The translations under genes were made by a program, and so were the position numbers. From positions 1 through 64,000 of the forward strand of contig JAIXWR010000034.1 of the NCBI GenBank assembly GCA_027491155.1: DNA of 64,000 bases. The letters are read 5' to 3'. Position 1 is the stretch's first letter. The number at the start of each line of letters is the position of its first letter. Positions 1-64,000 of the stretch are shown in pieces. The notes under the pieces were generated by a model. It was given only the letters and a program-made list of their open reading frames with translations, was not told the DNA's origin and did no database searches. This DNA is from Verrucomicrobiaceae bacterium (GTDB lineage: Bacteria; Verrucomicrobiota; Verrucomicrobiia; Verrucomicrobiales; Akkermansiaceae).

Positions 1-134
1 TCGGCGGTCATGTCGGTGATCAGGTGTGGATTTTGGTGGTACAAAACCCTTACCAGAACGGCATGGCCGCCGTCTGCTTCGGCGGCTTCCAACTGTCAGG
101 TGAATACCGTCACTGCACACGGAGGATCGTGAAG

Positions 135-755
135 ATGCTCTTCGGCATTCCGATCGCATTTGTCCTGTTGATCGCGATCATGGTTCCGCTGATCCAGAAC
201 AACATGCGGTCTGCTTCCCGTGTTCATGCCCTTTCAAACCTCAGAGTGATCGGGCACGTACTACTGGAGTTCGAATCCCAATACGGACGGTTCCCGGACG
301 CCTCGACCCTCCCCCTCATCAAAGCTCAAGACCGCACGGGACTCATCTTCGGAACAAAGACCTCAAACGACTACTTCCGGCAACTTTTGGCGACGGTAAC
401 CAAGGCCGAGAAAATCTTCTTTGCCGACATTCTAACCCGCACCTTCTACCCCGATGATATAACTGAGGGCTCCAAAGCTTTGGAAAAGGACGAGTGCAGC
501 TTCTCTTATATCCCGGGATTGTCGTCAACCTCACCCCTTGGAACTCCCGTGGTCGTGACACCCCTAGTGCCAGGCACCCAGAAATTCGATCCGAAGCCCT
601 TCGGAAAAATGGCGACTGTCCTTTTCACCGATGGCTCGGTGCAAGCCCTCCCCATCGACAAAAACGGCGACGTCATCCTCAACGGCATGAACCTCTTCGA
701 CCCGCGCCAGCCCTTCTGGCGCGGGAAGGCTCCGGACATCAAATACCCGGAGTAG
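135..755 (+). CDS. Pilin-like membrane-anchored protein, copy 1
   Basis: A 206-residue protein of unknown function. One N-terminal hydrophobic helix (about residues 3-20) is followed by a pseudopilin-like stretch (ALSNLRVIGHVLLEFESQYG then RFPD). Near the C-terminus is VLFTDGSVQALP, resembling the H-x9-DG region of planctomycete/verrucomicrobial DUF1559-type pilin-like proteins. No prepilin peptidase motif (G/A then FTLIE-like) precedes the helix, so it is probably a membrane-anchored relative and not an assembled pilin. The ATG at 135 is chosen because GGAGG at 121-125 lies 9 nt upstream; GTG at 129 is the alternative. The frame is open upstream to the window edge without recognisable similarity. 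The next gene is a paralog. Confidence 0.7.
   Translation: MLFGIPIAFVLLIAIMVPLIQNNMRSASRVHALSNLRVIGHVLLEFESQYGRFPDASTLPLIKAQDRTGLIFGTKTSNDYFRQLLATVTKAEKIFFADILTRTFYPDDITEGSKALEKDECSFSYIPGLSSTSPLGTPVVVTPLVPGTQKFDPKPFGKMATVLFTDGSVQALPIDKNGDVILNGMNLFDPRQPFWRGKAPDIKYPE
645..755 (+). repeat. Duplicated 111-bp 3' end, copy 1
   Basis: The last 111 bp of the first pilin-like gene match the last 111 bp of the second one (1421-1531) with a single visible A/G difference. The rest of the two genes is clearly diverged. It encodes the shared C-terminus from ALPIDKNGDV to the stop. Confidence 0.9.
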
Positions 756-817
756 CCGAGCTTAAGCCACCCATCCCATCCTTGCCGCCCCGTCCCCGAT
801 CCTCCATCCTGCCCGAC

Positions 818-1531
818 ATGGATCTCCCTCCCCAGCCGCCACCCGACGTCCCCGCCCCGCCGCCGGGACCCGAGGCGATCCGGTCGCGGCGGATCATGAG
901 GAATATCCTATGGCTCGGAGCCGTCTCGATTGCACTTCTTCTCTTCTCCCTGCTTGTCCTTCCAACGATTTTCAAGACGAAAGGTCCTCATTATGTGTCC
1001 GAACCATTGAGCAACATCAGGCAGATCGGTCTCTTGCTCTTTGAATTCGAAGAAGAATACGGCCGCTTTCCCGACGCGACCACCATCCCCTCCGTCCAAG
1101 CAGTCACCGGGACCTCCCTTGCCTTGGGAAACAGCAGTTCGAACGACCTGTTCCGCCAGCTCGTTGCTCTCTTCGATCTCAAGCGCGAAAGAGACTTCTG
1201 GGCCAATACCTCCACCACACCCAATCGGCCTAACGATATCCTCGGCACTGACGCACTTGCCCCCGGAGAATGCGCATTCACTTACATCTCGGGGCTCACC
1301 TCAGCGAGTGACCCGCAAACACCCATCGTCATGGCCCCGGTCATCCCCGGCACCTGGAAATTCGACCCAAAGCCCTTCAAGGGCAAAGCCGTCGTCTACT
1401 TCCTCGACAACTCCGCCACCGCCCTCCCCATCGACAAGAACGGCGACGTCATCCTCAACGGCATGAACCTCTTCGACCCGCGCCAGCCCTTCTGGCGCGG
1501 GAAGGCTCCGGACATCAAATACCCGGAGTAG
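818..1531 (+). CDS. Pilin-like membrane-anchored protein, copy 2
   Basis: A 237-residue paralog of the preceding gene. A Pro-rich cytoplasmic N-terminus (about 30 residues) leads to a hydrophobic helix (about residues 31-52, ILWLGAVSIALLLFSLLVLP). Then comes the pilin-like stretch SNIRQIGLLLFEFEEEYGRF, a diverged middle, and a C-terminus almost identical to copy 1. The start at 818 is the ATG that retains the whole N-terminus; no Shine-Dalgarno is visible. The gene runs convergently into the giant minus-strand gene and overlaps its stop by 17 bp (1515-1531). Function unknown. The pair probably arose by tandem duplication, with later homogenisation of the 3' ends. Confidence 0.7.
   Translation: MDLPPQPPPDVPAPPPGPEAIRSRRIMRNILWLGAVSIALLLFSLLVLPTIFKTKGPHYVSEPLSNIRQIGLLLFEFEEEYGRFPDATTIPSVQAVTGTSLALGNSSSNDLFRQLVALFDLKRERDFWANTSTTPNRPNDILGTDALAPGECAFTYISGLTSASDPQTPIVMAPVIPGTWKFDPKPFKGKAVVYFLDNSATALPIDKNGDVILNGMNLFDPRQPFWRGKAPDIKYPE
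1421..1531 (+). repeat. Duplicated 111-bp 3' end, copy 2
   Basis: Second copy of the 3'-terminal repeat at 645-755. Its last 17 bp also encode, on the other strand, the C-terminus and stop of the giant minus-strand gene. Confidence 0.9.
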
Positions 1532-4500
1532 CGCGGAGCTTCCGCACCAGAATCACTCCCGCGAGCAGTGCCAGGATCCCGCCGAAAAACCACCCCTTCG
1601 GAAACTCCGGCTCGATCTCCAGTTCCAGGCGCATCGGCTTGCCGCCGTCGACCTGCACGCTGCGCTTGAAATCCAGCACGGTGCCGCGCTCGGCCAGCGT
1701 CACGTCGAGCGCCGCCGGGGCGGGGTCCGCGGCGAGCTGCTGGCTGACGATCCGGTTGGCGATCGCTTTCATCGCCGCGGTCTCGTCGACGCTGTTGCCT
1801 TCCAACAGCCGGTCGAACTGCTGCGGGTCGAAGTTCAGGTTCCCCTGCAGCAGCGGGTTCTCCTGCGCCGCCTGCTCGAGCTGGGCGTTGCCGGTCGTCA
1901 CGTCGGCCTTGTTGTCGAGATACATCCGCTGCCGACGCGTGTTGAGCGCCAGTGTCGCCTGCTGGGTCTTGAGGTTTCGCAGTTGCACCCGCGCGTCCTC
2001 GTTCGATGCCTCGTCGAGCAAACCGTTGCGCGCCGCCTTGCTCAGCGCCTGGCCCGCCTTGTCCTGCTGGCCGGCCACCATCCACGCGTTCGCCTGGTCG
2101 AGCAATGCCACCGCCTCCTGCTTGCCCGCCGCCCGCTTGCTGGTAACGAAGCTGCTGTAATCCTGGAACGCCTTGCCGGCCGCCTTCTTCTGCAAGTCGA
2201 AGTCGCCGTGATGGTCCGCCAGCCGCCAGCCTTCCGGCAGGATCACCCGCCAGCCCAGGTTTTCCAGCGGCACGTCGAGCATCGGCCCGTCGAGCACCGT
2301 CCCCTTGCCCGCCGGCATCGCATAAACGAAGCGCACGCTCGCCGGCCGGTCGCCTTCGGGTGCCGGATAGACGTAGAACAACCAGTCGTTGCCCTCGCGC
2401 ACCAGCGCCACGCCGTCCTCGTTGACCAGCACGTTGTAAAGCGAGGCCTCCTTCGGCAGCGTCAGCCGCAGCGTCCCCTTCTCGGTCACCCGCACCTTGA
2501 GATCGACCGCCGTCAAAGCCGCGCCGTCCGGCGAGACCAGCGTGGTCAGCGATCCCTGCTCGACCCGCAGCCGCTGCGAATCCGCCAGATTGTGCCGCTT
2601 CAAGGTCACCGCCAGCGGCCCCCCCGCCTCGGCCACACGGAACACCCCGGCCGGAGCCTGGGCGGAGAAGGCGGCACGCAGGGTTTCGGGCACCACGCCC
2701 CAGTCGCTCTTCTGCCAACCCGGCGGCATCTCGGTCGCGCTGATCTCAAGACGGCCCGCCGTCCGCAGCGACACGAAATACGAGGCCTGCCGTACTTCCG
2801 ACGGCACCAAGGGATTCACCTTTACTTGTTCGTTCGCGGCCTGCTGGAACTCGATGTCCACCGTCGTCTCGCCCGCCACCCCGCGCTGGAAGCGAATCTC
2901 CCACAGCCCGGTCTCGCCCGCCACCGGTACGAAATCCGCCACCGCCGGGCCGCTCGCCCGCAAGGTCGCCGCCGCGCTTTCATCGAGCCCCGGAATGCTC
3001 ACCCGCAGCGTCTTCATCGCGGCGTTCTCGATCCGGTAGGCGAGCCGCACCCGGCTCAGCGTCTGGCCTTCGCGCAGAGTCACCTCGTGCAGCACCTGGG
3101 CGGTCACCCAAGGATCTAGCTTGGCGATCGCCAGCGCCAGCGACCAGTCGGCTTGCAGCAGCTTGAAAGCGAGCGCCCCCGGCCGCGGCACTCCGGCCTC
3201 GCGGGGATCGAGCTGCGAGACATTGCCGCGCGACACCGCCCGCACCTGTAAGCCGCGCTCCGGCACCACCGTCAGCGTGCCGGTTTGCCGCGCCGCTCCA
3301 CGCAGCACCACCCGCGGGGCCGCCCACGATGCCTGCGCGCCGGGAGCCGGCGCGGTCAGCGTGACGGCGAAGGCCTGCTCGCCGAGCGTGCGGCCGTTGA
3401 GATGAAGGTTCAGCAAACGGGTCTCTCCATCCGCCGACTCCGCCCAATGCGCGAGCGCAGGACCGGTCACCGATTCGATCTCGAAGCCCTTGGGAATCTC
3501 CAGCTCCAGCTTGAACAGGCCCGCCCGGGTGATCGAGGCCGCGAGATCCACCGCCAGCACCATCCGGTCCTCGCCGAGCGACAGCGTCTGCTTCGTCTCC
3601 GCCCGGATCTCCGCCGCCACCGGTGCGACTTTCAAGGTCAGCGAAGCCTCCGCGCCGCCGTGGCGGAACGCACGGTGCAGCACCGCCAGCGCCCGGCCCT
3701 CGCGGTCCACGGGGAGCAGCTTGCCACCGAAGTCATCGAGGTTCACCGCGCTCATCCCCTTCGCCACCACCGCTTCCGCCTGCGCCTCGTCGCCGAAGCC
3801 CAGACCTAACAACCCGACCGATCCCGCCGCGCCCTTGACCACCAGCGGTTGTAATTCCAGGTCCACCGGGAGCGTCGCCGTGCCGCGCTGGGTTCCGATC
3901 ATGAAGGCGAAGGGCTGGTCCTGCGCGGGCTCGATCCCCACCTTCAGCTCCCGCGTTTCCGGATTGAAGCGCCAGCTGCCGACCGGCCCGTCCGCCACCT
4001 CGCCGACCGTAAAGCCTTCCGGGACCGTGATCACCAGCTCACGCACCAGGCCGCGCGACGGCCGGATCGACACGAGATGCCGCCCGCCGACCACGCCGGG
4101 GCCGGGCAGATAGAGATCGGACGTCTCGACAAAGAACTGCGTCGCCTCGCTCGCCACGTCGCGCCGCAGCGGACGGGCCATCATCAGGATTTCGTCCGCC
4201 GGCCCGAGCACCAACTCGGCACCGCTGCCGCCGTCGACCTTCAACGCGGTCACCTTCGCCGCGCGCTGCGAAACAAACTCCCAGCCCTCCTGATTCCAGG
4301 TCACATTGACCCGCTGCGCCGCCGCCGGTCCGGACGGCAGTTTCCAACCGTTCTGCGGAGCCGCCAGCGGCATCTCGAAGGTCGCTTTGCCGCTCTTGAA
4401 TCCTTCCACCGTCGCCACCAGGAAATACGCTTCTTCTTCGCCATGCGGCGCCTTCAGCACCCGCAGGCCTTCGCCGGTGAATCCTGTGAGAACGGCGGGC

Positions 4501-7500
4501 GACTTCAGCAGCAGCACCCGCTGATCCACCGCCCCGCGGACATCGACCGCGATCTCGCCGTTCAAGCGTCCGTCGACGATCCGCCACGTGTGGTTCATCG
4601 ACTCCGCCGGCACAATCGTCTCCGCCCCGCGCGCCATGCCGGCCGCAAAGAAGAACACCAGCGCCGTCGCCGCCGCCGTTGTCACGGGTGCCGCCTTCTT
4701 CCTGATCAGCCCGGCCAGTCCCGGCAAGCCGTGGACCAGCAGCAGCAGCAATCCAAAGCCCCCGAAGAACGGCACCGCACCCATCCGCTGCGCCAGCAAG
4801 CCGAGCCCGATCAACCCGAGCGCCGCCGGCGCCAGGTAGGGGCGGAAGCCCTCCCCCTTCGCTGAAGCTCCGGAGGACCCGTCGACCGGCCGGCCCTGCA
4901 TCCCCGCCCAAACCCGCATCCCTAACAAGACCACGCCCGCCACGATCAGCAGCACGCCGGAAACGCTCAGCATCGCCTGCCACGGCGCGACGTTGCCGAC
5001 CTCCAGCGTCACCACTTCACCCGGTGCCACCACCGGCGTCACGTATTCCAGATTCGCAAGATTCACCCTACGATCCTCCGCCGCGCGAAAGGCCATGAAG
5101 CAGGCCACAACACCCGCCGTGATGATCACGAGATGCCCTAACACCCGCGTCGCCTTGATCCGCTTCAGCAGCAAACCAAACGCCGCGACCAGCAGCAACA
5201 AGGGAGCCGCCATCCGGGCCTTCGCGAGGATCCACTCCGTCCCGGTCTCCGTCTGCACCGGACGCACCGGCATCATCGATCCGCGCGGCACCAACCGGCG
5301 TCCTTCGTCGCCAGTCACGATCCATTCGCCGATCACCGTCGGCGTGAACAAGACGGGAGCCACCAGCAGCGGCGATTTCGCCGTCTTGCTGACGATCCCG
5401 TAGCGCAAAACCACCTCCACCGGTTCATTCGGATCCGCCTTCGCCGGCAGGGGCACCAGGATCTCGCCGCCGTCCTGGCGCGCGTTCACCGTCTCGCCAT
5501 CGACCTTGGTTTCCCACAGGCCGGAGTCCGCCGGCAGGGTCAGCTTCAGCACCGAGCGGCCGCGCGTCTTCACGAAGAAGCGGGCGTCGGTCACCACCTG
5601 GCCGTCGCGCGAGACGCGGCTGGCCAGCTTGGCAAAGTCGACCACCTGTCCGACCGTCTCGCCGGGTTCGAACCACTCGATCTTCATCCCGATCGACACG
5701 TCGGCCGCGGTATATTGCCACGCGGCCAGCGTCGGCGCGCTGCTCAGCAAGCGGTATTCGGCCGGCAGTTCCGAAGCCTCGAGCTTCAGCACCGCGCCTT
5801 CGCTACGGGGAATCTCGTACTTCACCTGCAGCGGGCTGACCACCTGGATGTGGCCGCGCTCGGATTGCACGTTGAGCGGCCGGACCTCGCCCGGCGAAAG
5901 CTCGCCGCCGCGCGCGCTCATCGGCTGCTCGAAGGTCACCAGCACGGTCCCCGCGCCGAGGACCGGCCGGGCCAGCGGGATGACCAGCGTGTCGCCCTCG
6001 CGCCGCCAGTCGCGGCCGACGTTCTGGCCGGTGACCTCCACGTTGCCGAGCGCCTCCGGCACCCGCAGCCGCCACTCGGTCGCCGGCGCACCGATCACGA
6101 AATAGTTCACCAGCACGCTGCCCGAGGCCGCGCCTTCCTTCAGCGAGTAGAGGTGGAAGACATCCGCCTGCACGCTCTGGCCGAGCGCCTCCACCTTCAT
6201 CGTCGCGCTCCACTTCCCGTCGCGGATGCGGAAGGCCTGCTGGAGGCCGGGCAGCTTCTTCGGAAAGTAATCCGGCGGCGTCTCCGCCAGCCCGGTGGTC
6301 GCGCCCGGCACCGCGCGGAAACCGGCGGCCACCACCACGCCGACATAGCCGCGCGCCGACTTCGCGCCGGGATGACCGAGCACCGGCAGCACCCAATCGC
6401 CCGCCGCCGCGGCGAGGTTCTTCTCGAGCTGGATCGAGATCAACTGCCGCCCGATCAGCGCCTGGCCGAACAAGATCTTGAGCACCCGTTTTCCCGCGAC
6501 CGCATCGCTCGCCAGGCTGTAATCCGCCACGCCCTGGCCTTCCACCGCCGCCACCGCGAAGTCGGCCGGCACCTCGACGCTCCACTCGCGCAAGGGCGCC
6601 TCGCGGATGTCGAGTTCCAGGTCCGCGAAGATCCGGCGGTCGGTTTCGGCAAGCTCGTGGATCGTCACTTCGTTGACCGACACCTCCGGCAGCACCTGAT
6701 CCGCGGAGATCTCGTATTCATGCTCCGCCGAAGGGAAGCGATAGACAAAGGCCTGCCGCAGGTTGTCGTCCTGCTTCGCCCACGGGAACTGGCCGGGCGA
6801 AAGCTGCATCAGGCCCTTGGTCGCGCCGACCTCGATCCGCACCGCGCCGTCGTTCGCCACCCGCAGGAAGCCGCTGTGGCGCAGCGTGCCGATTGGGGAG
6901 AAGCGCGGCGGGCTGAGCTTCGCCGGGAAAGTCCCGAGCGCCGCCTGGGCCTCGATCTCGATCTCGCCGTCGCCTTCGATCGGCCGGCTGAGCCGCACGT
7001 CTAACATCCGCGCGCCGCCTTCCTCCACGATGCTCCAGCTCAGCACCTGCGGCCCCTTCACCGCGAGGATCTCGCCGTTGCCATCGACGCGGATCTTGAG
7101 CGCCTCCAGCTTCCCTTGCAGCACGCGGAAGCCGATCTTCGAATAGCGCCGCGCCAGCCCCGCGCCGACGCGAGTCTCCGCGATCTCGCTGCTGGAGAAG
7201 AACAGCGCGCCCTCGCCTTCCTTGCGCCCGCTCTTCCAGGCAAGCCCGGCCCGGCCGGTCGCGGGCAGGTAGCCGGTCGAAATGGTCTTCAAAACTCCCA
7301 GCCACATTGCCACGCCCCGTTCGGGGACCACGGGTTCGTCCGGCTTGAAGGACACGTCGTCGCCGAGCCCGTCGATCCGCACCGGCACCACCGCGCCGCC
7401 GTTCATCTTGAAATCCACGCCGCGCCAGTCGCCCTGGCGGCCGAGCGGAGCTTCGAAAGCCAGCTCGATCGGATAGCTGCCGACCGCCTCGCCGACCAGT

Positions 7501-8447
7501 TCGTGCACATAGCTCTCGCCCTTCTTCTTCAAACGGGTGAACCAGCCCTGACCCGACGCCGCGCCGCTGAGTGCAACGCCCTCTAACAACTCGATCGCCT
7601 CGCCGGCTTTGAGCACGTTCACTGTGCCGCGCAGGACGAAAGACACGCTGGTTCCTTCGGCGATCACCTGCCCGTCGAGCGTCGCGTCCGCCAGCTCCAC
7701 CGGCCGCGGCGCGGTGCCCTTGAGATCGATCTTCACGTTCAAACGTCCCGCCACGCTGCCGCTGAAGCGGTCCGCGCCGTTCTCGCTCTTCAGGGTTTGC
7801 AGTCCTTCGATCGCAAGGATCGTGGCCGCCGCCGCGCCGTCGCCGGAGAGCGAGATCGTGGAAGAGAAACCGACCGCGCCGCCTGGTGCCGGCAGCAACA
7901 GGTCGAAGGCTTGCTTGGTATCATCATGCAGCGTGTTGATGGTCACCGTGAATTCCTTCGCCGTCTCCGCCTTCGGGTCGTCGGGCAGCAGCGGCTTGAG
8001 ATCGAGGAAGCGCGTGCCATCCGACTCGCGGCGGACGGTCCAGGTCTTCAGGCCTTCGCCGGCGACGCCGGTGACTTCGCCGGTTCCGGTGAGGCCGAGG
8101 CTCATGACTTCCGGACGTCCCTGGTGGACCCGAAGTTTTGCCGTAATCGTTCCCTGCACCCGGTCGATGCCCGCGATGAGGTCGGTGTTCGTTTCCGCCG
8201 AGAAGAAAAGCGGGACCGGCTTCTCCTTGTCGACCTCGACGAGGACGATTTCCTTATCCTGGGCGCAAGCGATGCCTGCGAAGAGCGCGCAAGCAAAGTA
8301 GCGCAACTTTGCAAGTTGCGTGCTTCTGGCGGCCCGCTTCCCGGAAAGAATCCGTCCCACCCCATCCGCGCCGCCCCCATGCGCAACTTGCAAAGTCGCG
8401 CTACTTCCAAAGGCCTTGGCCAGCTTCGATACAATCAGGGTGATCAT
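1515..8447 (-). CDS. Giant two-part envelope protein, function unknown
   Basis: A reading frame of up to 2310 residues that I do not recognise as a named family. It looks like two fused envelope proteins. The first half (to about residue 1075) is beta-rich. About six membrane segments follow (about 1080-1275), the last ending in a signal-peptide-like FFFAAGMARGAE, then a second beta-rich half and a C-terminal membrane helix (about 2280-2300). Similar modules end both halves (LKLTLPADSGLWETKVDGE near 967; LRLTLPKEASLYNVLVNEDG near 1994), suggesting internal duplication. The first 60 codons cross an inverted palindromic repeat, so the true start may be GTG near 8360 or TTG near 8306 in front of a signal peptide ending ...FAGIACA. 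It lies downstream of, and co-oriented with, the VWA and sigma genes, separated by 141 bp. Confidence 0.75.
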   Translation of the reverse strand: MITLIVSKLAKAFGSSATLQVAHGGGADGVGRILSGKRAARSTQLAKLRYFACALFAGIACAQDKEIVLVEVDKEKPVPLFFSAETNTDLIAGIDRVQGTITAKLRVHQGRPEVMSLGLTGTGEVTGVAGEGLKTWTVRRESDGTRFLDLKPLLPDDPKAETAKEFTVTINTLHDDTKQAFDLLLPAPGGAVGFSSTISLSGDGAAAATILAIEGLQTLKSENGADRFSGSVAGRLNVKIDLKGTAPRPVELADATLDGQVIAEGTSVSFVLRGTVNVLKAGEAIELLEGVALSGAASGQGWFTRLKKKGESYVHELVGEAVGSYPIELAFEAPLGRQGDWRGVDFKMNGGAVVPVRIDGLGDDVSFKPDEPVVPERGVAMWLGVLKTISTGYLPATGRAGLAWKSGRKEGEGALFFSSSEIAETRVGAGLARRYSKIGFRVLQGKLEALKIRVDGNGEILAVKGPQVLSWSIVEEGGARMLDVRLSRPIEGDGEIEIEAQAALGTFPAKLSPPRFSPIGTLRHSGFLRVANDGAVRIEVGATKGLMQLSPGQFPWAKQDDNLRQAFVYRFPSAEHEYEISADQVLPEVSVNEVTIHELAETDRRIFADLELDIREAPLREWSVEVPADFAVAAVEGQGVADYSLASDAVAGKRVLKILFGQALIGRQLISIQLEKNLAAAAGDWVLPVLGHPGAKSARGYVGVVVAAGFRAVPGATTGLAETPPDYFPKKLPGLQQAFRIRDGKWSATMKVEALGQSVQADVFHLYSLKEGAASGSVLVNYFVIGAPATEWRLRVPEALGNVEVTGQNVGRDWRREGDTLVIPLARPVLGAGTVLVTFEQPMSARGGELSPGEVRPLNVQSERGHIQVVSPLQVKYEIPRSEGAVLKLEASELPAEYRLLSSAPTLAAWQYTAADVSIGMKIEWFEPGETVGQVVDFAKLASRVSRDGQVVTDARFFVKTRGRSVLKLTLPADSGLWETKVDGETVNARQDGGEILVPLPAKADPNEPVEVVLRYGIVSKTAKSPLLVAPVLFTPTVIGEWIVTGDEGRRLVPRGSMMPVRPVQTETGTEWILAKARMAAPLLLLVAAFGLLLKRIKATRVLGHLVIITAGVVACFMAFRAAEDRRVNLANLEYVTPVVAPGEVVTLEVGNVAPWQAMLSVSGVLLIVAGVVLLGMRVWAGMQGRPVDGSSGASAKGEGFRPYLAPAALGLIGLGLLAQRMGAVPFFGGFGLLLLLVHGLPGLAGLIRKKAAPVTTAAATALVFFFAAGMARGAETIVPAESMNHTWRIVDGRLNGEIAVDVRGAVDQRVLLLKSPAVLTGFTGEGLRVLKAPHGEEEAYFLVATVEGFKSGKATFEMPLAAPQNGWKLPSGPAAAQRVNVTWNQEGWEFVSQRAAKVTALKVDGGSGAELVLGPADEILMMARPLRRDVASEATQFFVETSDLYLPGPGVVGGRHLVSIRPSRGLVRELVITVPEGFTVGEVADGPVGSWRFNPETRELKVGIEPAQDQPFAFMIGTQRGTATLPVDLELQPLVVKGAAGSVGLLGLGFGDEAQAEAVVAKGMSAVNLDDFGGKLLPVDREGRALAVLHRAFRHGGAEASLTLKVAPVAAEIRAETKQTLSLGEDRMVLAVDLAASITRAGLFKLELEIPKGFEIESVTGPALAHWAESADGETRLLNLHLNGRTLGEQAFAVTLTAPAPGAQASWAAPRVVLRGAARQTGTLTVVPERGLQVRAVSRGNVSQLDPREAGVPRPGALAFKLLQADWSLALAIAKLDPWVTAQVLHEVTLREGQTLSRVRLAYRIENAAMKTLRVSIPGLDESAAATLRASGPAVADFVPVAGETGLWEIRFQRGVAGETTVDIEFQQAANEQVKVNPLVPSEVRQASYFVSLRTAGRLEISATEMPPGWQKSDWGVVPETLRAAFSAQAPAGVFRVAEAGGPLAVTLKRHNLADSQRLRVEQGSLTTLVSPDGAALTAVDLKVRVTEKGTLRLTLPKEASLYNVLVNEDGVALVREGNDWLFYVYPAPEGDRPASVRFVYAMPAGKGTVLDGPMLDVPLENLGWRVILPEGWRLADHHGDFDLQKKAAGKAFQDYSSFVTSKRAAGKQEAVALLDQANAWMVAGQQDKAGQALSKAARNGLLDEASNEDARVQLRNLKTQQATLALNTRRQRMYLDNKADVTTGNAQLEQAAQENPLLQGNLNFDPQQFDRLLEGNSVDETAAMKAIANRIVSQQLAADPAPAALDVTLAERGTVLDFKRSVQVDGGKPMRLELEIEPEFPKGWFFGGILALLAGVILVRKLRATPGI
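8296..8406. repeat. Inverted pair of palindromic repeats
   Basis: Two copies of one short element face each other (8296-8340 and 8381-8406). The core reads GCAACTTTGCAAGTTGC and is flanked by AAGTAGC at the outer ends. The element overlaps the annotated N-terminus of the giant gene and would supply codons for its possible signal peptide. Confidence 0.85.
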
Positions 8448-8552
8448 GACTTGATAAGAATGTGGGGAGAGAACGCCGCGCTTGTGTCGGCAGTGAGTAA
8501 ATCGTCGGTAAAATCAAAAGCGGTCGGGAGAGCTTCGGTGCCTTGTTCAGCG

Positions 8553-8594
8553 GAGGGCCGCCCCAAGCACGCAACTTGCAAAGTTGCGCTACTT
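8553..8594. repeat. Palindromic repeat, third copy
   Basis: Third copy of the element at 8296-8340, including the flank GGGCCGCC and the core GCAACTTGCAAAGTTGC. It ends inside the VWA gene: the element's AAGTAG provides the last lysine codon and the TAG stop of that gene. It lies in the 141-bp gap between the VWA and giant genes. Confidence 0.85.
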
Positions 8595-11500
8595 CATCTT
8601 CCCGATCATCGACCCGAGGTCAGCGACCGGCTGGCTGTTCGGATAGCGGGCGCGGACTCCGGCATAGACCTGCCCGAGCTGTTGGAAATCCACCGCGTCG
8701 GCCATCGGCGCGGCACGCAGCTTCTCGGCGGTGAAGGCAGCCAGGCCGGCGAGCTGGATCGACGGCGTCGCCTTGTCGAAAGCCGGGGCCTGCGCGTCGT
8801 AGGGGATCGTCCAGGTCCGCTCGACCATTTGCCCGCTGGCGACATCGCGGAAGCGCACGCTGACCTCGCCGACCTCGCCTTCGCCCTGCGGCAGGGTCTC
8901 GATCTGATAGAGCGCGTTGCCCGCTTCCTCGGCAGCCATTTCCGCGGCGTCCACCGCGTCGTTGCGGAAGTCTTCCTTTTGCAAGCGATGCTCCTCGAAG
9001 CCGATCAGCTTGTACTTCGCGACCCGCGCCGGATTGAAGCGCACCTGCACCTTCACGTTCTCCGCAGCCGGACGAAAGGCCCCGGCGAGTTGCTTCGCGA
9101 ATCCGGCGTCGGCGTCTTCCGGGCCGTCCACGATGTAATAGCGGCCGTTGCCGTTGCGGGTCAGCCGTTCGAGCAGCTTGTCGTTCAAGCCGTCCGCGCC
9201 GAAGCCCGCGGCATCGAAGGCGATCCCCTGCTGGCGGAGTCCTTCAATGCGGGCCTGCAAGGCTTCCGGGCGGGCGTCGCCGAGGTTCGCCGCGCCGTCG
9301 GTGAAGAGCACCACGCGGTTCTGCGCCGCCGGATTGAACTGCCGCTTCGCCAGCTCTTCGCCAAGCTTGAGGCCTTCCTCCAGGTTCGTCCCGCCTTCCG
9401 ACGGCGTCCTTGCGATCAGCTCGTTCAGCTCCTGCGCCCGCGCCCCGGGCAAGCGGTCGGCCAGCAGGCGCGGCTGCCGCGAGAAGCCGGCCACCGTGAT
9501 CGTGTCGCCTTCCTTCAGCAGCGACGAAAGCTGCCGCACCGCCATCGCCAGGCCGGCATTGCGGTCCTCGCGCTCCATCGAGCCGGAGTGGTCGAGCAGG
9601 AGTGTTAGATTCAGCGGCGTCGAAGCCCCGCGGCCCTGCGAACCGGTCCGAACGCCGATCCGCAGCAGGTTGCGCTGCGCGAAGCCCGGGTGCGCCGACT
9701 GCTCGGTCACGCAGACCACCGGCTCGCCGTTCGCGGGAGCGGGATCGCCGTAGTCGAAGGCATTGTAGAATTCCTCCGGCCGGATCCCCTCCGCCGCCGG
9801 CACCTCGCCCCGCTCCATCGCCGCGTGGGCCAGCTTGAAAGAGGCGTCGCTGACGTGGAGCGAGAAGGTGGAGAAGGGTTCGTCGGCCGAAGCCACTTCA
9901 GACATGAGATCGAGGGCGATCTGCTTCTTCGTCTCCGGTGAAACATCAGTCGCTTCCATCAACGGCTCGGACCGGGTGTGATCCTTAGCCGCACGAAAGT
10001 AGTCGCTCTTCGCCGCCGCCACCTGCTCCATCCCGCGGCGCGCTTCCTGATTGGAGGGATCGACCTGCAGGATTTCCTCATACGCCTTTTGGGCGTCCTC
10101 GAGCTTGCCGAGATTCTGGTTCCCCTCGGCAACGGAGAGCTTGCGGCGGACCTCATCGACCGCCGCAGCCCCTTCTTCCGCAAGCGCCGTGCGACCCAGT
10201 GCATCGTCCGGCACCGCCGCTCCCGGCTTGCCCTCGACCTGGAGGTTCTGCCCCTCTCGTGCGGAGGTGCCATCCAGCGGACCCGTCAAGTCCCAGGCCC
10301 GATCGACCTCCTTGAGCATCCGCTCCCGGACCTCGTCCTCGGCAAGCGGTGACGCGGGATCGAGGTGGTTCTTCGCCCCTTTGTCCGCACCTTCCCTCGT
10401 CAGGCCGTACCATTGGCCGGACGCGGGCTCCTGCGGCACCCCTCCACCGAATCCCAACCGATTCGCGGCCACCGGCTCTTCACCGGCACTGCCGGGCTTC
10501 AATTGAAGCGCCAGATCTTCCAACTCCGCGGTTGCGGCGACCTGTCCCGGTTCCTCGGCCATCTTCTTGCCGTCAACGGCCGCTCCGCCGCCCACAACGC
10601 CCGAGAGCACCGTTGCCGACTCGCTTTTCGCCTCCCGCTCCGCCGGCCGGGCCGGAGAATTGAGGATGGCATCGATTCTTTCCCCGGTGATCACCGCATC
10701 GCCGCTGCGATTGCCGGCGGTCAAGGAGCTGTCCGCCACCGCGCCTCCCGCGGGAGCAATGAAGTCCGTGTCAGTGCGGCTCGCCATTTCCGGGGCGGAT
10801 TCGGCCGGCAGATCCACCGTGCCCCGGGAAGCTTCGATCTGCTTCGCCTTCATCTCCGGCTGAGGCTCGTTCACGGCGAGGGCAAGCGGCTTTGCCGCGG
10901 GGGCCGGCGGAGCAGCGGGCGGGCCGGCGATGCCTTTTGCTCCGGGGTTGGCGACGATCCCCGGTCGCGGCGAGCCGGCCACCCCGTTGTCCGGGGCTTT
11001 CTCCCTCAAGAGCGCCAGCGAGTCCGCCGCGACCTCCGCTTGCGCCCCGCCGGAACCGGCATCGCGGTCCCGGTCATCTCCCTTGGCCAGGAATTCGGGC
11101 TGGCCCTCCGCGGGAGCCGCTTGCAGTTCCGCCGCCGCGCGGGCCCCAGGAGCCGCAATCGACGCCGGCGGAGGCACCGAGGTGAAAGGGGAATCGGTTG
11201 CAAGGTGAGCATAGGACGCATCCGGCGTGCTCGCCGGAGCTCCGCCTTCCCCCTCCTGGCGGTAGAACCGGCTTTCCGCCGCCCCGGGCATCGGAGCCGA
11301 GTAGTTCACGACCCGCGCGCTCTCTTTCATCACCGCATGTTTCGCGCCCGAGCCCACTCCTCCGAGCATCGTGTAGGAAGCGAACCCGATCACCACGCAG
11401 GCCGCCAGCGCGAGGATCCATCCCCGCACCGAGGCCCCGCGGACGTCCTTCCGCCGCGGCAGGACCGCCTCAACTTCCGGCTCCACTCCTAACAAATCCG

Positions 11501-11750
11501 TGATCTTCGCCCGGCGCGCCGCCGAAAGTTTCCACTCCGCGTCCGGCCCCGCCTTGAAATCCTCCGCCACCAACCCGTGCAGCACCCGCAGGCGCCGCTC
11601 GAACAGCCGCAGCGCGGGATCCGCCGCGCAGAGCTTCTCCAGCTCCCCCGCCTCGAAGGACGAGGCCTCGCCCAGCACCCAGGCGGCGATCCGCGCTTCG
11701 AGCGCGTCATCACCGACGGTGTTCAGCGGCTTGTCCGTGTCGTCATTCAT
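8589..11750 (-). CDS. VWA domain protein with N-terminal membrane anchor and TPR-like segment
   Basis: A 1053-residue protein. The N-terminal about 80 residues (ARIAAWVLGEASSFEAGELE) resemble an anti-sigma-like helical domain and precede one membrane helix (about 111-130). A long low-complexity linker follows, then a TPR-like repeat (about 523-566, LGKLEDAQKAYEEILQVDPS), a VWA N-terminal region, and a von Willebrand A domain (about 710-890) with the MIDAS motif DHSGSM. A DUF3520-like C-terminus ends the protein. Known family members carry a metal-dependent protein-binding VWA domain; the substrate is unknown. The gene starts 42 bp after the ECF sigma gene ends, so the two are probably co-transcribed. 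A role as membrane regulator of that sigma factor is inference. Confidence 0.85.
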   Translation of the reverse strand: MNDDTDKPLNTVGDDALEARIAAWVLGEASSFEAGELEKLCAADPALRLFERRLRVLHGLVAEDFKAGPDAEWKLSAARRAKITDLLGVEPEVEAVLPRRKDVRGASVRGWILALAACVVIGFASYTMLGGVGSGAKHAVMKESARVVNYSAPMPGAAESRFYRQEGEGGAPASTPDASYAHLATDSPFTSVPPPASIAAPGARAAAELQAAPAEGQPEFLAKGDDRDRDAGSGGAQAEVAADSLALLREKAPDNGVAGSPRPGIVANPGAKGIAGPPAAPPAPAAKPLALAVNEPQPEMKAKQIEASRGTVDLPAESAPEMASRTDTDFIAPAGGAVADSSLTAGNRSGDAVITGERIDAILNSPARPAEREAKSESATVLSGVVGGGAAVDGKKMAEEPGQVAATAELEDLALQLKPGSAGEEPVAANRLGFGGGVPQEPASGQWYGLTREGADKGAKNHLDPASPLAEDEVRERMLKEVDRAWDLTGPLDGTSAREGQNLQVEGKPGAAVPDDALGRTALAEEGAAAVDEVRRKLSVAEGNQNLGKLEDAQKAYEEILQVDPSNQEARRGMEQVAAAKSDYFRAAKDHTRSEPLMEATDVSPETKKQIALDLMSEVASADEPFSTFSLHVSDASFKLAHAAMERGEVPAAEGIRPEEFYNAFDYGDPAPANGEPVVCVTEQSAHPGFAQRNLLRIGVRTGSQGRGASTPLNLTLLLDHSGSMEREDRNAGLAMAVRQLSSLLKEGDTITVAGFSRQPRLLADRLPGARAQELNELIARTPSEGGTNLEEGLKLGEELAKRQFNPAAQNRVVLFTDGAANLGDARPEALQARIEGLRQQGIAFDAAGFGADGLNDKLLERLTRNGNGRYYIVDGPEDADAGFAKQLAGAFRPAAENVKVQVRFNPARVAKYKLIGFEEHRLQKEDFRNDAVDAAEMAAEEAGNALYQIETLPQGEGEVGEVSVRFRDVASGQMVERTWTIPYDAQAPAFDKATPSIQLAGLAAFTAEKLRAAPMADAVDFQQLGQVYAGVRARYPNSQPVADLGSMIGKMK

Positions 11751-11792
11751 AAGGTTCCGGTCTTGAATCTTGTGTCTTGAAGTCTTCCGTCT

Positions 11793-12299
11793 TCACCCCT
11801 CCGCGCTCTCGATCCCCATCCGTCTCAAGCTCTCGCCGAGGCCTTTCAAAAGGTGGTGCAGCTTGTAGCCGACGTTTCCGACGCTGAGGCCGGTGCGCTG
11901 GCTGATCTGGTCGTATTTGAGGTCCTCTTGGTATTTCAGCTGCAGCAGCGCACGGTCCTCGTCGCGCAGCTCGGCGAGCAGGAGTCGGACGGCGCCGGCG
12001 GCCTCGAGGCGCCCCATCGGGTCGCCATGGCCGGCGGCGGCATCCCACTCGGGGGCCTCGTCGACGAGAGTTTCGCGCTTGTGGTCGCGCAGGTGGTTCA
12101 GGGCGAGATTGCGGACGGAGCGGTAGAGCCAGGCTTTCGGGTTCGCCACCTCGTCCCAGTGGGTGTGGAGCCGCAGGAAGGCCTCCTGCACCAGGTCCTC
12201 CGCCACCTCGCGCCGCCCCACCATGCCGTGGGCAAAGCGCAGGAGCGGACTTTCTTCCGCTTCGAAGACTTGCCGGAGCGTCGGTTTCTCCTGGGTCAT
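11793..12299 (-). CDS. RNA polymerase sigma factor, ECF (sigma-70) family
   Basis: A 168-residue ECF sigma factor. Region 2 is visible as LLRFAHGMVG to EDLVQEAFLRLH and NPKAWLYRSVRNLALNHLRD; region 4 as LLQLKYQEDLKYDQISQRTG. A helix-turn-helix would recruit RNA polymerase to the promoters of its regulon. The ATG at 12299 is chosen because it begins a normal ECF N-terminus; an in-frame ATG at 12356 would add 19 residues without family similarity. It heads the minus-strand run sigma - VWA - giant protein and is divergent from tatC. No operator is visible in the divergent gap, so autoregulation is only a guess. Confidence 0.9.
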   Translation of the reverse strand: MTQEKPTLRQVFEAEESPLLRFAHGMVGRREVAEDLVQEAFLRLHTHWDEVANPKAWLYRSVRNLALNHLRDHKRETLVDEAPEWDAAAGHGDPMGRLEAAGAVRLLLAELRDEDRALLQLKYQEDLKYDQISQRTGLSVGNVGYKLHHLLKGLGESLRRMGIESAEG

Positions 12300-12639
12300 C
12301 GTGGCGAAAGGAAGCAGCGCCGGGGCTTCAACCCTGGACTGTGGGGCGATTTCCATGCGGGGCGGGACGGAATGTCATGGTTCTCATCGGAAACGACACG
12401 GCGGGCGGGAAATCCTTGGAACTTTTTTTCGCGAGACCGGCGGACCGGGAGGCTGGAACACGGAAAACGAGACCGGAATGCAGGGAATGGACAGGATAAG
12501 AATGCCGGACCGGCGGCATTTGGTGCCTTTCTTTCAAGAATCCCCTCCATCCCGGCCCCGTGGATTCCAGCCCGGTTCCTCCTCCCAATCATCCCTTGCC
12601 ACCCGGCCGGACCAGCCCTTGAATCCGCCGCGACCGGAA

Positions 12640-14070
12640 ATGTTTTTGCTCAAGAAGGTTTTCCAACTGCGGGACAAGGCGAACCCGGAACACGAGAAGC
12701 CTTTCCTCGACCACCTCGAGGACCTCCGGGTGATGGTCACCCGGATCGTGATCACGCTGCTGATCTCGATGATCGTCTGCTTCGCTTTCCGCGACAAGCT
12801 GATGGAGATCATCCGCAAGCCGGTGGACGAGGTGATGATGGTCCACCAGGCCAGCCTGCTGCCGAAGGAAATCGTCTCGGAGAAATGGGAGGCGGCCAAA
12901 AAGATCGAGCGCGCCGCCGCAGCCCTGGACCCCGCGCTGGCGGAGAAGATGCTGGCCCGCTTCGACGCCGAGACCCTGCGGCTGGTGAACATCGTCCGCC
13001 TGCTGCGCGCCGTGGCCGTTCTGCCGGAGGACCAGCGCACCGGCTTCCTCGCCGATGCCGGGGCCGACGACCCCACGGTCAAGGACGTGACCCACATGCT
13101 CGCGAAAGGTGCCAATCCGGACATCGACTCGCGCGGGAACCTCCAGATCATGTCGGTGCTCAACCCGACCGAGCCCTTCATGCTTTCGATGAAGCTGGCC
13201 TTCTTCGCCGGCATCGTCGTCTCCTTCCCGCTGCTGCTGATGTTCATCCTGCAGTTCGTGCTGCCGGGACTCCACCAGCACGAGCGCAAGGTCCTGTGGC
13301 CGGCACTGGCGGTCGGCTTCGGGCTGTTCCTGCTCGGCGTCTGCTTCGCCTACTTCATGGTGCTGCCGCGGGCGCTGGTGTTCTTCTTCGAATGGGGCCT
13401 CCAGATGGGCGTCTCCAACGACTGGCGGATCGGCAACTACGTGACCTTCGCCACCCAGTTCACCCTGCTCTTCGGCCTGTCCTTCGAGCTGCCGGTGGTG
13501 GTGATGGTCTTCGTGAAGCTCGGCCTGCTGTCCTTCGAATCGATGAGCCGCACCCGGCCCCACGCCGTGCTGGCGATCGTGGTCATCGCCGCGATCATCA
13601 CCCCCACGCCCGACGCCTTCACGCTGCTGCTGATGGCCGGACCGATGGTGATCCTCTACGAAGTCTGCATCTGGCTGGCCTACTTCGACCACCGCAAGGC
13701 CCGCCGCGAGGAGGAAGCCGAAGAGCGCCAGCGCATGGAACGGCTGCTGATGGCCGCCGACGAACCGGAAAGCGGCGAGGAGGAAGACCGGAGCGATCAC
13801 CACGATCCGCACCACCACGATCACGATCACCACGATCCTCACCACCACGATCACGATCATCCCCACGAGCCCTGGGACCCGTCCGGCGACGAGGCCGCTT
13901 GGAAAGAGGGCCAAGCCGACGACGACGGCCCGCCCGAAAGCATCCCGGACGAAGAGAAACGCCGGATGGCCGACCTTTCGCCCAAAGCGGAAACCGGTCC
14001 CGACGAGCCCGCGCCGGCCGGCGACGAGCCCGCCGACCCGAAGCAGCCGCCCGCCGGCGGCGCATCCTGA
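12640..14070 (+). CDS. tatC: Sec-independent protein translocase TatC
   Basis: The polytopic core subunit of the twin-arginine export system. Conserved pieces are the cytoplasmic N-terminus EKPFLDHLEDLR, PFMLSMKLAFFAG, LPGLHQHERK, and the later helices ending PTPDAFTLLLMAGPM. At 476 residues it is much longer than the usual about 250. The first periplasmic loop is expanded (about residues 55-178), and a long C-terminal tail after the last helix contains a His/Asp-rich tract (about 386-410, HHDPHHHDHD repeated) followed by an acidic Pro-rich tail. The ATG at 12640 is chosen because it starts just before the conserved N-terminus. A Tat substrate candidate is the PhoX-like protein at 29897-31255. 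No tatA/B is in the window. Confidence 0.93.
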   Translation: MFLLKKVFQLRDKANPEHEKPFLDHLEDLRVMVTRIVITLLISMIVCFAFRDKLMEIIRKPVDEVMMVHQASLLPKEIVSEKWEAAKKIERAAAALDPALAEKMLARFDAETLRLVNIVRLLRAVAVLPEDQRTGFLADAGADDPTVKDVTHMLAKGANPDIDSRGNLQIMSVLNPTEPFMLSMKLAFFAGIVVSFPLLLMFILQFVLPGLHQHERKVLWPALAVGFGLFLLGVCFAYFMVLPRALVFFFEWGLQMGVSNDWRIGNYVTFATQFTLLFGLSFELPVVVMVFVKLGLLSFESMSRTRPHAVLAIVVIAAIITPTPDAFTLLLMAGPMVILYEVCIWLAYFDHRKARREEEAEERQRMERLLMAADEPESGEEEDRSDHHDPHHHDHDHHDPHHHDHDHPHEPWDPSGDEAAWKEGQADDDGPPESIPDEEKRRMADLSPKAETGPDEPAPAGDEPADPKQPPAGGAS

Positions 14071-14101
14071 AGCCGGACACCCAACCATCCCACGATCCAC
14101 C

Positions 14102-14977
14102 ATGCATTCGATGACAGGATTCGGCCGCGGCTCCGCGACCGCCGACGAAGGAACCGCCACGGTGGAAATCTCCTGCGTCAACCGCAAGCAGGCCGAAGTG
14201 GTGGTCCAGAGCGCCCGCGAGTTCACGGAGCTGGAGCCGAAGATCCGCAAGGCCGTCCTCAACACGATCTCGCGCGGCCGCATCCAGGTCAGCATCCAGT
14301 TCGAGCGTCCGCTCGGCGCCGCCGCGCCGGTCCGGGTCGATCTGAACCTGGTCGATGCCCTCGAAAGCGCCTTCGGCCGCATCTCCGCTCACACCGGCCG
14401 CCCGGTCGCGCCCGATGCCTCGGATTTCCTGCGCACCCCGGGGATCATCCGCATCGAGGACGGCGGCGTGTCCGCCGAAACCGCCTGGGGGCCCATCGAG
14501 CGCGCCCTCGAGGTCGCGATCGGCCAGGTGCTCGACATGCGCCAGGCCGAAGGGGCGGACCTCGCCCGCGACCTGTCCGCCCGGCTCGACTTGCTGGAGA
14601 AAACCGCCGCCGCCATCGCCCGCCTCGCCCCCGGCCGCCCGGAGCGCTACCGCGAGCAGCTTTTCAAACGCCTGCGAGACACCGGCCTGGAACTCGACCT
14701 CCAGGACGAGCGCGTCTTGCGGGAACTGGCCGTTTTCGCCGACCGCTGCGACGTTTCGGAGGAAATCACCCGCCTCGACTCCCATTTCCGCAAGTTCCGC
14801 GACTACATGGCCGGCGAGGAACCCGCCGGCCGCCCGCTCGATTTCCTCTGCCAGGAAATCCACCGCGAGTTCAACACCATCGGCTCCAAGGCCAGCGACG
14901 CCGCCATCGCCCAGCACGTGGTCGAAGCCAAGACCGAGCTCGAGAAGATCCGCGAGCAGGTGCAGAACGTGGAGTGA
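14102..14977 (+). CDS. YicC family endoribonuclease
   Basis: A 291-residue YicC-type protein. The N-terminus MHSMTGFGRG and the C-terminal DUF1732 signature (GRPLDFLCQEIHREFNTIGS then KASDAAIAQHVVEAKTELEK) are diagnostic and full length. The family contains endoribonucleases involved in RNA turnover and stress physiology. The gene starts 31 bp after tatC on the same strand. In many bacteria yicC precedes gmk and rpoZ, but here ribH and nusB follow. Confidence 0.93.
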   Translation: MHSMTGFGRGSATADEGTATVEISCVNRKQAEVVVQSAREFTELEPKIRKAVLNTISRGRIQVSIQFERPLGAAAPVRVDLNLVDALESAFGRISAHTGRPVAPDASDFLRTPGIIRIEDGGVSAETAWGPIERALEVAIGQVLDMRQAEGADLARDLSARLDLLEKTAAAIARLAPGRPERYREQLFKRLRDTGLELDLQDERVLRELAVFADRCDVSEEITRLDSHFRKFRDYMAGEEPAGRPLDFLCQEIHREFNTIGSKASDAAIAQHVVEAKTELEKIREQVQNVE

Positions 14978-15063
14978 GCCGGTGAATCGGTGGCCTGCGG
15001 CCCGGTGAATCGGTGAACCGACCTACCGAAACACCGATCTACCGAAACACCGGTCCCCACCGG
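14978..15063. repeat. Intergenic short direct/inverted repeats
   Basis: The gap between yicC and ribH is filled by repeats of CGGTGAATCGGTG and CTACCGAAACACCG, able to fold into overlapping hairpins. A related CGGTGTTTCGG tandem occurs upstream of menD (21051-21078). Confidence 0.6.
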
Positions 15064-15092
15064 TTGACTTTTCCGTCACCTGCCTGCATACC
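15064..15092 (+). promoter_or_regulatory. Candidate ribH promoter (leaderless)
   Basis: TTGACT (15064-15069), a 17-bp spacer and CATACC (15087-15092) end 6 nt before the ribH ATG at 15099. Transcription would start at or next to the start codon. Confidence 0.45.
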
Positions 15093-15098
15093 CCGCCC

Positions 15099-15608
15099 AT
15101 GTCCACGGCGCTGCCGCCCAAACCCCGAATCATCGGACCCCGCGTCCGGGTCTGCATCGTTGCCTCGAAGTACAACGAGCAGTTCGCCGACGCCCTGGTC
15201 GACAACACCGTCGAGGAACTCGGCGAGCTGATGCCGCAGACCCGCGTCGACATCATCCGGGTGCCTGGCGCTTTCGAAATCCCGGTGACCATCGCCAACG
15301 TGCTCGACCGCAGCGAGCACCTCCCCGCCTGCGTGATCGCCCTCGGCGTGATCGTCAAGGGAGCCACCGCCCACGCCGACCTGGTCGCCCGCTCGGTGAC
15401 CGAGTCGCTGATGGGCCTCGCCCTGCAGCACAAGGTCCCGGTGGTCCACGAGGTGCTGCTGGTCGAGGACGAAAAGCAGGCCTACGCCCGCTGCATCGGC
15501 TCGAACCTGAACCGCGGCCGCGAAGCCGCCCGCATCGCCGCCTCGATGGTCGATATCTTCGGCGAGATCGACCGCTCCATGCCCCGCGTCATTTCCCGCA
15601 ATGCCTAG
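15099..15608 (+). CDS. ribH: 6,7-dimethyl-8-ribityllumazine synthase
   Basis: The penultimate enzyme of riboflavin synthesis. It condenses 5-amino-6-ribitylamino-uracil with 3,4-dihydroxybutanone 4-phosphate to the lumazine. At 169 residues it has family length. Signatures: VCIVASKYNEQFADALVD at the N-terminus, VPGAFEIP for substrate binding, and GVIVKGATAHADLV with the catalytic His. A leaderless promoter candidate sits directly in front. The nusB start overlaps the ribH end by 8 bp; the ribH-nusB pairing is a common bacterial arrangement and implies translational coupling. Confidence 0.95.
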   Translation: MSTALPPKPRIIGPRVRVCIVASKYNEQFADALVDNTVEELGELMPQTRVDIIRVPGAFEIPVTIANVLDRSEHLPACVIALGVIVKGATAHADLVARSVTESLMGLALQHKVPVVHEVLLVEDEKQAYARCIGSNLNRGREAARIAASMVDIFGEIDRSMPRVISRNA

Positions 15609-16500
15609 CCGCCGCCAGATCCGCGAGGCGGTGGTCCAGTTCCTCTACTGCGCCGACCTCGAAGGCGGGGCCAATCCCGCCTCCCTGCGCGATGCCTTCT
15701 GGCAGTTCGTGACGGAATCCGACCGCCGCGCCCTGCTGCAGGCGACCTGGAAGACGCTCCATCACCTCGGCATCGGCCGCGAGGCACGCCTCGCCGAGTT
15801 CCAGCAGCGGCTTGCTCCCGCGCTCGCCACCCTGCGCGCCCGGCCCGACCTCGAGGAAAGCGCCGCGACGCTCCAACAGGTCGCCGATCTCGAGAACCGC
15901 TGGACCGCCGCCATGATCGAGCTGTCGCGGGTGCCGAAGGACGCCGACGACGATGCTTTCAGCGAGCAGATCGAACCGCTCCTCGAGAAGCTCTTCCGCA
16001 CCGACCGCGATCTCTCCGCCTCCCGCCGCCGCTTCCTTGAATCGCTCGAGGACATCCCCGCCCTGCGCGCCCAGCTCGACCCGGTGGCCGGCACCATCCG
16101 CCGCCTCGACCGCATCTCGGAGCGCGTCCGGATGATCGAGGAACCCGAGAAGTTCCCCGACCAGGTCGACCTCGCCAAGCTGCGCGAATGCAAGGAATCC
16201 ATCGCCACCCTGCTGCGCGAGACCGACGCGATGGCCGACGCCGTCCTGCGCGAAAAGGACCGCATCGACGAGCGCCTCGCCGCCGTCGTGGAGAACTTCG
16301 CGCCGGAGCGGATCGATCCCGTCGACCGCGCCATCCTGCGCCTCGGCACCTGGGAAATCCTCCACGCCGACATGGTTCCCGCCGCCGTCGCCATCGACGA
16401 GGCCATCGAACTCGCCAAGCGCTTCGGCACCACCGATTCCGGCCGCTTCGTGAACGGCGTGCTCGACAAGATCGCCAAGCAGGCCGAAGCCGCGAGCTAG
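15601..16500 (+). CDS. nusB: Transcription antitermination factor NusB, expanded form
   Basis: NusB binds boxA RNA with NusE/S10 in rRNA antitermination. The N-terminus SRRQIREAVVQFLYCADLEG and the C-terminus (APERIDPVDRAILRLGTWEI, AIDEAIELAKRFGTTDSGRF, VNGVLDKIAK) are typical. At 299 residues it is about twice the usual 130-160. The extra segment, roughly residues 60-215, is Glu/Arg/Leu-rich and probably helical. The gene overlaps ribH by 8 bp. The ends are confidently NusB; the role of the insert is unknown. Confidence 0.9.
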   Translation: MPSRRQIREAVVQFLYCADLEGGANPASLRDAFWQFVTESDRRALLQATWKTLHHLGIGREARLAEFQQRLAPALATLRARPDLEESAATLQQVADLENRWTAAMIELSRVPKDADDDAFSEQIEPLLEKLFRTDRDLSASRRRFLESLEDIPALRAQLDPVAGTIRRLDRISERVRMIEEPEKFPDQVDLAKLRECKESIATLLRETDAMADAVLREKDRIDERLAAVVENFAPERIDPVDRAILRLGTWEILHADMVPAAVAIDEAIELAKRFGTTDSGRFVNGVLDKIAKQAEAAS

Positions 16501-16843
16501 CCCCCACCGGGAGCGCCGGTCCTTCCTGGCCTTCGTAGCTTTAGCGAAGTAGGCCGACCGGCTGAACGGTCCTTGAAGGCTCGCTTGTTCTTGCGCTCTC
16601 GCGGCTTGTTCGTGCGCTCTCTCGTCGCCCAAGCATGCGCCGCATCGGGGTTGGGCCGATGGTGTCAGGTCGGATGCCGGGTACCATTCGGCCGGTCGCA
16701 GACCGGCGCTCCCGGGAGGACGCTCCGTCGATACGGGGCGGAATGGGCGGCGGAGCCTCCGCGCACCCGGTCCTCGCCCCTTCCGATCCCCCCGCAATTT
16801 TCCCATCCCTTCCCGGCCCTCCTTCTGCTAGGCCTTTGCCCCG
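16501..16843. repeat. Repeat-rich intergenic region
   Basis: No gene seen. It holds an opposed pair of the CGGGAGCGCCGGTC element (about 16508-16522 and, inverted, 16701-16716), a direct repeat GCTTGTTCTTGCGCTCTC / GCTTGTTCGTGCGCTCTC (16583-16600 and 16604-16621), and a GGAGCCTCCGCGCACCCGG word near 16755 that recurs elsewhere in the window. Confidence 0.6.
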
Positions 16844-18226
16844 ATGGCCCGTTACCCCACCCGCTTCCAACTCCGCACCCTGTGGAATGCCGCCACCGGC
16901 GTCTCGATCCTGGTGCTCGGCGCCCTGCTCGTCGGCCTGGTCTGGTTGATGGGCGAGATCTTCGGCTTTCTCCAGCCGGTGCTCGTCCCGCTGGCCGTCG
17001 CCGCCATCATCGCCTACCTGCTGGACCCCGTCGTCCGCATCTTCCAGAAACGCGGCTTCTCCCGCCGCTGGTCGGTCGTTTCCACCTTCGCCGGGTTCAC
17101 CCTGCTGGCCGCCGGGCTCGTCGCCATCATGATCCCGCTGGTCGGCGGCCAGATCCACACCTTCCAGCAGCAGCGCGATGCGATCGCCGCGGTCAGCGAA
17201 ACCTCCCCCTCCACCACCCCGGACGACGCCGCGGTGAAGAAGCCCTTCGACGAGATCATCGTCGACATCCTCATCGGCACCCGGAACAAGAACGAGTGGG
17301 CGAAACCCTTCATCGACCCGCTGCTCGGCCCGCCGGACGACCCCAAGTCCGACGCCCCGAAGGCCACCCTCACCGCGGCCCTCGATGAAGCCGCGGCGGA
17401 AGGCGGCGCCCAGCTCGAGCCGCCGATCGTCCTCCAGAACACCGAACTCTGGGCGCAGGGCAAAAGCTACATCGACGAGATCCTCGGTTGGATCAAGGGC
17501 GGTGCCGGCAAGATCCTCGGCTTCCTCGGCCTGGCCATCGGCTTCGTCATGGTGCCGATCTATCTCTACTACTTCCTCAACGAGAGCGCCGCGATCAAGG
17601 AACACTGGCACGACTACGTCCCGCTGAAGGCCTCGCGCTTCAAGACCGAGCTCATCGAGACCCTCACCGAGATCAACAGCTACCTGATTTCGTTCTTCCG
17701 CGGCCAAGTGCTCGTCGCCTTCATCGACGGGATGCTGGTCGGCCTTGCCCTCACCGCCTTCACCCTCCCGCTCGGCCTCCTTATCGGCATCCTGATGGCC
17801 GTCCTCGGGATCATCCCCTACATCGGCAACATCATCACGCTGATCCCCGCCTGTGTCCTGGCCTACTTCCACTTCAGCGTGCCCGGCAACCAGCACTACC
17901 TCGGCGACAACCCCTGGGCCTACGTCGGCGGCGTGGTCGCCATCTTCGTCATCGTCCAGCAGATCAACTCGCTGCTCACCGCGCCGAAGATCGTGGGCGA
18001 CTCGGTCGGCCTCCACCCGATGACCGTCATTTTCTCGATGCTCTTCTGGACCCTCATCCTCGGCGGCTTCGTCGGCGCCCTGCTCGCCGTCCCCCTCACC
18101 GCCGCGGTCAAGGTGCTGTTCCGCCGCTACATCTGGGACCGCCGGATGAAGGAAGGCTACGGCGACGACAAGGACGAGGAGGACGGGGTGGAGGAATGGC
18201 AGCCGTCGGAAGCGGAAGGCGTCTGA
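16844..18226 (+). CDS. AI-2E family transporter (PerM-like membrane protein)
   Basis: A 460-residue polytopic inner-membrane protein of the AI-2E/DUF20 family. N-terminal helices (WLMGEIFGFLQPVLVPLAVA) with AYLLDPVV, a long soluble loop, then the conserved C-terminal half (LPLGLLIGILMAVLGIIPYI, GDSVGLHPMTVIFSMLFW). Relatives export autoinducer-2 or act as permeases or sodium-proton antiporters; the substrate here cannot be told. An acidic tail (DDKDEEDGVEEW) ends the protein. It is followed by leuB after 68 bp. Confidence 0.88.
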   Translation: MARYPTRFQLRTLWNAATGVSILVLGALLVGLVWLMGEIFGFLQPVLVPLAVAAIIAYLLDPVVRIFQKRGFSRRWSVVSTFAGFTLLAAGLVAIMIPLVGGQIHTFQQQRDAIAAVSETSPSTTPDDAAVKKPFDEIIVDILIGTRNKNEWAKPFIDPLLGPPDDPKSDAPKATLTAALDEAAAEGGAQLEPPIVLQNTELWAQGKSYIDEILGWIKGGAGKILGFLGLAIGFVMVPIYLYYFLNESAAIKEHWHDYVPLKASRFKTELIETLTEINSYLISFFRGQVLVAFIDGMLVGLALTAFTLPLGLLIGILMAVLGIIPYIGNIITLIPACVLAYFHFSVPGNQHYLGDNPWAYVGGVVAIFVIVQQINSLLTAPKIVGDSVGLHPMTVIFSMLFWTLILGGFVGALLAVPLTAAVKVLFRRYIWDRRMKEGYGDDKDEEDGVEEWQPSEAEGV

Positions 18227-18246
18227 GCGGGTCGCCCGCGCGCTGA

Positions 18247-19398
<1,152 letters not shown>

Positions 19399-19414
19399 GC
19401 CACGGCAACCCCGT

Positions 19415-19436
19415 GCCCCCCGGACAAGCGGGGGGC
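19415..19436. terminator. Hairpin between convergent leuB and menD
   Basis: A GC-only stem (GCCCCCCG / CGGGGGGC) with a 6-nt loop in the 49-bp gap between two convergent stops. It lacks a T-run on either strand, so its effect on termination is uncertain. Confidence 0.4.
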
Positions 19437-19447
19437 CGGGCCACCCT

Positions 19448-21013
19448 TCAGCGGTTCCCCATCCGATCCCACGCCTCCCAGAACGCCTTCGTTTCCTCCG
19501 CTTCCGGGATGACCTCCACCAGCAGCGGCACCTCGCCGGGCTCGAGGTCGTCGAAGCCGGCGTCGTTCTCGATCCGGAGGTATTTCATCCCCCACATCGC
19601 GGCCCAGCCGTCGAGGCGGACTTCGTGCGGATTGAGCATCAGGTCTTTCGCCCGATCGCTCATCGCGTCGAGCCGCGGCAGCCGGGAGAAAATCTGGCCG
19701 CCGCCGTTGTTGATCACGACGAAGACCCGCCCCTTGCGCTCGATCTGCCCGAGCCAGGCCGGCGCTGCGAGGTCGTAGAGCGCGGTGAGGTCGCCTACTA
19801 GGCACCACGAGTCCTCCAGGTCGGCCGTCCAGCCGAGCCAGGTCGAAAGCTGGCCGTCGATCCCGTTCGCGCCGCGGTTCGCCCGGACGTCGGTCACCGG
19901 CTTGTCGCGCTGGGCGAAGAGGTTCCACTCGCGGATCGGCAGGCTGTTGCCGAGGTAGAGCGAGGAGCCGAGCGAGGCGTAGGCGGAAAGCACCCGCAGC
20001 AGGCCGGGCTCGCTGTCCGGATGGGCTTCCAGCAGGTCGTCGATCTGCCCCGCGCGGCGCGAAGTACGACGGAAGTAGTCGAGCGCGTCGCCGGCCTTCT
20101 CGACATCGCCGAGCCCGCGGATCACGCGGCCGACCGGCGACACGATGGTCTCGCATTTCCGCGCCAGCCCGGGAAAGCCGGTGCGCGTGATGTTGTAAAC
20201 TTCCGTCTCCGGCAGCTCCTCGAGGTCGCGCCAGAAGCGGCCGCTGGGAACGCCGCCGAGCCGCAGGACCTTCCCCGGCGGGCACTCGCGCAGCATCCGG
20301 TCGGGATCCGGCAAGGCCAGTTCGCCCAACGCTTCCCGCAGCCCGCTGGTCGCCTCCGCCGCGACCGGCACGCCGAGATCGAGGCAAAAGTGGAACACCG
20401 CCTCGTGGTCCTCCGGCTCCAAGTCGCCGATCATCACCACCAGCCCGCGGAAGATGTCCTCGCGCAGCCAGCGGGCCAGCATCGCGACGGAGAAGTTCGG
20501 ATGGGTGGGCGCCTTGAAATCCGTCGATGCCGGGGGCGTCCATTCCCCCGGCGTGAAGTCTTCCTCCAGCTCGACGTTCCAGTGCCACGGCGCGCGCAGC
20601 GACCAGTCCGCCAACGGGCCGCTGCCCGCGTGTTCGCCGAAGATTCCCGGCTGGGAAATCGCCTGGGGCGCGCCGGTCCCGCGGAAGCGCTCCGGCCGGT
20701 CCGCCGTCAACGCCAGCAGCGGGCGGCCCTGGTAGTGGGCCTCGATCATCGCCGGCAGCAATTCCGCGACCGCCGTGCCGCTGGTGGTCACCACCGCGCA
20801 GGCCTCGCCGGTGGCCATCGTGCGGCCCAGCGCGAAGAACCCGGCGCTGCGCTCCTCGAAGTGCCGCCAGACCCGCGCCAGGCCCGCGGCCTCGGCCCGT
20901 GCCAGCACTTCCACCAGCGAGGCATTCCTTGCCCCGGCGCAAACAACGAACTCGCGCACGCCGCGGGAAAGGCATGCTTCGACAATGGAACAAGCGGTCT
21001 GCCAAGTGGTCAC
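19448..21013 (-). CDS. menD: MenD, SEPHCHC synthase of menaquinone synthesis
   Basis: A thiamine-diphosphate enzyme adding a 2-oxoglutarate-derived unit to isochorismate. The N-terminus reads TTWQTACSIVEACLSRGVRE then FVVCAGARN; later SGTAVAELLPAMIEAHYQGR, ALTADRP, GNSLPIREWNLF, RANRGANGIDGQLST and GDLTALYDLAAP then NNGGG (TPP/metal site) follow. The GTG at 21013 is chosen because it begins the conserved N-terminus (521 residues). ATGs at 21091/21094 would add codons made of a low-complexity CGGTGTTTCGG tandem. It stands 16 kb from the other men genes and is divergent from nfeD. Confidence 0.9.
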   Translation of the reverse strand: MTTWQTACSIVEACLSRGVREFVVCAGARNASLVEVLARAEAAGLARVWRHFEERSAGFFALGRTMATGEACAVVTTSGTAVAELLPAMIEAHYQGRPLLALTADRPERFRGTGAPQAISQPGIFGEHAGSGPLADWSLRAPWHWNVELEEDFTPGEWTPPASTDFKAPTHPNFSVAMLARWLREDIFRGLVVMIGDLEPEDHEAVFHFCLDLGVPVAAEATSGLREALGELALPDPDRMLRECPPGKVLRLGGVPSGRFWRDLEELPETEVYNITRTGFPGLARKCETIVSPVGRVIRGLGDVEKAGDALDYFRRTSRRAGQIDDLLEAHPDSEPGLLRVLSAYASLGSSLYLGNSLPIREWNLFAQRDKPVTDVRANRGANGIDGQLSTWLGWTADLEDSWCLVGDLTALYDLAAPAWLGQIERKGRVFVVINNGGGQIFSRLPRLDAMSDRAKDLMLNPHEVRLDGWAAMWGMKYLRIENDAGFDDLEPGEVPLLVEVIPEAEETKAFWEAWDRMGNR

Positions 21014-21050
21014 GGCCGGAGCTTGGAGCCGGAAAGCGGAAAGCGGAAGC

Positions 21051-21078
21051 CGGTGTTTCGGTGTTTCGGTGTTTCCGG
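21051..21078. repeat. CGGTGTTTCGG tandem words upstream of menD
   Basis: Three near-perfect GGTGTTTC(G/C) units in a row, related to the complementary repeats at 14978-15063. They lie between the GTG chosen for menD and an upstream in-frame ATG. Confidence 0.6.
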
Positions 21079-21163
21079 CCCACCTCTCCATCATTCCCGC
21101 CAAATTGTAATTCGGCTCCGGGCCGTCGCGTGTTAGGAAACGACGCGAATCCCTCCCGACCTC

Positions 21164-21610
21164 ATGCCGATCAGTCCCCAGAACCTCTGGCTCCTCGCGG
21201 GCGTCCTGCTCATCTTCACCGAGTTCTTCGCGCCCGGCGTGATCATCGTGTTCTTCGGCGTCGGGGCGATCCTGACCTCGATCACCACCTGGGCCGGCCT
21301 GACTCCGGGCATCGGCTCGCAGGCCGCGGTGTTCGCAATCAGCTCGGTCACCCTGCTGTTCGGCCTCCGCCGCTACGTGAAACAATGGTTCGTCGGCGAT
21401 TCCGCAAACCTGAACGGCGAATCCGACGACGACTTCACCGGCCGCGAGGCCCGCGTGGTCGGCGACCTGCCGGGCAACGGCGGCGACGGGGTGGTCGAAA
21501 TCAAGGGCACCAACTGGAAGGCCCGCAGCGAAGCCCCGATCCCCGCCGGCGAAACCGTGATCATCGAACGCCGCGAAGGCCTCACCTTCTACGTCCGCAC
21601 CCGACTCTAA
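21164..21610 (+). CDS. NfeD-like membrane protein
   Basis: A 148-residue short NfeD. Membrane helices near the N-terminus (LWLLAGVLLIFTEFFAPGVI and following) lead to a soluble C-terminal OB-fold-like domain (GREARVVGDLPGNG ... IPAGETVIIERREG). NfeD proteins partner SPFH/stomatin proteins in membrane microdomains, and the SPFH gene follows 20 bp downstream. This supports a two-gene operon. Confidence 0.88.
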   Translation: MPISPQNLWLLAGVLLIFTEFFAPGVIIVFFGVGAILTSITTWAGLTPGIGSQAAVFAISSVTLLFGLRRYVKQWFVGDSANLNGESDDDFTGREARVVGDLPGNGGDGVVEIKGTNWKARSEAPIPAGETVIIERREGLTFYVRTRL

Positions 21611-21630
21611 CACCACGCTCCTCCTCTCCC

Positions 21631-22641
21631 ATGAACGCACTCCTCGCAGAAGCCCTCACCGTTGCCGGCAAAGACGACTCGATGTTCGGCATCTTCCTGA
21701 CCCTCGGCATCGTCGTCCTGATCGTCGTCGCCCTGATCAAGACCGCCCGCATCGTGCCCCAGCGGCAGGCCCACGTGGTCGAGCGCCTCGGCAAGTACCA
21801 CAAGACCCTCGAGGCCGGCTTCCACATCCTCATCCCCTTCATCGACCGCGTCGCCTACAAGCACTCGCTGAAGGAAGTCGCGATGGATGTCCCGCCGCAG
21901 TTCTGCATCACCAAGGACAACATCGCGATCGAGATCGACGGCCTGCTCTACATGCAGGTGCTCGACCCGAAGCTCGCGTCCTACGGCATCGAGAACTACT
22001 ACTACGCCGCCTCCCAGCTCGCGCAGACCACCTTGCGTTCGGAGATCGGCAAGCTGGAGCTCGACAAGACCTTCGAGGAGCGGGACAGCATCAACGCCTC
22101 GGTGATCCAGGCGCTCGACAAGGCTTCGGAGCCGTGGGGACTGAAGATCACCCGCTACGAGATCGCCAACATCAAGCCGCCGCAGTCGGTGCAGGACGCC
22201 CTCGAGAAGCAGATGCGCGCCGAGCGCGAGCGCCGCGCCCAGATCGCGCTTTCGGAAGGCCAGCGCGAGGCGCAGATCAACGTCGCCGAAGGCCAGAAGC
22301 AGGAGGTCATCAAGCAGTCCGAGGCCAAGAAGCTCAGCCAGATCAACGAGGCCGAGGGCAAGGCCCGCGAGATCGAGCTGCTGGCCAACGCCACCGCCCA
22401 GGGGATCATCCAGATCGCCAGCGCCATGCAGGCGCCCGGCGGCAAGGATGCGGTGAACCTGCGGATCGCCGAGCAGTACATCATTCAGTTCGGCAACCTC
22501 GCGAAGGAGACCAACACGCTCATCCTGCCGCAGAACCTCAGCGACATCGGCGGCGTCGTCGCCGGCCTCGCGAAGATCCTGGACGGCGCCAAAACCCCCG
22601 CCCAAGCCGGCACCGCCTCCGTCCCGCCGCCGCTGCGGTGA
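21631..22641 (+). CDS. SPFH/band-7 (stomatin-like, QmcA type) protein
   Basis: A 336-residue membrane-anchored scaffold. An N-terminal helix (FGIFLTLGIVVLIVVALI) is followed by the SPFH domain (VPQRQAHVVERLGKYHKTLE, GFHILIPFIDRV, TKDNIAIEIDGLLYMQVLDP), then an Ala/Glu-rich coiled coil (ALEKQMRAERERRAQIALSE onward) and an oligomerisation C-terminus. It works with NfeD in organising membrane proteins and proteolysis. The ATG at 21631 puts the anchor at the N-terminus and follows nfeD closely. Confidence 0.93.
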   Translation: MNALLAEALTVAGKDDSMFGIFLTLGIVVLIVVALIKTARIVPQRQAHVVERLGKYHKTLEAGFHILIPFIDRVAYKHSLKEVAMDVPPQFCITKDNIAIEIDGLLYMQVLDPKLASYGIENYYYAASQLAQTTLRSEIGKLELDKTFEERDSINASVIQALDKASEPWGLKITRYEIANIKPPQSVQDALEKQMRAERERRAQIALSEGQREAQINVAEGQKQEVIKQSEAKKLSQINEAEGKAREIELLANATAQGIIQIASAMQAPGGKDAVNLRIAEQYIIQFGNLAKETNTLILPQNLSDIGGVVAGLAKILDGAKTPAQAGTASVPPPLR

Positions 22642-22924
22642 ACATGGGTGCGATGGCATGACATCGCTTTCCCTCGGGGCGAGGCGGGAGAATCGAGGAG
22701 AGGCGGATTGCCTCCGGCCATCTCCGCTGCGCTACGGTTCCGATCCGCCATGCGCTTGGCCAGCGATGGAAGAGCGGTTCCCTCGGATCCTTGGCGGCTC
22801 ATCCTTGGCGGCGCACGGTCATGGCGGATCGGAGTCCGCCACTCCTTGGGGACCGATGCGAAAGCGTGGGAACGCCGGACCGGTTTCCGCTTGGCACTTG
22901 GAACTTCAACACTTGGAACTTCAG
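22642..22924. repeat. Intergenic repeat region between SPFH gene and rnpB
   Basis: No gene seen. It begins with GTGCGATGGCATGACATCGC (22648 on), the same element as at 50581. It also holds a double ATCCTTGGCGGC (about 22788-22812) and the word TTGGCACTTGGAACTTC (22891-22907) with a partial second copy, which recurs near 29850 and 44640. Confidence 0.6.
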
Positions 22925-22930
22925 AAAAAA

Positions 22931-23388
22931 GCGGCCGCTCTCCTGTAAGCCGGATTCTGTCCCTCCCGCCTTCGCGGGATTGGGCGATCATTTCTCTCCC
23001 CGCTTGCGCGGGAGCCCGCTTGCGCGGAACTGCGACTAATACCCGGGGATCAAACGGGCGGGCAACCCTTCCCCTGTTCTGTCTTGCACCACGCGAGGTT
23101 TGCCGTGCCGCGCCGGTTGCCCGGACACGCGGTGGGCTCTTACCCCACCCTTTCACCCTTACCCGCCTCCGCCAAGGCTTCGGAGGGGCAGGCCTGATTC
23201 CCCGAGAGGAAGGGCCTGCCCTCCGTAGCTCGAAGAGCGTAGGAGGGCGGTTTGCTTTCTGCTGCACTGTCTGTCCGGCGGCCTTGACGCCGCCGTCCCC
23301 CTCTTTCGAGAGGCGCGTTGCCCTGTGGTGTCCGGACTTTCCTCGACCTTGCAAGCAAGGCCGCGATCGCCCGGAGAGCGGCGGCGCG
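22931..23388 (-). ncRNA. rnpB: RNase P RNA, bacterial class A
   Basis: The catalytic RNA of tRNA 5' maturation. On the minus strand the conserved 5' core GAGGAAAGTCCGGACACC is followed by ACAGGGCAACG, a P12-like arm, AGGGTGAAAGGGTGGGGTAA, and the 3' core ACAGAATCCGGCTTAC. The ends pair (P1: CCGCTCTCC with GGAGAGCGG), and the RNA is followed by a run of six U. At about 458 nt it is longer than many class A RNAs; the excess is in the P12-like arm (about 23165-23250). Ends are estimated from the P1 pairing. Confidence 0.93.
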
Positions 23389-23512
23389 ATCCTGCCGGCG
23401 AATCCCGCGCCGGGAAAGACCAATCCTTCCCGTCCGCCGACTCCCCGCCGCGGAAAGCACGGAATCACCGGCAATCAGGAACTCCGGAAAGTCCCGGCTT
23501 TTTGATTATCCA

Positions 23513-23540
23513 TTGAAAACCCGGCGCTTCCCGGTATAGC
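23513..23540 (+). promoter_or_regulatory. Candidate leaderless promoter of M50 protease gene
   Basis: TTGAAA (23513-23518), a 16-bp spacer and TATAGC (23535-23540), the best sigma-70-like pair seen in the window. The GTG start is 8 nt after the -10 end, so the mRNA would begin at or beside the start codon. Confidence 0.5.
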
Positions 23541-23547
23541 CGTTCCC

Positions 23548-26421
23548 GTGCAACTCGCCGCACTCCAGCCTTTCCACCAGTTGCTGCCCGGATGGTGGCT
23601 GGCGGCGTATCTCGGCACGATCGCGGCCCTGCCCCTCCTCCTGCTCGCGTTCCTTGCCCTGCGGCGGCGCGGAAGAAAGCGGCGGTTCTACGGCTGGCTG
23701 CCCGCCGAGCCGACCCAGATCCCGCGGGAATTCGCACGCCTGGGCCAGCCCTGGATCGGCCGGCTTGCTTTCCTCGGCTTCCCGGTCGTCCGCATCATGC
23801 GCTCGCCCGACGATGCCGATCCGGAGTCCATCCACTGGCTGGTGGCCGGCGCGAAGGACCGGACCACCGGGGTTTTCACCGGCTCGATGCCGTCCGGCGG
23901 CGGCAAGACGACCTTCTCGCTGCGGCTGGTCACTTTCCTCAGCGACGGCCGCGTGCTGGTCACCGCCGACCGCTTGCTCACGCGTCGGCCACCGGCCCAC
24001 TGGAGCCTCGTCCAGCGGCGCTTCGAAACCCTGGAAAGCCAGGTGCAGGAACACCGGAACCGGATCGCCGCCGAATCGAACGGGGCCCAGGCGATCCTGC
24101 CGCAAGCGCACGAAATGCCCTCGCGCCTGGCCATGGAGGCACGCGCGGCCTTCGATGCCCTGAAGACCTCCGGCGACTACGTGGAATGCGGCCTGGACAC
24201 GCTCCGCCCGGCCTTTTCCCGGCTGCCCCGCCTCGCGCTCCACGACTTCGCGGCGCTCTTCACCGGCAGCGCCGTCCCCAGCGGCCGACGCAAGGACGTG
24301 GCCAGCGCCGCCCGCGACACCACTCCGGGCGAGGAAGACATCGCGCCGGTCGGTGAATCGATGACCCTCTCTCCCGAGCAGCTCGTGGAGCGCGACCTCA
24401 TCCGCTACCGCAAGCACGCCGACCAGCCGCCGGGATTGAAGCACCGCTGGCTCCGCCTGCTGGTGCTGGTGGGGACCGTCGCGCTCTTCACCCTGGCCTT
24501 CGGCCACGACAACCGGGCCGCCACCGTTTTGATGCTGCTGGCGATCATCGCGGTGCACGAGTTCGGGCACTGGCTGGCGATGAAGGCCTTCGGCTACCGC
24601 GGCATGGGGCGCTTTTTCATCCCCTTCCTCGGGCCGGTCGACCGCGGCCGCAAACTGCACGCCACCCCCTGGCAGCAGATGCTGGTGATCCTCGCCGGCC
24701 CCGTGCCGGGCCTGATGGCGGGACTGGGCCTGCTGGTCGCCGGCTATTTCCTGCCGGGCCTGCCGCCGTGGCTGCTCGATCTGGCCGGGCTGTCGGTGGT
24801 CCTGAACGCCTTCCACCTGCTGCCCTTCCTGCCGCTCGACGGCGGAAAGATCGTCGACCTGCTGGTGTTCCGCGACCTGCCGCTGCTGCGCCCCCTTTTC
24901 ACGCTCTGCTCCGCCGTCGCCACCCTGCTCGCGGCTCTAGCCGCCGGTTCCCGGGCCGTGATCGCCATCGCCCTCGCGATGTTCGCGGGGCTGGTGTGGG
25001 ACATCAAGATGATCAAGGTCGTCCGCGGCGGCCGGAGGCTCGGCTGGGCGGGATCGATCAACGACGAGGACGAGGCGCTGCGCCGGATCTTCCGCGGTGT
25101 CCGCGGCGAGGAGAACGAGGCCTTCCTCCGCAGCAGCGACTGGCAGCGGCAGATCGACGTGCTGCTGGCCGAGGTGCTGCGCAAGCGGCCGGGCTTCCTG
25201 ACGCGGATCTTCGGAGGCTGGCTCTACGGGTCGCTCTGCCTGCTGCCGATCGCCGCGGTGACGGGAGTCGTCGCCCTGGTGCTGTTCAACAGTCTGGCCA
25301 TCTTCGGCCGCCAGTCGCTGGACACCGCCGAGTTCCAGGAAGCCTTTCCGCGGGAAACCCGGTCGATCACCGAAGTGCAGCACGCGGCGGTGGAGTCGCT
25401 GGCGCTTTCCACCCGGGCGATCACCGCGGCCGGACCGGTCGATGCGGCGAATCGCGCCGATCTCGCGGCCAAGGCGCTTCCGGTGATCGGACCCCAGCTC
25501 GACAAGCTCGACTGGACGGCCGCCGGAATCGTTCACCGGGCGGACCTGATCGAGCCGGAGGTGCTTTCCCTCTGGCTGGAAATCCAGTGCGGCAAGCTGG
25601 AAGCGGCCACCCGTGAAGGTCGCCTGCCCGAAGCGGTCCGCCGCGCGGAGTCGCTGCTCCACGGGATCGGAGCGATGGAGCCCGCGCTGACCCTGGAGCA
25701 CCGGAAATGGCTGCGGGATGCCGAACTCCGCACGCTGGCGGAAGTCGAGAAACTCGCGGCCAGCGGCACCCTGGATCCGGTGGTGCTCCAACGGATCGAG
25801 TCCCGCGTGAACTCGCTCAACAAGGCACCGCTGCCCGAAGTCGAGAACATGCTCCTCGTCGGCGGCTGGGGTGCGGCGCAGATGGAACGGGTGCTGCAGC
25901 TCTCCGGCGAAGCGGAAGACCGCGCGGACGGCGAAGGCTCGCTTCCCGACCTCCGCTTCTGGCGTCACGCTTATCCGCACCTCAGGCGCCTCGCGGATTC
26001 CCGTCCCTGGAGCGGCGGCGGCACTTCCGCCACGGTCGCGCTGGCACGGCACTGGAAAGCATCGCGCAAGGTCGGCGAGCTTCCCGCCACGCCGGGCGAG
26101 GACGTCATCGTGTCCAAGGAGGAAGCGGAATTCATCCTCTCCTTCTGCGAGGACCAGCGGCGCGTCCAGTGGCGGCGCATCACCACCTTGTCCGCGCTGC
26201 GGCTCGAGATCTACCGGCGGAAATCCGGCAAGCTCCCGGAACAATGGAAGCACACGCTTCCCGGCGGTGCGGAGCTCCAGTTGACCCACCAAAGCGGCCC
26301 GGCGCTGGAACTCACCGACCGTCGTTCGGCAGCCGGGCTCCAGGCACCGGCATGGCTCGCGGCCGCCGCTGCGCCGCAGGCACCGGTCGACCACCGCTGC
26401 CCGCTCTTCGGGGCAAGATAA
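23548..26421 (+). CDS. Large M50 (site-2 protease family) membrane protein
   Basis: A 957-residue integral membrane zinc-protease candidate. An N-terminal helix (about 14-34) and a soluble region (to about 305) precede the protease core: HEFGH (zinc ligands and catalytic Glu, about 336-340), then GPVPGLMAG and FLPLDGGK supplying the third ligand Asp. More helices reach to about 590, and a helical, presumably extracytoplasmic C-terminus of about 360 residues has no family I recognise. Site-2 proteases cut transmembrane substrates in regulated signalling; the substrate here is unknown. The GTG start at 23548 fits a leaderless promoter. Confidence 0.82.
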   Translation: MQLAALQPFHQLLPGWWLAAYLGTIAALPLLLLAFLALRRRGRKRRFYGWLPAEPTQIPREFARLGQPWIGRLAFLGFPVVRIMRSPDDADPESIHWLVAGAKDRTTGVFTGSMPSGGGKTTFSLRLVTFLSDGRVLVTADRLLTRRPPAHWSLVQRRFETLESQVQEHRNRIAAESNGAQAILPQAHEMPSRLAMEARAAFDALKTSGDYVECGLDTLRPAFSRLPRLALHDFAALFTGSAVPSGRRKDVASAARDTTPGEEDIAPVGESMTLSPEQLVERDLIRYRKHADQPPGLKHRWLRLLVLVGTVALFTLAFGHDNRAATVLMLLAIIAVHEFGHWLAMKAFGYRGMGRFFIPFLGPVDRGRKLHATPWQQMLVILAGPVPGLMAGLGLLVAGYFLPGLPPWLLDLAGLSVVLNAFHLLPFLPLDGGKIVDLLVFRDLPLLRPLFTLCSAVATLLAALAAGSRAVIAIALAMFAGLVWDIKMIKVVRGGRRLGWAGSINDEDEALRRIFRGVRGEENEAFLRSSDWQRQIDVLLAEVLRKRPGFLTRIFGGWLYGSLCLLPIAAVTGVVALVLFNSLAIFGRQSLDTAEFQEAFPRETRSITEVQHAAVESLALSTRAITAAGPVDAANRADLAAKALPVIGPQLDKLDWTAAGIVHRADLIEPEVLSLWLEIQCGKLEAATREGRLPEAVRRAESLLHGIGAMEPALTLEHRKWLRDAELRTLAEVEKLAASGTLDPVVLQRIESRVNSLNKAPLPEVENMLLVGGWGAAQMERVLQLSGEAEDRADGEGSLPDLRFWRHAYPHLRRLADSRPWSGGGTSATVALARHWKASRKVGELPATPGEDVIVSKEEAEFILSFCEDQRRVQWRRITTLSALRLEIYRRKSGKLPEQWKHTLPGGAELQLTHQSGPALELTDRRSAAGLQAPAWLAAAAAPQAPVDHRCPLFGAR

Positions 26422-26509
26422 GCCCCGGCGCAATGTCGCCCCGGCGGGTGATCCGGTCCGCGGAAAGGGCGGGCCGCGGAGGCAATCGCGAAGTGATCCC
26501 GCCGGGTGC

Positions 26510-28030
26510 TCAGTAACTCCTTCCCCAGATCGCCCGCGCCTTCGTCCCCTGCCCGGTCAGGAAGCACTTCGCCTCCGGGCCGTCCTGCTGGTCGAGCGGC
26601 AGGCAGCGGATGGTGATCTTGTGCTGCTTCGAAAGCTCGTCCTCCTGCTCCGGCGTGCCGGCCCAGGGGGTGAGCAGCCAGCCGGGATTGTCCTGCGTCC
26701 AGTGGGCGTGGAAGGCATCGAGCGAGTCGCAGGGCGCGATGTTCGCGTCGCGGAACTCCGTGGCACGCTGCAAGAGCGAGTCATGGATTTCCTGCAGGAT
26801 ATCGGTGGCATTCCGGAGGAAGTCCTCCTTGTCGGGGAACTCCTTCGCGTTGCTCGGCTGGTCGCGGCGCTGGATGCAGACCTTGCGGGTCTCGATGTCG
26901 CGCGGCCCGATTTCAATGCGGATCGGCACGCCCTTCTTCACCCACTCCCACTTCTTCACGCCGCCCTGGAGGTCGCGGGTGTCGACGTGGACGCGCAGCG
27001 GATCGCCGTGGAAATTCTTCTCGCGGCGCAGCGTCTCGGCGAGCGCCTGGCAGGCATCGAGCACGGCTTGCTTGGTGTCTTCCTTCGGCGTGACCGGGAT
27101 GATCACGATCTGCTGGGTAGCGACGCGCGGCGGCAGCACCAGGCCGTCGTCGTCGGCGTGCGCCATGATCAGCGTGCCGATCATCCGCGTCGAAACACCC
27201 CACGAGGTGGTGTGGGCGTGCTGGATGGTGCCGTCGCGGCCGGTGAAGGAAATGTCCTGCGCCTTGGAGAAGTTCTGGCCGAGGTAGTGCGAGGTGCCGG
27301 CCTGGATCGCCTTGCGGTCCTGAACCATCGCTTCGACCGTGAGCGTCACGTCGGCGCCGGGGAAGCGTTCGTTCTCGGTCTTCTCGCCGGGGATCACCGG
27401 AATCGCGAGGTGGTTGCGCAGGAACTCCTCGTAAAGCCGGTGGATCATCCGCGTCTCGACCAGCGCTTCCTCCTTCGTTTCATGCGCGGTGTGGCCTTCC
27501 TGCCACAGGAACTCGGCGGTGCGCAGGAACAGCCGCGGGCGCATTTCCCAGCGCATCACGTTGGCCCACTGGTTGATCAAAAGCGGCAGGTCGCGGTAGC
27601 TCTGGACCCAGCGCGAGAAGGCCGCGCCGATGATCGTCTCGGAGGTCGGGCGGATGACGTAGGGCTCGGACAGCTCGCCGCTCGGGATCATCTTCGTCTT
27701 GCCGGTCACCGGGTCCTTCACCGCTTCGAGGCGATGGTGGGTCACCACCGCGCACTCGGTGGCGAAGCCCTCGGCGTGCTCGGCTTCCTTCTCCAGATAG
27801 GCGATCGGAATGAGCAGCGGAAAGTAGGCGTTCTGGTGACCGGTGGCTTTGAATCTCCGGTCGAGCTGCTGCTGGATCAGCTCCCAGATCCCGTAGCCCC
27901 AGGGCTTGATGACCATGCAGCCGCGGGTCTCGGAATTCTCCGCCATGTCGGCGGCCTTGATGACCTGCTGGTACCATTCGGGGAAATCCTGGGCGCGGGT
28001 CGGGGTGATGGCGGTCTTCTCGGCGGACAT
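26510..28030 (-). CDS. proS: Prolyl-tRNA synthetase, eukaryote/archaeal-like type
   Basis: It charges tRNA-Pro. It is the short form (506 residues) without the editing insertion: DFPEWYQQVIKAADMAENS at the N-terminus, class II motif 2 region RPTSETIIGAAFSRW, WEMRPRLFLRTAEFLWQEGH, the HAHTTSWGVSTRMIG motif, then an anticodon-binding and C-terminal domain ending in Tyr as is typical of this type. The ATG at 28030 gives the usual N-terminus; an upstream in-frame start at 28123 adds unrelated residues. It is divergent from the toxin-antitoxin pair. Confidence 0.95.
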   Translation of the reverse strand: MSAEKTAITPTRAQDFPEWYQQVIKAADMAENSETRGCMVIKPWGYGIWELIQQQLDRRFKATGHQNAYFPLLIPIAYLEKEAEHAEGFATECAVVTHHRLEAVKDPVTGKTKMIPSGELSEPYVIRPTSETIIGAAFSRWVQSYRDLPLLINQWANVMRWEMRPRLFLRTAEFLWQEGHTAHETKEEALVETRMIHRLYEEFLRNHLAIPVIPGEKTENERFPGADVTLTVEAMVQDRKAIQAGTSHYLGQNFSKAQDISFTGRDGTIQHAHTTSWGVSTRMIGTLIMAHADDDGLVLPPRVATQQIVIIPVTPKEDTKQAVLDACQALAETLRREKNFHGDPLRVHVDTRDLQGGVKKWEWVKKGVPIRIEIGPRDIETRKVCIQRRDQPSNAKEFPDKEDFLRNATDILQEIHDSLLQRATEFRDANIAPCDSLDAFHAHWTQDNPGWLLTPWAGTPEQEDELSKQHKITIRCLPLDQQDGPEAKCFLTGQGTKARAIWGRSY

Positions 28031-28150
28031 GGCGGGCGGATTTGGAACCGGGGACGCGGGGATTTGCACGCGAATTCTGTGACCGGATCCCGGGACGCTT
28101 CCGGTCAACCCGGACATTGCCAAATCCCCCGACAGAGTTCAGAGTGCGGC

Positions 28151-28390
28151 ATGGTCTCACAGGCAGATGCAGTTTTTCAGGAAGCTTTGCTGCTTCCGGA
28201 GGAGGTCCGGATGGATCTGATCGAGCGACTGATCATCAGCATGCCGGGCTATCGCGACGTTGAGGAAGAGCAGATCGAAGTCGCGCGGAAACGGCTTTCC
28301 GAAATGCGTTCAGGCACAATCTCTGGCGTCCCGGGAGATCTGGTTCTCGCCCGGGTGCAGGCATCACTGGACGCTCGACGGAACTCATGA
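28151..28390 (+). CDS. Antitoxin-like protein (addiction module component family)
   Basis: A 79-residue protein resembling the small addiction-module antitoxins: a helical N-terminus (FQEALLLPEEVRMDLIERLI) and a charged C-terminus. It would bind and neutralise the downstream toxin and usually represses its own operon. Its last 4 bp overlap the toxin start (ATGA), implying coupled translation. No clear operator palindrome was seen in the 120-bp gap to proS. Confidence 0.8.
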   Translation: MVSQADAVFQEALLLPEEVRMDLIERLIISMPGYRDVEEEQIEVARKRLSEMRSGTISGVPGDLVLARVQASLDARRNS

Positions 28391-28689
28391 CCTGGGAGTT
28401 CCACCCTGCTGCGGAACAGGAATACGCCAACGCGGCCCACTGGTACGAGGACCAGGTCGAGGGCTTGGGCAGCCGCTTCGCCGCAGCAATAGGCCAGGCA
28501 GTCATGTCGATCCTCAAGGAGCCCGGAAGATTCCAGTGTTTGGGGGACGGGCTCCGGGTCTTCCGGCTGAACCGCTGGCCTTACAAGCTCTATTACGAGT
28601 ATGATCAGTGCGGTTCTCACGTTCGAATCGTTTGCGTGATGCACCAGAAGCGTCAGCCGGAATACTGGATGGAGCGCCTTCGCCGATAG
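28387..28689 (+). CDS. RelE/ParE-family toxin
   Basis: A 100-residue RelE/ParE-type toxin: N-terminal HPAAEQEYANAAHWYEDQV, central GRFQCLGDGLRVFRLNRWPY, and the C-terminal strand KLYYEYDQ ... IRIVCVMHQKRQPEYW-like pattern (VRIVCVMHQKRQPEYW). Whether it cleaves mRNA (RelE) or poisons gyrase (ParE) cannot be decided here. It is coupled to the antitoxin by a 4-bp overlap. Confidence 0.85.
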   Translation: MTWEFHPAAEQEYANAAHWYEDQVEGLGSRFAAAIGQAVMSILKEPGRFQCLGDGLRVFRLNRWPYKLYYEYDQCGSHVRIVCVMHQKRQPEYWMERLRR

Positions 28690-28801
28690 AGGAGCTGTCC
28701 CGGGAGAATTGCAACCTGGCACCTGGTTTCGACCAGCAAGTCAAAATCAATGTGAAGCCCGAGGAAGCCGGGGCTTTGCACGACGATCGAACGAACCGCC
28801 G

Positions 28802-29845
28802 TCACAGCATCCCCGCCGCTTCCCGCAGCAACTCCTCCGTCGTTTCCCAGTCGATGCACGAGTCGGTGATCGATTGCCCGCGCACGAGCTGGTCGAGGGG
28901 CTTGGGGAAAGACTGGTTGCCGGCGACAAGGTTGCTTTCGAGCATCGCCCCGGTGATCGAACGGTCGCCGGCGGCGCGCTGGCGGACGATCTCGCGGAAG
29001 ACGCCGGGCATCTTCGCGCAGTCCTTGGCGCAGTTGGCGTGGGAGGCGTCGATCACCAGCGATGCGGGCAGCCGCGCCGCCTCCAGCGCCGCCCGGGCGG
29101 CGGAAATACTGGCTTCATCGTAGTTCGGCCCGTGGTCGCCGCCGCGCAGGATGACGTGGCAGTCGGGGTTGCCGGTGGTGGTCACCGAGGAGGCGATTCC
29201 TTCCTCCGACACGCCGAGGAAAGTCTGCGGCATGGCCGCGGCGCGCACGGCATTGATCGCCGCCGTGAGGTCGCCGGAAGTCGTGTTCTTGAAACCGAGC
29301 GGCATCGAAAGCCCCGACGCCATCTGCCGGTGGGTCTGGCTTTCCGCGGTGCGCGCGCCGATGGCCGACCACGAGATCAGGTCGGCAATGTACTGCGGGG
29401 TGATCGGGTCGAGCAGCTCGGTGGCGGTGGGCAGGCCGAGGTCGATCACGTCGCGCAGGAAATGCCGCGCCCGGCGCAGGCCTTCCGGGATGTCGTCGGT
29501 GCCGTCGAGGTGCGGGTCCATGATCAGGCCTTTCCAGCCGACGGTGGTGCGCGGCTTCTCGAAATAGACCCGCATCACGAGGTAGAGCTTGTCGCGCAGC
29601 CGCTCGGCCAGCGCGGCGAGGCGGCGGGCGTATTCGATCCCGGCGTCCGTGTCATGGATCGAGCAGGGCCCCACGATCACGAGGAAGCGCGGGTCGTTCC
29701 CGGCGAGCAGCGCGCGCAGGTCGGCGCGGGAGCGGGCGACGAAATCCGCCCGCTGGTCGCCGCGAGGGATCTCCGCCTGCAAGCGGGCCGGCGACGGCAG
29801 CGGGACGTTGCGGGCGATGTGGAGGTCGGTGACGCGCGAAGGCAT
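28802..29845 (-). CDS. aroG: 3-deoxy-7-phosphoheptulonate (DAHP) synthase, class I
   Basis: The first enzyme of the shikimate pathway, condensing PEP with erythrose 4-phosphate. It is full length (347 residues) with VGPCSIHD, the metal/PEP-site KPRTTVGWKGL, SWSAIGARTAESQTHRQMAS, LRGGDHGPNYD and the metal-ligand region IDASHANCAKD. It is the AroAI-alpha (AroF/G/H) type; the isozyme, and thus which aromatic amino acid inhibits it, cannot be assigned. The upstream 35 nt contain TTGGCACTTGGCAC words that recur elsewhere. Confidence 0.94.
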   Translation of the reverse strand: MPSRVTDLHIARNVPLPSPARLQAEIPRGDQRADFVARSRADLRALLAGNDPRFLVIVGPCSIHDTDAGIEYARRLAALAERLRDKLYLVMRVYFEKPRTTVGWKGLIMDPHLDGTDDIPEGLRRARHFLRDVIDLGLPTATELLDPITPQYIADLISWSAIGARTAESQTHRQMASGLSMPLGFKNTTSGDLTAAINAVRAAAMPQTFLGVSEEGIASSVTTTGNPDCHVILRGGDHGPNYDEASISAARAALEAARLPASLVIDASHANCAKDCAKMPGVFREIVRQRAAGDRSITGAMLESNLVAGNQSFPKPLDQLVRGQSITDSCIDWETTEELLREAAGML

Positions 29846-29896
29846 GACCGAAGTTCCAAGCGGGAAGTGCCAAGTGCCAAGGAAGAAGCTGCGGAC

Positions 29897-31255
29897 TCAG
29901 GCTTTTTCCCACGGCCCCGTCACGGCCAGCGTCAGGCCGCGGGTCTGGAGGTTGATGAAGAACCACTTGCCGTCCGGCGAGAAACAGCCGCCGGCGAACT
30001 CGCCCTGGCCGGTCGAATTCCGGGCGAGGGTGAAGATCTTGCCCTCCGGCGTGACGCAGCGGACGTGGGCGGCGGGCGAAAAGCTGGGGTCGATCAGGTC
30101 CTCGCAGATCACGATCCCGCCCCACGGCGCCGGGCAAAGGTTGTCGCCGTTGGTGAGCAGGTCGCTTTCCTCGGGCTGGAGGAAGAGCTCGAGGCTGTCC
30201 TCTTTCGCCGGATCCCCGGAGGGATCGAGCTTGAAGATCTGGCCGCGCCGCGACGGGCCGCCGTCGGTGCAGCAGATGAAGAAGGACTTGCCGACCAGAT
30301 GAATCCCCTCGCCCCGTGCGAAGCGTGCCGCGCCGGCCTTGTGGCCGCGGACCCGGAGGTCGTCTTTCGGCGAGTCGGTGTTCTCGAGATCGATCCAGGT
30401 CGCTTTCATCGGCGAGCCGGCCGCAGGCCACTTCGAGTCGGGGTCGTAGTTCTGCAGGCTGGCCGACGGCTTGTCGACGATCGCCAGCGCCTGCAGCTTC
30501 CCCTTCGTGAAATCGTTCTTTTTCTCAGGCAGGAAGCGGTAGAGCAAACCGTCGCCCCGGTCCTCGGTGAGGTAGAGGATGCCGGTGTCTGGATCGAGCG
30601 CCACGGCCTCGTGGCGGAAGCGGCCGAGCGCTTTCAGCGGGACCGGCTTTTGCAGACCGGGTTCGGCCGTCGCTTTCACCTCGAAGCACCAGCCGTGGCG
30701 CCGCCCGCGGCCCTGGGTGAGATCCGCCGGCTCCTCGCAGGTGATCCAGCTACCCCAAGGCATCGGCCCGCCGGCGCAGTTGCGGTCGGTGCCGGTCAGC
30801 GAGAGGAAATGCGCCGTCTTCGCGCCGGTCGCCGGATCGAAGACCAGGTTCGTGGTGCCGCCCAAGGACGGGTTCTTGCGCTCTTCGCCGGGGTCGAAGG
30901 AAAGCGCCGCATCGAAGCCGTCGGGCAGGCGGGTGTTGTTGGCAAAGGGGCCCATGCCGGTCATTTCGAGGCCCAGTTCGTGGTTGCAGACGATCACCAC
31001 CTTGCCGTCCGGCCCCGGGAAAGCCGCCATCCCGTCGGGCATGCCGGGCACCTTGAAGCCGTCGGACATCACCTCGCCGCGGGTCGCCAGCACCTGGTAG
31101 CGGAAGCCCGCGGGCAGATCGAGGATCCGCTTGGGATCCTTCACCAGCGGGCCGAAGGGTTCGATCACCCGGCTGGAATCCGCCGCCCGGACAAACTGCT
31201 GGAGACCGAGGAAAGCCAAGCCGGAGGTGCCGAGAAACGAGCGACGGGTGGTCAT
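29897..31255 (-). CDS. PhoX-like (DUF839) secreted protein with Tat signal
   Basis: A 452-residue DUF839/PhoX-type beta-propeller protein. It starts with a twin-arginine signal (TTRRSFLGTSGLAFLGLQ), so it should be exported folded through TatC (encoded at 12640). Family hallmarks: CNHELG, GTTNLVFDP, WGSWITCEE, GRFRHEAVALDPDTGILYLT then EDRGDG, and NLCPAPWGGIVICEDL. Characterised PhoX enzymes are calcium/iron alkaline phosphatases, but many DUF839 proteins are untested, so phosphatase activity is inference. A promoter candidate lies directly upstream. Confidence 0.88.
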   Translation of the reverse strand: MTTRRSFLGTSGLAFLGLQQFVRAADSSRVIEPFGPLVKDPKRILDLPAGFRYQVLATRGEVMSDGFKVPGMPDGMAAFPGPDGKVVIVCNHELGLEMTGMGPFANNTRLPDGFDAALSFDPGEERKNPSLGGTTNLVFDPATGAKTAHFLSLTGTDRNCAGGPMPWGSWITCEEPADLTQGRGRRHGWCFEVKATAEPGLQKPVPLKALGRFRHEAVALDPDTGILYLTEDRGDGLLYRFLPEKKNDFTKGKLQALAIVDKPSASLQNYDPDSKWPAAGSPMKATWIDLENTDSPKDDLRVRGHKAGAARFARGEGIHLVGKSFFICCTDGGPSRRGQIFKLDPSGDPAKEDSLELFLQPEESDLLTNGDNLCPAPWGGIVICEDLIDPSFSPAAHVRCVTPEGKIFTLARNSTGQGEFAGGCFSPDGKWFFINLQTRGLTLAVTGPWEKA

Positions 31256-31261
31256 GCCTGC

Positions 31262-31290
31262 CAGTCAAAGCCCGATCGACGCCGGGTCAA
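31262..31290 (-). promoter_or_regulatory. Candidate leaderless promoter of PhoX-like gene
   Basis: Reading the minus strand, TTGACC (31290-31285), a 17-bp spacer and a weak TGACTG end 6 nt before the ATG at 31255. The spacing matches the ribH, trxA and M50 cases, although the -10 is poor. Confidence 0.35.
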
Positions 31291-31368
31291 GCACCCGGAG
31301 GAAATGGGGCGATTTCGACCCGGAAACTGGAAAAATTCCCGACTTTCGACCCGCCGCGAGAAGGAAGT

Positions 31369-31397
31369 TTGACAGGCCGGGGGCGGGCTGGTTGCCT
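31369..31397 (+). promoter_or_regulatory. Candidate promoter of Pro-rich membrane protein gene
   Basis: A consensus TTGACA (31369-31374) and, after 17 bp, a weak TTGCCT. It would give a leader of about 27 nt before the ATG at 31431. Confidence 0.3.
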
Positions 31398-31430
31398 TTT
31401 CCAACCTCGCAATCCAAAAAACGCCGCCCC

Positions 31431-32081
31431 ATGAGCGAAAACGAAATCCCACCGCCACGGCCGTCCTCGCCGATCCCCGCACCCCGGGCCACCTCGTCGA
31501 TCCCGGCCTCCAAGCAAACCTCGAGCATCCCGCTGAAGAAGGAAACCGTGCGGGTGACCCTCAAGGCGGCGGACGCCCCGCCCGCGGCTCCCGGAGCCCC
31601 GGTCGCGCCCAAGCCCCCGACCCCGAGCATTTCCGCCCCGCCGGCCCCGAGCATCGCCGCTCCCACCGTCGGTGGCGCGCCGCCGCGCCCGTCCGCGCCG
31701 GCTCCGACCATCGCGCTGCGCCCCGCCGGTGCCCCCAGCGCCCCGGCCCCCGCGCCGACCATCAAGCTCAACACGCCCGTCGGTGCCGGTGCCCCGACCG
31801 TCGCGCTCAAGACCGCCCCGCTCGGCGCTCCCGGCGGCCAGACGGTTTCGCTGCCGAAGGCCACCGTCCAGCTCCAGCCGCCGACCCAACCCCTCGGCAC
31901 CGCCGGCCCCTCGCTGACCCAGGCCGCCACCATCCGCACCGCGGACGATGAAGAAGAAAGCGCCGGCGCCTCGACCATTTCGAACATCCTCTCGATCCTC
32001 GGCTTCCTCGGCGCCGCCGCGGTCGTGGTCGTGCAGTGCATGACCGTCAATCTCTGGGATGGCTGGGACAAGCTGTTCTGA
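31431..32081 (+). CDS. Pro/Ala-rich protein with C-terminal membrane helix
   Basis: A 216-residue protein, not a recognised family. The first about 165 residues are low-complexity (Pro, Ala, Ser, Thr) with spaced repeats of the type API-, PTI-, PSI- plus ALR/KLN/ALK-like units. An acidic patch (DDEEES) and one C-terminal helix (ILSILGFLGAAAVVVVQCMT) follow. This suggests a tail-anchored or single-pass protein with a disordered domain. It is followed 26 bp later by a 26-residue membrane microprotein and then trxA. No function is assigned. Confidence 0.75.
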   Translation: MSENEIPPPRPSSPIPAPRATSSIPASKQTSSIPLKKETVRVTLKAADAPPAAPGAPVAPKPPTPSISAPPAPSIAAPTVGGAPPRPSAPAPTIALRPAGAPSAPAPAPTIKLNTPVGAGAPTVALKTAPLGAPGGQTVSLPKATVQLQPPTQPLGTAGPSLTQAATIRTADDEEESAGASTISNILSILGFLGAAAVVVVQCMTVNLWDGWDKLF

Positions 32082-32107
32082 AATCCTGATCCAACGATCC
32101 ACGAACC

Positions 32108-32188
32108 ATGATCTATCCCATCATCACCTTCCTGCTGGCCGCAGCCGTCCTCGCCCTCGCTTGGTTCACCGGCCAGACGCCGACCTGA
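32108..32188 (+). CDS. Possible 26-residue membrane microprotein
   Basis: An open reading frame of 26 codons: MIYPIITFLLAAAVLALAWF then a short polar tail TGQTPT. It is almost entirely one hydrophobic helix. It sits 26 bp after the Pro-rich membrane protein stop on the same strand. No Shine-Dalgarno is visible. It could be a genuine single-pass microprotein co-transcribed with its neighbour, or chance; length alone cannot decide. Confidence 0.4.
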   Translation: MIYPIITFLLAAAVLALAWFTGQTPT

Positions 32189-32246
32189 GGTTTTCCTCCG
32201 GCCCCGTTTCTCCAAGGACCGCTCCGCCCCCGTGGCAGGGCGGTCC

Positions 32247-32275
32247 TTGACATTTCCGGGGTCCCCTCCAAGTTC
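32247..32275 (+). promoter_or_regulatory. Candidate leaderless promoter of trxA
   Basis: Consensus TTGACA (32247-32252), a 17-bp spacer and AAGTTC, 5 nt before the trxA ATG. The -35 is excellent and the -10 weak; the spacing predicts a leaderless transcript. Confidence 0.4.
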
Positions 32276-32280
32276 CCGCC

Positions 32281-32601
32281 ATGGCTGAGCAATTCAACGA
32301 AAGCAATTTCCAATCCGAAGTCATCGATTCCTCCGTGCCCGTCCTCGTCGACTTCTGGGCCGAGTGGTGCGGACCTTGCAAGATGATCGGACCGGTGATC
32401 GACCAGCTTTCCGCCGATGTCGCCGGCCAGGCCAAGGTCGGCAAGGTCAACGTCGACGAAGCCCGCAACCTGGCGGTCAAATACGGCGTCCGCAGCATCC
32501 CCTTCCTCCTCTTCTTCAAGGACGGCGAAGTGAAGGACCAGATCGTCGGTGCCAACGTCACCAAGGACATGCTCAAGCAGAAGCTGCTGGCCCTCGCCTG
32601 A
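32281..32601 (+). CDS. trxA: Thioredoxin
   Basis: A 106-residue cytoplasmic disulfide reductant, full length. The active site [10 protein letters not shown] is followed by [20 protein letters not shown], the cis-proline region [11 protein letters not shown], and an amphipathic C-terminal helix. It has its own promoter candidate and a strong terminator, so it is probably a single-gene unit. Confidence 0.97.
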
Positions 32602-32622
32602 GCCTGAGCTGCCGGTTTTCCC

Positions 32623-32657
32623 AAGCCGTCCGGGATTTCCCTCCCGGGCGGCTTTTT
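32623..32657 (+). terminator. Rho-independent terminator of trxA
   Basis: A stem AGCCGTCCGGGA / TCCCGGGCGGCT with a short loop followed by TTTTT, 22 bp after the trxA stop. It lies between trxA and the convergent pdhA. Confidence 0.85.
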
Positions 32658-32679
32658 CGTGGAAAGGCCAACACGACGC

Positions 32680-33729
32680 TCACTCGCCGAAATAGTGCCG
32701 ACCGATCCGCGATGCGGGCGTGTCGTGGTCGGTCTCCCAATAGACATCATCCATGATATCCCCGATTCCGGGTGGCGCGCCCGCTTCGGCGAACTTCACC
32801 GCGGCTTCGGCTTCGGCCTTCGCGGCCAGATCGATCTCTTCGGCCGCCGCAGCGTCGAGGATGCCCTCCTCATGCAAGTACTTCCGCCAACCGGCCAGCG
32901 GATCGCGCTTCTTCCGCTCCTCGATCTCTTCCGGCGTGCGGTATCTCTTGGCGTTGGCGTCGGCGACCGTGAAACCGTAATAGCGGTAGGTCTCGATCTC
33001 CAGCACCGTCGGCCGCCTCTCGTGCCGCGCCCGTTCCAGCGCGGTCCAAACCCTCGCCCGGAGTTCGTAAAGATCGCCGTCGCCGCAGCGGTCCCAGTCG
33101 ATGTCGTAGCCCTCCGCCCGCCGGGCGAGGCACTCCTTGAAGCGGGAGGATCGTGCGACCGACGTGCCCATCGAGTAGCCGTTGTTCTCGATCAGATAGA
33201 CCACCGGCAGCCCGAAGAGCCCGTCAAGGTTCAGCGACTCGTGGTAGACGCCCTGGTTCACGGCACCGTCGCCGAGGAAACAGACCACGGCACCGGGGAT
33301 CTCCCGCTGCTTCAAGGCAAACGCCAACCCCGCCGCCAGCGGTGTCTGCGCCGCCGCCAGGCCGTGGCAGCCCCAGTGGTTCCTACCAGGATCATAGTAG
33401 GAGAACATCCCGCCCTTCCCTTTCGAGCAACCGTTGGCCTTGCCAAAGAGTTCCGCCATGCACGGACCGAACTCCATCCCCGCCGCCAGTGCGTGACCCA
33501 TGCCACGCGGTCCGCTGATGGAGTGATCCAGCGGACCCATCACAGACCTCACGCCCGTGGATACCGATTCCTGACCGATATCGAGAATTAGAAAGCCCCC
33601 CATCATCCCCGCGTTGTAATACTTCAGCGCCGCCTGCTCGAAGCGCCGAATCCGGATCATCTGCCGCAGCAGATCGATCTTCCCCTCCGCCGACCAGTCG
33701 CGGTTGATGGCATGCTCGCGGAAATCCAC
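32680..33729 (-). CDS. pdhA: Pyruvate dehydrogenase E1 component, alpha subunit
   Basis: The thiamine-diphosphate subunit of the pyruvate dehydrogenase complex. LLRQMIRIRRFEQAALKYYN starts the fold; HSISGPRGMGHALAAG and the TPP-magnesium motif GDGAVNQGVYHESLN ... NNGYSMGTSV are intact, as is the phospholoop-like region ETYRYYGFTVADAN. The listed GTG start gives 349 residues. An in-frame TTG at 33765 would add 12 residues, but it coincides with a -35-like TTGCTC that, with TAGGGA 17 bp on, would place transcription at the GTG. The beta subunit gene is not adjacent, which is unusual. Confidence 0.88.
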   Translation of the reverse strand: MDFREHAINRDWSAEGKIDLLRQMIRIRRFEQAALKYYNAGMMGGFLILDIGQESVSTGVRSVMGPLDHSISGPRGMGHALAAGMEFGPCMAELFGKANGCSKGKGGMFSYYDPGRNHWGCHGLAAAQTPLAAGLAFALKQREIPGAVVCFLGDGAVNQGVYHESLNLDGLFGLPVVYLIENNGYSMGTSVARSSRFKECLARRAEGYDIDWDRCGDGDLYELRARVWTALERARHERRPTVLEIETYRYYGFTVADANAKRYRTPEEIEERKKRDPLAGWRKYLHEEGILDAAAAEEIDLAAKAEAEAAVKFAEAGAPPGIGDIMDDVYWETDHDTPASRIGRHYFGE

Positions 33730-33821
33730 GGCAAAATCCCTATCGACCGCCGCCGCCCGGAGCAATCCTCCATCCCCCGGGCTTGCATCGCCGCGGCGGG
33801 AGGTCTTGAAAGGTCCGCCCG

Positions 33822-34556
33822 ATGGATGCCTTCCACCTTTCCCTGCTCGCCGCCGGCATCGCGGTGGTCGCTTTCCTCTACTCCTCGGTCGGGCATGCCG
33901 GGGCCTCCGGCTACATCGCGGTGCTGACCCTGGCCGGTTTCGCCGCGACCACGGTCAAGCCGGTGGCGCTGGTGCTGAATGTCGTGGTCGCCGTCATCGG
34001 GACCATCCAGTTCGCCCGCGCCGGGCACTTCTCGTGGCCCCTGTTCTGGCCCTTCGCCCTGCTTTCGGTGCCCGCGGCGGCGCTGGGCGGCTACCTTCAT
34101 CTGCCCGCCCACTACTTGAAGCTCCTGCTCGGCGCGGTGCTCCTCTTCTCCGCCGCCCGGCTGTTTCTTCGCAAAGGCGACCCGGACGAAACCCGGCCGC
34201 CCGCCCACGGCATCGCGCTTGCCGCCGGTGCCGGCATCGGCCTGCTGTCCGGCCTCACCGGCACCGGCGGAGGGATCTTCCTCACCCCGCTGATGCTCCT
34301 TTGCGGCTGGGCAAAGGCGAAGCAGGCCGCGGCGGTCTCGGCGCTCTTCATCCTCGTCAATTCGCTCGCCGGTCTCGCGGGTTACCTGGGCAGCGGCCGG
34401 CCGGTACCGGATTTCGCCTGGTGGCTGGCCATCGTCGCGGCCCTCGCCGGCCTGGCCGGCTCGCATCTCGGAAGCCGCCGGATCCCCGTGAGGGGCATCC
34501 AGGTGCTGCTCGCCACGGTGCTGGTGATCGCCGGAGCAAAGCTCATCGCGATGTAG
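33822..34556 (+). CDS. TSUP family (TauE/SafE) membrane transporter
   Basis: A 244-residue polytopic protein of the sulfite exporter TauE/SafE family. Duplicated halves carry FLYSSVGHAGASGYIAVLTL and GLLSGLTGTGGGIFLTPLML, each followed by further helices (GGYLHLP; NSLAGLAGYLGSGRPVPDF). Relatives move sulfite, sulfonates or other organic anions; the substrate is undefined. It is divergent from pdhA. Its stop codon lies inside the left arm of a perfect 24-bp inverted repeat. Confidence 0.88.
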   Translation: MDAFHLSLLAAGIAVVAFLYSSVGHAGASGYIAVLTLAGFAATTVKPVALVLNVVVAVIGTIQFARAGHFSWPLFWPFALLSVPAAALGGYLHLPAHYLKLLLGAVLLFSAARLFLRKGDPDETRPPAHGIALAAGAGIGLLSGLTGTGGGIFLTPLMLLCGWAKAKQAAAVSALFILVNSLAGLAGYLGSGRPVPDFAWWLAIVAALAGLAGSHLGSRRIPVRGIQVLLATVLVIAGAKLIAM

Positions 34557-34678
34557 CGGCGCGTCTGCGACCGCCGCACTTTGTAAAGAAGCCACCCCGA
34601 GGCACGCGTCAGCTTTAAGGCGAATGGGGCCCACCCGTGCTTCGTTTACAACCAGCGGCGGTCGCAGACGCGCCGCTA
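34554..34678. repeat. Large inverted repeat with perfect 24-bp arms
   Basis: The arms at 34554-34577 and 34655-34678 are exact reverse complements (core CGGCGCGTCTGCGACCGCCG). A 77-bp interior contains CACTTTGTAAAG-like and TTCGTTTACAACC words. The TAG stop of the TSUP gene is part of the left arm. It lies between convergent genes and may act as a bidirectional terminator or be a mobile palindromic element. Confidence 0.85.
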
Positions 34679-34691
34679 CAGTCGATCAGCC

Positions 34692-34976
34692 TCACCGCTT
34701 CGCCATCTGCTTGCGGAACAGCGGGATGAACTCGGCATCGATCCACGCGAACGCGGCGTCCAACCCCTGCTCCCGGTAAATCCGGCCGATCCTCGCCTCG
34801 ACCGAGGTCGGCGCGCCGAAAGCACTCAGGAAATCGTTCGACGTCAGCCGGGTGAACCACTCGCCGTCCATCGATCCCCGCTCCTTCAGCACCCACGAAC
34901 GGGCGAACAAGGCCAGCACGGCATCCCCGATCCACGCGAACTCGCGCTCCACCTTGACTTCATCCGTCTTCTTCAT
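34692..34976 (-). CDS. Mini-RNase III-like protein
   Basis: A 94-residue protein with the two acidic RNase III signatures close together: EREFAWIGDAVLALFAR and VEARIGRIYREQGLDAAFAW. As in Mini-III enzymes, the first motif has Ala where classical RNase III has Glu (EFLGD versus AWIGD), and there is no double-stranded RNA-binding domain. Bacterial Mini-III matures 23S rRNA ends. The central part of the domain is shorter than in the Bacillus enzyme, so activity is uncertain. It lies 18 bp downstream of the lipoprotein gene on the same strand. Confidence 0.6.
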   Translation of the reverse strand: MKKTDEVKVEREFAWIGDAVLALFARSWVLKERGSMDGEWFTRLTSNDFLSAFGAPTSVEARIGRIYREQGLDAAFAWIDAEFIPLFRKQMAKR

Positions 34977-34994
34977 CGCCGGCCGAGACTGCCG

Positions 34995-35573
34995 TCAGGG
35001 AATCGGCCGGGCCAGCTTTTCCATCCGCTGGCGGTCCAGCTTTTCGCGCAGGGCCGACTCGGAGTCCGCGCTCCAATAACCGGGCTGCAGCTCCATGAAA
35101 ACGCTGGTGTAAGGCAGGGCCGTGGTGGTCCGGATGACCAGCACGTCGAAGGTCTTCGTCGCGTCCTCGATCAGGGTGACCAGCGACTGGTGCTCCAGCT
35201 CGGTCGTCTCGTGGGCGTGCAAGGCCGGCCGGAGCTGCTCGCGGAACTCGTCGATCCCCGGCGCGTAGTCGTTCTCCACCGCCCGGGCCTCCCGTGCGAC
35301 GTAGATCCGCGGGGTCACGTGCTCGGTCTTCTCCAGGGTCCGCAGCACCTCGTCGACCACCGCGGGGATCTCCTCGTTCGCCGTGATTTGCCGCACGCCG
35401 GTCCGGCTGTGCGCGGGGAACGAGGCCTCCGCGATGACGATCCAGTTCCGGTAGCCGAGCTGCGCCGACTGCATGGCCACGGCCTCGCGCCAGCCTTCCT
35501 CCCGCGGCAGGAAACCGCAGCCCGCCAGAATCGACGGGGAAACCATCAGGCAAACGCGGAGCCAGGAAAACAT
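34995..35573 (-). CDS. Lipoprotein with RbsD/FucU-like domain
   Basis: A 192-residue protein. The N-terminus MFSWLRVCLMVSPSILAGCG ends in a lipobox (LAGC), so a membrane lipoprotein is predicted. The body resembles sugar pyranase/mutarotase proteins of the RbsD/FucU fold: LGYRNWIVIAEASFPAHS matches the family's G..D.I...D..FPAHS, and it ends VLVIRTTTALPYTSVFMELQ then PGYWSADSE. A secreted member of this normally cytoplasmic fold would be odd, and the assignment is by pattern only. The ATG at 35573 starts the signal peptide; a TTG at 35609 is the alternative. Confidence 0.6.
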   Translation of the reverse strand: MFSWLRVCLMVSPSILAGCGFLPREEGWREAVAMQSAQLGYRNWIVIAEASFPAHSRTGVRQITANEEIPAVVDEVLRTLEKTEHVTPRIYVAREARAVENDYAPGIDEFREQLRPALHAHETTELEHQSLVTLIEDATKTFDVLVIRTTTALPYTSVFMELQPGYWSADSESALREKLDRQRMEKLARPIP

Positions 35574-35645
35574 TGCCGGGAGTAAACGTCGGCCGGGCCG
35601 GGCTGTCAACGGAGGCGCGGTAACACGCCCCCGTTCCCGCCCTGC

Positions 35646-37181
35646 TCACATCAACTGCGCCCCGGCATCCGCAAGCTCCGATCGCTCGCCGCGGCTGAGC
35701 GAGACGTGGGCGACGAAAGGCAGGCCCTTGAGGCGGTTGCGGGTGTAAACGAGGCCGTTGCTGCGGCTGTCGACGTAGGGATTGTCGATCTGCGCCGGAT
35801 CGCCGACCAGCACCAGCTTGGAACCGCGGGACATCCGGGTCACCACCGTCTTGGCCTCCTGCGGCGTGAGCTGCTGGGCTTCGTCGAGCACGAAGAAGCG
35901 GTTCGGGATCGAGCGGCCGCGGATGTAGCAGAGCGCCTCGACCTCGATGATCCCCTGCTCCATCAGGATTTCCCAAGGCTTCTTGACCGGGCCGCCGCCG
36001 CCGCCGTTCTCGGACTTCGGCTGCTTGCGGCGCGGGCCGAGCGGGGTGGCCGGGCGCATCAGCAGGTCCAGCGCGTCGTGGATGGGCTGCAGCCAGGGCC
36101 GCATCTTCTCGTCGAGCGTGCCCGGCAGGAACCCGAGCTGGTCGCCCATCGCCACCACCGGCCGGCTGACGGTGAGGCCGTTGTAGCGGCGGTTGAACAT
36201 CTCATGCAGGCCCGCGGCGACCGCCACCAGGGTCTTGCCCGTGCCGGCCTGGCCGTAGCAGGTGACCAGCGAGATGTCGGGATTCAGCAAGGCGTCGATC
36301 AGGCAGCGCTGCCCGAGGTTCATCGGCTTCAAGGCGCTGCCGTCCTGGATCTTGAGCGCTTCCGGGATCTGCAAGCGCACCAGCTTGCCGCCCGCCGCCA
36401 TCCGCGCCGGCATGGTCTGCTTTTCCCCGGCCTCCAGCAGGACATACTGGTTGAGCACGATGTCGGACACGCGGCTGTTCTCGATCTCCAGCTCGCCCGT
36501 GCTGGCGAAGCGCTGGAGCTCGGACGGCCCGACTTCAATACGACGGACATCGTAGCTCGATACATCGCGCGGCTCGACCTTGTCGTTGAGGTAGTCCTGG
36601 CAGTCGATCCCGACCGAGCGGGCCTTGAGCTGCATGTTGAGATCCTTGGTCACCAGCACCACCGGCGCCTTGTTGTGCTCCATCAGCAGCAGGGTGCAGG
36701 CGAGGATGCGGTGGTCGACGCGTTCCTTGTCGGGGAAGATCCGGTGGAAGCGGGAAAGCATCTCCGAGTTCTTCGGGCAGAGCGCGGGATCGTAAATGAC
36801 CAGCCGCAAGGTGCCGCCGCCATCGGTCGGCACGCCGTTGGTCACGTTCTTCGAGCAGGAGAAGGTTTCCGTCAGCATCCGGTGGATCTTGCGGGCGTTC
36901 GCGCCGCGCTCGGATTGCTCGGTCTTGAAACGGTCGAGTTCGGAAAGCACGTCGACCGGGATGCAGATGTGGTTGTCGGTGAAGCGGCCGAGGCAAGCCG
37001 GGTCGTGGAGCAGGACGTTGGTATCCAGCACGAAGTTCTTCGCCACCTGCGACGGCGACTTCAGCCCGAACTCGGAAGGATGGCTCCGCTTGGAAGCACC
37101 GGCCGCCTTTCGCCCCTGTCCGCCTCCGTGTTGAATTTCCTCGAAAAGTCGGGCTTGGACGTCCTCGGCACGGTGGATCAT
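35646..37181 (-). CDS. phoH: PIN domain-PhoH ATPase fusion
   Basis: A 511-residue protein of the PhoH2/YlaK type. An N-terminal PIN nuclease domain (KNFVLDTNVLLHDPACLGRF, VTKDLNMQLKARSVGIDCQD) is joined to a PhoH ATPase with Walker A GQAGTGKT and Walker B FFVLDEAQQLTPQE plus SRGSKLVLVGDP. Family members couple RNA unwinding to cleavage. A Gly-rich insert (ENGGGGGPVKK) lies in the ATPase domain. Not obviously in an operon. Confidence 0.93.
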   Translation of the reverse strand: MIHRAEDVQARLFEEIQHGGGQGRKAAGASKRSHPSEFGLKSPSQVAKNFVLDTNVLLHDPACLGRFTDNHICIPVDVLSELDRFKTEQSERGANARKIHRMLTETFSCSKNVTNGVPTDGGGTLRLVIYDPALCPKNSEMLSRFHRIFPDKERVDHRILACTLLLMEHNKAPVVLVTKDLNMQLKARSVGIDCQDYLNDKVEPRDVSSYDVRRIEVGPSELQRFASTGELEIENSRVSDIVLNQYVLLEAGEKQTMPARMAAGGKLVRLQIPEALKIQDGSALKPMNLGQRCLIDALLNPDISLVTCYGQAGTGKTLVAVAAGLHEMFNRRYNGLTVSRPVVAMGDQLGFLPGTLDEKMRPWLQPIHDALDLLMRPATPLGPRRKQPKSENGGGGGPVKKPWEILMEQGIIEVEALCYIRGRSIPNRFFVLDEAQQLTPQEAKTVVTRMSRGSKLVLVGDPAQIDNPYVDSRSNGLVYTRNRLKGLPFVAHVSLSRGERSELADAGAQLM

Positions 37182-37331
37182 GGTGGGGTGGTAGGTGGGG
37201 TAGCGGTGGTTCAGGGGGGACCGAAAACCGGACCGCCTCCGGCCTCCGACCAGCCGCCCGAAGGCGGAACTTGACTGAAACTTCTAATCAAGACTCCTGA
37301 ACTATTGCCCCCGGCGAGAGAATGGCAATCC

Positions 37332-38447
37332 TCAATTCACGGCTTCGCCGGCGATTCGTGACAGCTCGCTTGCGAGCGGCTTGCCGAGCGGGCTCCGCGG
37401 GATCCGCTCAACCGCCACCGTCGCGGCGATCCGCCGGAAGCCGGGACAGCGCGCATGATAGGAATGCAGGGCCGCTTCGACCGCGGCTGCCGTCGCGGAG
37501 CGTTCGTGGACCAGCACCAGCCGCTTGCCCGCGCGGGCATCGTCCACCGCCACCACCGCCAGCTCCCGTTCGCCGATTTCCCCGGCGGCCGCAGCCAGGA
37601 TTCCCACACGCACTTCTTCCGGATCCACCAGCTCGCCGAGGATCTTCACCAGCGCATCCGCCCGCCCGGCGATGCGGAGGGCGCGGCCTTCCACCGTGCC
37701 GCGGTCCGCGGTGACGAACCAGTCGCCCGCGCGCTCCTCGAAATGCCAGCCGGCATCCGATTCCCTCAGCCAGCCGCGGAACAAGGCCTCGCCGCAAATC
37801 TCGAGCCGGCCTCCTTCACCGCTCCGCGCATCCCAGCACGGCAGCAATTCCAGCGGTTCCGTCGAGTACGATGCCTCCAGTAGTTCCAGCCCCTGCGTCG
37901 CGATCTGGGAGCCGGCTTCGGTCATCCCGTAGCTCGCCAGCACCGGCCAGCCGAGTTCTCGCGCGGCCTTGCCGCCGGTGAGCGGCAGACAACCTCCGCC
38001 GACCACCACGGCGCGCAGGCTTGCCGGCGCGCGCAAGCCGGCGGCGACCAGATCGTGCACCTGTGTCGGGACCAGCGACAGGTGGGTTGCCCGCGACGTG
38101 TCGAGCCAGGCCGCAAAGCCGGGCGCGTTCCACTTCCGATCGTATCGCAACAGACCGCAGCCGGCTTCCATCGCCCGCACCACCACGCCGGACCCGCCGA
38201 CATGCTCCAGCGGCAAGGCCAGCGCCCACACGGACGACGGATCGACGCCAAGGTGCCGGTTCACCGCCGCCGCCGAAACGCGCAGGGCATGGCGCTCCAG
38301 GCCGATCCACTTCGGCGCCCCGGTGCTGCCGGAGGTCTTGAAATACACCAGCGCCGGGATGCCGCGCGGTGCCTCGCCGCCGCGCCCCATCAGCACGGCC
38401 GCCTTTTCATCCCGGAATCCGGGCGGCATCAGGGCACCCGCTTCCAT
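37332..38447 (-). CDS. menE: o-Succinylbenzoate-CoA ligase (AMP-binding)
   Basis: It activates o-succinylbenzoate to its CoA ester in menaquinone synthesis. AMP-binding signatures are YFKTSGSTGAPKWI, LASYGMTEAGSQI and the hinge/C-terminal region TADRGTVEGRALRIAGRADA then LVKILGELVDPEEV, ending SPLGKPLASEL with the catalytic Lys. At 371 residues it lacks about 80-100 residues at the N-terminus relative to Bacillus MenE, a shortened form fitting the menC context. It overlaps menC by 19 bp. Confidence 0.88.
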   Translation of the reverse strand: MEAGALMPPGFRDEKAAVLMGRGGEAPRGIPALVYFKTSGSTGAPKWIGLERHALRVSAAAVNRHLGVDPSSVWALALPLEHVGGSGVVVRAMEAGCGLLRYDRKWNAPGFAAWLDTSRATHLSLVPTQVHDLVAAGLRAPASLRAVVVGGGCLPLTGGKAARELGWPVLASYGMTEAGSQIATQGLELLEASYSTEPLELLPCWDARSGEGGRLEICGEALFRGWLRESDAGWHFEERAGDWFVTADRGTVEGRALRIAGRADALVKILGELVDPEEVRVGILAAAAGEIGERELAVVAVDDARAGKRLVLVHERSATAAAVEAALHSYHARCPGFRRIAATVAVERIPRSPLGKPLASELSRIAGEAVN

Positions 38448-39391
38448 GGCAGCTTTTCTAACAGGTCATCGAAGCCCAGCCCGGTGCCCGGCGGCGCGTT
38501 GAAGCCCGGCGTCCACGGCCCCAGCGCTTCGGTGAAGGCGTCGGGCTCGAACAGGTGATGCGTCTGCAAGCCGCAGACCCCGACCAGCCCGGGGAATTGC
38601 AAGGCCAGCCGCCCCGCCTCCCACGCCGCGAAAGTCTGTCCGAGCGGGTGGTCCATGTAACTGGTGACCACCACCTGCCGGCCGCGCGCAGCCGCCGCTT
38701 CCGCCAGCAGCCACGGCTCGTCCACCGCCGGCTTGATCACCATCACCTGCGCCGCTCCCACGTTCGGCGCGGACTCGCGGTCCACCGCCAGCGGGATCCG
38801 CGTGCGGCGGTGCAGCGCGCTCCAGGTGGTCTCCGAAAACGGTGCCGGGTCTTCCAGAAAGTCGATCCGCGAGATCACTTCGGCCGGCATGGCCGCGAGT
38901 CGATCGCCAAGCTCCGCCGCGTCGCCGCTTTCGTTGAAATCGAGCCGCCAGCGCAGCCCGGGGTGCAAGGCATTCATCCGCTCCAGGAAGGCCAGCTCGA
39001 CCGACCCCGAACCGCCGGTCTTCAGCTTGACCCGGGTGAAACCGGCCTCGACCGCGCGGCGCACCTGTTCCTCGTCGCAGCCGGCGAGGGTCGCGTGGCT
39101 CTCCGGGACCTCCAGTTCCTCGAACAGCGGGTCCTTCATCGACCGCGCCGCGCCATCCATTTCCACGCAGCGCAGGGCGCGGCGGACGATCGGCCAGCGG
39201 CGCGCCCCGCCGAGGTCTTCAAGGCATTTCTGCAAGGCGGGATCCCCCAGCTCCGGCCACGGATGGATGCAGCCGTGGCCGCCTTCGCCGTCGCGCAGCA
39301 GGATGCCCTCGAACTCCCGCCGCTTCGACCGCGCGTTGAGATCCCGCCGGCTTTTCAGGCGGTAGTGCCAGTACCAGAGGAGTTGGCTCAT
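38429..39391 (-). CDS. menC: o-Succinylbenzoate synthase
   Basis: An enolase-superfamily dehydratase converting SHCHC to o-succinylbenzoate. At 320 residues it shows the capping domain, then the barrel residues: FTRVKLKTGG (catalytic Lys), WRLDFNESGD (metal Asp), IDFLEDPAPF (metal Glu), IPLAVDRES (metal Asp), and MVIKPAVD (second Lys). It lies between menA (7 bp upstream) and menE (19-bp overlap), so the three are transcribed menA-menC-menE. Confidence 0.9.
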   Translation of the reverse strand: MSQLLWYWHYRLKSRRDLNARSKRREFEGILLRDGEGGHGCIHPWPELGDPALQKCLEDLGGARRWPIVRRALRCVEMDGAARSMKDPLFEELEVPESHATLAGCDEEQVRRAVEAGFTRVKLKTGGSGSVELAFLERMNALHPGLRWRLDFNESGDAAELGDRLAAMPAEVISRIDFLEDPAPFSETTWSALHRRTRIPLAVDRESAPNVGAAQVMVIKPAVDEPWLLAEAAAARGRQVVVTSYMDHPLGQTFAAWEAGRLALQFPGLVGVCGLQTHHLFEPDAFTEALGPWTPGFNAPPGTGLGFDDLLEKLPWKRVP

Positions 39392-39398
39392 CGGGATT

Positions 39399-40274
39399 TC
39401 AAAGTTTCACGGCCAGCAGGTGAAAGAGCGCCGCGAAGGCGACCAGTTGCAAGGCCGACATCGCGAGCAGGCGGTTCATCCCGCTCCCTTCCGGCATCGT
39501 GAAAGCGCCCCACAGGATGCGCAGGCCGAGCGTCCACAGCGGCAGCGTCGCCAGCACCAGCCAGGGCAGGCCGAACGCGAACCACGCCAGCCCGAGGAAG
39601 ACCGCGAGCTTGATCTCCAGCCAGACGATCAGCCGCGCCGGCTTCGGGCCCCAGCGCACCGCCAGGGTCCGCTTGCCGGTGGTCGCGTCCTCCGCCCGGT
39701 CGCGCAGGTTGTTGATGGAAATCAGCACGGCCGAAAGCAGGCCGATCTGCGCGCCTAACAGCAGCGCCTCCGGCCGCCATTGCAGGGTCTGGACGAAGAC
39801 CGTGCCGGACACCGCGACCAACCCGAAGAAGAGCACCACGAACAACTCCCCCATGCCGCGGTAGGCCAAGGGGAACGGCCCGCCGGTGTAGCCGTAGGCG
39901 AGATAGAGCGAGGGCACGCCGATCGCGAGGATGGGCCAGCCCGCCGCTTGAAAGAGCACCACCCCGCAGGCGATCGCCGCGGCAAGGAACACGCCCGCCC
40001 AGCCCATCACCGCCTGGCGCGACAGCAGGCCGCTGGCGGTCACCCGCTGCGGGCCGGTCCGCCGCTCGGTATCGGCGCCTTTCGCGGCATCGATCGCGTC
40101 GTTGAATAGGTTGGTGGCGATCTGGATGCACACCGCCCCGGCCACGGTGCAGAAAGCGAGCAGGCCGTCGAAGTTCCCCGTCAGCTTCCACGCCAGCACG
40201 CAGCCGGCCCAGACCGGGACGATGGCGGCCGGCAGGGTCTTCGGCCGTGTGGCGAGCAGCAACGGGACGATCAC
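39399..40274 (-). CDS. menA: 1,4-Dihydroxy-2-naphthoate polyprenyltransferase
   Basis: An integral membrane UbiA-family enzyme that attaches the prenyl chain to DHNA. It has the first Asp-rich motif in NLFNDAIDAAKGADTERRTG and the second in NNLRDRAEDATTGKRTLAVR, with about eight helices. The GTG at 40274 (VIVPLLLATRPKTLPAAIVP) is chosen because it starts at the conserved first helix; codons upstream run into an inverted-repeat spacer. It is first in menA-menC-menE. Confidence 0.92.
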   Translation of the reverse strand: MIVPLLLATRPKTLPAAIVPVWAGCVLAWKLTGNFDGLLAFCTVAGAVCIQIATNLFNDAIDAAKGADTERRTGPQRVTASGLLSRQAVMGWAGVFLAAAIACGVVLFQAAGWPILAIGVPSLYLAYGYTGGPFPLAYRGMGELFVVLFFGLVAVSGTVFVQTLQWRPEALLLGAQIGLLSAVLISINNLRDRAEDATTGKRTLAVRWGPKPARLIVWLEIKLAVFLGLAWFAFGLPWLVLATLPLWTLGLRILWGAFTMPEGSGMNRLLAMSALQLVAFAALFHLLAVKL

Positions 40275-40319
40275 GCCCGGAACAAGCCTTTCCCGACGCT
40301 TCCTGCCAAGCAAAGAAGC

Positions 40320-40390
40320 CCCGGGAGCGCCGGTCTTCCGACCGGCCCGAATGGTCCCGGACTGCAGGTCGGAAGACCGGCGCTCCCGGG
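40320..40390. repeat. Inverted repeat with perfect 24-bp arms
   Basis: The arms 40320-40343 and 40367-40390 are exact reverse complements (core CCGGGAGCGCCGGTC) around a 23-bp loop. The same arm sequence recurs singly or inverted near 16508, 16701, 45768 and 46863. It lies between menA and the terminator of the autotransporter gene. Confidence 0.9.
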
Positions 40391-40395
40391 AGAAA

Positions 40396-40427
40396 CAAAA
40401 AGCCCGCCCCGGCGAGCGGGACGGGCC
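40396..40427 (-). terminator. Rho-independent terminator of autotransporter gene
   Basis: On the minus strand a stem GCCCGTCCCG / CGGGGCGGGC is followed by TTTTTG. It lies 27 bp after the stop of the autotransporter-type gene and would isolate it from menA. Confidence 0.8.
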
Positions 40428-40453
40428 TGAGAAACGGAGGTCCGGAATCGACC

Positions 40454-41962
40454 TCAGAACTCGTAGCCGGCCTTGAGACCGACGTAGTGGGACTGGTTCT
40501 CGCTGCCGAGGCGGGCCTCGTAGTCGAGCACCACGTTCCAACCACTGTTCATGTAGTAGCCGAGGCCGGTGCCAAGGATCGCGAGATCATCATCCAACTG
40601 GCCGCCGGGAAGCCCGAAGGCACCGGTGGCATCGTTTTCAAACTCGTGCTCCCAAGCCGCGCGGCCCTGGGGCACCAGCACGCCGCCGGCAAGCTGGATC
40701 GGATAGGAGACCTGGTAGCCGAGGTCGGTGGCCAGGGACTCGTAATCCGCCGAGGGGTAAATGACGGCACCTGGACCGGCTTCGGCGTAGCCGTCGATGG
40801 AACCGTCCAGCCAGCGAACCGAGGCGTAGGGCCCGTGAATCAGCGAGCCCGAGGCGTAGTTGAGGCCGGTGGTGACTTCAAGCTGGGTGAAATCGCCATC
40901 CGGGGAGCCGGAAGCGATGCTGCCACCGCTGAGGCGGCGGGTGTCATACTCGTTCATGCCGTAGGCGAAGAGCGCATCGGCGTAGAAGTCGGCGGCACCC
41001 AGCAGGTCTTCCTGATAGTAGGAGACGTAGGGCATCAGCGCGAGGGTATCGATGTCCGAGCTGCCGACGGTGGTCATGTCCACGTCGGTCGTCGAAGCAC
41101 CCACGGCGAAGCCGGCGCTGAGCCGCTCGTTGAAGCGGTACTCGAAGCCGGCGTTGCCGCCGAAGATGTCCACCGAGGTCTCCGGGTGGACGGTGCGGGT
41201 GACCAGCGCGCCGGTGGCGGTGCGGGCCGAGAGGGTTTGCTGGTCCTGATCTTCGGTGAAGTAGAACACCGTGCCGTAGACTTCCCAGTTGCGGGTTTCC
41301 GCCGGCATCATGATCGGCGACCTGGAGCTCTGCACCATGCCACCCTTGGCATCCGTGGCCGCCGCCGGAGCGGCCGCCGCCTGCTGGCCGCCGGCCTGCG
41401 GACGTCCGGCACGCATGCGGAACAAACGGTCGCCCACGTCGCGGGTCACCGTGCGAGCCACGCTGATCGAGGTCATCCGTAGCGTCGAGGAAAGCAGCGC
41501 GGCGGAATCACCGCCGCCGGTGAAGTCGAATTCGAACTCGGCGAGATCGCCATCGAGGGTCCACTCGGTCAGCGCGATGTCGGAGGAACCGATGGTGTGG
41601 GTGCCGCCTGACACGTTGGGAACGGTCACGGTCAGCCAGTTGGTCTGGAGACCGCCGCCGGTGTCCACGGCATTGATGGTGCCGGTCGCCGGGGTCCAGG
41701 TCGCATACTGGGAATTGATCAGCCCGCCATCGAAGCCGGTGATGGTCGGGGTGTCCCAGATGTAGCTGGTGAAAGGATACTGCACACCGTCGAACAGCAG
41801 GTAGCCGTCCGGAGTCTCGTTGCCGTGCCAGTGGAGGGCCTTGAACTCGACGGAGCCGCCGGGAAGGGCGTTCCAGCCGAGGGCCACGATGTGGGCGTCC
41901 GCGATGCCACAGCTGGCAAGGATGGCCGCCAGCCTGACATAAGTTTCCTTTTTCATTTTCAT
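40454..41962 (-). CDS. Autotransporter-type outer-membrane beta-barrel protein
   Basis: A 502-residue protein. It has a signal peptide (MKMKKETYVRLAAILASCGI then ADAH), then a passenger-like region of about 200 residues with no repeats, a short linker rich in Ala/Gln (AGGQQAAAAPAAA), and a C-terminal domain of about 270 residues built of alternating amphipathic strands and ending LGSENQSHYVGLKAGYEF. The final Phe is the usual barrel signal. The passenger function is unknown. It has its own terminator and a 252-bp upstream gap, and so is an independent unit inserted within the men block. Confidence 0.8.
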   Translation of the reverse strand: MKMKKETYVRLAAILASCGIADAHIVALGWNALPGGSVEFKALHWHGNETPDGYLLFDGVQYPFTSYIWDTPTITGFDGGLINSQYATWTPATGTINAVDTGGGLQTNWLTVTVPNVSGGTHTIGSSDIALTEWTLDGDLAEFEFDFTGGGDSAALLSSTLRMTSISVARTVTRDVGDRLFRMRAGRPQAGGQQAAAAPAAATDAKGGMVQSSRSPIMMPAETRNWEVYGTVFYFTEDQDQQTLSARTATGALVTRTVHPETSVDIFGGNAGFEYRFNERLSAGFAVGASTTDVDMTTVGSSDIDTLALMPYVSYYQEDLLGAADFYADALFAYGMNEYDTRRLSGGSIASGSPDGDFTQLEVTTGLNYASGSLIHGPYASVRWLDGSIDGYAEAGPGAVIYPSADYESLATDLGYQVSYPIQLAGGVLVPQGRAAWEHEFENDATGAFGLPGGQLDDDLAILGTGLGYYMNSGWNVVLDYEARLGSENQSHYVGLKAGYEF

Positions 41963-42214
41963 GGTTTGTGTCGGTTGACCCCGCGCAGGGGGGGGTGGGC
42001 TGTGCCGTCCGATCGGACCGGGTCCACCCGCCTGAACCACGCAGCCACGGACTGACAAAGTTCGTGGGAATCAATCCAGCTCGCGCAATCGAGCTGCGGC
42101 GCCATGAGGGGGTTTTTCGGTCGTCAACGGACGAAACAAGTGAGGTTCTTCTTAGAGAGATCCTCGCATGAGGTCAATTCATTTGACGGCCGGCCTGTGC
42201 CCCCCGGTGTCCGC

Positions 42215-43030
42215 TCACGGAACCCGCGGGAATTTCGAGAAGTCCGGCTTCCGCTTCTCGACGAAGGCCTGCTTCCCCTCCTTCGCTTCCTCGCTCATGT
42301 AATAGAGCAGGGTCGCGTTGCCCGCGAGGTCGAGCAGCCCCATCTGCCCGTCGCAGTCGGCGTTGAGCGCCGACTTCAGGCAGCGCAGGGCGAGCGGCGA
42401 GTGGGCCAGCATCTCGCGGCACCATTTCAAGGTCTCGGTTTCCAGTTCGGCGAGCGGCACCACGGTGTTGACCAGCCCCATCTCGAGCGCCTGCTGCGCG
42501 TCGTACTGCCGGCACAGATACCAGATCTCGCGGGCCTTTTTCTGGCCGACGATCCGGGCGAGGTAGCTCGATCCCAGGCCGCCGTCGAAGGAACCGACCT
42601 TCGGGCCGGTCTGGCCGAAGCGGGCGTTGTCGGCGGCGATGGTCAGGTCGCAGACGACATGCAGCACGTGGCCGCCGCCGATCGCGTAGCCGGCGACCAT
42701 GGCGACCACCGGCTTCGGCAAGCCGCGGATCTTTTTCTGCAAATCGAGCACGTTGAGCCGCGGCACGCCGTCGCCGCCGATGTAGCCGGCGTGGCCGCGC
42801 ACCTTCTGGTCGCCGCCGGAGCAGAAGGCATCCGGCCCTTCGCCCGTTAGAATGACCACCCCGACCCGCGGGTCCTCGTGGGCCATCTCGAAGGCGGCGA
42901 GCATGTCCTTCACCGTCTGCGGGCGGAACGCGTTGCGCACTTCCGGGCGGTTGATGGTGATCTTGGCGATCTGCCCCTCATCCGTCGTCTCGAAACGGAT
43001 GTCCTCGAATTCACAAACGGTGGTCCACAT
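42215..43030 (-). CDS. menB: 1,4-Dihydroxy-2-naphthoyl-CoA synthase
   Basis: A crotonase-fold enzyme closing the naphthoate ring. At 271 residues it has the MenB signatures [37 protein letters not shown] and [20 protein letters not shown], and ends [13 protein letters not shown] as is usual. It is followed upstream (18 bp) by menH and the methyltransferase on the same strand, so transcription runs methyltransferase-menH-menB. Confidence 0.95.
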
Positions 43031-43048
43031 GGCGGCGGCAGTGTCGGC

Positions 43049-43786
43049 TCAGGAAAGCACCCGCTCAAGGAATTCCCCGGTCTTTGCCGCGAATGCTTGC
43101 GGCGCGTCCCAGGGCACCCGGTGGCCGGAGTCCGGCGCGACCCACAGCTCGCCCCGCGGCAAAAGCGGCAGCGCCCGTTCGGCGAGGGCGCGGAACTTCG
43201 CGTCCCGCTCGCCGACGCACCACAGGACCGGGCAGCGGATCTCGCCCAATCTTTCCCACAGCGGCTCCTGCGCGCCCAGCGACCAGTCGATGAAACTCCG
43301 CGCGACCTCGCGGCGGCGGAGCTCGCTCACCGGCGGCAAGCGCGTCGAGTCCGCCAACACCGCCTGGGCATTCCAGAGCGCGAGGAATTCCTGCCAATCC
43401 CCGCCCAAAGCACGCCCCGCCCACTCCGCATCGCTTTCCCGCCGCGCTGCCCGTTCCACCTCCGGTTCCAGCCCCGGATGCGGCGCGACCAGCACCGCGG
43501 CGTCCCACGGACCGCCGTCTAACAAGGCATGCAGGGCCAGCCGGGCGCCCATCGAGTAGCCGACGAGGACCCGGCGGGAAGAAGTGGAGAGTTGAGAGTG
43601 GATGGTTGATGGAAAGGCCGCGGCTTCGGCATTCAGCGCCCGGCCGAACTCCGGCATCGTCATCGGGCAGCAGTCGAGGAAGCGCCAGAGATCGACCCGC
43701 TTCACGCTCCACCCCGGCACGCCGAAGCCCTGCCAATCGCCGGCCTGGCCGACGGCTCCGTGCAGGCACCAGAGCGTTCCTTTCAC
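43049..43786 (-). CDS. menH: Alpha/beta hydrolase, probable MenH (SHCHC synthase)
   Basis: A 245-residue alpha/beta hydrolase. The oxyanion region LWCLHGAVGQAGDW, the nucleophile elbow VGYSMGARLALHAL (Ser), a late Asp near WCVGERDAKF and the His in APDSGHRVPWD form the triad. In the men context it probably eliminates pyruvate from SEPHCHC. The GTG start is supported by its 4-bp GTGA overlap with the methyltransferase stop. The elbow GYSMGAR matches MenH, so the assignment is good but context-dependent. Confidence 0.8.
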   Translation of the reverse strand: MKGTLWCLHGAVGQAGDWQGFGVPGWSVKRVDLWRFLDCCPMTMPEFGRALNAEAAAFPSTIHSQLSTSSRRVLVGYSMGARLALHALLDGGPWDAAVLVAPHPGLEPEVERAARRESDAEWAGRALGGDWQEFLALWNAQAVLADSTRLPPVSELRRREVARSFIDWSLGAQEPLWERLGEIRCPVLWCVGERDAKFRALAERALPLLPRGELWVAPDSGHRVPWDAPQAFAAKTGEFLERVLS

Positions 43787-44631
43787 GGCAGCTTGATGCA
43801 GGAGATCGCCATGAAGACCGGGAACTCCTGGACGGCGCGATTCTCGCCCTTGGCCCGCGGGCCGGGCTGCGAACGGCGGTGGCTGAAGAGCTCCTCGCAT
43901 TCGGTCACGGCCAGTCCCGCCTTGCCGAAGGCGCTCAGCACCTCGCCGACCGGGCGGTGATAGAAGGTGGTGGTCAATCCCCCGCCCTGTCCCGGGTGGG
44001 TGACGATCGGGATTTCCTGCGGCACGCCGTAGCGGTCGACGCGGCGGAACTGCAGCTTGCGGCCCTCGTCCCAGCCCCAGTGCGCCTGCTGCGGGATGCG
44101 GAAACAGGGGTGCATGAAGATCGCGACGAAGCGACCGCCCGGCTTCAGCGCGGCGGCGGTCTGGCGGGCCATCGCAGGAAGATCGGGCACGTCGTGGACC
44201 GCCATGATGCACGCGGCGGCATCGTGCGAGCCATCGGCCCAGGGACCCGGCGCGCAGGCATCGGCCACGATCAGGCGGACCCGCTTGTCCTTTTCAAAGC
44301 GCTTGCCGGCGGAGGCGATCAACTGCGGACTGGCGTCGACCGCCGTCACCACACCGGCCTTCGCCTCTAACAAAAGCGGGATCAGCACGCCCTGGCCGCA
44401 GCAGAGGTCGAGCACCTTCTCGCCGGGCTTCACCGCCAGCAATCGCATCGCCGCGGGCAGGATGACATTGCGGTGGTAATCGGAGCCCTTGTCGCCGACG
44501 AGCTTGTCGTACCAGCCCGCGACCTGGTCCCAACCCTGCTCGCCGACGCGCTTCTTCGGCGGCGGCGGACCGGGGCGTTGCCATGGCTTGCTGCCGTGAA
44601 AGTTGGGGCGTTTGCGGGGTGGTGGGGGCAT
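43783..44631 (-). CDS. Class I SAM-dependent methyltransferase
   Basis: A 282-residue protein. The Pro/Lys-rich N-terminus (about 30 residues) precedes the Rossmann domain: motif I EKVLDLCCGQGVLIPLLLEA, motif II VTAVDASPQL, VADACAPGPW, and post-motif III LKPGGRFVAIFMHP. The target is unknown. It is coupled by overlap to menH and sits with menB, so a role as the last C-methylation of menaquinone is possible, but it lacks the obvious UbiE/MenG signatures. The ATG at 44631 begins the basic N-terminus. Confidence 0.8.
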   Translation of the reverse strand: MPPPPRKRPNFHGSKPWQRPGPPPPKKRVGEQGWDQVAGWYDKLVGDKGSDYHRNVILPAAMRLLAVKPGEKVLDLCCGQGVLIPLLLEAKAGVVTAVDASPQLIASAGKRFEKDKRVRLIVADACAPGPWADGSHDAAACIMAVHDVPDLPAMARQTAAALKPGGRFVAIFMHPCFRIPQQAHWGWDEGRKLQFRRVDRYGVPQEIPIVTHPGQGGGLTTTFYHRPVGEVLSAFGKAGLAVTECEELFSHRRSQPGPRAKGENRAVQEFPVFMAISCIKLP

Positions 44632-44669
44632 GGGGAGAAAGTGCCAAGTGAGAAGTTCCAAGTGCCAAT

Positions 44670-45269
44670 TCAGAGATCTCGGCGGCCTTCGAGAGCCCGG
44701 GCCAGAGTGAGCGCGTCGGCGTGCTCCAGCCCGCCGCCGGCCGGCAGGCCCTGGGCGATTCGGGTGATGTGGCACTTCCCGCGCAGCAGGCTGGCGAGGT
44801 AGTTCGCGGTGGCCTCGCCTTCGACATCGGAGCCGGGAGCGAGGATGACTTCGGGCACGTTCTCCGCTTCGATCCGCTTCAGCAGTTGCCCGATCCGCAG
44901 GTCTTCCGGCGTCACGTTGTCGAGCGGCGAGAGCTTGCCGCCGAGGCAGTGGTAGCGGCCCTTGAACACGCCGGAGCGCTCGATCGGCAGGACGTCGGTC
45001 GCCTGCTCGACCACGCAGATGACCGGCTCCCGCGAATGGTCGGCGCAGATCGCGCAGCGCTCGGCGGTCGCGAAGAAGCCGCAGGTCGGGCAGGACACCA
45101 CCTCGGCCTTGGCTTTCTGCAACACTGCGGAAAGGGCCAGCGGGTCGGCCTTGGCGCTTTGCAGCAGCCAGATCGCCATCCGTTCCGCACTGCGCGGACC
45201 CACGCCCGGCAGGCGGCGGAGTTCCTCGACCAGTGCGCCGACGGCTTCGGGGTATTCGATGCGTGCCAT
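44670..45269 (-). CDS. recR: Recombination protein RecR
   Basis: It acts with RecF/RecO in loading RecA at gaps. At 199 residues it has standard length. Visible are the helix-hairpin-helix (LRRLPGVGPRSAERMAIWLL), the four-Cys zinc finger (CPTC ... CAIC), and the Toprim domain (ICVVEQATDV, VILAPGSDVEGEATANYLAS). It follows 8 bp after a small membrane protein gene on the same strand. Confidence 0.96.
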   Translation of the reverse strand: MARIEYPEAVGALVEELRRLPGVGPRSAERMAIWLLQSAKADPLALSAVLQKAKAEVVSCPTCGFFATAERCAICADHSREPVICVVEQATDVLPIERSGVFKGRYHCLGGKLSPLDNVTPEDLRIGQLLKRIEAENVPEVILAPGSDVEGEATANYLASLLRGKCHITRIAQGLPAGGGLEHADALTLARALEGRRDL

Positions 45270-45277
45270 GGGAAAAT

Positions 45278-45712
45278 TCAGTCCGTCCGCTCGCCCGGCT
45301 CCTGGTGGCGCGTCGCGTAGATCATCGACCACAGCCCGCACCAGACCAGCGCGAGCAACGGCGTGGTGACCGCCGCCTTGTAGCCGGCCAGCGCCAGCAC
45401 GGGAACCCAGGCGACGGTGAGCACCAGGGTGGTCACCCAGAGCACGCCACGGCGCCAGTTCATGCGGGATCCGAGCATCCCCGCGGCCAGCCCGAAGGCC
45501 AGCGGCGCCGTCCACAGCCAGCCCGCATAGGCCGGCAAGCCGCGGAACTCGCCGGCCAGGCCGCTTTTCGAAATCCAGATCGATACGAGGCCGTCGAGCT
45601 TCCCGGAAAAACCCAGCAGTTCGAGCGCGACCGCCAGCACCAGGGACATCCCGCCGATCGCCAGCACGGCGGCACCGGGGTGGGCGGGAGGTTTGGGTTG
45701 GGACGACGGCAT
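45278..45712 (-). CDS. Small polytopic membrane protein
   Basis: A 144-residue protein with about four hydrophobic helices (VLAIGGMSLVLAVALELLGF; YAGWLWTAPLAFGLAAGMLG; GVLWVTTLVLTVAWVPVLAL; TTPLLALVWCGLWSMIYA). I recognise no family. It lies immediately upstream of recR (8-bp gap), so the two are probably co-transcribed. The ATG at 45712 is the first that precedes the first helix without extending into the repeat next to bcp. Confidence 0.7.
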   Translation of the reverse strand: MPSSQPKPPAHPGAAVLAIGGMSLVLAVALELLGFSGKLDGLVSIWISKSGLAGEFRGLPAYAGWLWTAPLAFGLAAGMLGSRMNWRRGVLWVTTLVLTVAWVPVLALAGYKAAVTTPLLALVWCGLWSMIYATRHQEPGERTD

Positions 45713-45767
45713 TGCGAAGTGCGTGGAGACTAGCGGCGGAGCCAGGGAAAGCTCAACAGCTTTCCCC

Positions 45768-45787
45768 CCCGGGAGCGCCGGTCTCAC
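45768..45787. repeat. CCCGGGAGCGCCGGTC element at the bcp 3' end
   Basis: A single copy of the element whose inverted form makes the arms at 40320-40390. It overlaps the last bases of bcp (stop at 45784-45786 on the minus strand). Confidence 0.7.
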
Positions 45788-46254
45788 CCCAGCGCCTCCA
45801 GCAGCAGCTTCAGGTGCTCGTCCGGCGAGACCTTCTCCAGCACCGCCGCGATCTTGCCGTCAGTCCCGATGACGAAGGTGCCGCGCTCCGTTCCCATGTA
45901 TTTCTTCCCGTACATCGACTTCTCGACCCACACCCCGTAGGCCTCGACGATCTTGTGGTCCTCGTCGGCGACCAGCGGATACGGCAGGCCGTGCTTGGCG
46001 ATGAAACGGCGGTGGCTCTTCACCGGATCGATGCTCACCCCGAACACCCGGGCCTTGGATTTCACCTCGTCCCACGAGTCACGCAGCGCGCAGGCCTGCT
46101 TGGTGCAGCCGGGGGTGTCGTCCTTCGGGTAGAAGACCAGCACCACCCGCTCGCCCCGCAGGTCGGCGAGGTGAAGGGTGGCATCGTCGGGATACCCGTC
46201 CCCGGCGACCGGGGCGGTGAACTTCGGGGCGGCTTGTCCGGGTTGCGGCTTCAT
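45784..46254 (-). CDS. bcp: Thioredoxin-dependent peroxiredoxin (Bcp/PrxQ)
   Basis: It reduces hydroperoxides in the cytoplasm. At 156 residues it is full length. The peroxidatic Cys is in YPKDDTPGCTKQACALRD and the second Cys, five residues on, is the resolving one of atypical 2-Cys PrxQ. The Arg-containing region GTERGTFVIGTDGKI is also present. The ATG at 46254 (MKPQPGQAAPKF) is the usual start. It is divergent from rpsU. Confidence 0.95.
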   Translation of the reverse strand: MKPQPGQAAPKFTAPVAGDGYPDDATLHLADLRGERVVLVFYPKDDTPGCTKQACALRDSWDEVKSKARVFGVSIDPVKSHRRFIAKHGLPYPLVADEDHKIVEAYGVWVEKSMYGKKYMGTERGTFVIGTDGKIAAVLEKVSPDEHLKLLLEALG

Positions 46255-46394
46255 GGGGCCGTCAAACTGCACCGGGCCGCCCGGCGCGCAAGCCCCCGCA
46301 CCGGAGCCGCGCGGGCATTTCGAAACCCCCGAAAATCAAGCTCCGGCAGGCTCCGGCCGGCCGATCCGGCCCGAGAAAATCGCGAACTCCCGGG

Positions 46395-46423
46395 TTGACA
46401 AGGTCCTGCGCCGGTTTCAGCCT
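46395..46423 (+). promoter_or_regulatory. Candidate rpsU promoter
   Basis: A perfect TTGACA at 46395-46400 in the bcp-rpsU divergent gap. The hexamer 17 bp on (CAGCCT) is a poor -10, so only the -35 is convincing. Confidence 0.3.
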
Positions 46424-46461
46424 CCGCGCCCCGACTTTTAGGAAAACCAGATCTGAACCGA

Positions 46462-46728
46462 ATGAGCGACCGTAGCATGCGTGGAGTGACCGTGAAAAAG
46501 GGCGAGCCCGTGGACCGCGCCCTGAAGCGTCTCAAGACCAAACTGGACACCGAGGGCATCCTCGAGGAAATGCGCCGCCGCCGCGCATTCGAGTCCACCG
46601 CCGCCCGCAAGATCCGCAAGGCCCGCACCGCCCCGAAGCGCCACAAGGTGCGCTGGCGCTACAGCAGCCCCTCGCAGACCGCCCGCGCCGAAGAGGCCGC
46701 CGCTGCCGCCGCCGCCAACAACGCTTGA
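46462..46728 (+). CDS. rpsU: 30S ribosomal protein bS21
   Basis: An 88-residue, strongly basic small-subunit protein. VTVKKGEPVDRALKRLKTKL, RRRRAFESTAARKIRKARTA and the basic tail are typical of bS21. The C-terminus carries an additional poly-Ala tail (EEAAAAAAANNA). It stands alone with its own terminator. Confidence 0.93.
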   Translation: MSDRSMRGVTVKKGEPVDRALKRLKTKLDTEGILEEMRRRRAFESTAARKIRKARTAPKRHKVRWRYSSPSQTARAEEAAAAAAANNA

Positions 46729-46758
46729 TAAGCTTTCCCATTTCCTGAAGTCGGATTT

Positions 46759-46792
46759 CAAAACGGACGCCCCGCAACGGGCGTCCGTTTTG
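46759..46792. terminator. Strong terminator after rpsU
   Basis: AAAACGGACGCCC / GGGCGTCCGTTTT with a 6-nt loop, 31 bp after the rpsU stop. The A-rich and T-rich flanks make it able to terminate on both strands, but fabF upstream on the minus strand ends 200 bp away. Confidence 0.9.
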
Positions 46793-46861
46793 CTTTGGAA
46801 GGAAGAGGCGGTGAAACCGTGGCTGGCACCCCGACACGGATCTTGAATTCAACGAGGGCAC

Positions 46862-46982
46862 ACCGGGAGCGCCGGTCTGCGACCGGCAGAACGGTCCCAA
46901 AGGTCCCGCCACCCGCTCCAGCCCGCATCACCCCTCAGCCGTCCCCGTGGCTTCTGCGGGCCGGAGGCTCCGCACCCGGTGG
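46862..46982. repeat. Intergenic repeat elements between rpsU and fabF
   Basis: Contains CGGGAGCGCCGGTCTGCGAC (46864 on, the same arm element as 40320), followed by GTGGCTTCTGCGGGCCGGAG (about 46948), which recurs near 54002 as GTAGCTTCTGCGGGCCGGAG. No gene seen. Confidence 0.7.
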
Positions 46983-46994
46983 CAGACGCCTCAC

Positions 46995-48239
46995 TCAAAA
47001 CCGCTTCACCAGCAGCGAGGCATTGTGCCCGCCGAATCCGAAGCTGTTGCTCAGCGCCACGTCCACCTTCGCCTCGCGGGCGACGTTCGGGACGACGTCG
47101 AGATCGCACTCGGGATCCTGCTCCTCGATGTTGATGGTCGGCGGCACCACGCCGTCGACCACCGCCATCACGGAAGCGATCAGCTCGATCCCGCCCGCCG
47201 CACCGAGCATGTGGCCGGTCATCGACTTGGTGGAGCTGACCATCAGGCCGCTCTTCGCGTGCTCGCCGAAGGCCAGCTTGATCGCCTTGGTCTCGGCGAT
47301 GTCGCCGAGGCCGGTCGAAGTGGCGTGGGCGTTCAAATACTGGACGTCTTCCGGGTTCAGCCTGGCGTGCTTGAGCGCCATGCCGATCGCATACGCCGGG
47401 CCGCTGCCGTCCGGCGACGGGGCGCTGAGGTGGTAGGCATCGGCACTCACGCCGTAGCCGACCAGCTCGGCGTAAATCTTCGCGCCGCGTGCCTTGGCAT
47501 GCTCCAGCTCCTCGATCATCACCACGCCGGCCCCCTCACCCATGACGAAGCCGTCGCGGTGCTTGTCGAAGGGACGGGACGCCTTCTCGGGCTCGTCGTT
47601 GCGGGTGCTCAGCGCCTTCATGTTGGCGAAGCCCGCGAGACCCATCGGCAGGATGGTCGATTCCGCGCCGCCGGCCAGGAAGGCGTCGGCGTCGCCGAAT
47701 TTGATCATCCGCCATGCTTCCCCGATGTTGTGGTTCGAGGTCGCGCAGGCGGTGACGATCACCATGTTCGGACCGTGGAGACCGTGCTCCATGGAAATGA
47801 TGCCGCTGGCGATGTTGGAAATCATCATCGGGATCGTGAACGGCGAGACGCGCTTCGGACCCTTGGTCAGGCAGACCTCGTGCTCGCGCTCCAGCGTGCC
47901 CAGGCCGCCGATGCCGCTGCCGACCATCACGCCGACGCGGCGGGAATCGGTCTTCGAAACGTCCAGCCCGCTGTCCTCCATCGCCATCTTCGCGGCGGCC
48001 ACGGCGAACTGCACGTAGCGGTCGGAGCGGCGGGAATCCTTCGGCACGCGGAAATAGGAGTCCGGCGCGAAGTCCTTCACCTCGCCGGCGATCTTGCACT
48101 CGTAGGGCTCGGGATCGAGCTGGGTGATCCTCGCAATCCCGCTGCGGCCGGCTTTCATGCCGTCCCAGGTGGATTGCAGATCGTTGCCAAGGGGGCTGAC
48201 GCAGCCGATGCCGGTGATGACGACTCTTCTTTCGCTCAT
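46995..48239 (-). CDS. fabF: 3-Oxoacyl-ACP synthase II
   Basis: A fatty-acid elongation condensing enzyme, 414 residues, full length. The Cys-His-His triad is visible: VIVTACATSNHNIGEAW (Cys), LNAHATSTGLGD (His), KSMTGHMLGAAGG (Lys then His). It ends SNSFGFGGHNASLLVKRF. acpP and fabG are not adjacent, which is unusual as they often precede fabF. Confidence 0.96.
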   Translation of the reverse strand: MSERRVVITGIGCVSPLGNDLQSTWDGMKAGRSGIARITQLDPEPYECKIAGEVKDFAPDSYFRVPKDSRRSDRYVQFAVAAAKMAMEDSGLDVSKTDSRRVGVMVGSGIGGLGTLEREHEVCLTKGPKRVSPFTIPMMISNIASGIISMEHGLHGPNMVIVTACATSNHNIGEAWRMIKFGDADAFLAGGAESTILPMGLAGFANMKALSTRNDEPEKASRPFDKHRDGFVMGEGAGVVMIEELEHAKARGAKIYAELVGYGVSADAYHLSAPSPDGSGPAYAIGMALKHARLNPEDVQYLNAHATSTGLGDIAETKAIKLAFGEHAKSGLMVSSTKSMTGHMLGAAGGIELIASVMAVVDGVVPPTINIEEQDPECDLDVVPNVAREAKVDVALSNSFGFGGHNASLLVKRF

Positions 48240-48351
48240 GAGTGGTGACCTCGCGTGACGGGGAATTCAGGCGTGCTTAGAGGCTGGCGGGATGGGTGGC
48301 AAGCCTCATCCCCGACGGTGGCCGGGGCTTCCCACCGGAGGTTTCAGGAAA

Positions 48352-48594
48352 TCATCCGAGGCTCCGGTTCCGCCCCTTTTCATTCTCCGCCCCGCAGTGG
48401 GGGCAGCGGAAGATCCGCTCGCGGCCCTCCTCCTCGTGCACCTGCAGGCAAAGCCGGCACTGGACCCGTCGGCGCAGCGAACGGCGCTCGGCATTGCCGT
48501 TCGACCAGCGCGAGATCCACTCGAAAAAAACCACCAGCACCATCGCCACCGAGATGCTCCATGCCGCCAGTTCGGTGAGGGTGAGTTCGATCAT
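48352..48594 (-). CDS. Membrane-anchored zinc-ribbon protein
   Basis: An 80-residue protein: one N-terminal helix (LAAWSISVAMVLVVFFEWI), a basic stretch, then a two-CxxC zinc ribbon (CRLC ... CPHC, 18 residues between) and a basic tail. It is the last gene of the ExbB-ExbD-TonB-like operon, its start overlapping the previous stop (ATGA). Its function is unknown; the zinc ribbon would face the cytoplasm if the helix is N-out. Confidence 0.75.
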   Translation of the reverse strand: MIELTLTELAAWSISVAMVLVVFFEWISRWSNGNAERRSLRRRVQCRLCLQVHEEEGRERIFRCPHCGAENEKGRNRSLG

Positions 48595-49334
48595 GACCCG
48601 CTGGAAATCTCGACCGCGGTCCAGCCGCCGTCCTTTTCGCCGCCTTCGATGATCACCTGCCGCAGCCAGGTTTCCGCCCCGTCGTCCGCGGCGGGATCGG
48701 CGGGCGACAGCGCCACGACCTTGCCCACCCGGCCCGCGGCATCGTAGTTCAGGAGGTAGCGCCCTCCGCGGGCCAGCCCGGGCGGGCCCGGCACCGCCGG
48801 CGGCAGGGCGCGGACCTTTCCTTGCGAAAGCACCAGCGGCCGCAGGGGATCCGGCAAGGGCGGCTCCGGCTCCGGGTCGGCCGCCGGGGGCAGCGGCGGC
48901 AGGACACCGGGCGAAGCCTTGGTCTCGGCCGGGGCCTTGGCTTCGGGAAACTTCACCGCCACCGGGCGAAGCTGCGGTTGGTAGGGATAGCCCGGCGGAG
49001 TGGCATCGGATAAGCCGCGTTCGACGACGGCGCGCACCGCCGGTTCGAGCGACAGATCCCCGCCCCGCGGCATCGGTCCGGCCTCGAGGGCAAGCATCTC
49101 CAGGGCCCGCCACTCCTTGCCCTGCGGCACCAGGATCAGCGATCCGCGCCGCTCCGGCAGCCGCGGCGGACCCGTCACCCTCACCCGCACCACCGCGGCG
49201 AGGCCCACGCTGAGCAAGGCCACCAGCCCGACCGCCGAGAAAAACCCGACATGGCTCGCCACCGGCAATCGCCACTGGAAGACCAGCCCGGATTGGCGGT
49301 CCCGCGCGGTGCGCTTGTGGCGGAGGTTGAACAT
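48591..49334 (-). CDS. TonB-like periplasmic energy transducer candidate
   Basis: A 247-residue protein with a short cytoplasmic N-terminus, one helix (about 29-50), and a periplasmic part that includes a Pro-rich spacer (about 125-165, PLPPAADPEPEPPLPDPLRP). Its C-terminal region (RGGRYLLNYDAAGRVGKVVA) has the G-x-V pattern of TonB C-terminal domains. It lies just downstream of exbD (39-bp gap) and overlaps the zinc-ribbon gene. TonB role is inferred from architecture and context, with no strong sequence match. Confidence 0.6.
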   Translation of the reverse strand: MFNLRHKRTARDRQSGLVFQWRLPVASHVGFFSAVGLVALLSVGLAAVVRVRVTGPPRLPERRGSLILVPQGKEWRALEMLALEAGPMPRGGDLSLEPAVRAVVERGLSDATPPGYPYQPQLRPVAVKFPEAKAPAETKASPGVLPPLPPAADPEPEPPLPDPLRPLVLSQGKVRALPPAVPGPPGLARGGRYLLNYDAAGRVGKVVALSPADPAADDGAETWLRQVIIEGGEKDGGWTAVEISSGS

Positions 49335-49373
49335 GATCGGATGAGGAATGCCGCGGACTGACGGCCAGGGCCG

Positions 49374-49811
49374 CTACTCTTGTGGATCCGCCGCCGCGGC
49401 GCTCTCCGGCTGGCCCAGCAGATAAACCCGGAAGCCCTTCTGCAGCGCGATCTCCGCGACCTTGCGCTGGGTATCCACCGACACGCCCCGGTCGGCCCGC
49501 AGCAACACGGTGGTCGCCGGCGAGGCGTCGCTGCCGAGGCGGTCATCGAGCCGCTCCGAAAGCTGGCCCAGCGACACCGGCTCGCGTTCGACCCAATACT
49601 CCGGCGGATCGCCCCCGGTGATCGTCACCACCGTCGCATCCGCCTGCCGTTCCATCTGGAAGCGCGAGACCGGCAGCTCCACCGCCACGCCCGACTGGCT
49701 GACAAAGGACGGGCCGAGCAGGAAGAACACCAGCAGCAGCGCGAACAAATTGAAGGCCGGCACCACGAACAGGAAGCCCGGGTGCTCCGGCAGCGTGGAC
49801 TCCAGCTTCAT
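49374..49811 (-). CDS. exbD: ExbD/TolR-family proton channel subunit
   Basis: A 145-residue protein with one N-terminal helix (FVVPAFNLFALLLVFFLLGP) and a periplasmic domain ending DTQRKVAEIALQKGFRVYLL. In most ExbD/TolR proteins an Asp sits in the helix (PLIDVxxxLLIFF); here the equivalent stretch reads VPAFNLFALLLVFF, with Asn, so the canonical proton-carrying Asp appears to be absent. Its start overlaps the exbB stop. The assignment rests on topology, helix pattern and context. Confidence 0.75.
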   Translation of the reverse strand: MKLESTLPEHPGFLFVVPAFNLFALLLVFFLLGPSFVSQSGVAVELPVSRFQMERQADATVVTITGGDPPEYWVEREPVSLGQLSERLDDRLGSDASPATTVLLRADRGVSVDTQRKVAEIALQKGFRVYLLGQPESAAAADPQE

Positions 49812-50503
49812 TGCTTCCGTTCCTCGCGGCGGCGGGCTTCCAGTTCATCGCGCATCGACACGATCCCGGTGTCGATCCGCGCGTCGCAGATCATGTTCAC
49901 CATCTCGATGCCGGTCCGCTCGATCCGGTGGAACAGCCGCTTCGCGCGGCCGAGGAAATAGAGGTAGAAGAGATAGGCGGGGATCGCGATGCTCAGGCCG
50001 ACGACGGTGGTGACCAGCGCGGCCAGAACCCCCGAGGTCAGTTCGGCGGGGCCGGCGTAGCCGCCGCGTTCGCTCATCCTCTCGAAAGTCTCCCAAAGTC
50101 CCAGCACCGTGCCCAGCATCCCGGTCATCGGCGCCAGAACGGCCACCGCCAGGATCGCGCGGAGGTTTTTCTCGATCCGCGGGACCTCCAGTTGCCCGGC
50201 CTCCTGGGCGATGTCGCGCAGATCCGGCCGCTCCATCGAGTGGCGCAGCAGCACCGTATGGGCGACCCGGGCGACCGGCCCCGGCGCGCGGGCGGCCTCG
50301 TGCATCGCCTCGGCGTAGGCCTTGCGGCGGACGTGGTTGGACAGGCCGACCAGCAGGTCGCCGACGTTGATCCGGGCGCGATGGAAGAAAAACAGCCGCT
50401 CCACCACGAACACCGCCCCGAAAAACGCAAGTGCCCCCTGCAGCCAGAGGATCGGTCCTCCATTCTCAAGGAGGCCCGAGGGGTCGAGGAAATCGGTCGG
50501 CAT
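49808..50503 (-). CDS. exbB: ExbB/TolQ/MotA-family proton channel subunit
   Basis: A 231-residue inner-membrane protein. One helix near the N-terminus (LWLQGALAFFGAVFVVERLF) and two late helices (AVAVLAPMTGMLGTVLGLWE and SGVLAALVTTVVGLSIAIPA, which carries the conserved Thr/Gly-rich ExbB core). Together with ExbD it should use the proton gradient to move the TonB-like partner. The ATG at 50503 begins a normal ExbB N-terminus. It is the first gene of the operon. Confidence 0.9.
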   Translation of the reverse strand: MPTDFLDPSGLLENGGPILWLQGALAFFGAVFVVERLFFFHRARINVGDLLVGLSNHVRRKAYAEAMHEAARAPGPVARVAHTVLLRHSMERPDLRDIAQEAGQLEVPRIEKNLRAILAVAVLAPMTGMLGTVLGLWETFERMSERGGYAGPAELTSGVLAALVTTVVGLSIAIPAYLFYLYFLGRAKRLFHRIERTGIEMVNMICDARIDTGIVSMRDELEARRREERKQ

Positions 50504-50574
50504 GGCGAAGGCTATAAACCACCCCGAAGCATCTGGCCAGCCCGATGAAAGGGTCGGGCGGGAGGCTGCGGAGC

Positions 50575-50728
50575 CATGTGGAGTGCGATGGCACGACATC
50601 GCTTTGGCTGCGGGTGCGGCGAGCCCTTCACGAAAGGACACGAACCCGGCAAAACGGCGATCCGCGGCCAGCAGATGTGCCGGGTCGCACCCCAAGCCAA
50701 AGCTGCGTCGTGCCGCAGCACTCCATGT
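50575..50728. repeat. Large imperfect inverted repeat
   Basis: The arms 50575-50609 and 50695-50728 are imperfect reverse complements containing GGAGTGCGATGGCACGACAT. A related left-arm sequence (GTGCGATGGCATGACATCGC) is found at 22648. The right arm ends 3 bp before the glnS stop, so it may serve as glnS terminator or be an inserted repeat element. Confidence 0.75.
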
Positions 50729-50731
50729 TTT

Positions 50732-52399
<1,668 letters not shown>

Positions 52400-52416
52400 G
52401 GAAGAGAGTGGAAAGG

Positions 52417-52506
52417 GATCAGTGAGCAGTGATCAGTGAAAAGTCATCGTGAGGATCGAGCTTCTCATTTCTTCAAATCTGCCACTGATCACTGATCACT
52501 GATCAC
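52417..52506. repeat. CACTGATCA tandem repeats in inverted arrangement
   Basis: The left block (52417-52438) holds GATCAGTG units and the right block (52483-52506) three CACTGATC units in the opposite sense, so the gap can form a hairpin. The adjacent sequence contains CACTTGGCACTTTTC, related to the words at 22891. No gene is seen between glnS and the M20 peptidase. Confidence 0.65.
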
Positions 52507-52522
52507 TTGGCACTTTTCCCGG

Positions 52523-53854
52523 CTACTTCGCCAGTTCTTCCAGCAGCGCCTGGTTCAGCCGGATCCCCGCTTCGAAGTTCTCGACGGGGAAGCTTTCATC
52601 CGGCGAGTGGATCTGCGCGTCGGCGAGAGCGAGGCCCAACAGGAGTGTGTCGGCTCCGAGGATTTCGCGGAAGGCCTGGACGATCGGAATGCTGCCGCCT
52701 TCGCGGATCAACACCGGTTCGGCATCGAAGGCAACCCGCAGCGCGCGCTGGGCGGCGAGGCCGAAAGGGCCGTTCGGATCGGCGTGGTAGGGCTTGCCAT
52801 CGTGGCCGCCGATGTAGAGCAGCGAGACGCCGGGCGGGCAGTGCTTGTCGAAGTGAGCCTTCACCTTTTCAAGGATGTCGGCGGGATCCTGGTTCGGGAC
52901 CAGTCGGAACGAGAACTTCGCCATCGCCTCGGCGGGGATCACCGTCTTCGAGCCCTCGCCCTGGTAGCCGCCGCCGATGCCGTTGATCTCGGCGGTCGGC
53001 CGCGCCCAGGCGCGCTCGGCGGCGCTGTAGCCTTCCTCGCCGAAGAGGCTGCCGCTGCCGGTGACTTTCAAATAGTCCTCGTCGGAAACGCCGGGGACCT
53101 TCGCCCACATCTCGCGCTCCCAGGCTTCGAGCGGTTTCACGTCGTCGTAGAAGCCTTCGATCATCACCTTGCCGTGCTCGTCGTGCAGGCTGGCGACCAA
53201 CCGGGCGATCGCCGTCGCGGGGTTCGCCACCGCGCCGCCGAAGAGCCCCGAGTGCAGGTCGCGCGCCGGGCCGCGGAGGATGACCTCGCAGCAGGCGATC
53301 CCGCGCAGGCCGTAGCCGAGCGTCGGCACGCCGGGCGCCACCATGCCGGTGTCGGAGATCGCGATCACGTCGCACTTCAGCAGGTCGAGATTCGCGCGGA
53401 GGAAAGGCGCGAGGTTCGGGCTGCCGATCTCCTCCTCGCCTTCAAAGAGGAAGGTCAGGTTCACCGGCAGCTCGCCTTTCTCCTTGAGCGTCTTCTCGAC
53501 GCCGAGGATGTGGGACAGCATCTGGCCCTTGTTGTCGGTGGCACCGCGCGCCCAGATTTTCCCGCCGCGGATCTCCGGCTCAAAAGGCGGCGTGGTCCAC
53601 AGGTGGAGCGGATCGACCGGCTGCACGTCGTAGTGGCCGTAAATCAGGACCGTCCGGCGGCCGGGCTGGTGCTCGTTCTTGGCGACCACGATCGGGTGGC
53701 CTCCCGTGGGATGGAGCGTCGTGGTGAGCCCCATGCCCGTCAGTTTCGCCACCAGCCAGTCCGCGCAGGCCCGAACGTCGCCGGCGTGCCGCGAATCGGT
53801 CGAAACGCTGGGAAAGCGCAGAAAGGCAAAGAGGTCCTCAAGCTCCGGTGTCAT
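52523..53854 (-). CDS. M20 family dipeptidase/carboxypeptidase-like
   Basis: A 443-residue zinc peptidase of the ArgE/DapE/CNDP2 superfamily. Metal and catalytic features: YGHYDVQPVDP (His, catalytic Asp), GATDNKGQ (bridging Asp), FEGEEEIGSP (catalytic Glu and metal Glu), SDTGMVAPGVPT, and a C-terminal metal His in AQIHSPDESFPVENF. It is the dipeptidase type with a dimerisation domain between (about 190-320). The substrate is not known. It lies between glnS and the small membrane gene, with no operon evidence. Confidence 0.88.
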   Translation of the reverse strand: MTPELEDLFAFLRFPSVSTDSRHAGDVRACADWLVAKLTGMGLTTTLHPTGGHPIVVAKNEHQPGRRTVLIYGHYDVQPVDPLHLWTTPPFEPEIRGGKIWARGATDNKGQMLSHILGVEKTLKEKGELPVNLTFLFEGEEEIGSPNLAPFLRANLDLLKCDVIAISDTGMVAPGVPTLGYGLRGIACCEVILRGPARDLHSGLFGGAVANPATAIARLVASLHDEHGKVMIEGFYDDVKPLEAWEREMWAKVPGVSDEDYLKVTGSGSLFGEEGYSAAERAWARPTAEINGIGGGYQGEGSKTVIPAEAMAKFSFRLVPNQDPADILEKVKAHFDKHCPPGVSLLYIGGHDGKPYHADPNGPFGLAAQRALRVAFDAEPVLIREGGSIPIVQAFREILGADTLLLGLALADAQIHSPDESFPVENFEAGIRLNQALLEELAK

Positions 53855-53899
53855 GCGGGCGAATCAAGCGCCCCCCTTCCCCGCCCGGCAAGGCGAAAC

Positions 53900-54045
53900 G
53901 CCCGCCAGCGGCGCACCGGGTGCGCGGAGGCTCTGCCCCGCAGTGCGGTCCCTGGCGATCCGCAGTTCGATTGGGTCCGTGTGGCGACGACGGCCGCTCT
54001 CGTAGCTTCTGCGGGCCGGAGGCTCCGCGCACCCAGTGCGCCCTC
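53900..54045. repeat. Intergenic repeat elements
   Basis: GCGCACCGGGTGCGCGGAGG near 53910, a palindromic GTGCGGTCCC...GATCCGCAG piece, and GTAGCTTCTGCGGGCCGGAG near 54002, which recurs near 46948. No gene is seen between the M20 peptidase and the small membrane protein. Confidence 0.6.
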
Positions 54046-54051
54046 CGCTCC

Positions 54052-54330
54052 TCACAGCCGCTCCCGCTCCTCGCGAATCACCCGCATCACGTCGTAGAGC
54101 CCGAAAAGCATCACGAAAATCGCCAGGAACCCGCAGGCGCCCCACCACAGCACGAAGCGCATCAGCTCCGCCTTCAGCCAACCGTCGATCCCCCACAGCC
54201 CGATCGCGAACATCCCGAGCAACAAGGCCACACTGCGCCCCATCGCCCGCCGCCGCGCCGGGCGGTCGTGCAGGATGCTCTTGGCCAGGCCTTTGCTGGA
54301 CTGCCAGTTGGAATGCTTCCCTTCGCTCAC
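54052..54330 (-). CDS. Small two-helix membrane protein
   Basis: A 92-residue protein with a polar N-terminus (SEGKHSNWQSSKGLAKSILH), two hydrophobic helices (SVALLLGMFAIGLWGIDGWL; FVLWWGACGFLAIFVMLFGL) and a basic C-terminus. The GTG at 54330 is chosen as giving a clean soluble N-terminus; ATG at 54384 would add 18 residues. I recognise no family. It is divergent from the first TetR gene. Confidence 0.65.
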   Translation of the reverse strand: MSEGKHSNWQSSKGLAKSILHDRPARRRAMGRSVALLLGMFAIGLWGIDGWLKAELMRFVLWWGACGFLAIFVMLFGLYDVMRVIREERERL

Positions 54331-54408
54331 GCATGCGAGATTCGGCTGCGAAGAACGGTCCAGCAAGGCTGCGCTCGGAAACAACCCGAACGAACCGGGA
54401 AATATTTA

Positions 54409-54437
54409 TTGACTCACGGTCAAAACTGACCTAATTC
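54409..54437 (+). promoter_or_regulatory. Promoter and TetR operator candidate of tetR copy 1
   Basis: TTGACT (54409-54414), a 17-bp spacer and TAATTC (54432-54437). Within the spacer two overlapping palindromes are visible, TTGACTCACGGTCAA and GGTCAAAACTGACC. Binding there would block RNA polymerase, as expected for TetR autorepression. Confidence 0.6.
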
Positions 54438-54448
54438 TCGCCGCGTCG

Positions 54449-55180
54449 ATGAGCAACCCGCCCACCCTCCGCAAAGAACGCGAGCGCGCCGTCCGCGAGG
54501 AACTGATCCTCACGCACGCCCGCCGGCTCCTCCTGAGCAACGGCTTCCAGGGTCTCAGCCTCGACGAACTCGCCCGGTCCATCGAATACTCGAAGGGCAC
54601 GATCTACCTGCACTTTGACTCGAAGGAGGACATCGCCCTCGCCGTGACCACGGAGGCGCTGCGCGAGCGCTCCAATCTCTTCGAGCGCGCCACCCGCTTC
54701 CAAGGCCTCAGCCGCGAGCGGGCACGCGCCATCGGGTTCGCTTGCTGCCACTTCATGGTGACGAACCCGGACTACTTCAACATCGACATGATGATGAAGT
54801 CCCAATCCTTCTGGGACAGGGCTTCCGACAAACAGCGGGAGGCTTACCTGACGCAATCCGGCCGCTGCTTCCGCTCACTCCAGCAGGTCGTCCTCGCCGC
54901 GTTCGAGGCCGGGGACCTGCCCGCCGGCAGCCTTCCACCCGAGCAGATCTCGATGGCAATGGCGTCTGTCACGGTCGGCAGCCACATCATGGCGGAAATC
55001 CCGGGCCTGAAGATGCTCGCGGGAATCGAGGACCCGATAAAGATGGTGCGCAACAACCAGGACCTCCTTCTCGACGGCCTGCAATGGAAGCCGCTTCTGC
55101 GCGACCACGACTACAACGCCACCGACCAGCGGATCCGGGCGGAGATCTTCCCGGAAGCCACTTGGTTGAAGCCCGGCTGA
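54449..55180 (+). CDS. TetR/AcrR family regulator, copy 1
   Basis: A 243-residue repressor candidate. The N-terminal HTH is clear (ILTHARRLLLSNGFQGLSLD, ELARSIEYSKGTIYLHFDSK then EDI). The C-terminal ligand-binding domain is helical and unusually long for the family's about 190-220. It should sense a ligand and control its own operon; palindromes overlap its promoter. The ATG at 54449 lies 11 nt after the -10 box, so the leader is very short. It is followed 57 bp on by the first permease. Confidence 0.92.
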   Translation: MSNPPTLRKERERAVREELILTHARRLLLSNGFQGLSLDELARSIEYSKGTIYLHFDSKEDIALAVTTEALRERSNLFERATRFQGLSRERARAIGFACCHFMVTNPDYFNIDMMMKSQSFWDRASDKQREAYLTQSGRCFRSLQQVVLAAFEAGDLPAGSLPPEQISMAMASVTVGSHIMAEIPGLKMLAGIEDPIKMVRNNQDLLLDGLQWKPLLRDHDYNATDQRIRAEIFPEATWLKPG

Positions 55181-55237
55181 TTTTTTTGGCCAGAATATGA
55201 ATCATGGTCACTTTTTGAATCCAAGTTCCACCCTCCC

Positions 55238-56377
55238 ATGAATTTCGTCGCCTTCCGCATGCTTGTTGGAGACCGCGCGAAGTACCTCGGCCTGATCTTC
55301 GCCGTGGCCTTCTCAACGTTCCTCCTCCAGAACCAAACCTCGATCTTCGCCAACCTGATGATGCGGACGGGCAACCAGATCGGCGACGTGACCGATGCCG
55401 ATATCTGGGTGATGGATCCGGGCACGCGCTACTTCGACGAAACGAAAGCGCTCAAGGACACCGACCTCGCCCGCGTGCGCGGCATCGAAGGCATCGCCTA
55501 CGCGGTGCGGCTCTTCAAGAGCAACCCGGTGGCCCGCACGAGTTCCGGCACTTTCGCGGCGTGCTCCGTGCTTGGCATCGACGAGTCGACCCTGGCGGGC
55601 GCGCCGCGCCGGATGATCCTCGGCGACTGGCGCGACCTCGCGAAGCCGAACAGCGTGATCATCGACAAGGCCGGCTACCTGATGCTCTATCCGGACGAGG
55701 AACTCCGGCTCGGGCGCGAAGTGGAACTCAACGACCGCCGTGTCACCATCGTCGGCATTTCGGACGCCATGCCGGCCTTCGTGTCCTTCCCGATCGTTCA
55801 CGCGCGCTATGCCGAAGCGCTCGCCTTCCAGGGCCGCCAGCGCCAGCAGCTTTCGTTCGTGCTGGTCCGCGGCAAGCCGGGCGTCGATCCGGAAGAACTC
55901 GCCGCCCGCATCTCCGACCGCACCGGACTGAAGGCGCTGACCACCCGACAGTTCCAGGCCGCGTCGATGAACTACTACCTCGCGAACACCGGCATCCCGG
56001 TAAACTTCGGAATCACCATCGCGGTCGCCACCATCGTCGGGCTCGTGGTGTCCGGCCAGACCTTCTACCTCTTCACGGTCGAAAACCTCCGCCAGTTCGG
56101 CGCCTTGAAAGCCATCGGCGTGACCAACCTCCGCATGCTCGGGATGATCCTGCTCCAGGCCACTCTCGTCTGGTTCGTCGGCTTCTCGGCCGGCTCCGCG
56201 CTCACGGCCACCTTCTTCAACATCACGCTCCAACAACTTGCGACCCGCCACATGGTCTTCCTGCCGGAGTCGCTCGCCGGCGTGGCCGTCTTCATGCTGC
56301 TCGTCGTCCTCGCCTCCAGCGCCGCCGGGCTGCGGCGCGTCTGGCAGCTCGAACCCGCCGAAGTGTTCCGCGGATGA
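55238..56377 (+). CDS. ABC transporter permease, DevC/FtsX-like, copy 1
   Basis: A 379-residue permease. It has one N-terminal helix (LGLIFAVAFSTFLLQNQTSI), a large periplasmic domain (about 45-255), then three helices at the C-terminus (GITIAVATIVGLVVSGQTFY; MILLQATLVWFVGFSAGSAL; VFMLLVVLASSAAGLRRV), ending LEPAEVFRG. This is the MacB/DevC topology with FtsX fold. It is paralogous to the second permease. The shared ATPase is 3 genes downstream. Confidence 0.88.
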   Translation: MNFVAFRMLVGDRAKYLGLIFAVAFSTFLLQNQTSIFANLMMRTGNQIGDVTDADIWVMDPGTRYFDETKALKDTDLARVRGIEGIAYAVRLFKSNPVARTSSGTFAACSVLGIDESTLAGAPRRMILGDWRDLAKPNSVIIDKAGYLMLYPDEELRLGREVELNDRRVTIVGISDAMPAFVSFPIVHARYAEALAFQGRQRQQLSFVLVRGKPGVDPEELAARISDRTGLKALTTRQFQAASMNYYLANTGIPVNFGITIAVATIVGLVVSGQTFYLFTVENLRQFGALKAIGVTNLRMLGMILLQATLVWFVGFSAGSALTATFFNITLQQLATRHMVFLPESLAGVAVFMLLVVLASSAAGLRRVWQLEPAEVFRG

Positions 56378-56383
56378 ATCAAA

Positions 56384-56444
56384 GAGAACGAACGTTCGCA
56401 CTTTCAATTTGACGAACAGGAAACAATAGCGAACGTTCGTTCTC
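56384..56444 (+). promoter_or_regulatory. Operator pair upstream of tetR copy 2
   Basis: Two copies in inverted orientation: GAGAACGAACGTTCGC (56384-56399) and GCGAACGTTCGTTCTC (56429-56444). Each contains the palindrome GAACGTTC, a typical TetR-type operator core. A TTGACG box (56409-56414) lies between them. Confidence 0.65.
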
Positions 56445-56467
56445 GTTTCCAACACCCCTTTACGGAC

Positions 56468-57094
56468 ATGCCCCGCCAGACACCTGAACGACACGAAGCG
56501 CGCCGCGCCGAGATCCTCACCGCATGCCTCGGCTGCTTCGCGCGGAAAGGCTTCCACCGCACCTCGATGCGCGATCTTTGCGAAGCGCTGACCATGAGCC
56601 CCGGCGCGCTCTACCGCTACTTCGACTCGAAGGAGTCCATCATCCTCGCGATGATCGACCGCGACCGCGCGCAGTGGGAGGAGGCCTTCGCCTCGATCCC
56701 CGCGGACACGGCGTTCCAGAAAGTCCTGGAGAGCCTGATGGGCATCGCCGAGCAGGGCTGCGGAAGGATCGAGGACATCGCGATCTTCTGGCAGGTCACC
56801 GCCGAGGCGACCACGAACCCGGAAATCGCCGCGGTCCTGAAGCGCCACTACACCGCCTTCTCCGACCGGCTGGAACTCGTCATCCGCCGCTCGCAGGAGC
56901 GCGGCGAGATCGATGCCACGCTCAAGCCGCGGGACGCCGCCGTGTTCGTCATCTCCTGCTTCGACGGGCTGCTGGCGCGCTACTCTTTCGATCCCGACAC
57001 CGACTGGAAGAAGCTGGCCCGGCAGTTCCAGAAGTGGATCGCCCGCGCCTTCCACACCGCCGAACCGGCACCGACCCGGAGGAAAAAGTCATGA
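56468..57094 (+). CDS. TetR/AcrR family regulator, copy 2
   Basis: A 208-residue TetR. The HTH is ILTACLGCFARKGFHRTSMR then DLCEALTMSPGALYRYFDSK and ESI; the helical sensor domain follows. It is clearly different in sequence and operator from copy 1. The first ATG at 56468 starts 24 bp after the second operator. Its stop overlaps the second permease start (ATGA). Confidence 0.92.
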   Translation: MPRQTPERHEARRAEILTACLGCFARKGFHRTSMRDLCEALTMSPGALYRYFDSKESIILAMIDRDRAQWEEAFASIPADTAFQKVLESLMGIAEQGCGRIEDIAIFWQVTAEATTNPEIAAVLKRHYTAFSDRLELVIRRSQERGEIDATLKPRDAAVFVISCFDGLLARYSFDPDTDWKKLARQFQKWIARAFHTAEPAPTRRKKS

Positions 57095-58224
57095 TCGCCA
57101 TCGCCCTCCGCATGCTGCGTCACGACGGCCCGAAGTTCGTCGCGCTGGTGCTTGCCGTCGCGCTGGCCGCGTTCCTCACGCAGAACCAGGCGTCGATCCT
57201 CTCCGCCTTCCTGGGCATGACCGGCTCGCAGATCCGGGACGTGCGGGAGGCGGACCTGTGGGTGATGGAGCCGGACACCGAGTGCTTCGACCAGGCCAAG
57301 CCGCTGAAGGAAACCGCTGTCGCCACGGTGCGCGGATTCACCGGCGTCGAGTGGGCGGTCCCGGTTCTGAAAGTCGACACCGACGCACGGACCGAGAACG
57401 GCAAGCTTTCGACCGTCACCATGCTCGGAGTGCCGGAGGACAGCCGCATCGGCCAACCGCGGATGCGGGAGGGCGACGCCGCCGCGATCTACCTGCGCGA
57501 CGGCGCGGTGATCGATCCCGGTGGCTTCGCGCTGCTCTTTCCCGGCGAATCCTTCCGGCCGGGCATGAAGGTCCGCGTCCACGACGAGTGGCTGACCTTG
57601 CATGGGATGAGCGACGCCGGGCCACCTTTCACGGGCTTCCCCATCATGCACGTCGCCCACACCACCGCGATGCGGCTGAACCGCGTGGAAAGCCGTCCGA
57701 CCACCTTCGTCGTCGGCCGCCTGTCGCCCGACGCGGACGCGGAAAAGGTGACCGCGGAGATCTCAAGGGCCACCGGTTGGAAAGCAATGACCGGCCGGCA
57801 GTTCGAGCGCGCCAGCTACGAGTTCTACGAGGCGCAGGGCGTGCCGAATCTCTTCTACATCACCATCGGCATCGGCTTCGTGGTCGGCATCGCCTTTACC
57901 GGACAGACCTTCCTGATGTTCGTGAAGGAGAACGCACGCGCCTTCACCACGCTGAAGGTGCTGGGCGTCACCCATGGCCAGCTCGCCCTCATGATGGCGT
58001 CGCAGGCCGGGCTGGTGGTCTTCTTCGGCCTCGCCATCGGCACCGCGCTGGCGGCCGGCGTGACGGAAGCGGCGCAGACCATGCCCTTCCTCCGCGGTCT
58101 CTACATCCCGTGGGATGTCGCGCTCGCCTGCGCCGGGATTATCGCCGCCGTCACCTTTCTTGCCGCCGGATTCGCCTTCCGGAACGTCATGAAACTCCAG
58201 CCCGCCGACGTCTTCCGCTCATGA
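57091..58224 (+). CDS. ABC transporter permease, DevC/FtsX-like, copy 2
   Basis: A 377-residue permease. An N-terminal helix (KFVALVLAVALAAFLTQNQA), a periplasmic domain (SQIRDVREADLWVMEPDTEC) and three C-terminal helices (IGIGFVVGIAFTGQTFLMFV; AGLVVFFGLAIGTALAAGVT; VALACAGIIAAVTFLAAGFA). It is paralogous to the first permease over its whole length. A Shine-Dalgarno GGAGG at 57078-57082, 8 nt before the ATG, and the ATGA overlap support this start. Its stop overlaps the ATPase start in the same way. Confidence 0.9.
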   Translation: MIAIALRMLRHDGPKFVALVLAVALAAFLTQNQASILSAFLGMTGSQIRDVREADLWVMEPDTECFDQAKPLKETAVATVRGFTGVEWAVPVLKVDTDARTENGKLSTVTMLGVPEDSRIGQPRMREGDAAAIYLRDGAVIDPGGFALLFPGESFRPGMKVRVHDEWLTLHGMSDAGPPFTGFPIMHVAHTTAMRLNRVESRPTTFVVGRLSPDADAEKVTAEISRATGWKAMTGRQFERASYEFYEAQGVPNLFYITIGIGFVVGIAFTGQTFLMFVKENARAFTTLKVLGVTHGQLALMMASQAGLVVFFGLAIGTALAAGVTEAAQTMPFLRGLYIPWDVALACAGIIAAVTFLAAGFAFRNVMKLQPADVFRS

Positions 58225-58940
58225 ACTCCCCATCAACTACCATGGACGCCGTACGTTGCGGCGGGATCCGCAAGTCCTTCGGCACCGGCGAAGCCCGGGT
58301 CGAGGTGCTGCGCGGCGTCGACTTCCAAGCCGCGCGCGGCGAGATGACCTTCCTCGTCGGACCGTCCGGCTGCGGGAAAACCACCCTCATCTCCATCATC
58401 GCCGGGCTGCTAGCCGCGGACGAGGGCAAGGTATCGCTTTTCGGCGAGGACCTGGCCGCCCTCCCGCCGCGCGAGCAGATCCTCTTCCGCCGGCGGAACC
58501 TCGGCTTCGTCTTCCAGCAATACAACCTGCTGCCTTCCCTGACCGCCGCGGAGAACGCCGCGGTGCCCCTGCTGGCCGCAGGAATGAAACGCAAGACCGC
58601 GGTCGACCGCGCCACGGAAATGCTCGGCCGCCTCGGCCTCGGCCATCGGGCGGAGGCCCTGCCCCGCGTGCTGTCCGGCGGACAGCAACAGCGCGTCGCA
58701 CTCGCCCGCGCCCTGGTCCACGAGCCGCGGCTGATCGTCTGCGACGAACCGACCGCCGCGCTCGACCACAAGAGCGGCGAGTCGGTGATGGAGCTTCTCT
58801 CGACTTCCGCCGTCCACCCCGAACGCGCGGTCGTGGTGGTCACCCACGACAACCGCGTCTTCCACCACGCCCACCGGATCGCCCACATGGACGACGGCAT
58901 CATCACGCACGTCGATGCAGCCGCCGTCGCCACCGCTTGA
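58221..58940 (+). CDS. ABC transporter ATP-binding protein (DevA/MacB-like)
   Basis: A 239-residue ATPase. Walker A GPSGCGKTT, Q-loop FVFQQYNLLPSLTAAENAAV, signature LSGGQQQRVALARAL, Walker B LIVCDEPTAALD, and switch His VVVVTHDNRVF are all intact. It is of the LolD/MacB-type family. One ATPase serves two permease genes. Start codon overlaps the permease 2 stop (ATGA). Confidence 0.94.
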   Translation: MNSPSTTMDAVRCGGIRKSFGTGEARVEVLRGVDFQAARGEMTFLVGPSGCGKTTLISIIAGLLAADEGKVSLFGEDLAALPPREQILFRRRNLGFVFQQYNLLPSLTAAENAAVPLLAAGMKRKTAVDRATEMLGRLGLGHRAEALPRVLSGGQQQRVALARALVHEPRLIVCDEPTAALDHKSGESVMELLSTSAVHPERAVVVVTHDNRVFHHAHRIAHMDDGIITHVDAAAVATA

Positions 58941-58946
58941 ACCACC

Positions 58947-59897
58947 ATGAAAACGAAAGGCTTCATCCTGCCCCTTGTCGCCGTCGCCTGCCTCGGCTAC
59001 GCGGTCGTCTCGATCGCGCAAACCCAGCCGAAGCGCGAACTCACCGAGCCGCCGTCCATGCCACCGCGCTCGACCTTCGAGAACACCGTCGCCGCCGTCG
59101 GACTCGTCGAGCCGAGCAGTGAAGGGATCACCATCGGCAGCCACCTGTCCGGCGTCGTCGATGCGGTCCACGTCAAGGCCGGCGACCCCGTGAAGAAAGG
59201 AGCGCCGCTCTTCACCCTCGACACCCGCGCGCTCGAAGCCCGCAAGCGCGTCGCCGCCGCGCAGCTCGTCCGGGCCGAGGCGGAGATCGGGCTCGCCCGT
59301 GCCAGCTTGGACCAGGCGATCCGCAAACTCGAACTGGCGAACGGCCTTTCCGACCCTCGCGCGATCTCCGCGGAAGAACGCGACGACCGCGCCTCGGAGG
59401 TGGCCAAGCTCGAAGCCTCGCTGGCTTCCTCCAACGCCGGCGTGGCCCTTGCCAAGGCGGAACTCACCTCGGCGGAGACCGACCTTGAACTGGCCACCGT
59501 GCAATCGCCGATCGACGCGACCGTGCTCCAGGTCCGGCTCCGTCCCGGCGAATCCATCCAGGCCGGCGGCAGCGCGGAAGGCGGCATCCAGTTGGGCCAA
59601 ACCACGCCCCTTCACATTCGCGCCGACATCGACGAGTTCGAAATCCCCCGCCTCAAGCCCGGAACCCGCGCCACCGCCAGCCCCCGCGGCAACGCCTCGG
59701 AACGGATCGAACTCGAGTTCGTCCGCTTCGAGCCGCTGGTCGTCCCCAAGCAGTCCTTGACCGGGGACTCGACCGAACGGGTCGACACCCGCGTCCTCCA
59801 GGCGATCTACCGGATTGTTCCCGCCGATGCCGCCGTCTTCACCGGCCAGCAAATGGACATCTTCATCGAAGCCGATCCCCGCAGCTCAGAGTCATGA
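58947..59897 (+). CDS. Membrane-fusion (HlyD/DevB-like) protein
   Basis: A 316-residue periplasmic adaptor. It has an N-terminal anchor/signal (ILPLVAVACLGYAVVSIA), the first half lipoyl domain (GSHLSGVVDAVHVKAGDPVK then KGAPLF), a coiled-coil hairpin (about 90-180), the second half lipoyl domain (VQSPIDATVLQVRLRPGESI) and a beta-barrel domain. It links the inner-membrane ABC complex to the outer-membrane duct. Its stop overlaps the start of the outer-membrane lipoprotein gene (ATGA). Confidence 0.92.
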   Translation: MKTKGFILPLVAVACLGYAVVSIAQTQPKRELTEPPSMPPRSTFENTVAAVGLVEPSSEGITIGSHLSGVVDAVHVKAGDPVKKGAPLFTLDTRALEARKRVAAAQLVRAEAEIGLARASLDQAIRKLELANGLSDPRAISAEERDDRASEVAKLEASLASSNAGVALAKAELTSAETDLELATVQSPIDATVLQVRLRPGESIQAGGSAEGGIQLGQTTPLHIRADIDEFEIPRLKPGTRATASPRGNASERIELEFVRFEPLVVPKQSLTGDSTERVDTRVLQAIYRIVPADAAVFTGQQMDIFIEADPRSSES

Positions 59898-61279
59898 AAA
59901 CCACCCTCTTTCCCGTCTTCACCGTGGCCTTTCTAGCCTCCTGCACCATGGGGCCGGACTTCATGCCGCCCGACGCCTCCGCCGGCATGCGCTGGAAAAA
60001 CCAGGTCTCCAGCCGGGGGACCAGCCTGCCGGACGCCTGGTGGACTCTTTTCGGCGATGCCGAGCTCACGAACCTGGTCAACCGCTCGATCGCCGCGAAT
60101 CACGACATCGCCGCCGCGAAGGCGAGGCTCGACACCGCCCGCGCGCTGGTCGGAGTCGACCGCTCGCGGCTCTTCCCGACACTCGACGTCGGCGCGGGTG
60201 CGACCGAGGCCCGCTCCTCAAGAGCGACCAGCGGACCCGGTGCGAACCTGGAAGGCCAGCGCTACCGGTCGAGCTTCGACCTCGCCTACGAACTGGACTT
60301 GTGGGGAGGAAATCGACGCAACCTCGAAGCCGCGGAAGCCGAGGCCTCGTCCGCCGAAGCCCTGCTCGACGCCCAACGTCTCGGCATCGCCACGGAAGTC
60401 GCGCGGCAGTACTTCGTGCTGCGTGGACTGGACGCCCAGGAAGAAGTGCTCAACGAGACGCTCGCCAGCCGCCAGCAGTCGCTCGATCTGGAGCAGACCC
60501 GGACCGAAGCGGGCCTGAGCGACGGGCTGTCGACCTCGCGGGCCCGCACCGAGCTCGAACTCGCCCGCAATGATCTGGCCGGTGTCCGCAGGCAGCGCGG
60601 CTCGGCCGAGAACGCGCTCGCGGTGCTCTGCGGCACCCGGCCGTCGGACTTCAAGGTCGCGAGCAAAAGCCCGGTCGACAAGCTGCCGGACATCCGCCCG
60701 GGACTTCCCGCGGAGGTGATGGTCCGCCGCCCGGACGTCCGTGCTTCCCTCGAGCGGCTCCGTGCCGCCAACGCGCGCATCGGTGTGGCGGAAGCCGAGT
60801 TCTATCCGAAAATCAGCCTCACCGGCAGCGCGGGACTCGAAGGAATCGGCACGTCCGATTTCCTCGACTGGGAGAACCGGGTGCTCTCGCTGGGAACGAA
60901 CCTCGCCGCCCCGCTGCTCGACGGCGGCCGGCGGCGCTCGAACTACGAGGCTTCCCGTAGCACGTTCGACGAAGCGATGGCCGGCCACCGCCAGACCCTG
61001 CTGGTCGCGCTGCAGGAAGTCGAAGACGCGTTGGTCGACATCAAGGGACTTTCGGCTTCGCGGAACGCCTTGGAAGCCGCGCTTGATAGTGCCGGGCAAA
61101 CCCGGGCCCTCAGCGGAGAGCGCTACGAGAAGGGACTTTCGAGCTACCTTGAAGTGGTGGACGCGGATCGAAGCGTGCTGTCCACACGGCTGGCTCTCGC
61201 CCAAGTGAAGGCCCAGCAGCGACTCTCGCTCGCCGCCCTCGCCAAGGCGCTCGGCGGAGGATGGAGGTCGGGCAAATGA
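59894..61279 (+). CDS. Outer-membrane efflux lipoprotein (NodT/OprM family)
   Basis: A 461-residue TolC-like duct protein. Signal with lipobox LASC, then MPPDASAGMRWKN, ALDDAWWTLFGD-like motif (LPDAWWTLFGDAELTNLVNR), then ETVEARQYFVLRG-like helix repeats and the second repeat GLSDGLSTSRARTELE; the conserved PEVMVRRPDVRASLERLRAA-type segment (AEVMVRRPDVRA) is also visible. This completes the tripartite exporter. It is the last gene of the run; no clear terminator was seen in the 118-bp gap that follows. Confidence 0.93.
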   Translation: MKTTLFPVFTVAFLASCTMGPDFMPPDASAGMRWKNQVSSRGTSLPDAWWTLFGDAELTNLVNRSIAANHDIAAAKARLDTARALVGVDRSRLFPTLDVGAGATEARSSRATSGPGANLEGQRYRSSFDLAYELDLWGGNRRNLEAAEAEASSAEALLDAQRLGIATEVARQYFVLRGLDAQEEVLNETLASRQQSLDLEQTRTEAGLSDGLSTSRARTELELARNDLAGVRRQRGSAENALAVLCGTRPSDFKVASKSPVDKLPDIRPGLPAEVMVRRPDVRASLERLRAANARIGVAEAEFYPKISLTGSAGLEGIGTSDFLDWENRVLSLGTNLAAPLLDGGRRRSNYEASRSTFDEAMAGHRQTLLVALQEVEDALVDIKGLSASRNALEAALDSAGQTRALSGERYEKGLSSYLEVVDADRSVLSTRLALAQVKAQQRLSLAALAKALGGGWRSGK

Positions 61280-61397
61280 GCGGCGGCGGCTTCAGCTTGG
61301 GACTCGGGTTCCGAGCAGGGTCGCGTCGACAGCAGGGAGCCGCGATGGAATATGCTGACCCGATCCGCCGGGTGGTGGAGCAACCGAGCAGCGGACG

Positions 61398-61673
61398 ATG
61401 AGCTCCTCCCCTCCCGAACTCCCCAGCCCGCCGCCCGGGATTCCGAAGAGCCAGCTCTGGGCGTCGCTGGCAGCTCCGCCGGTGGTGACCGTCATCGGAA
61501 CTCTCGTGGCGGGTAGCTTGATGAATTCGGGCAGCATTGGAGAAGAGTTCCTGCTCGTCCTGACCGTGGCTTTGCTGACCATCCTTTTCTGCCTCGTTTC
61601 CTTCTTCTCCGCCTGCCTCGCCAGCGACGTCCGCTTCTACTGGCTGGCCCAGGGCGACCCGTCGAACGCATGA
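61398..61673 (+). CDS. Small two-helix membrane protein
   Basis: A 91-residue protein with a Pro-rich N-terminus (SSSPPELPSPPPGIPK), two hydrophobic helices (VVTVIGTLVAGSLMNSGSI and LLVLTVALLTILFCLVSFFS) and a short tail. I recognise no family. It overlaps the next gene by 4 bp (ATGA). It is 118 bp downstream of the exporter. Confidence 0.65.
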   Translation: MSSSPPELPSPPPGIPKSQLWASLAAPPVVTVIGTLVAGSLMNSGSIGEEFLLVLTVALLTILFCLVSFFSACLASDVRFYWLAQGDPSNA

Positions 61674-62092
61674 AAGCGCATTCGCTGGAATCGCTGCAAA
61701 GCCGGATCCGCGGCGTCGTCGAGCGCAAGGGGAACATCGAGATCCTCCAGTTCTCGGGCGGCGAGCCGACGCTTCATCCGCAGTTCTTCGAGCTGCTCGA
61801 CTGGATTCACACGGAACCCGGCATCGACTACTGCCTGGTGAACACCAACGTGGTGCGGATTGCGAAGGAGGACGGTTTCCTAACAGCACTCGGCGACCGG
61901 GCGCGGCGCGGGCATTTCCAGCTCTACCTCATCGGCTACGGCCTTTTCCGCTTCGGCCACGAGTTCCTGCGGGACACCCCGAAGCCCTTCGCCGGCCTCT
62001 CAGGCTACCAGATCCTCGCGCTTGCCACCGCCGGAGCAGCCCTCATCGCCTTCCGCGCCCGGGCACGAGCAATTCCACCGGCCGCCGCCTGA
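61670..62092 (+). pseudogene. Chimeric remnant: radical-SAM fragment joined to Lgt-like C-terminus
   Basis: A 140-residue open frame. Residues about 20-75 look like the middle of a radical SAM enzyme (ILQFSGGEPTLHPQFFELLD then NTNVVRIAKED), but the cluster-binding CxxxCxxC that must precede it is missing, and the conserved NTNG is NTNV. From about residue 80 the sequence becomes GHFQLYLIGYGLFRFGHEFL then RDTPKPFAGLSGYQILALA, resembling the C-terminal end of Lgt-type diacylglyceryl transferase relatives. The simplest reading is two adjacent genes fused by deletion. It overlaps the preceding small gene (ATGA), so it may still be translated. Confidence 0.6.
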
Positions 62093-62161
62093 TCGAGCCG
62101 CGGTGATGGAACGCAAGAAATGCCCGGCACCCGCGGTAACCGATCCCCTTCCTTCCTCACC

Positions 62162-63580
62162 ATGCGACGACTCCACGGCTTGTTCATTGCTCTGCTGGCC
62201 GCGCTGACCGCACCGGCGGCGGTCGCGACCCATCCGCATGTCATCGTCATCCTCGTCGACGACATGGGCTACGGCGACCCCGGCTGCTACAATCCGGAGT
62301 CGAAGATCCCGACGCCCCACATCGACCGCCTCGCCGCCCAAGGCATGCGCTTCACCGACGCCCATGCTCCCGGCCCGTTTTGCCACGCCTCGCGCTATGG
62401 ACTGATGACCGGCCGCTATCCGTTCCGGACCGACCTCTCGAAATGGCCGACCCGGCCGCTGATCGACGAGGACCAGGTCACCCTGCCGTCCCTGTTAGAG
62501 AAAGCCGGCTACGCCACCGCGATGGTCGGCAAGTGGCATCTCGGCTTCGCGGAAAACGGCTACGGGAATCCCCTCCCCGGCGGCCCCGTCGACCGGGGCT
62601 TCGGCAGCTTTTTCGGGATCCGCGCCTCCACCGATATCCCGCCGTATTTCTACATCCGTGGCGACCGTGCCGTCACTCCGCCGAGCGTTCCCATCGCCGC
62701 CGACCGCAGCGACGGCTGGTCGCCCATCCAGGGAGCCTTCCGGCGCGAAGGCACGATCGCCCCCGACCTCAACCTGAGCGACGTGCTGCCGCGCTTCACC
62801 AACGAAGCGATCTCAGTGATCCGTTCGCGCGACGCGGCCAAGCCGCTGATGCTCTATCTGGCCTATCCCGCGCCCCACACGCCCTGGCTGCCCGCGCCGG
62901 AGTTCCGCGGCAAGAGCGGCGCCGGCATGTATGGCGACTTTCTGATGATGGTCGACGATCAGATCGGCAAGGTGCTCGCCGCGCTGGAGTCCGCGAAGAT
63001 GCTGGATGACTCGCTGCTCGTCTTGACCTCCGACAACGGGCCCGTCTGGTATCCCGAAGACGTCCAGCGCCTCGGCCACGACTCGGCCGGAGGCCTGCGC
63101 GGGATGAAAGCCGACGCCTGGGAGGCCGGCCACCGCATGCCCTTCATCGTGCGTTGGCCTGCCGTCGCCAAGGCAGGCACGGTGAGCGATCACACGCTGA
63201 GCTTCACCGATCTGCTGGCGACCTGCTCGGAAGTCGTGAAGCAGGAACTCCCTGCCGGAGCCGGTCCCGACAGCTTCAGTTTCCTGCCCGTGCTCAAGGG
63301 GGGAACGATTCAACGGCCGCCCATCGTCATGGAATCCAGCAACGGCCTCAGAAGCATCCGCTCGGGACCGTGGAAGTGGATCGAGGGCCTCGGCTCCGGC
63401 GGATTCTCCAAGCCATCGAAGATCAAGGCGGGTCCGGGCGATCCCGCCGGCCAGCTTTATCATCTCGGCAACGACCGGGCGGAAACCACCAACCTCTTCT
63501 CCCGGCACCCCGGAATCGTCGCCCGCCTCCGTGCCGAAATGCGGAAAATCGTCGACTCGGGCAGCAGCAAGGGCCCGTGA
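62162..63580 (+). CDS. Type I sulfatase (secreted)
   Basis: A 472-residue arylsulfatase-family enzyme. It has a signal peptide (LFIALLAALTAPAAVA), the metal-binding start IVILVDDMGYGDPG, and the formylglycine motif region PGPFCHASRYGLMTGRYPF; here the core is C-x-A-x-R (CHASR) rather than the usual C-x-P-x-R. GKWHLG, PHTPWLP and TSDNGP also match. It would hydrolyse sulfate esters, probably polysaccharide, in the periplasm. Maturation needs a formylglycine-generating enzyme, which is not in the window. The ATG at 62162 gives a clean signal peptide. Confidence 0.92.
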   Translation: MRRLHGLFIALLAALTAPAAVATHPHVIVILVDDMGYGDPGCYNPESKIPTPHIDRLAAQGMRFTDAHAPGPFCHASRYGLMTGRYPFRTDLSKWPTRPLIDEDQVTLPSLLEKAGYATAMVGKWHLGFAENGYGNPLPGGPVDRGFGSFFGIRASTDIPPYFYIRGDRAVTPPSVPIAADRSDGWSPIQGAFRREGTIAPDLNLSDVLPRFTNEAISVIRSRDAAKPLMLYLAYPAPHTPWLPAPEFRGKSGAGMYGDFLMMVDDQIGKVLAALESAKMLDDSLLVLTSDNGPVWYPEDVQRLGHDSAGGLRGMKADAWEAGHRMPFIVRWPAVAKAGTVSDHTLSFTDLLATCSEVVKQELPAGAGPDSFSFLPVLKGGTIQRPPIVMESSNGLRSIRSGPWKWIEGLGSGGFSKPSKIKAGPGDPAGQLYHLGNDRAETTNLFSRHPGIVARLRAEMRKIVDSGSSKGP

Positions 63581-63600
63581 TCACCCGAAAGGAGAGAGGG

Positions 63601-64000
63601 TCGGGGCGGCCAGATTGCCGATGGCCATGCCGGTTTGCACTTCGTGATCCGATGATGGTCGTGACCACTCCCGCCGCGTTCGAACTGAGGGCCTGCGGCA
63701 AGGCTCTCATCTGGCCGCCCCTCGCTTGGGGTCAGGCGCAGTCCGCCGTGTGGCGATGCGGGAAGGGTCGGGACCACTCGAAAGGTGAGATGGTCGGGGC
63801 GGCCAGATTGCCGGTGGCCATGCCAGTTTGCGCTTCGCGATCGGTTGAAGGTCGTGACCACTCCCGCTGCGTTCGAACTGAGGGCCTGCGGCAAGGTTCT
63901 CATCTGGCCGCCCCTCGCTTGGGGTCGGGCGGGATCCGGGATCCGCTTCGTCGCAACACGGGAAAATTCGGACCACTCGAAAGGTGAGATGGTCGGGGCG
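63601..64000. repeat. Tandem about 195-bp repeat array, running off the window
   Basis: Two full units and the start of a third: TCGGGGCGG occurs at 63601, 63793 and 63993, so periods are 192 and 200 bp. Each unit has perfect 13-bp inverted arms (GGGGCGGCCAGAT at 63603 and 63795; ATCTGGCCGCCCC at 63709 and 63902) and a central GGTCGTGACC palindrome. No convincing gene lies in 63581-64000. Confidence 0.85.

Follow-up and report, generated by a model that had tools for sequence, protein, structure and literature searches.

The window, the whole stretch of 64,000 nt analyzed here, ends in repeats of about 195 bp, and the question that they raise is what kind of element they are. The repeats are real: two complete units lie directly 3' of a tRNA-Pro(UGG) gene, with the minus strand as the sense strand. 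Two 170-nt copies in the window are 89% identical, and a 31-nt segment occurs three times at start-to-start spacings of 193 and 199. An earlier note on this DNA had described the repeats of about 195 bp, and its spacings, 192 and 200, need slight correction. The third 31-nt copy (63970-64000) consists of tRNA trailer and the tRNA's own 3' end. ARAGORN found no tRNA in the window alone because the window edge cuts the gene; on contig C39 beyond position 64000 it placed tRNA-Pro(tgg) on the minus strand at 63990-64066 (locus L031, 1991-2067 minus; 66.1 bits with the Rfam tRNA model). The portion inside the window, 63990-64000, is the 3' end of the gene, with CCA encoded. Extension of the sequence, which the earlier note had proposed, led into this tRNA gene and no more units, and not into the continuing array that the note had claimed. 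The tRNA link defines the element and could not be seen from the window. A convergent ORF, which by eye resembles a sulfatase gene, stops at 63580, below the units.

Unit 1 (63791-63918, minus) is separated from its host by a 71-nt trailer (63919-63989, minus) that, by eye, lacks a strong intrinsic terminator, unlike the trailers at several other loci. In tRNA orientation, unit 1 begins with the 5' arm GGGGCGGCCAGAT (63902-63914; 13/13 paired), complementary to the 3' strand of the host T-stem and acceptor. The arm leads into the constant box GATGAGAACC (63895-63904), with which it shares GAT, and then come a loop, the box GTTCGAA (T-arm box GTTCGAAC, 63871-63878), and an insert with a GGTCACGACC hairpin. 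The palindrome GGTCGTGACC of this insert (63850-63859) is replaced by a different sequence at other loci. The unit ends in AATCTGGCCGCCCCGACCA (63791-63809), identical at 19/19 positions to tRNA positions 58 to 76, including CCA. Unit 2 (63598-63725, minus) repeats this plan, with a 5' arm at 63709-63721 (13/13 paired), the constant box as GATGAGAGCC at 63702-63711, GTTCGAAC at 63678-63685, GGTCGTGACC at 63657-63666, and a copy of the tRNA 3' end at 63598-63616 that matches at 18/19 positions and ends in CCC, not CCA. The spacer between the units (63726-63790, minus) is a copy of the tRNA trailer at 73% identity (shuffles, 41%). The perfect 13-nt inverted arms of the earlier note (63603-63615/63709-63721 and 63796-63808/63902-63914, each pair 93 nt apart) and its central palindrome are both present.

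A covariance model, R1, was built from seven units of the same genome and scored unit 1 at 129.1 bits and unit 2 at 120.1 bits, both being among its training sequences; the next best score in the window was 17.0. The fold of unit 1 lay 4.6 sd below those of dinucleotide shuffles, with 0/200 as good. In each of the two window units, the order is a 13-nt arm complementary to the T-stem and acceptor strand of the host tRNA, the boxes, a hairpin-rich insert, and an 18-19/19 copy of the tRNA 3' end. Where the T-stem has GGG, which is the commonest form, reverse-complementing the tRNA from acceptor through T-arm gives the 5' segment nnnGGGATGAGAACCC, except that the T-loop triplet is altered to GAG. 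The GGTTCGAA box copies the T-arm directly and is split from its 3' half by the insert. At locus L038 (genome G027), where two units lie behind tRNA-Ser(cga), GATTCGAACC, the exact T-arm reverse complement, replaces GATGAGAACC.

Copies of the unit were found elsewhere in the same genome and in other phyla, so that the outcome named in the earlier note as refuting its reading, a simple local duplication, is not what was seen. With a 200-nt query, other contigs of the genome yielded weaker matches, in neighborhoods with other tRNAs, the same frame, and other arms. R1 found 13 elements at eight loci in this genome, seven of the 13 being those that trained it. Pro(TGG), Ser(CGA), Ser(TGA), and Leu(AAG) each carry two elements, and Asp and Pro(GGG) one each. 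At these six loci, which have an intact tRNA, the first unit lies 60-71 nt 3' of the tRNA on the same strand; two further loci, C7 with two elements and C9 with one, are orphans lacking an intact tRNA.

The distribution of the units is patchy. Across 38 genomes (the own genome and relatives), R1 had matches in 10, all among the 18 genomes of the genus, and none in the 20 searched outside it. R1 missed three pattern matches in G014, a genome of this genus. A strict pattern was present in 11 of 387 genomes of the phylum, a count that includes four outside the family (G048, G149, G229, and G280) that are pattern matches only. The same unit is carried by locus L085 of Luteolibacter marinus and by genome G012. 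We compared by eye the orthologous tRNA-Ser(CGA) locus in 16 genomes. Clear units follow the tRNA in G000, G003, G007, G010, and G012; the unit of G014 is divergent, and G016 has a remnant. In G009 and G015 the tRNA and a terminator are present without a unit, G001 and G004 have apparent islands, and the five remaining genomes have other sequence. Truncated units also exist. The degenerate unit of G016 at this tRNA (locus L210) has a 3' end like tRNA-Ser(GCT), unlike its neighbor, and may be a misplaced copy.

A single scan of genome contigs with the pattern GGGATGAGAACCC-N5-35-GGGTTYGAA returned 64 stretches, in records that include Verrucomicrobiota, Bacteroidota, Chlorobi, Gastranaerophilales/Melainabacteria, Alphaproteobacteria including Rickettsiales, Lysobacterales, and Oceanospirillales, among others. 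For 42 of these stretches, a same-strand tRNA or tmRNA gene ends within 120 nt, and for two at 121-450 nt. The rest comprise 11 that begin too near a contig or locus edge, three with a partial T-arm, and six with nothing; the six include both Rickettsiales loci and L083, which looks like chance. The hosts at the 44 linked loci are Ser (22), Pro (9), tmRNA (8), Cys (2), Met (2), and Arg (1). The tRNA- or tmRNA-linked frame occurs also in Bacteroidota, Chlorobi, one Gastranaerophilales MAG, and Proteobacteria, as well as at E. coli tyrT/tyrV, and the insert sequence differs from phylum to phylum. The tmRNA hosts belong to seven Sphingobacterium records and one Sphingobacteriales MAG (ssrA loci L072, L078, L089, L105, L113, L118, L132, and L134, with up to four tandem units at L118). 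In the genus of G414 (Sphingobacterium), 9 of 60 genomes had the strict pattern, counted as pattern matches. Daejeonella sp. H1SJ63 (L129) has a unit whose 3' end is of the tmRNA type but which is separated from the tmRNA, upstream on the same strand, by about 5.9 kb, as though an insertion had come between them.

The arms differ between hosts, stay paired, and follow the host tRNA across loci. For the comparison with hosts, 79 candidate units near tRNA genes were reduced to 61 (18 dropped) by allowing at most 3/14 mismatches between 3' copy and host and an insert below 160 nt, and by excluding one spurious core form. The 45 first units among them were used (Ser 26, Pro 11, Cys 2, Tyr 2, and Leu, Met, Thr, and Arg 1 each). 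For tRNA positions 59-72, the high identity between 3' copy and host is partly a product of this selection, while the 5' arm was unfiltered by host; outside the filter, the identity was 1.00, 0.98, 0.96, and 0.87 at positions 73-76 and 0.71-0.82 over the next nine bases. At positions 63-72, arms paired with their own host in 323 of 450 cells, against a mean of 240.9 and a maximum of 270 with hosts permuted (0/5000 as high). With repeated arms removed, 41 units remained, and 286 of 410 cells were paired versus 215.3 permuted (maximum, 244). Pairing with the own host and with other isotypes was 0.91 and 0.28 at position 64, 0.82 and 0.23 at 67, and 0.76 and 0.40 at 68. Pairing declines along the acceptor stem, from 0.98 at position 60 to 0.49 (other isotypes, 0.32) at 72 and 0.31 (0.29) at 73. 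Position 71 had no own-host excess (0.42 own versus 0.46 other), and past position 72 pairing was not above chance (42/180 versus 39.2 at 73-76; 126/360 versus 122.4 at 77-84). Arms in Bacteroidota are only about 8-9 bp long.

The arms also covary, as the earlier note had suggested checking. Among the seven own-genome units, eight of the 13 outer pairs are changed on both sides, and none is broken. In 27 genus elements, 95.5% of 513 cells are paired (slid controls, 33-55%). Two-sided changes affect 9 of 19 pairs and 65 cells (6.4 and 17.4 in shuffles), and the covariation score is 0.408 versus 0.149 shuffled; further pair types, 24 against 22.9, are not above shuffles. This set consists of 38 matches minus 11, namely two antisense, L056, whose 3' half is degenerate, and eight that are truncated, partial, or weak. 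It was aligned by MAFFT and not by the model, but a model that rewards paired arms had been used to find the elements, and the same sequences served to derive the structure. Within the own genome, the C7 and Ser(CGA) cores are 88% identical, four of 14 positions differ in each arm, and the arms are paired at 14/14 in both; the arms of C7 are of the tRNA-Ser(GCT) type.

We compared the units with known systems and filed those of the window as a divergent variant of tRNA-linked repeats (TLRs). By the account of the E. coli report (PMC8144298; editorial, PMC9245011), TLRs date from 1978, and its available text describes the class as without known function, lying behind a tRNA or rRNA gene, with 18-19 bp of identity to its 3' end and one to five units per locus. 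The two window units share these features: the tRNA-Pro(tgg) gene lies 71 nt upstream of unit 1 on the same strand, the 3'-end identity is 19/19 and 18/19, and the locus has two complete units. The E. coli tyrV units (L149) have the same frame, with the arm GCGGGGAAGGAT, a GATGAGAAGC box, a GGTTCGA box, and AATCC plus acceptor plus CCA. Unlike E. coli TLRs, the window units belong to another phylum and have a different insert, in the own genome the hosts are Pro, Ser, Asp, and Leu, whereas in Sphingobacterium the host is tmRNA, and the genus arms reach acceptor length at many loci, with 13-14/14 paired (from the C7/Ser(CGA) arm comparison).

The Rfam model RtT (RF00391) aligned over its full length (model 1-130) at four loci with 20.2-28.8 bits, 20.2 being the score in the window. 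Units and RtT share the boxes and the outer-stem frame (GGAUGAGAACC, GGUUCGA, and AAUCC...CCA), and the best of the own-genome loci, at 28.8 bits, falls short of the RtT gathering score of 45. In whole-genome searches the own genome had no RtT match at E 0.001, and two of 38 relatives matched, the best at 36.9 bits. At gathering, RtT matched four units in E. coli, where the tyrT/tyrV units scored 132.9-137.5 bits, and none at 13 other loci tested. A literature search, weak given that most subscription journals lay outside it, returned TLR and RtT reports from Enterobacteriales and Pasteurellaceae and none on other phyla; rrB homologues in particular are, in the accessible part of PMC8144298, reported only from Enterobacteriales. 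A second Rfam model, sX4 (RF02223), gave 37.9 and 32.6 bits over tRNA-Ser, spacer, and unit start at L034 and L035, which is below its gathering score of 70, and a large share of these bits probably comes from the tRNA. Seven sX4 were found in Oleidesulfovibrio during tRNA sequence analysis, according to an excerpt of PMC11124144. In our view, sX4 may be a tRNA-Ser-linked unit of this kind in Proteobacteria. At the same two loci, RF04351 (Plastid-psbl-rps4) matches tRNA-Ser antisense below threshold (L034 4441-4493; L035 4003-4052), and this model may hold tRNA-Ser antisense sequence.

REP/BIME elements with RAYT transposases are likewise short, hairpin-bearing, non-coding repeats. Unlike these, the units follow a tRNA or tmRNA gene in the same orientation at 44 of 64 loci, and six of the eight own-genome loci adjoin an intact tRNA. 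Y1 transposases (Y1_Tnp) are present in 18/18 genus genomes whether or not units are present and are therefore uninformative on REP-type mobility. The earlier note was right that the array is neither CRISPR nor a gene: whole 195-bp units repeat, and the spacer is a tRNA trailer copy, which rules out a CRISPR array. Integron attC core sites read RYYYAAC and GTTRRRY. By inspection, GTTCGAA/GTTTGAA has a pyrimidine where R is required, and attC was rejected.

Whether the unit structure acts as RNA or as single-stranded DNA is a point on which the evidence is split. In favor of RNA, besides the free NCCA and the E. coli and Actinobacillus RNAs taken up below, are features of the sense strand. G-U replacements in the arm occupy 14 of 155 possible sites versus 14 of 325 for A-C, a weak excess; the closing pair of helix 2 is G-C or G-U in 27/27 genus elements, and the 3-bp hairpin before AATCC has CG, AU, GC, or UA as its middle pair, which is sense-strand covariation. 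In favor of single-stranded DNA, hairpins of at least 4 bp with a GNA triloop numbered 28 versus 1.8 ± 1.3 in shuffles, and their opposite-strand form 1 versus 0.9. This count overstates independence, since the loop is present in only 19 of 45 loci, many related by descent. All triloops were also raised (73 versus 21.4 shuffled), and GNRA tetraloops in units numbered 0 versus 1.1. The 7-mer GCGNAGC occurred 46 times versus 5.7, and its reverse complement GCTNCGC 13 times versus 2.6, so the 7-mer preference is not wholly one-stranded. Control trailers had 4 GNRA loops versus 0.6 and 1 GNA loop versus 0.5; control flanks had 34 GNA versus 27.6 ± 3.9 and 21 GNRA versus 16.5 ± 4.0. GCGAAGC hairpins are described as exceptionally stable as DNA in the available part of PMC4686876. 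For 44 cores, the mean folding z was -0.87 for RNA sense, -1.03 for RNA antisense, -1.28 for DNA sense, and -1.22 for DNA antisense. Folding energy in these cores did not differ between strands (p 0.48 and 0.39), and DNA sense was lower than RNA sense (p 0.005), which is not decisive because the parameter sets differ. At several loci the stretch from tRNA to unit contains what by eye is a strong intrinsic terminator, so little RNA may be made there.

Several observations bear on how units multiply and move. In 22 of the 28 loci listed, the first unit is followed by a further copy of the trailer at 60% identity or more (shuffles, 26-56%). Elsewhere in the own genome, related cores sit behind other tRNA genes and carry other arms; the cores of Leu and Pro(GGG) are 85% identical. 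The core tree is mixed: orthologous tRNA loci cluster in close genomes, cores also cross isotypes, and only 6 of 25 inner branches are well supported. Mean core identity was 0.66 for the same tRNA in another genome, 0.65 for another tRNA in the same genome, and 0.60 for neither. At the orphan C9, the unit and a partial tRNA-Ser lie next to an ORF with a Phage_integrase match (71.7 bits), a tyrosine recombinase. By eye, L032, L042, L052, and L058, four orphans from three genomes and with two arm types, share one mobile-element end directly upstream of the units, including a degenerate tRNA-Ser-like 3' end. At L228 (G433:C1:799000-818000), units at 3104, 13385, 13528, and 15107 form one array with members up to 10 kb apart, which may be a landing site. 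Between them lie IetS/IetA-type genes, CBASS-type genes (cyclase and TIR-STING effector), and then an ISL3 transposase. By eye, the right border of this stretch of about 10 kb shows the 3'-end variant of the units rather than the one in the tRNA-like remnant at 3027, and in this single case the island therefore probably joined at a unit copy.

The reading that we prefer, tentatively and at a little under an even chance, is that the TLRs in the tRNA-Pro(UGG) trailer are a passenger repeat whose 5' arm locks the duplicated 3' end and which spreads by recombination and is refitted. A second tRNA 3' strand in one transcript could compete with the real one for the 5' acceptor strand of the tRNA, and the 5' arm would make the duplicate harmless by sequestering it in a local acceptor/T-like stem. 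Read-through RNA might be trimmed at or near the tRNA-like 3' end, by analogy with E. coli TLR RNAs. Units would multiply through recombination between 3'-end copies, and a core would occasionally reach another tRNA or tmRNA gene, where both arms would be refitted to the new host. We infer the passenger nature of the unit from the 13 elements at eight own-genome loci, the host-matched first-unit arms, the two-sided arm changes, the C7/Ser(CGA) core with differing arms, the copied trailers, and the cores shared between tRNA genes. Precedents, as far as the available texts go, are E. coli rrB, whose RNA arises by read-through past T1 and is processed (PMC8144298), and a 175-bp VNTR listed at the rtT RNA of Salmonella (PMC2658671). 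Against a passenger repeat stand the terminators, the fall-off of arm pairing, the short Bacteroidota arms, and the annotated start of E. coli RttR, which lies 7 nt after tyrV and not at the arm. The preference of the insert hairpins for GNA triloops, a class of loop known from very stable hairpins of DNA, is left unexplained, and no mobilizing enzyme has been identified. The conservation of RtT in Pasteurellaceae, where RtT is annotated by gathering-type criteria and one RtT-family RNA is present in all or nearly all genomes according to the portion of PMC4986893 at hand, fits a function better. A selected small RNA cut from the pre-tRNA transcript, like RttR or RrA/RrB/RrF, with its structure kept for function, is a possibility we regard as somewhat unlikely. 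It would account for that conservation and for the Northern signals of Actinobacillus RtT-family RNAs by tRNA genes (same source), for the sense-strand covariation, the G-U excess, and the helix 2 closing pair noted above, and for the lack of pairing excess past position 72, which would leave NCCA free as in a tRNA. In the accessible part of PMC8144298, transcription and processing are demonstrated in E. coli for RrA/RrB/RrF, and RrB binds Hfq and CsrA in vitro; for RtT, an excerpt of PMC7657543 describes a tandem GA motif that covaries. Such a function is hard to square with the patchy distribution, the tRNA-Ser(CGA) genes of G009 and G015 that end in a terminator without a unit, the variation of the insert between phyla, and the truncated units; in addition, the claim of a role in the stringent response for one tyrT TLR was retracted, according to the same part of PMC8144298.

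Another explanation is that the units are arrays of attachment sites, which integrative elements recombining at tRNA 3' ends would either have left behind as scars or use as spare sites. The segment from T-loop to CCA is a usual integrase site, and it is what the 3' copy of the units spans. The recombinase at C9, the shared mobile-element end, the apparent islands of G001 and G004, and the stretch in G433 all fit, yet attachment sites would predict neither an inverted, host-matched 5' arm nor the constant GATGAGAACC box nor a structured insert; with an intact host gene within 120 nt at 42 of 64 loci and one case of insertion inside an array, we consider this explanation quite improbable. Simple local duplication of the tRNA 3' end, with no further meaning, agrees with the tandem copies and copied trailers but is contradicted by related units at eight loci of the own genome and in several phyla, with compensatory, host-matched arms, and is hardly tenable. 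The units might instead be a distinct kind of non-autonomous mobile DNA that acts as a folded single strand and rebuilds its terminal hairpin from the target, which would fit every insertion to the gene it follows; this seems to us rather unlikely. In this reading the core carries GNA-triloop hairpins on the sense strand, both of its ends resemble the tRNA T-arm, and at a new tRNA or tmRNA gene both arms would be copied from that gene, for example by fold-back template switching. The host-matched arms pose the question of how a repeat acquires an inverted copy of whichever tRNA precedes it, and arm pairing offers a direct handle for genetic testing. A single frame that recurs across phyla, behind many tRNAs and tmRNA, and whose arms follow the host gene makes a comparative system of what had been a gammaproteobacterial curiosity, and some units adjoin genomic islands, one of them with defense genes.

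Viral sequences were also searched, and 13 stretches matched a loose pattern. By eye, only L144 has tandem units and a tRNA-like 3' end, the other viral stretches looking like chance, and viral carriage was rejected. At L144, a viral contig (IMGVR_UViG_3300036824_000115), two tandem units adjoin a partial tRNA 3' end, perhaps at a provirus border.
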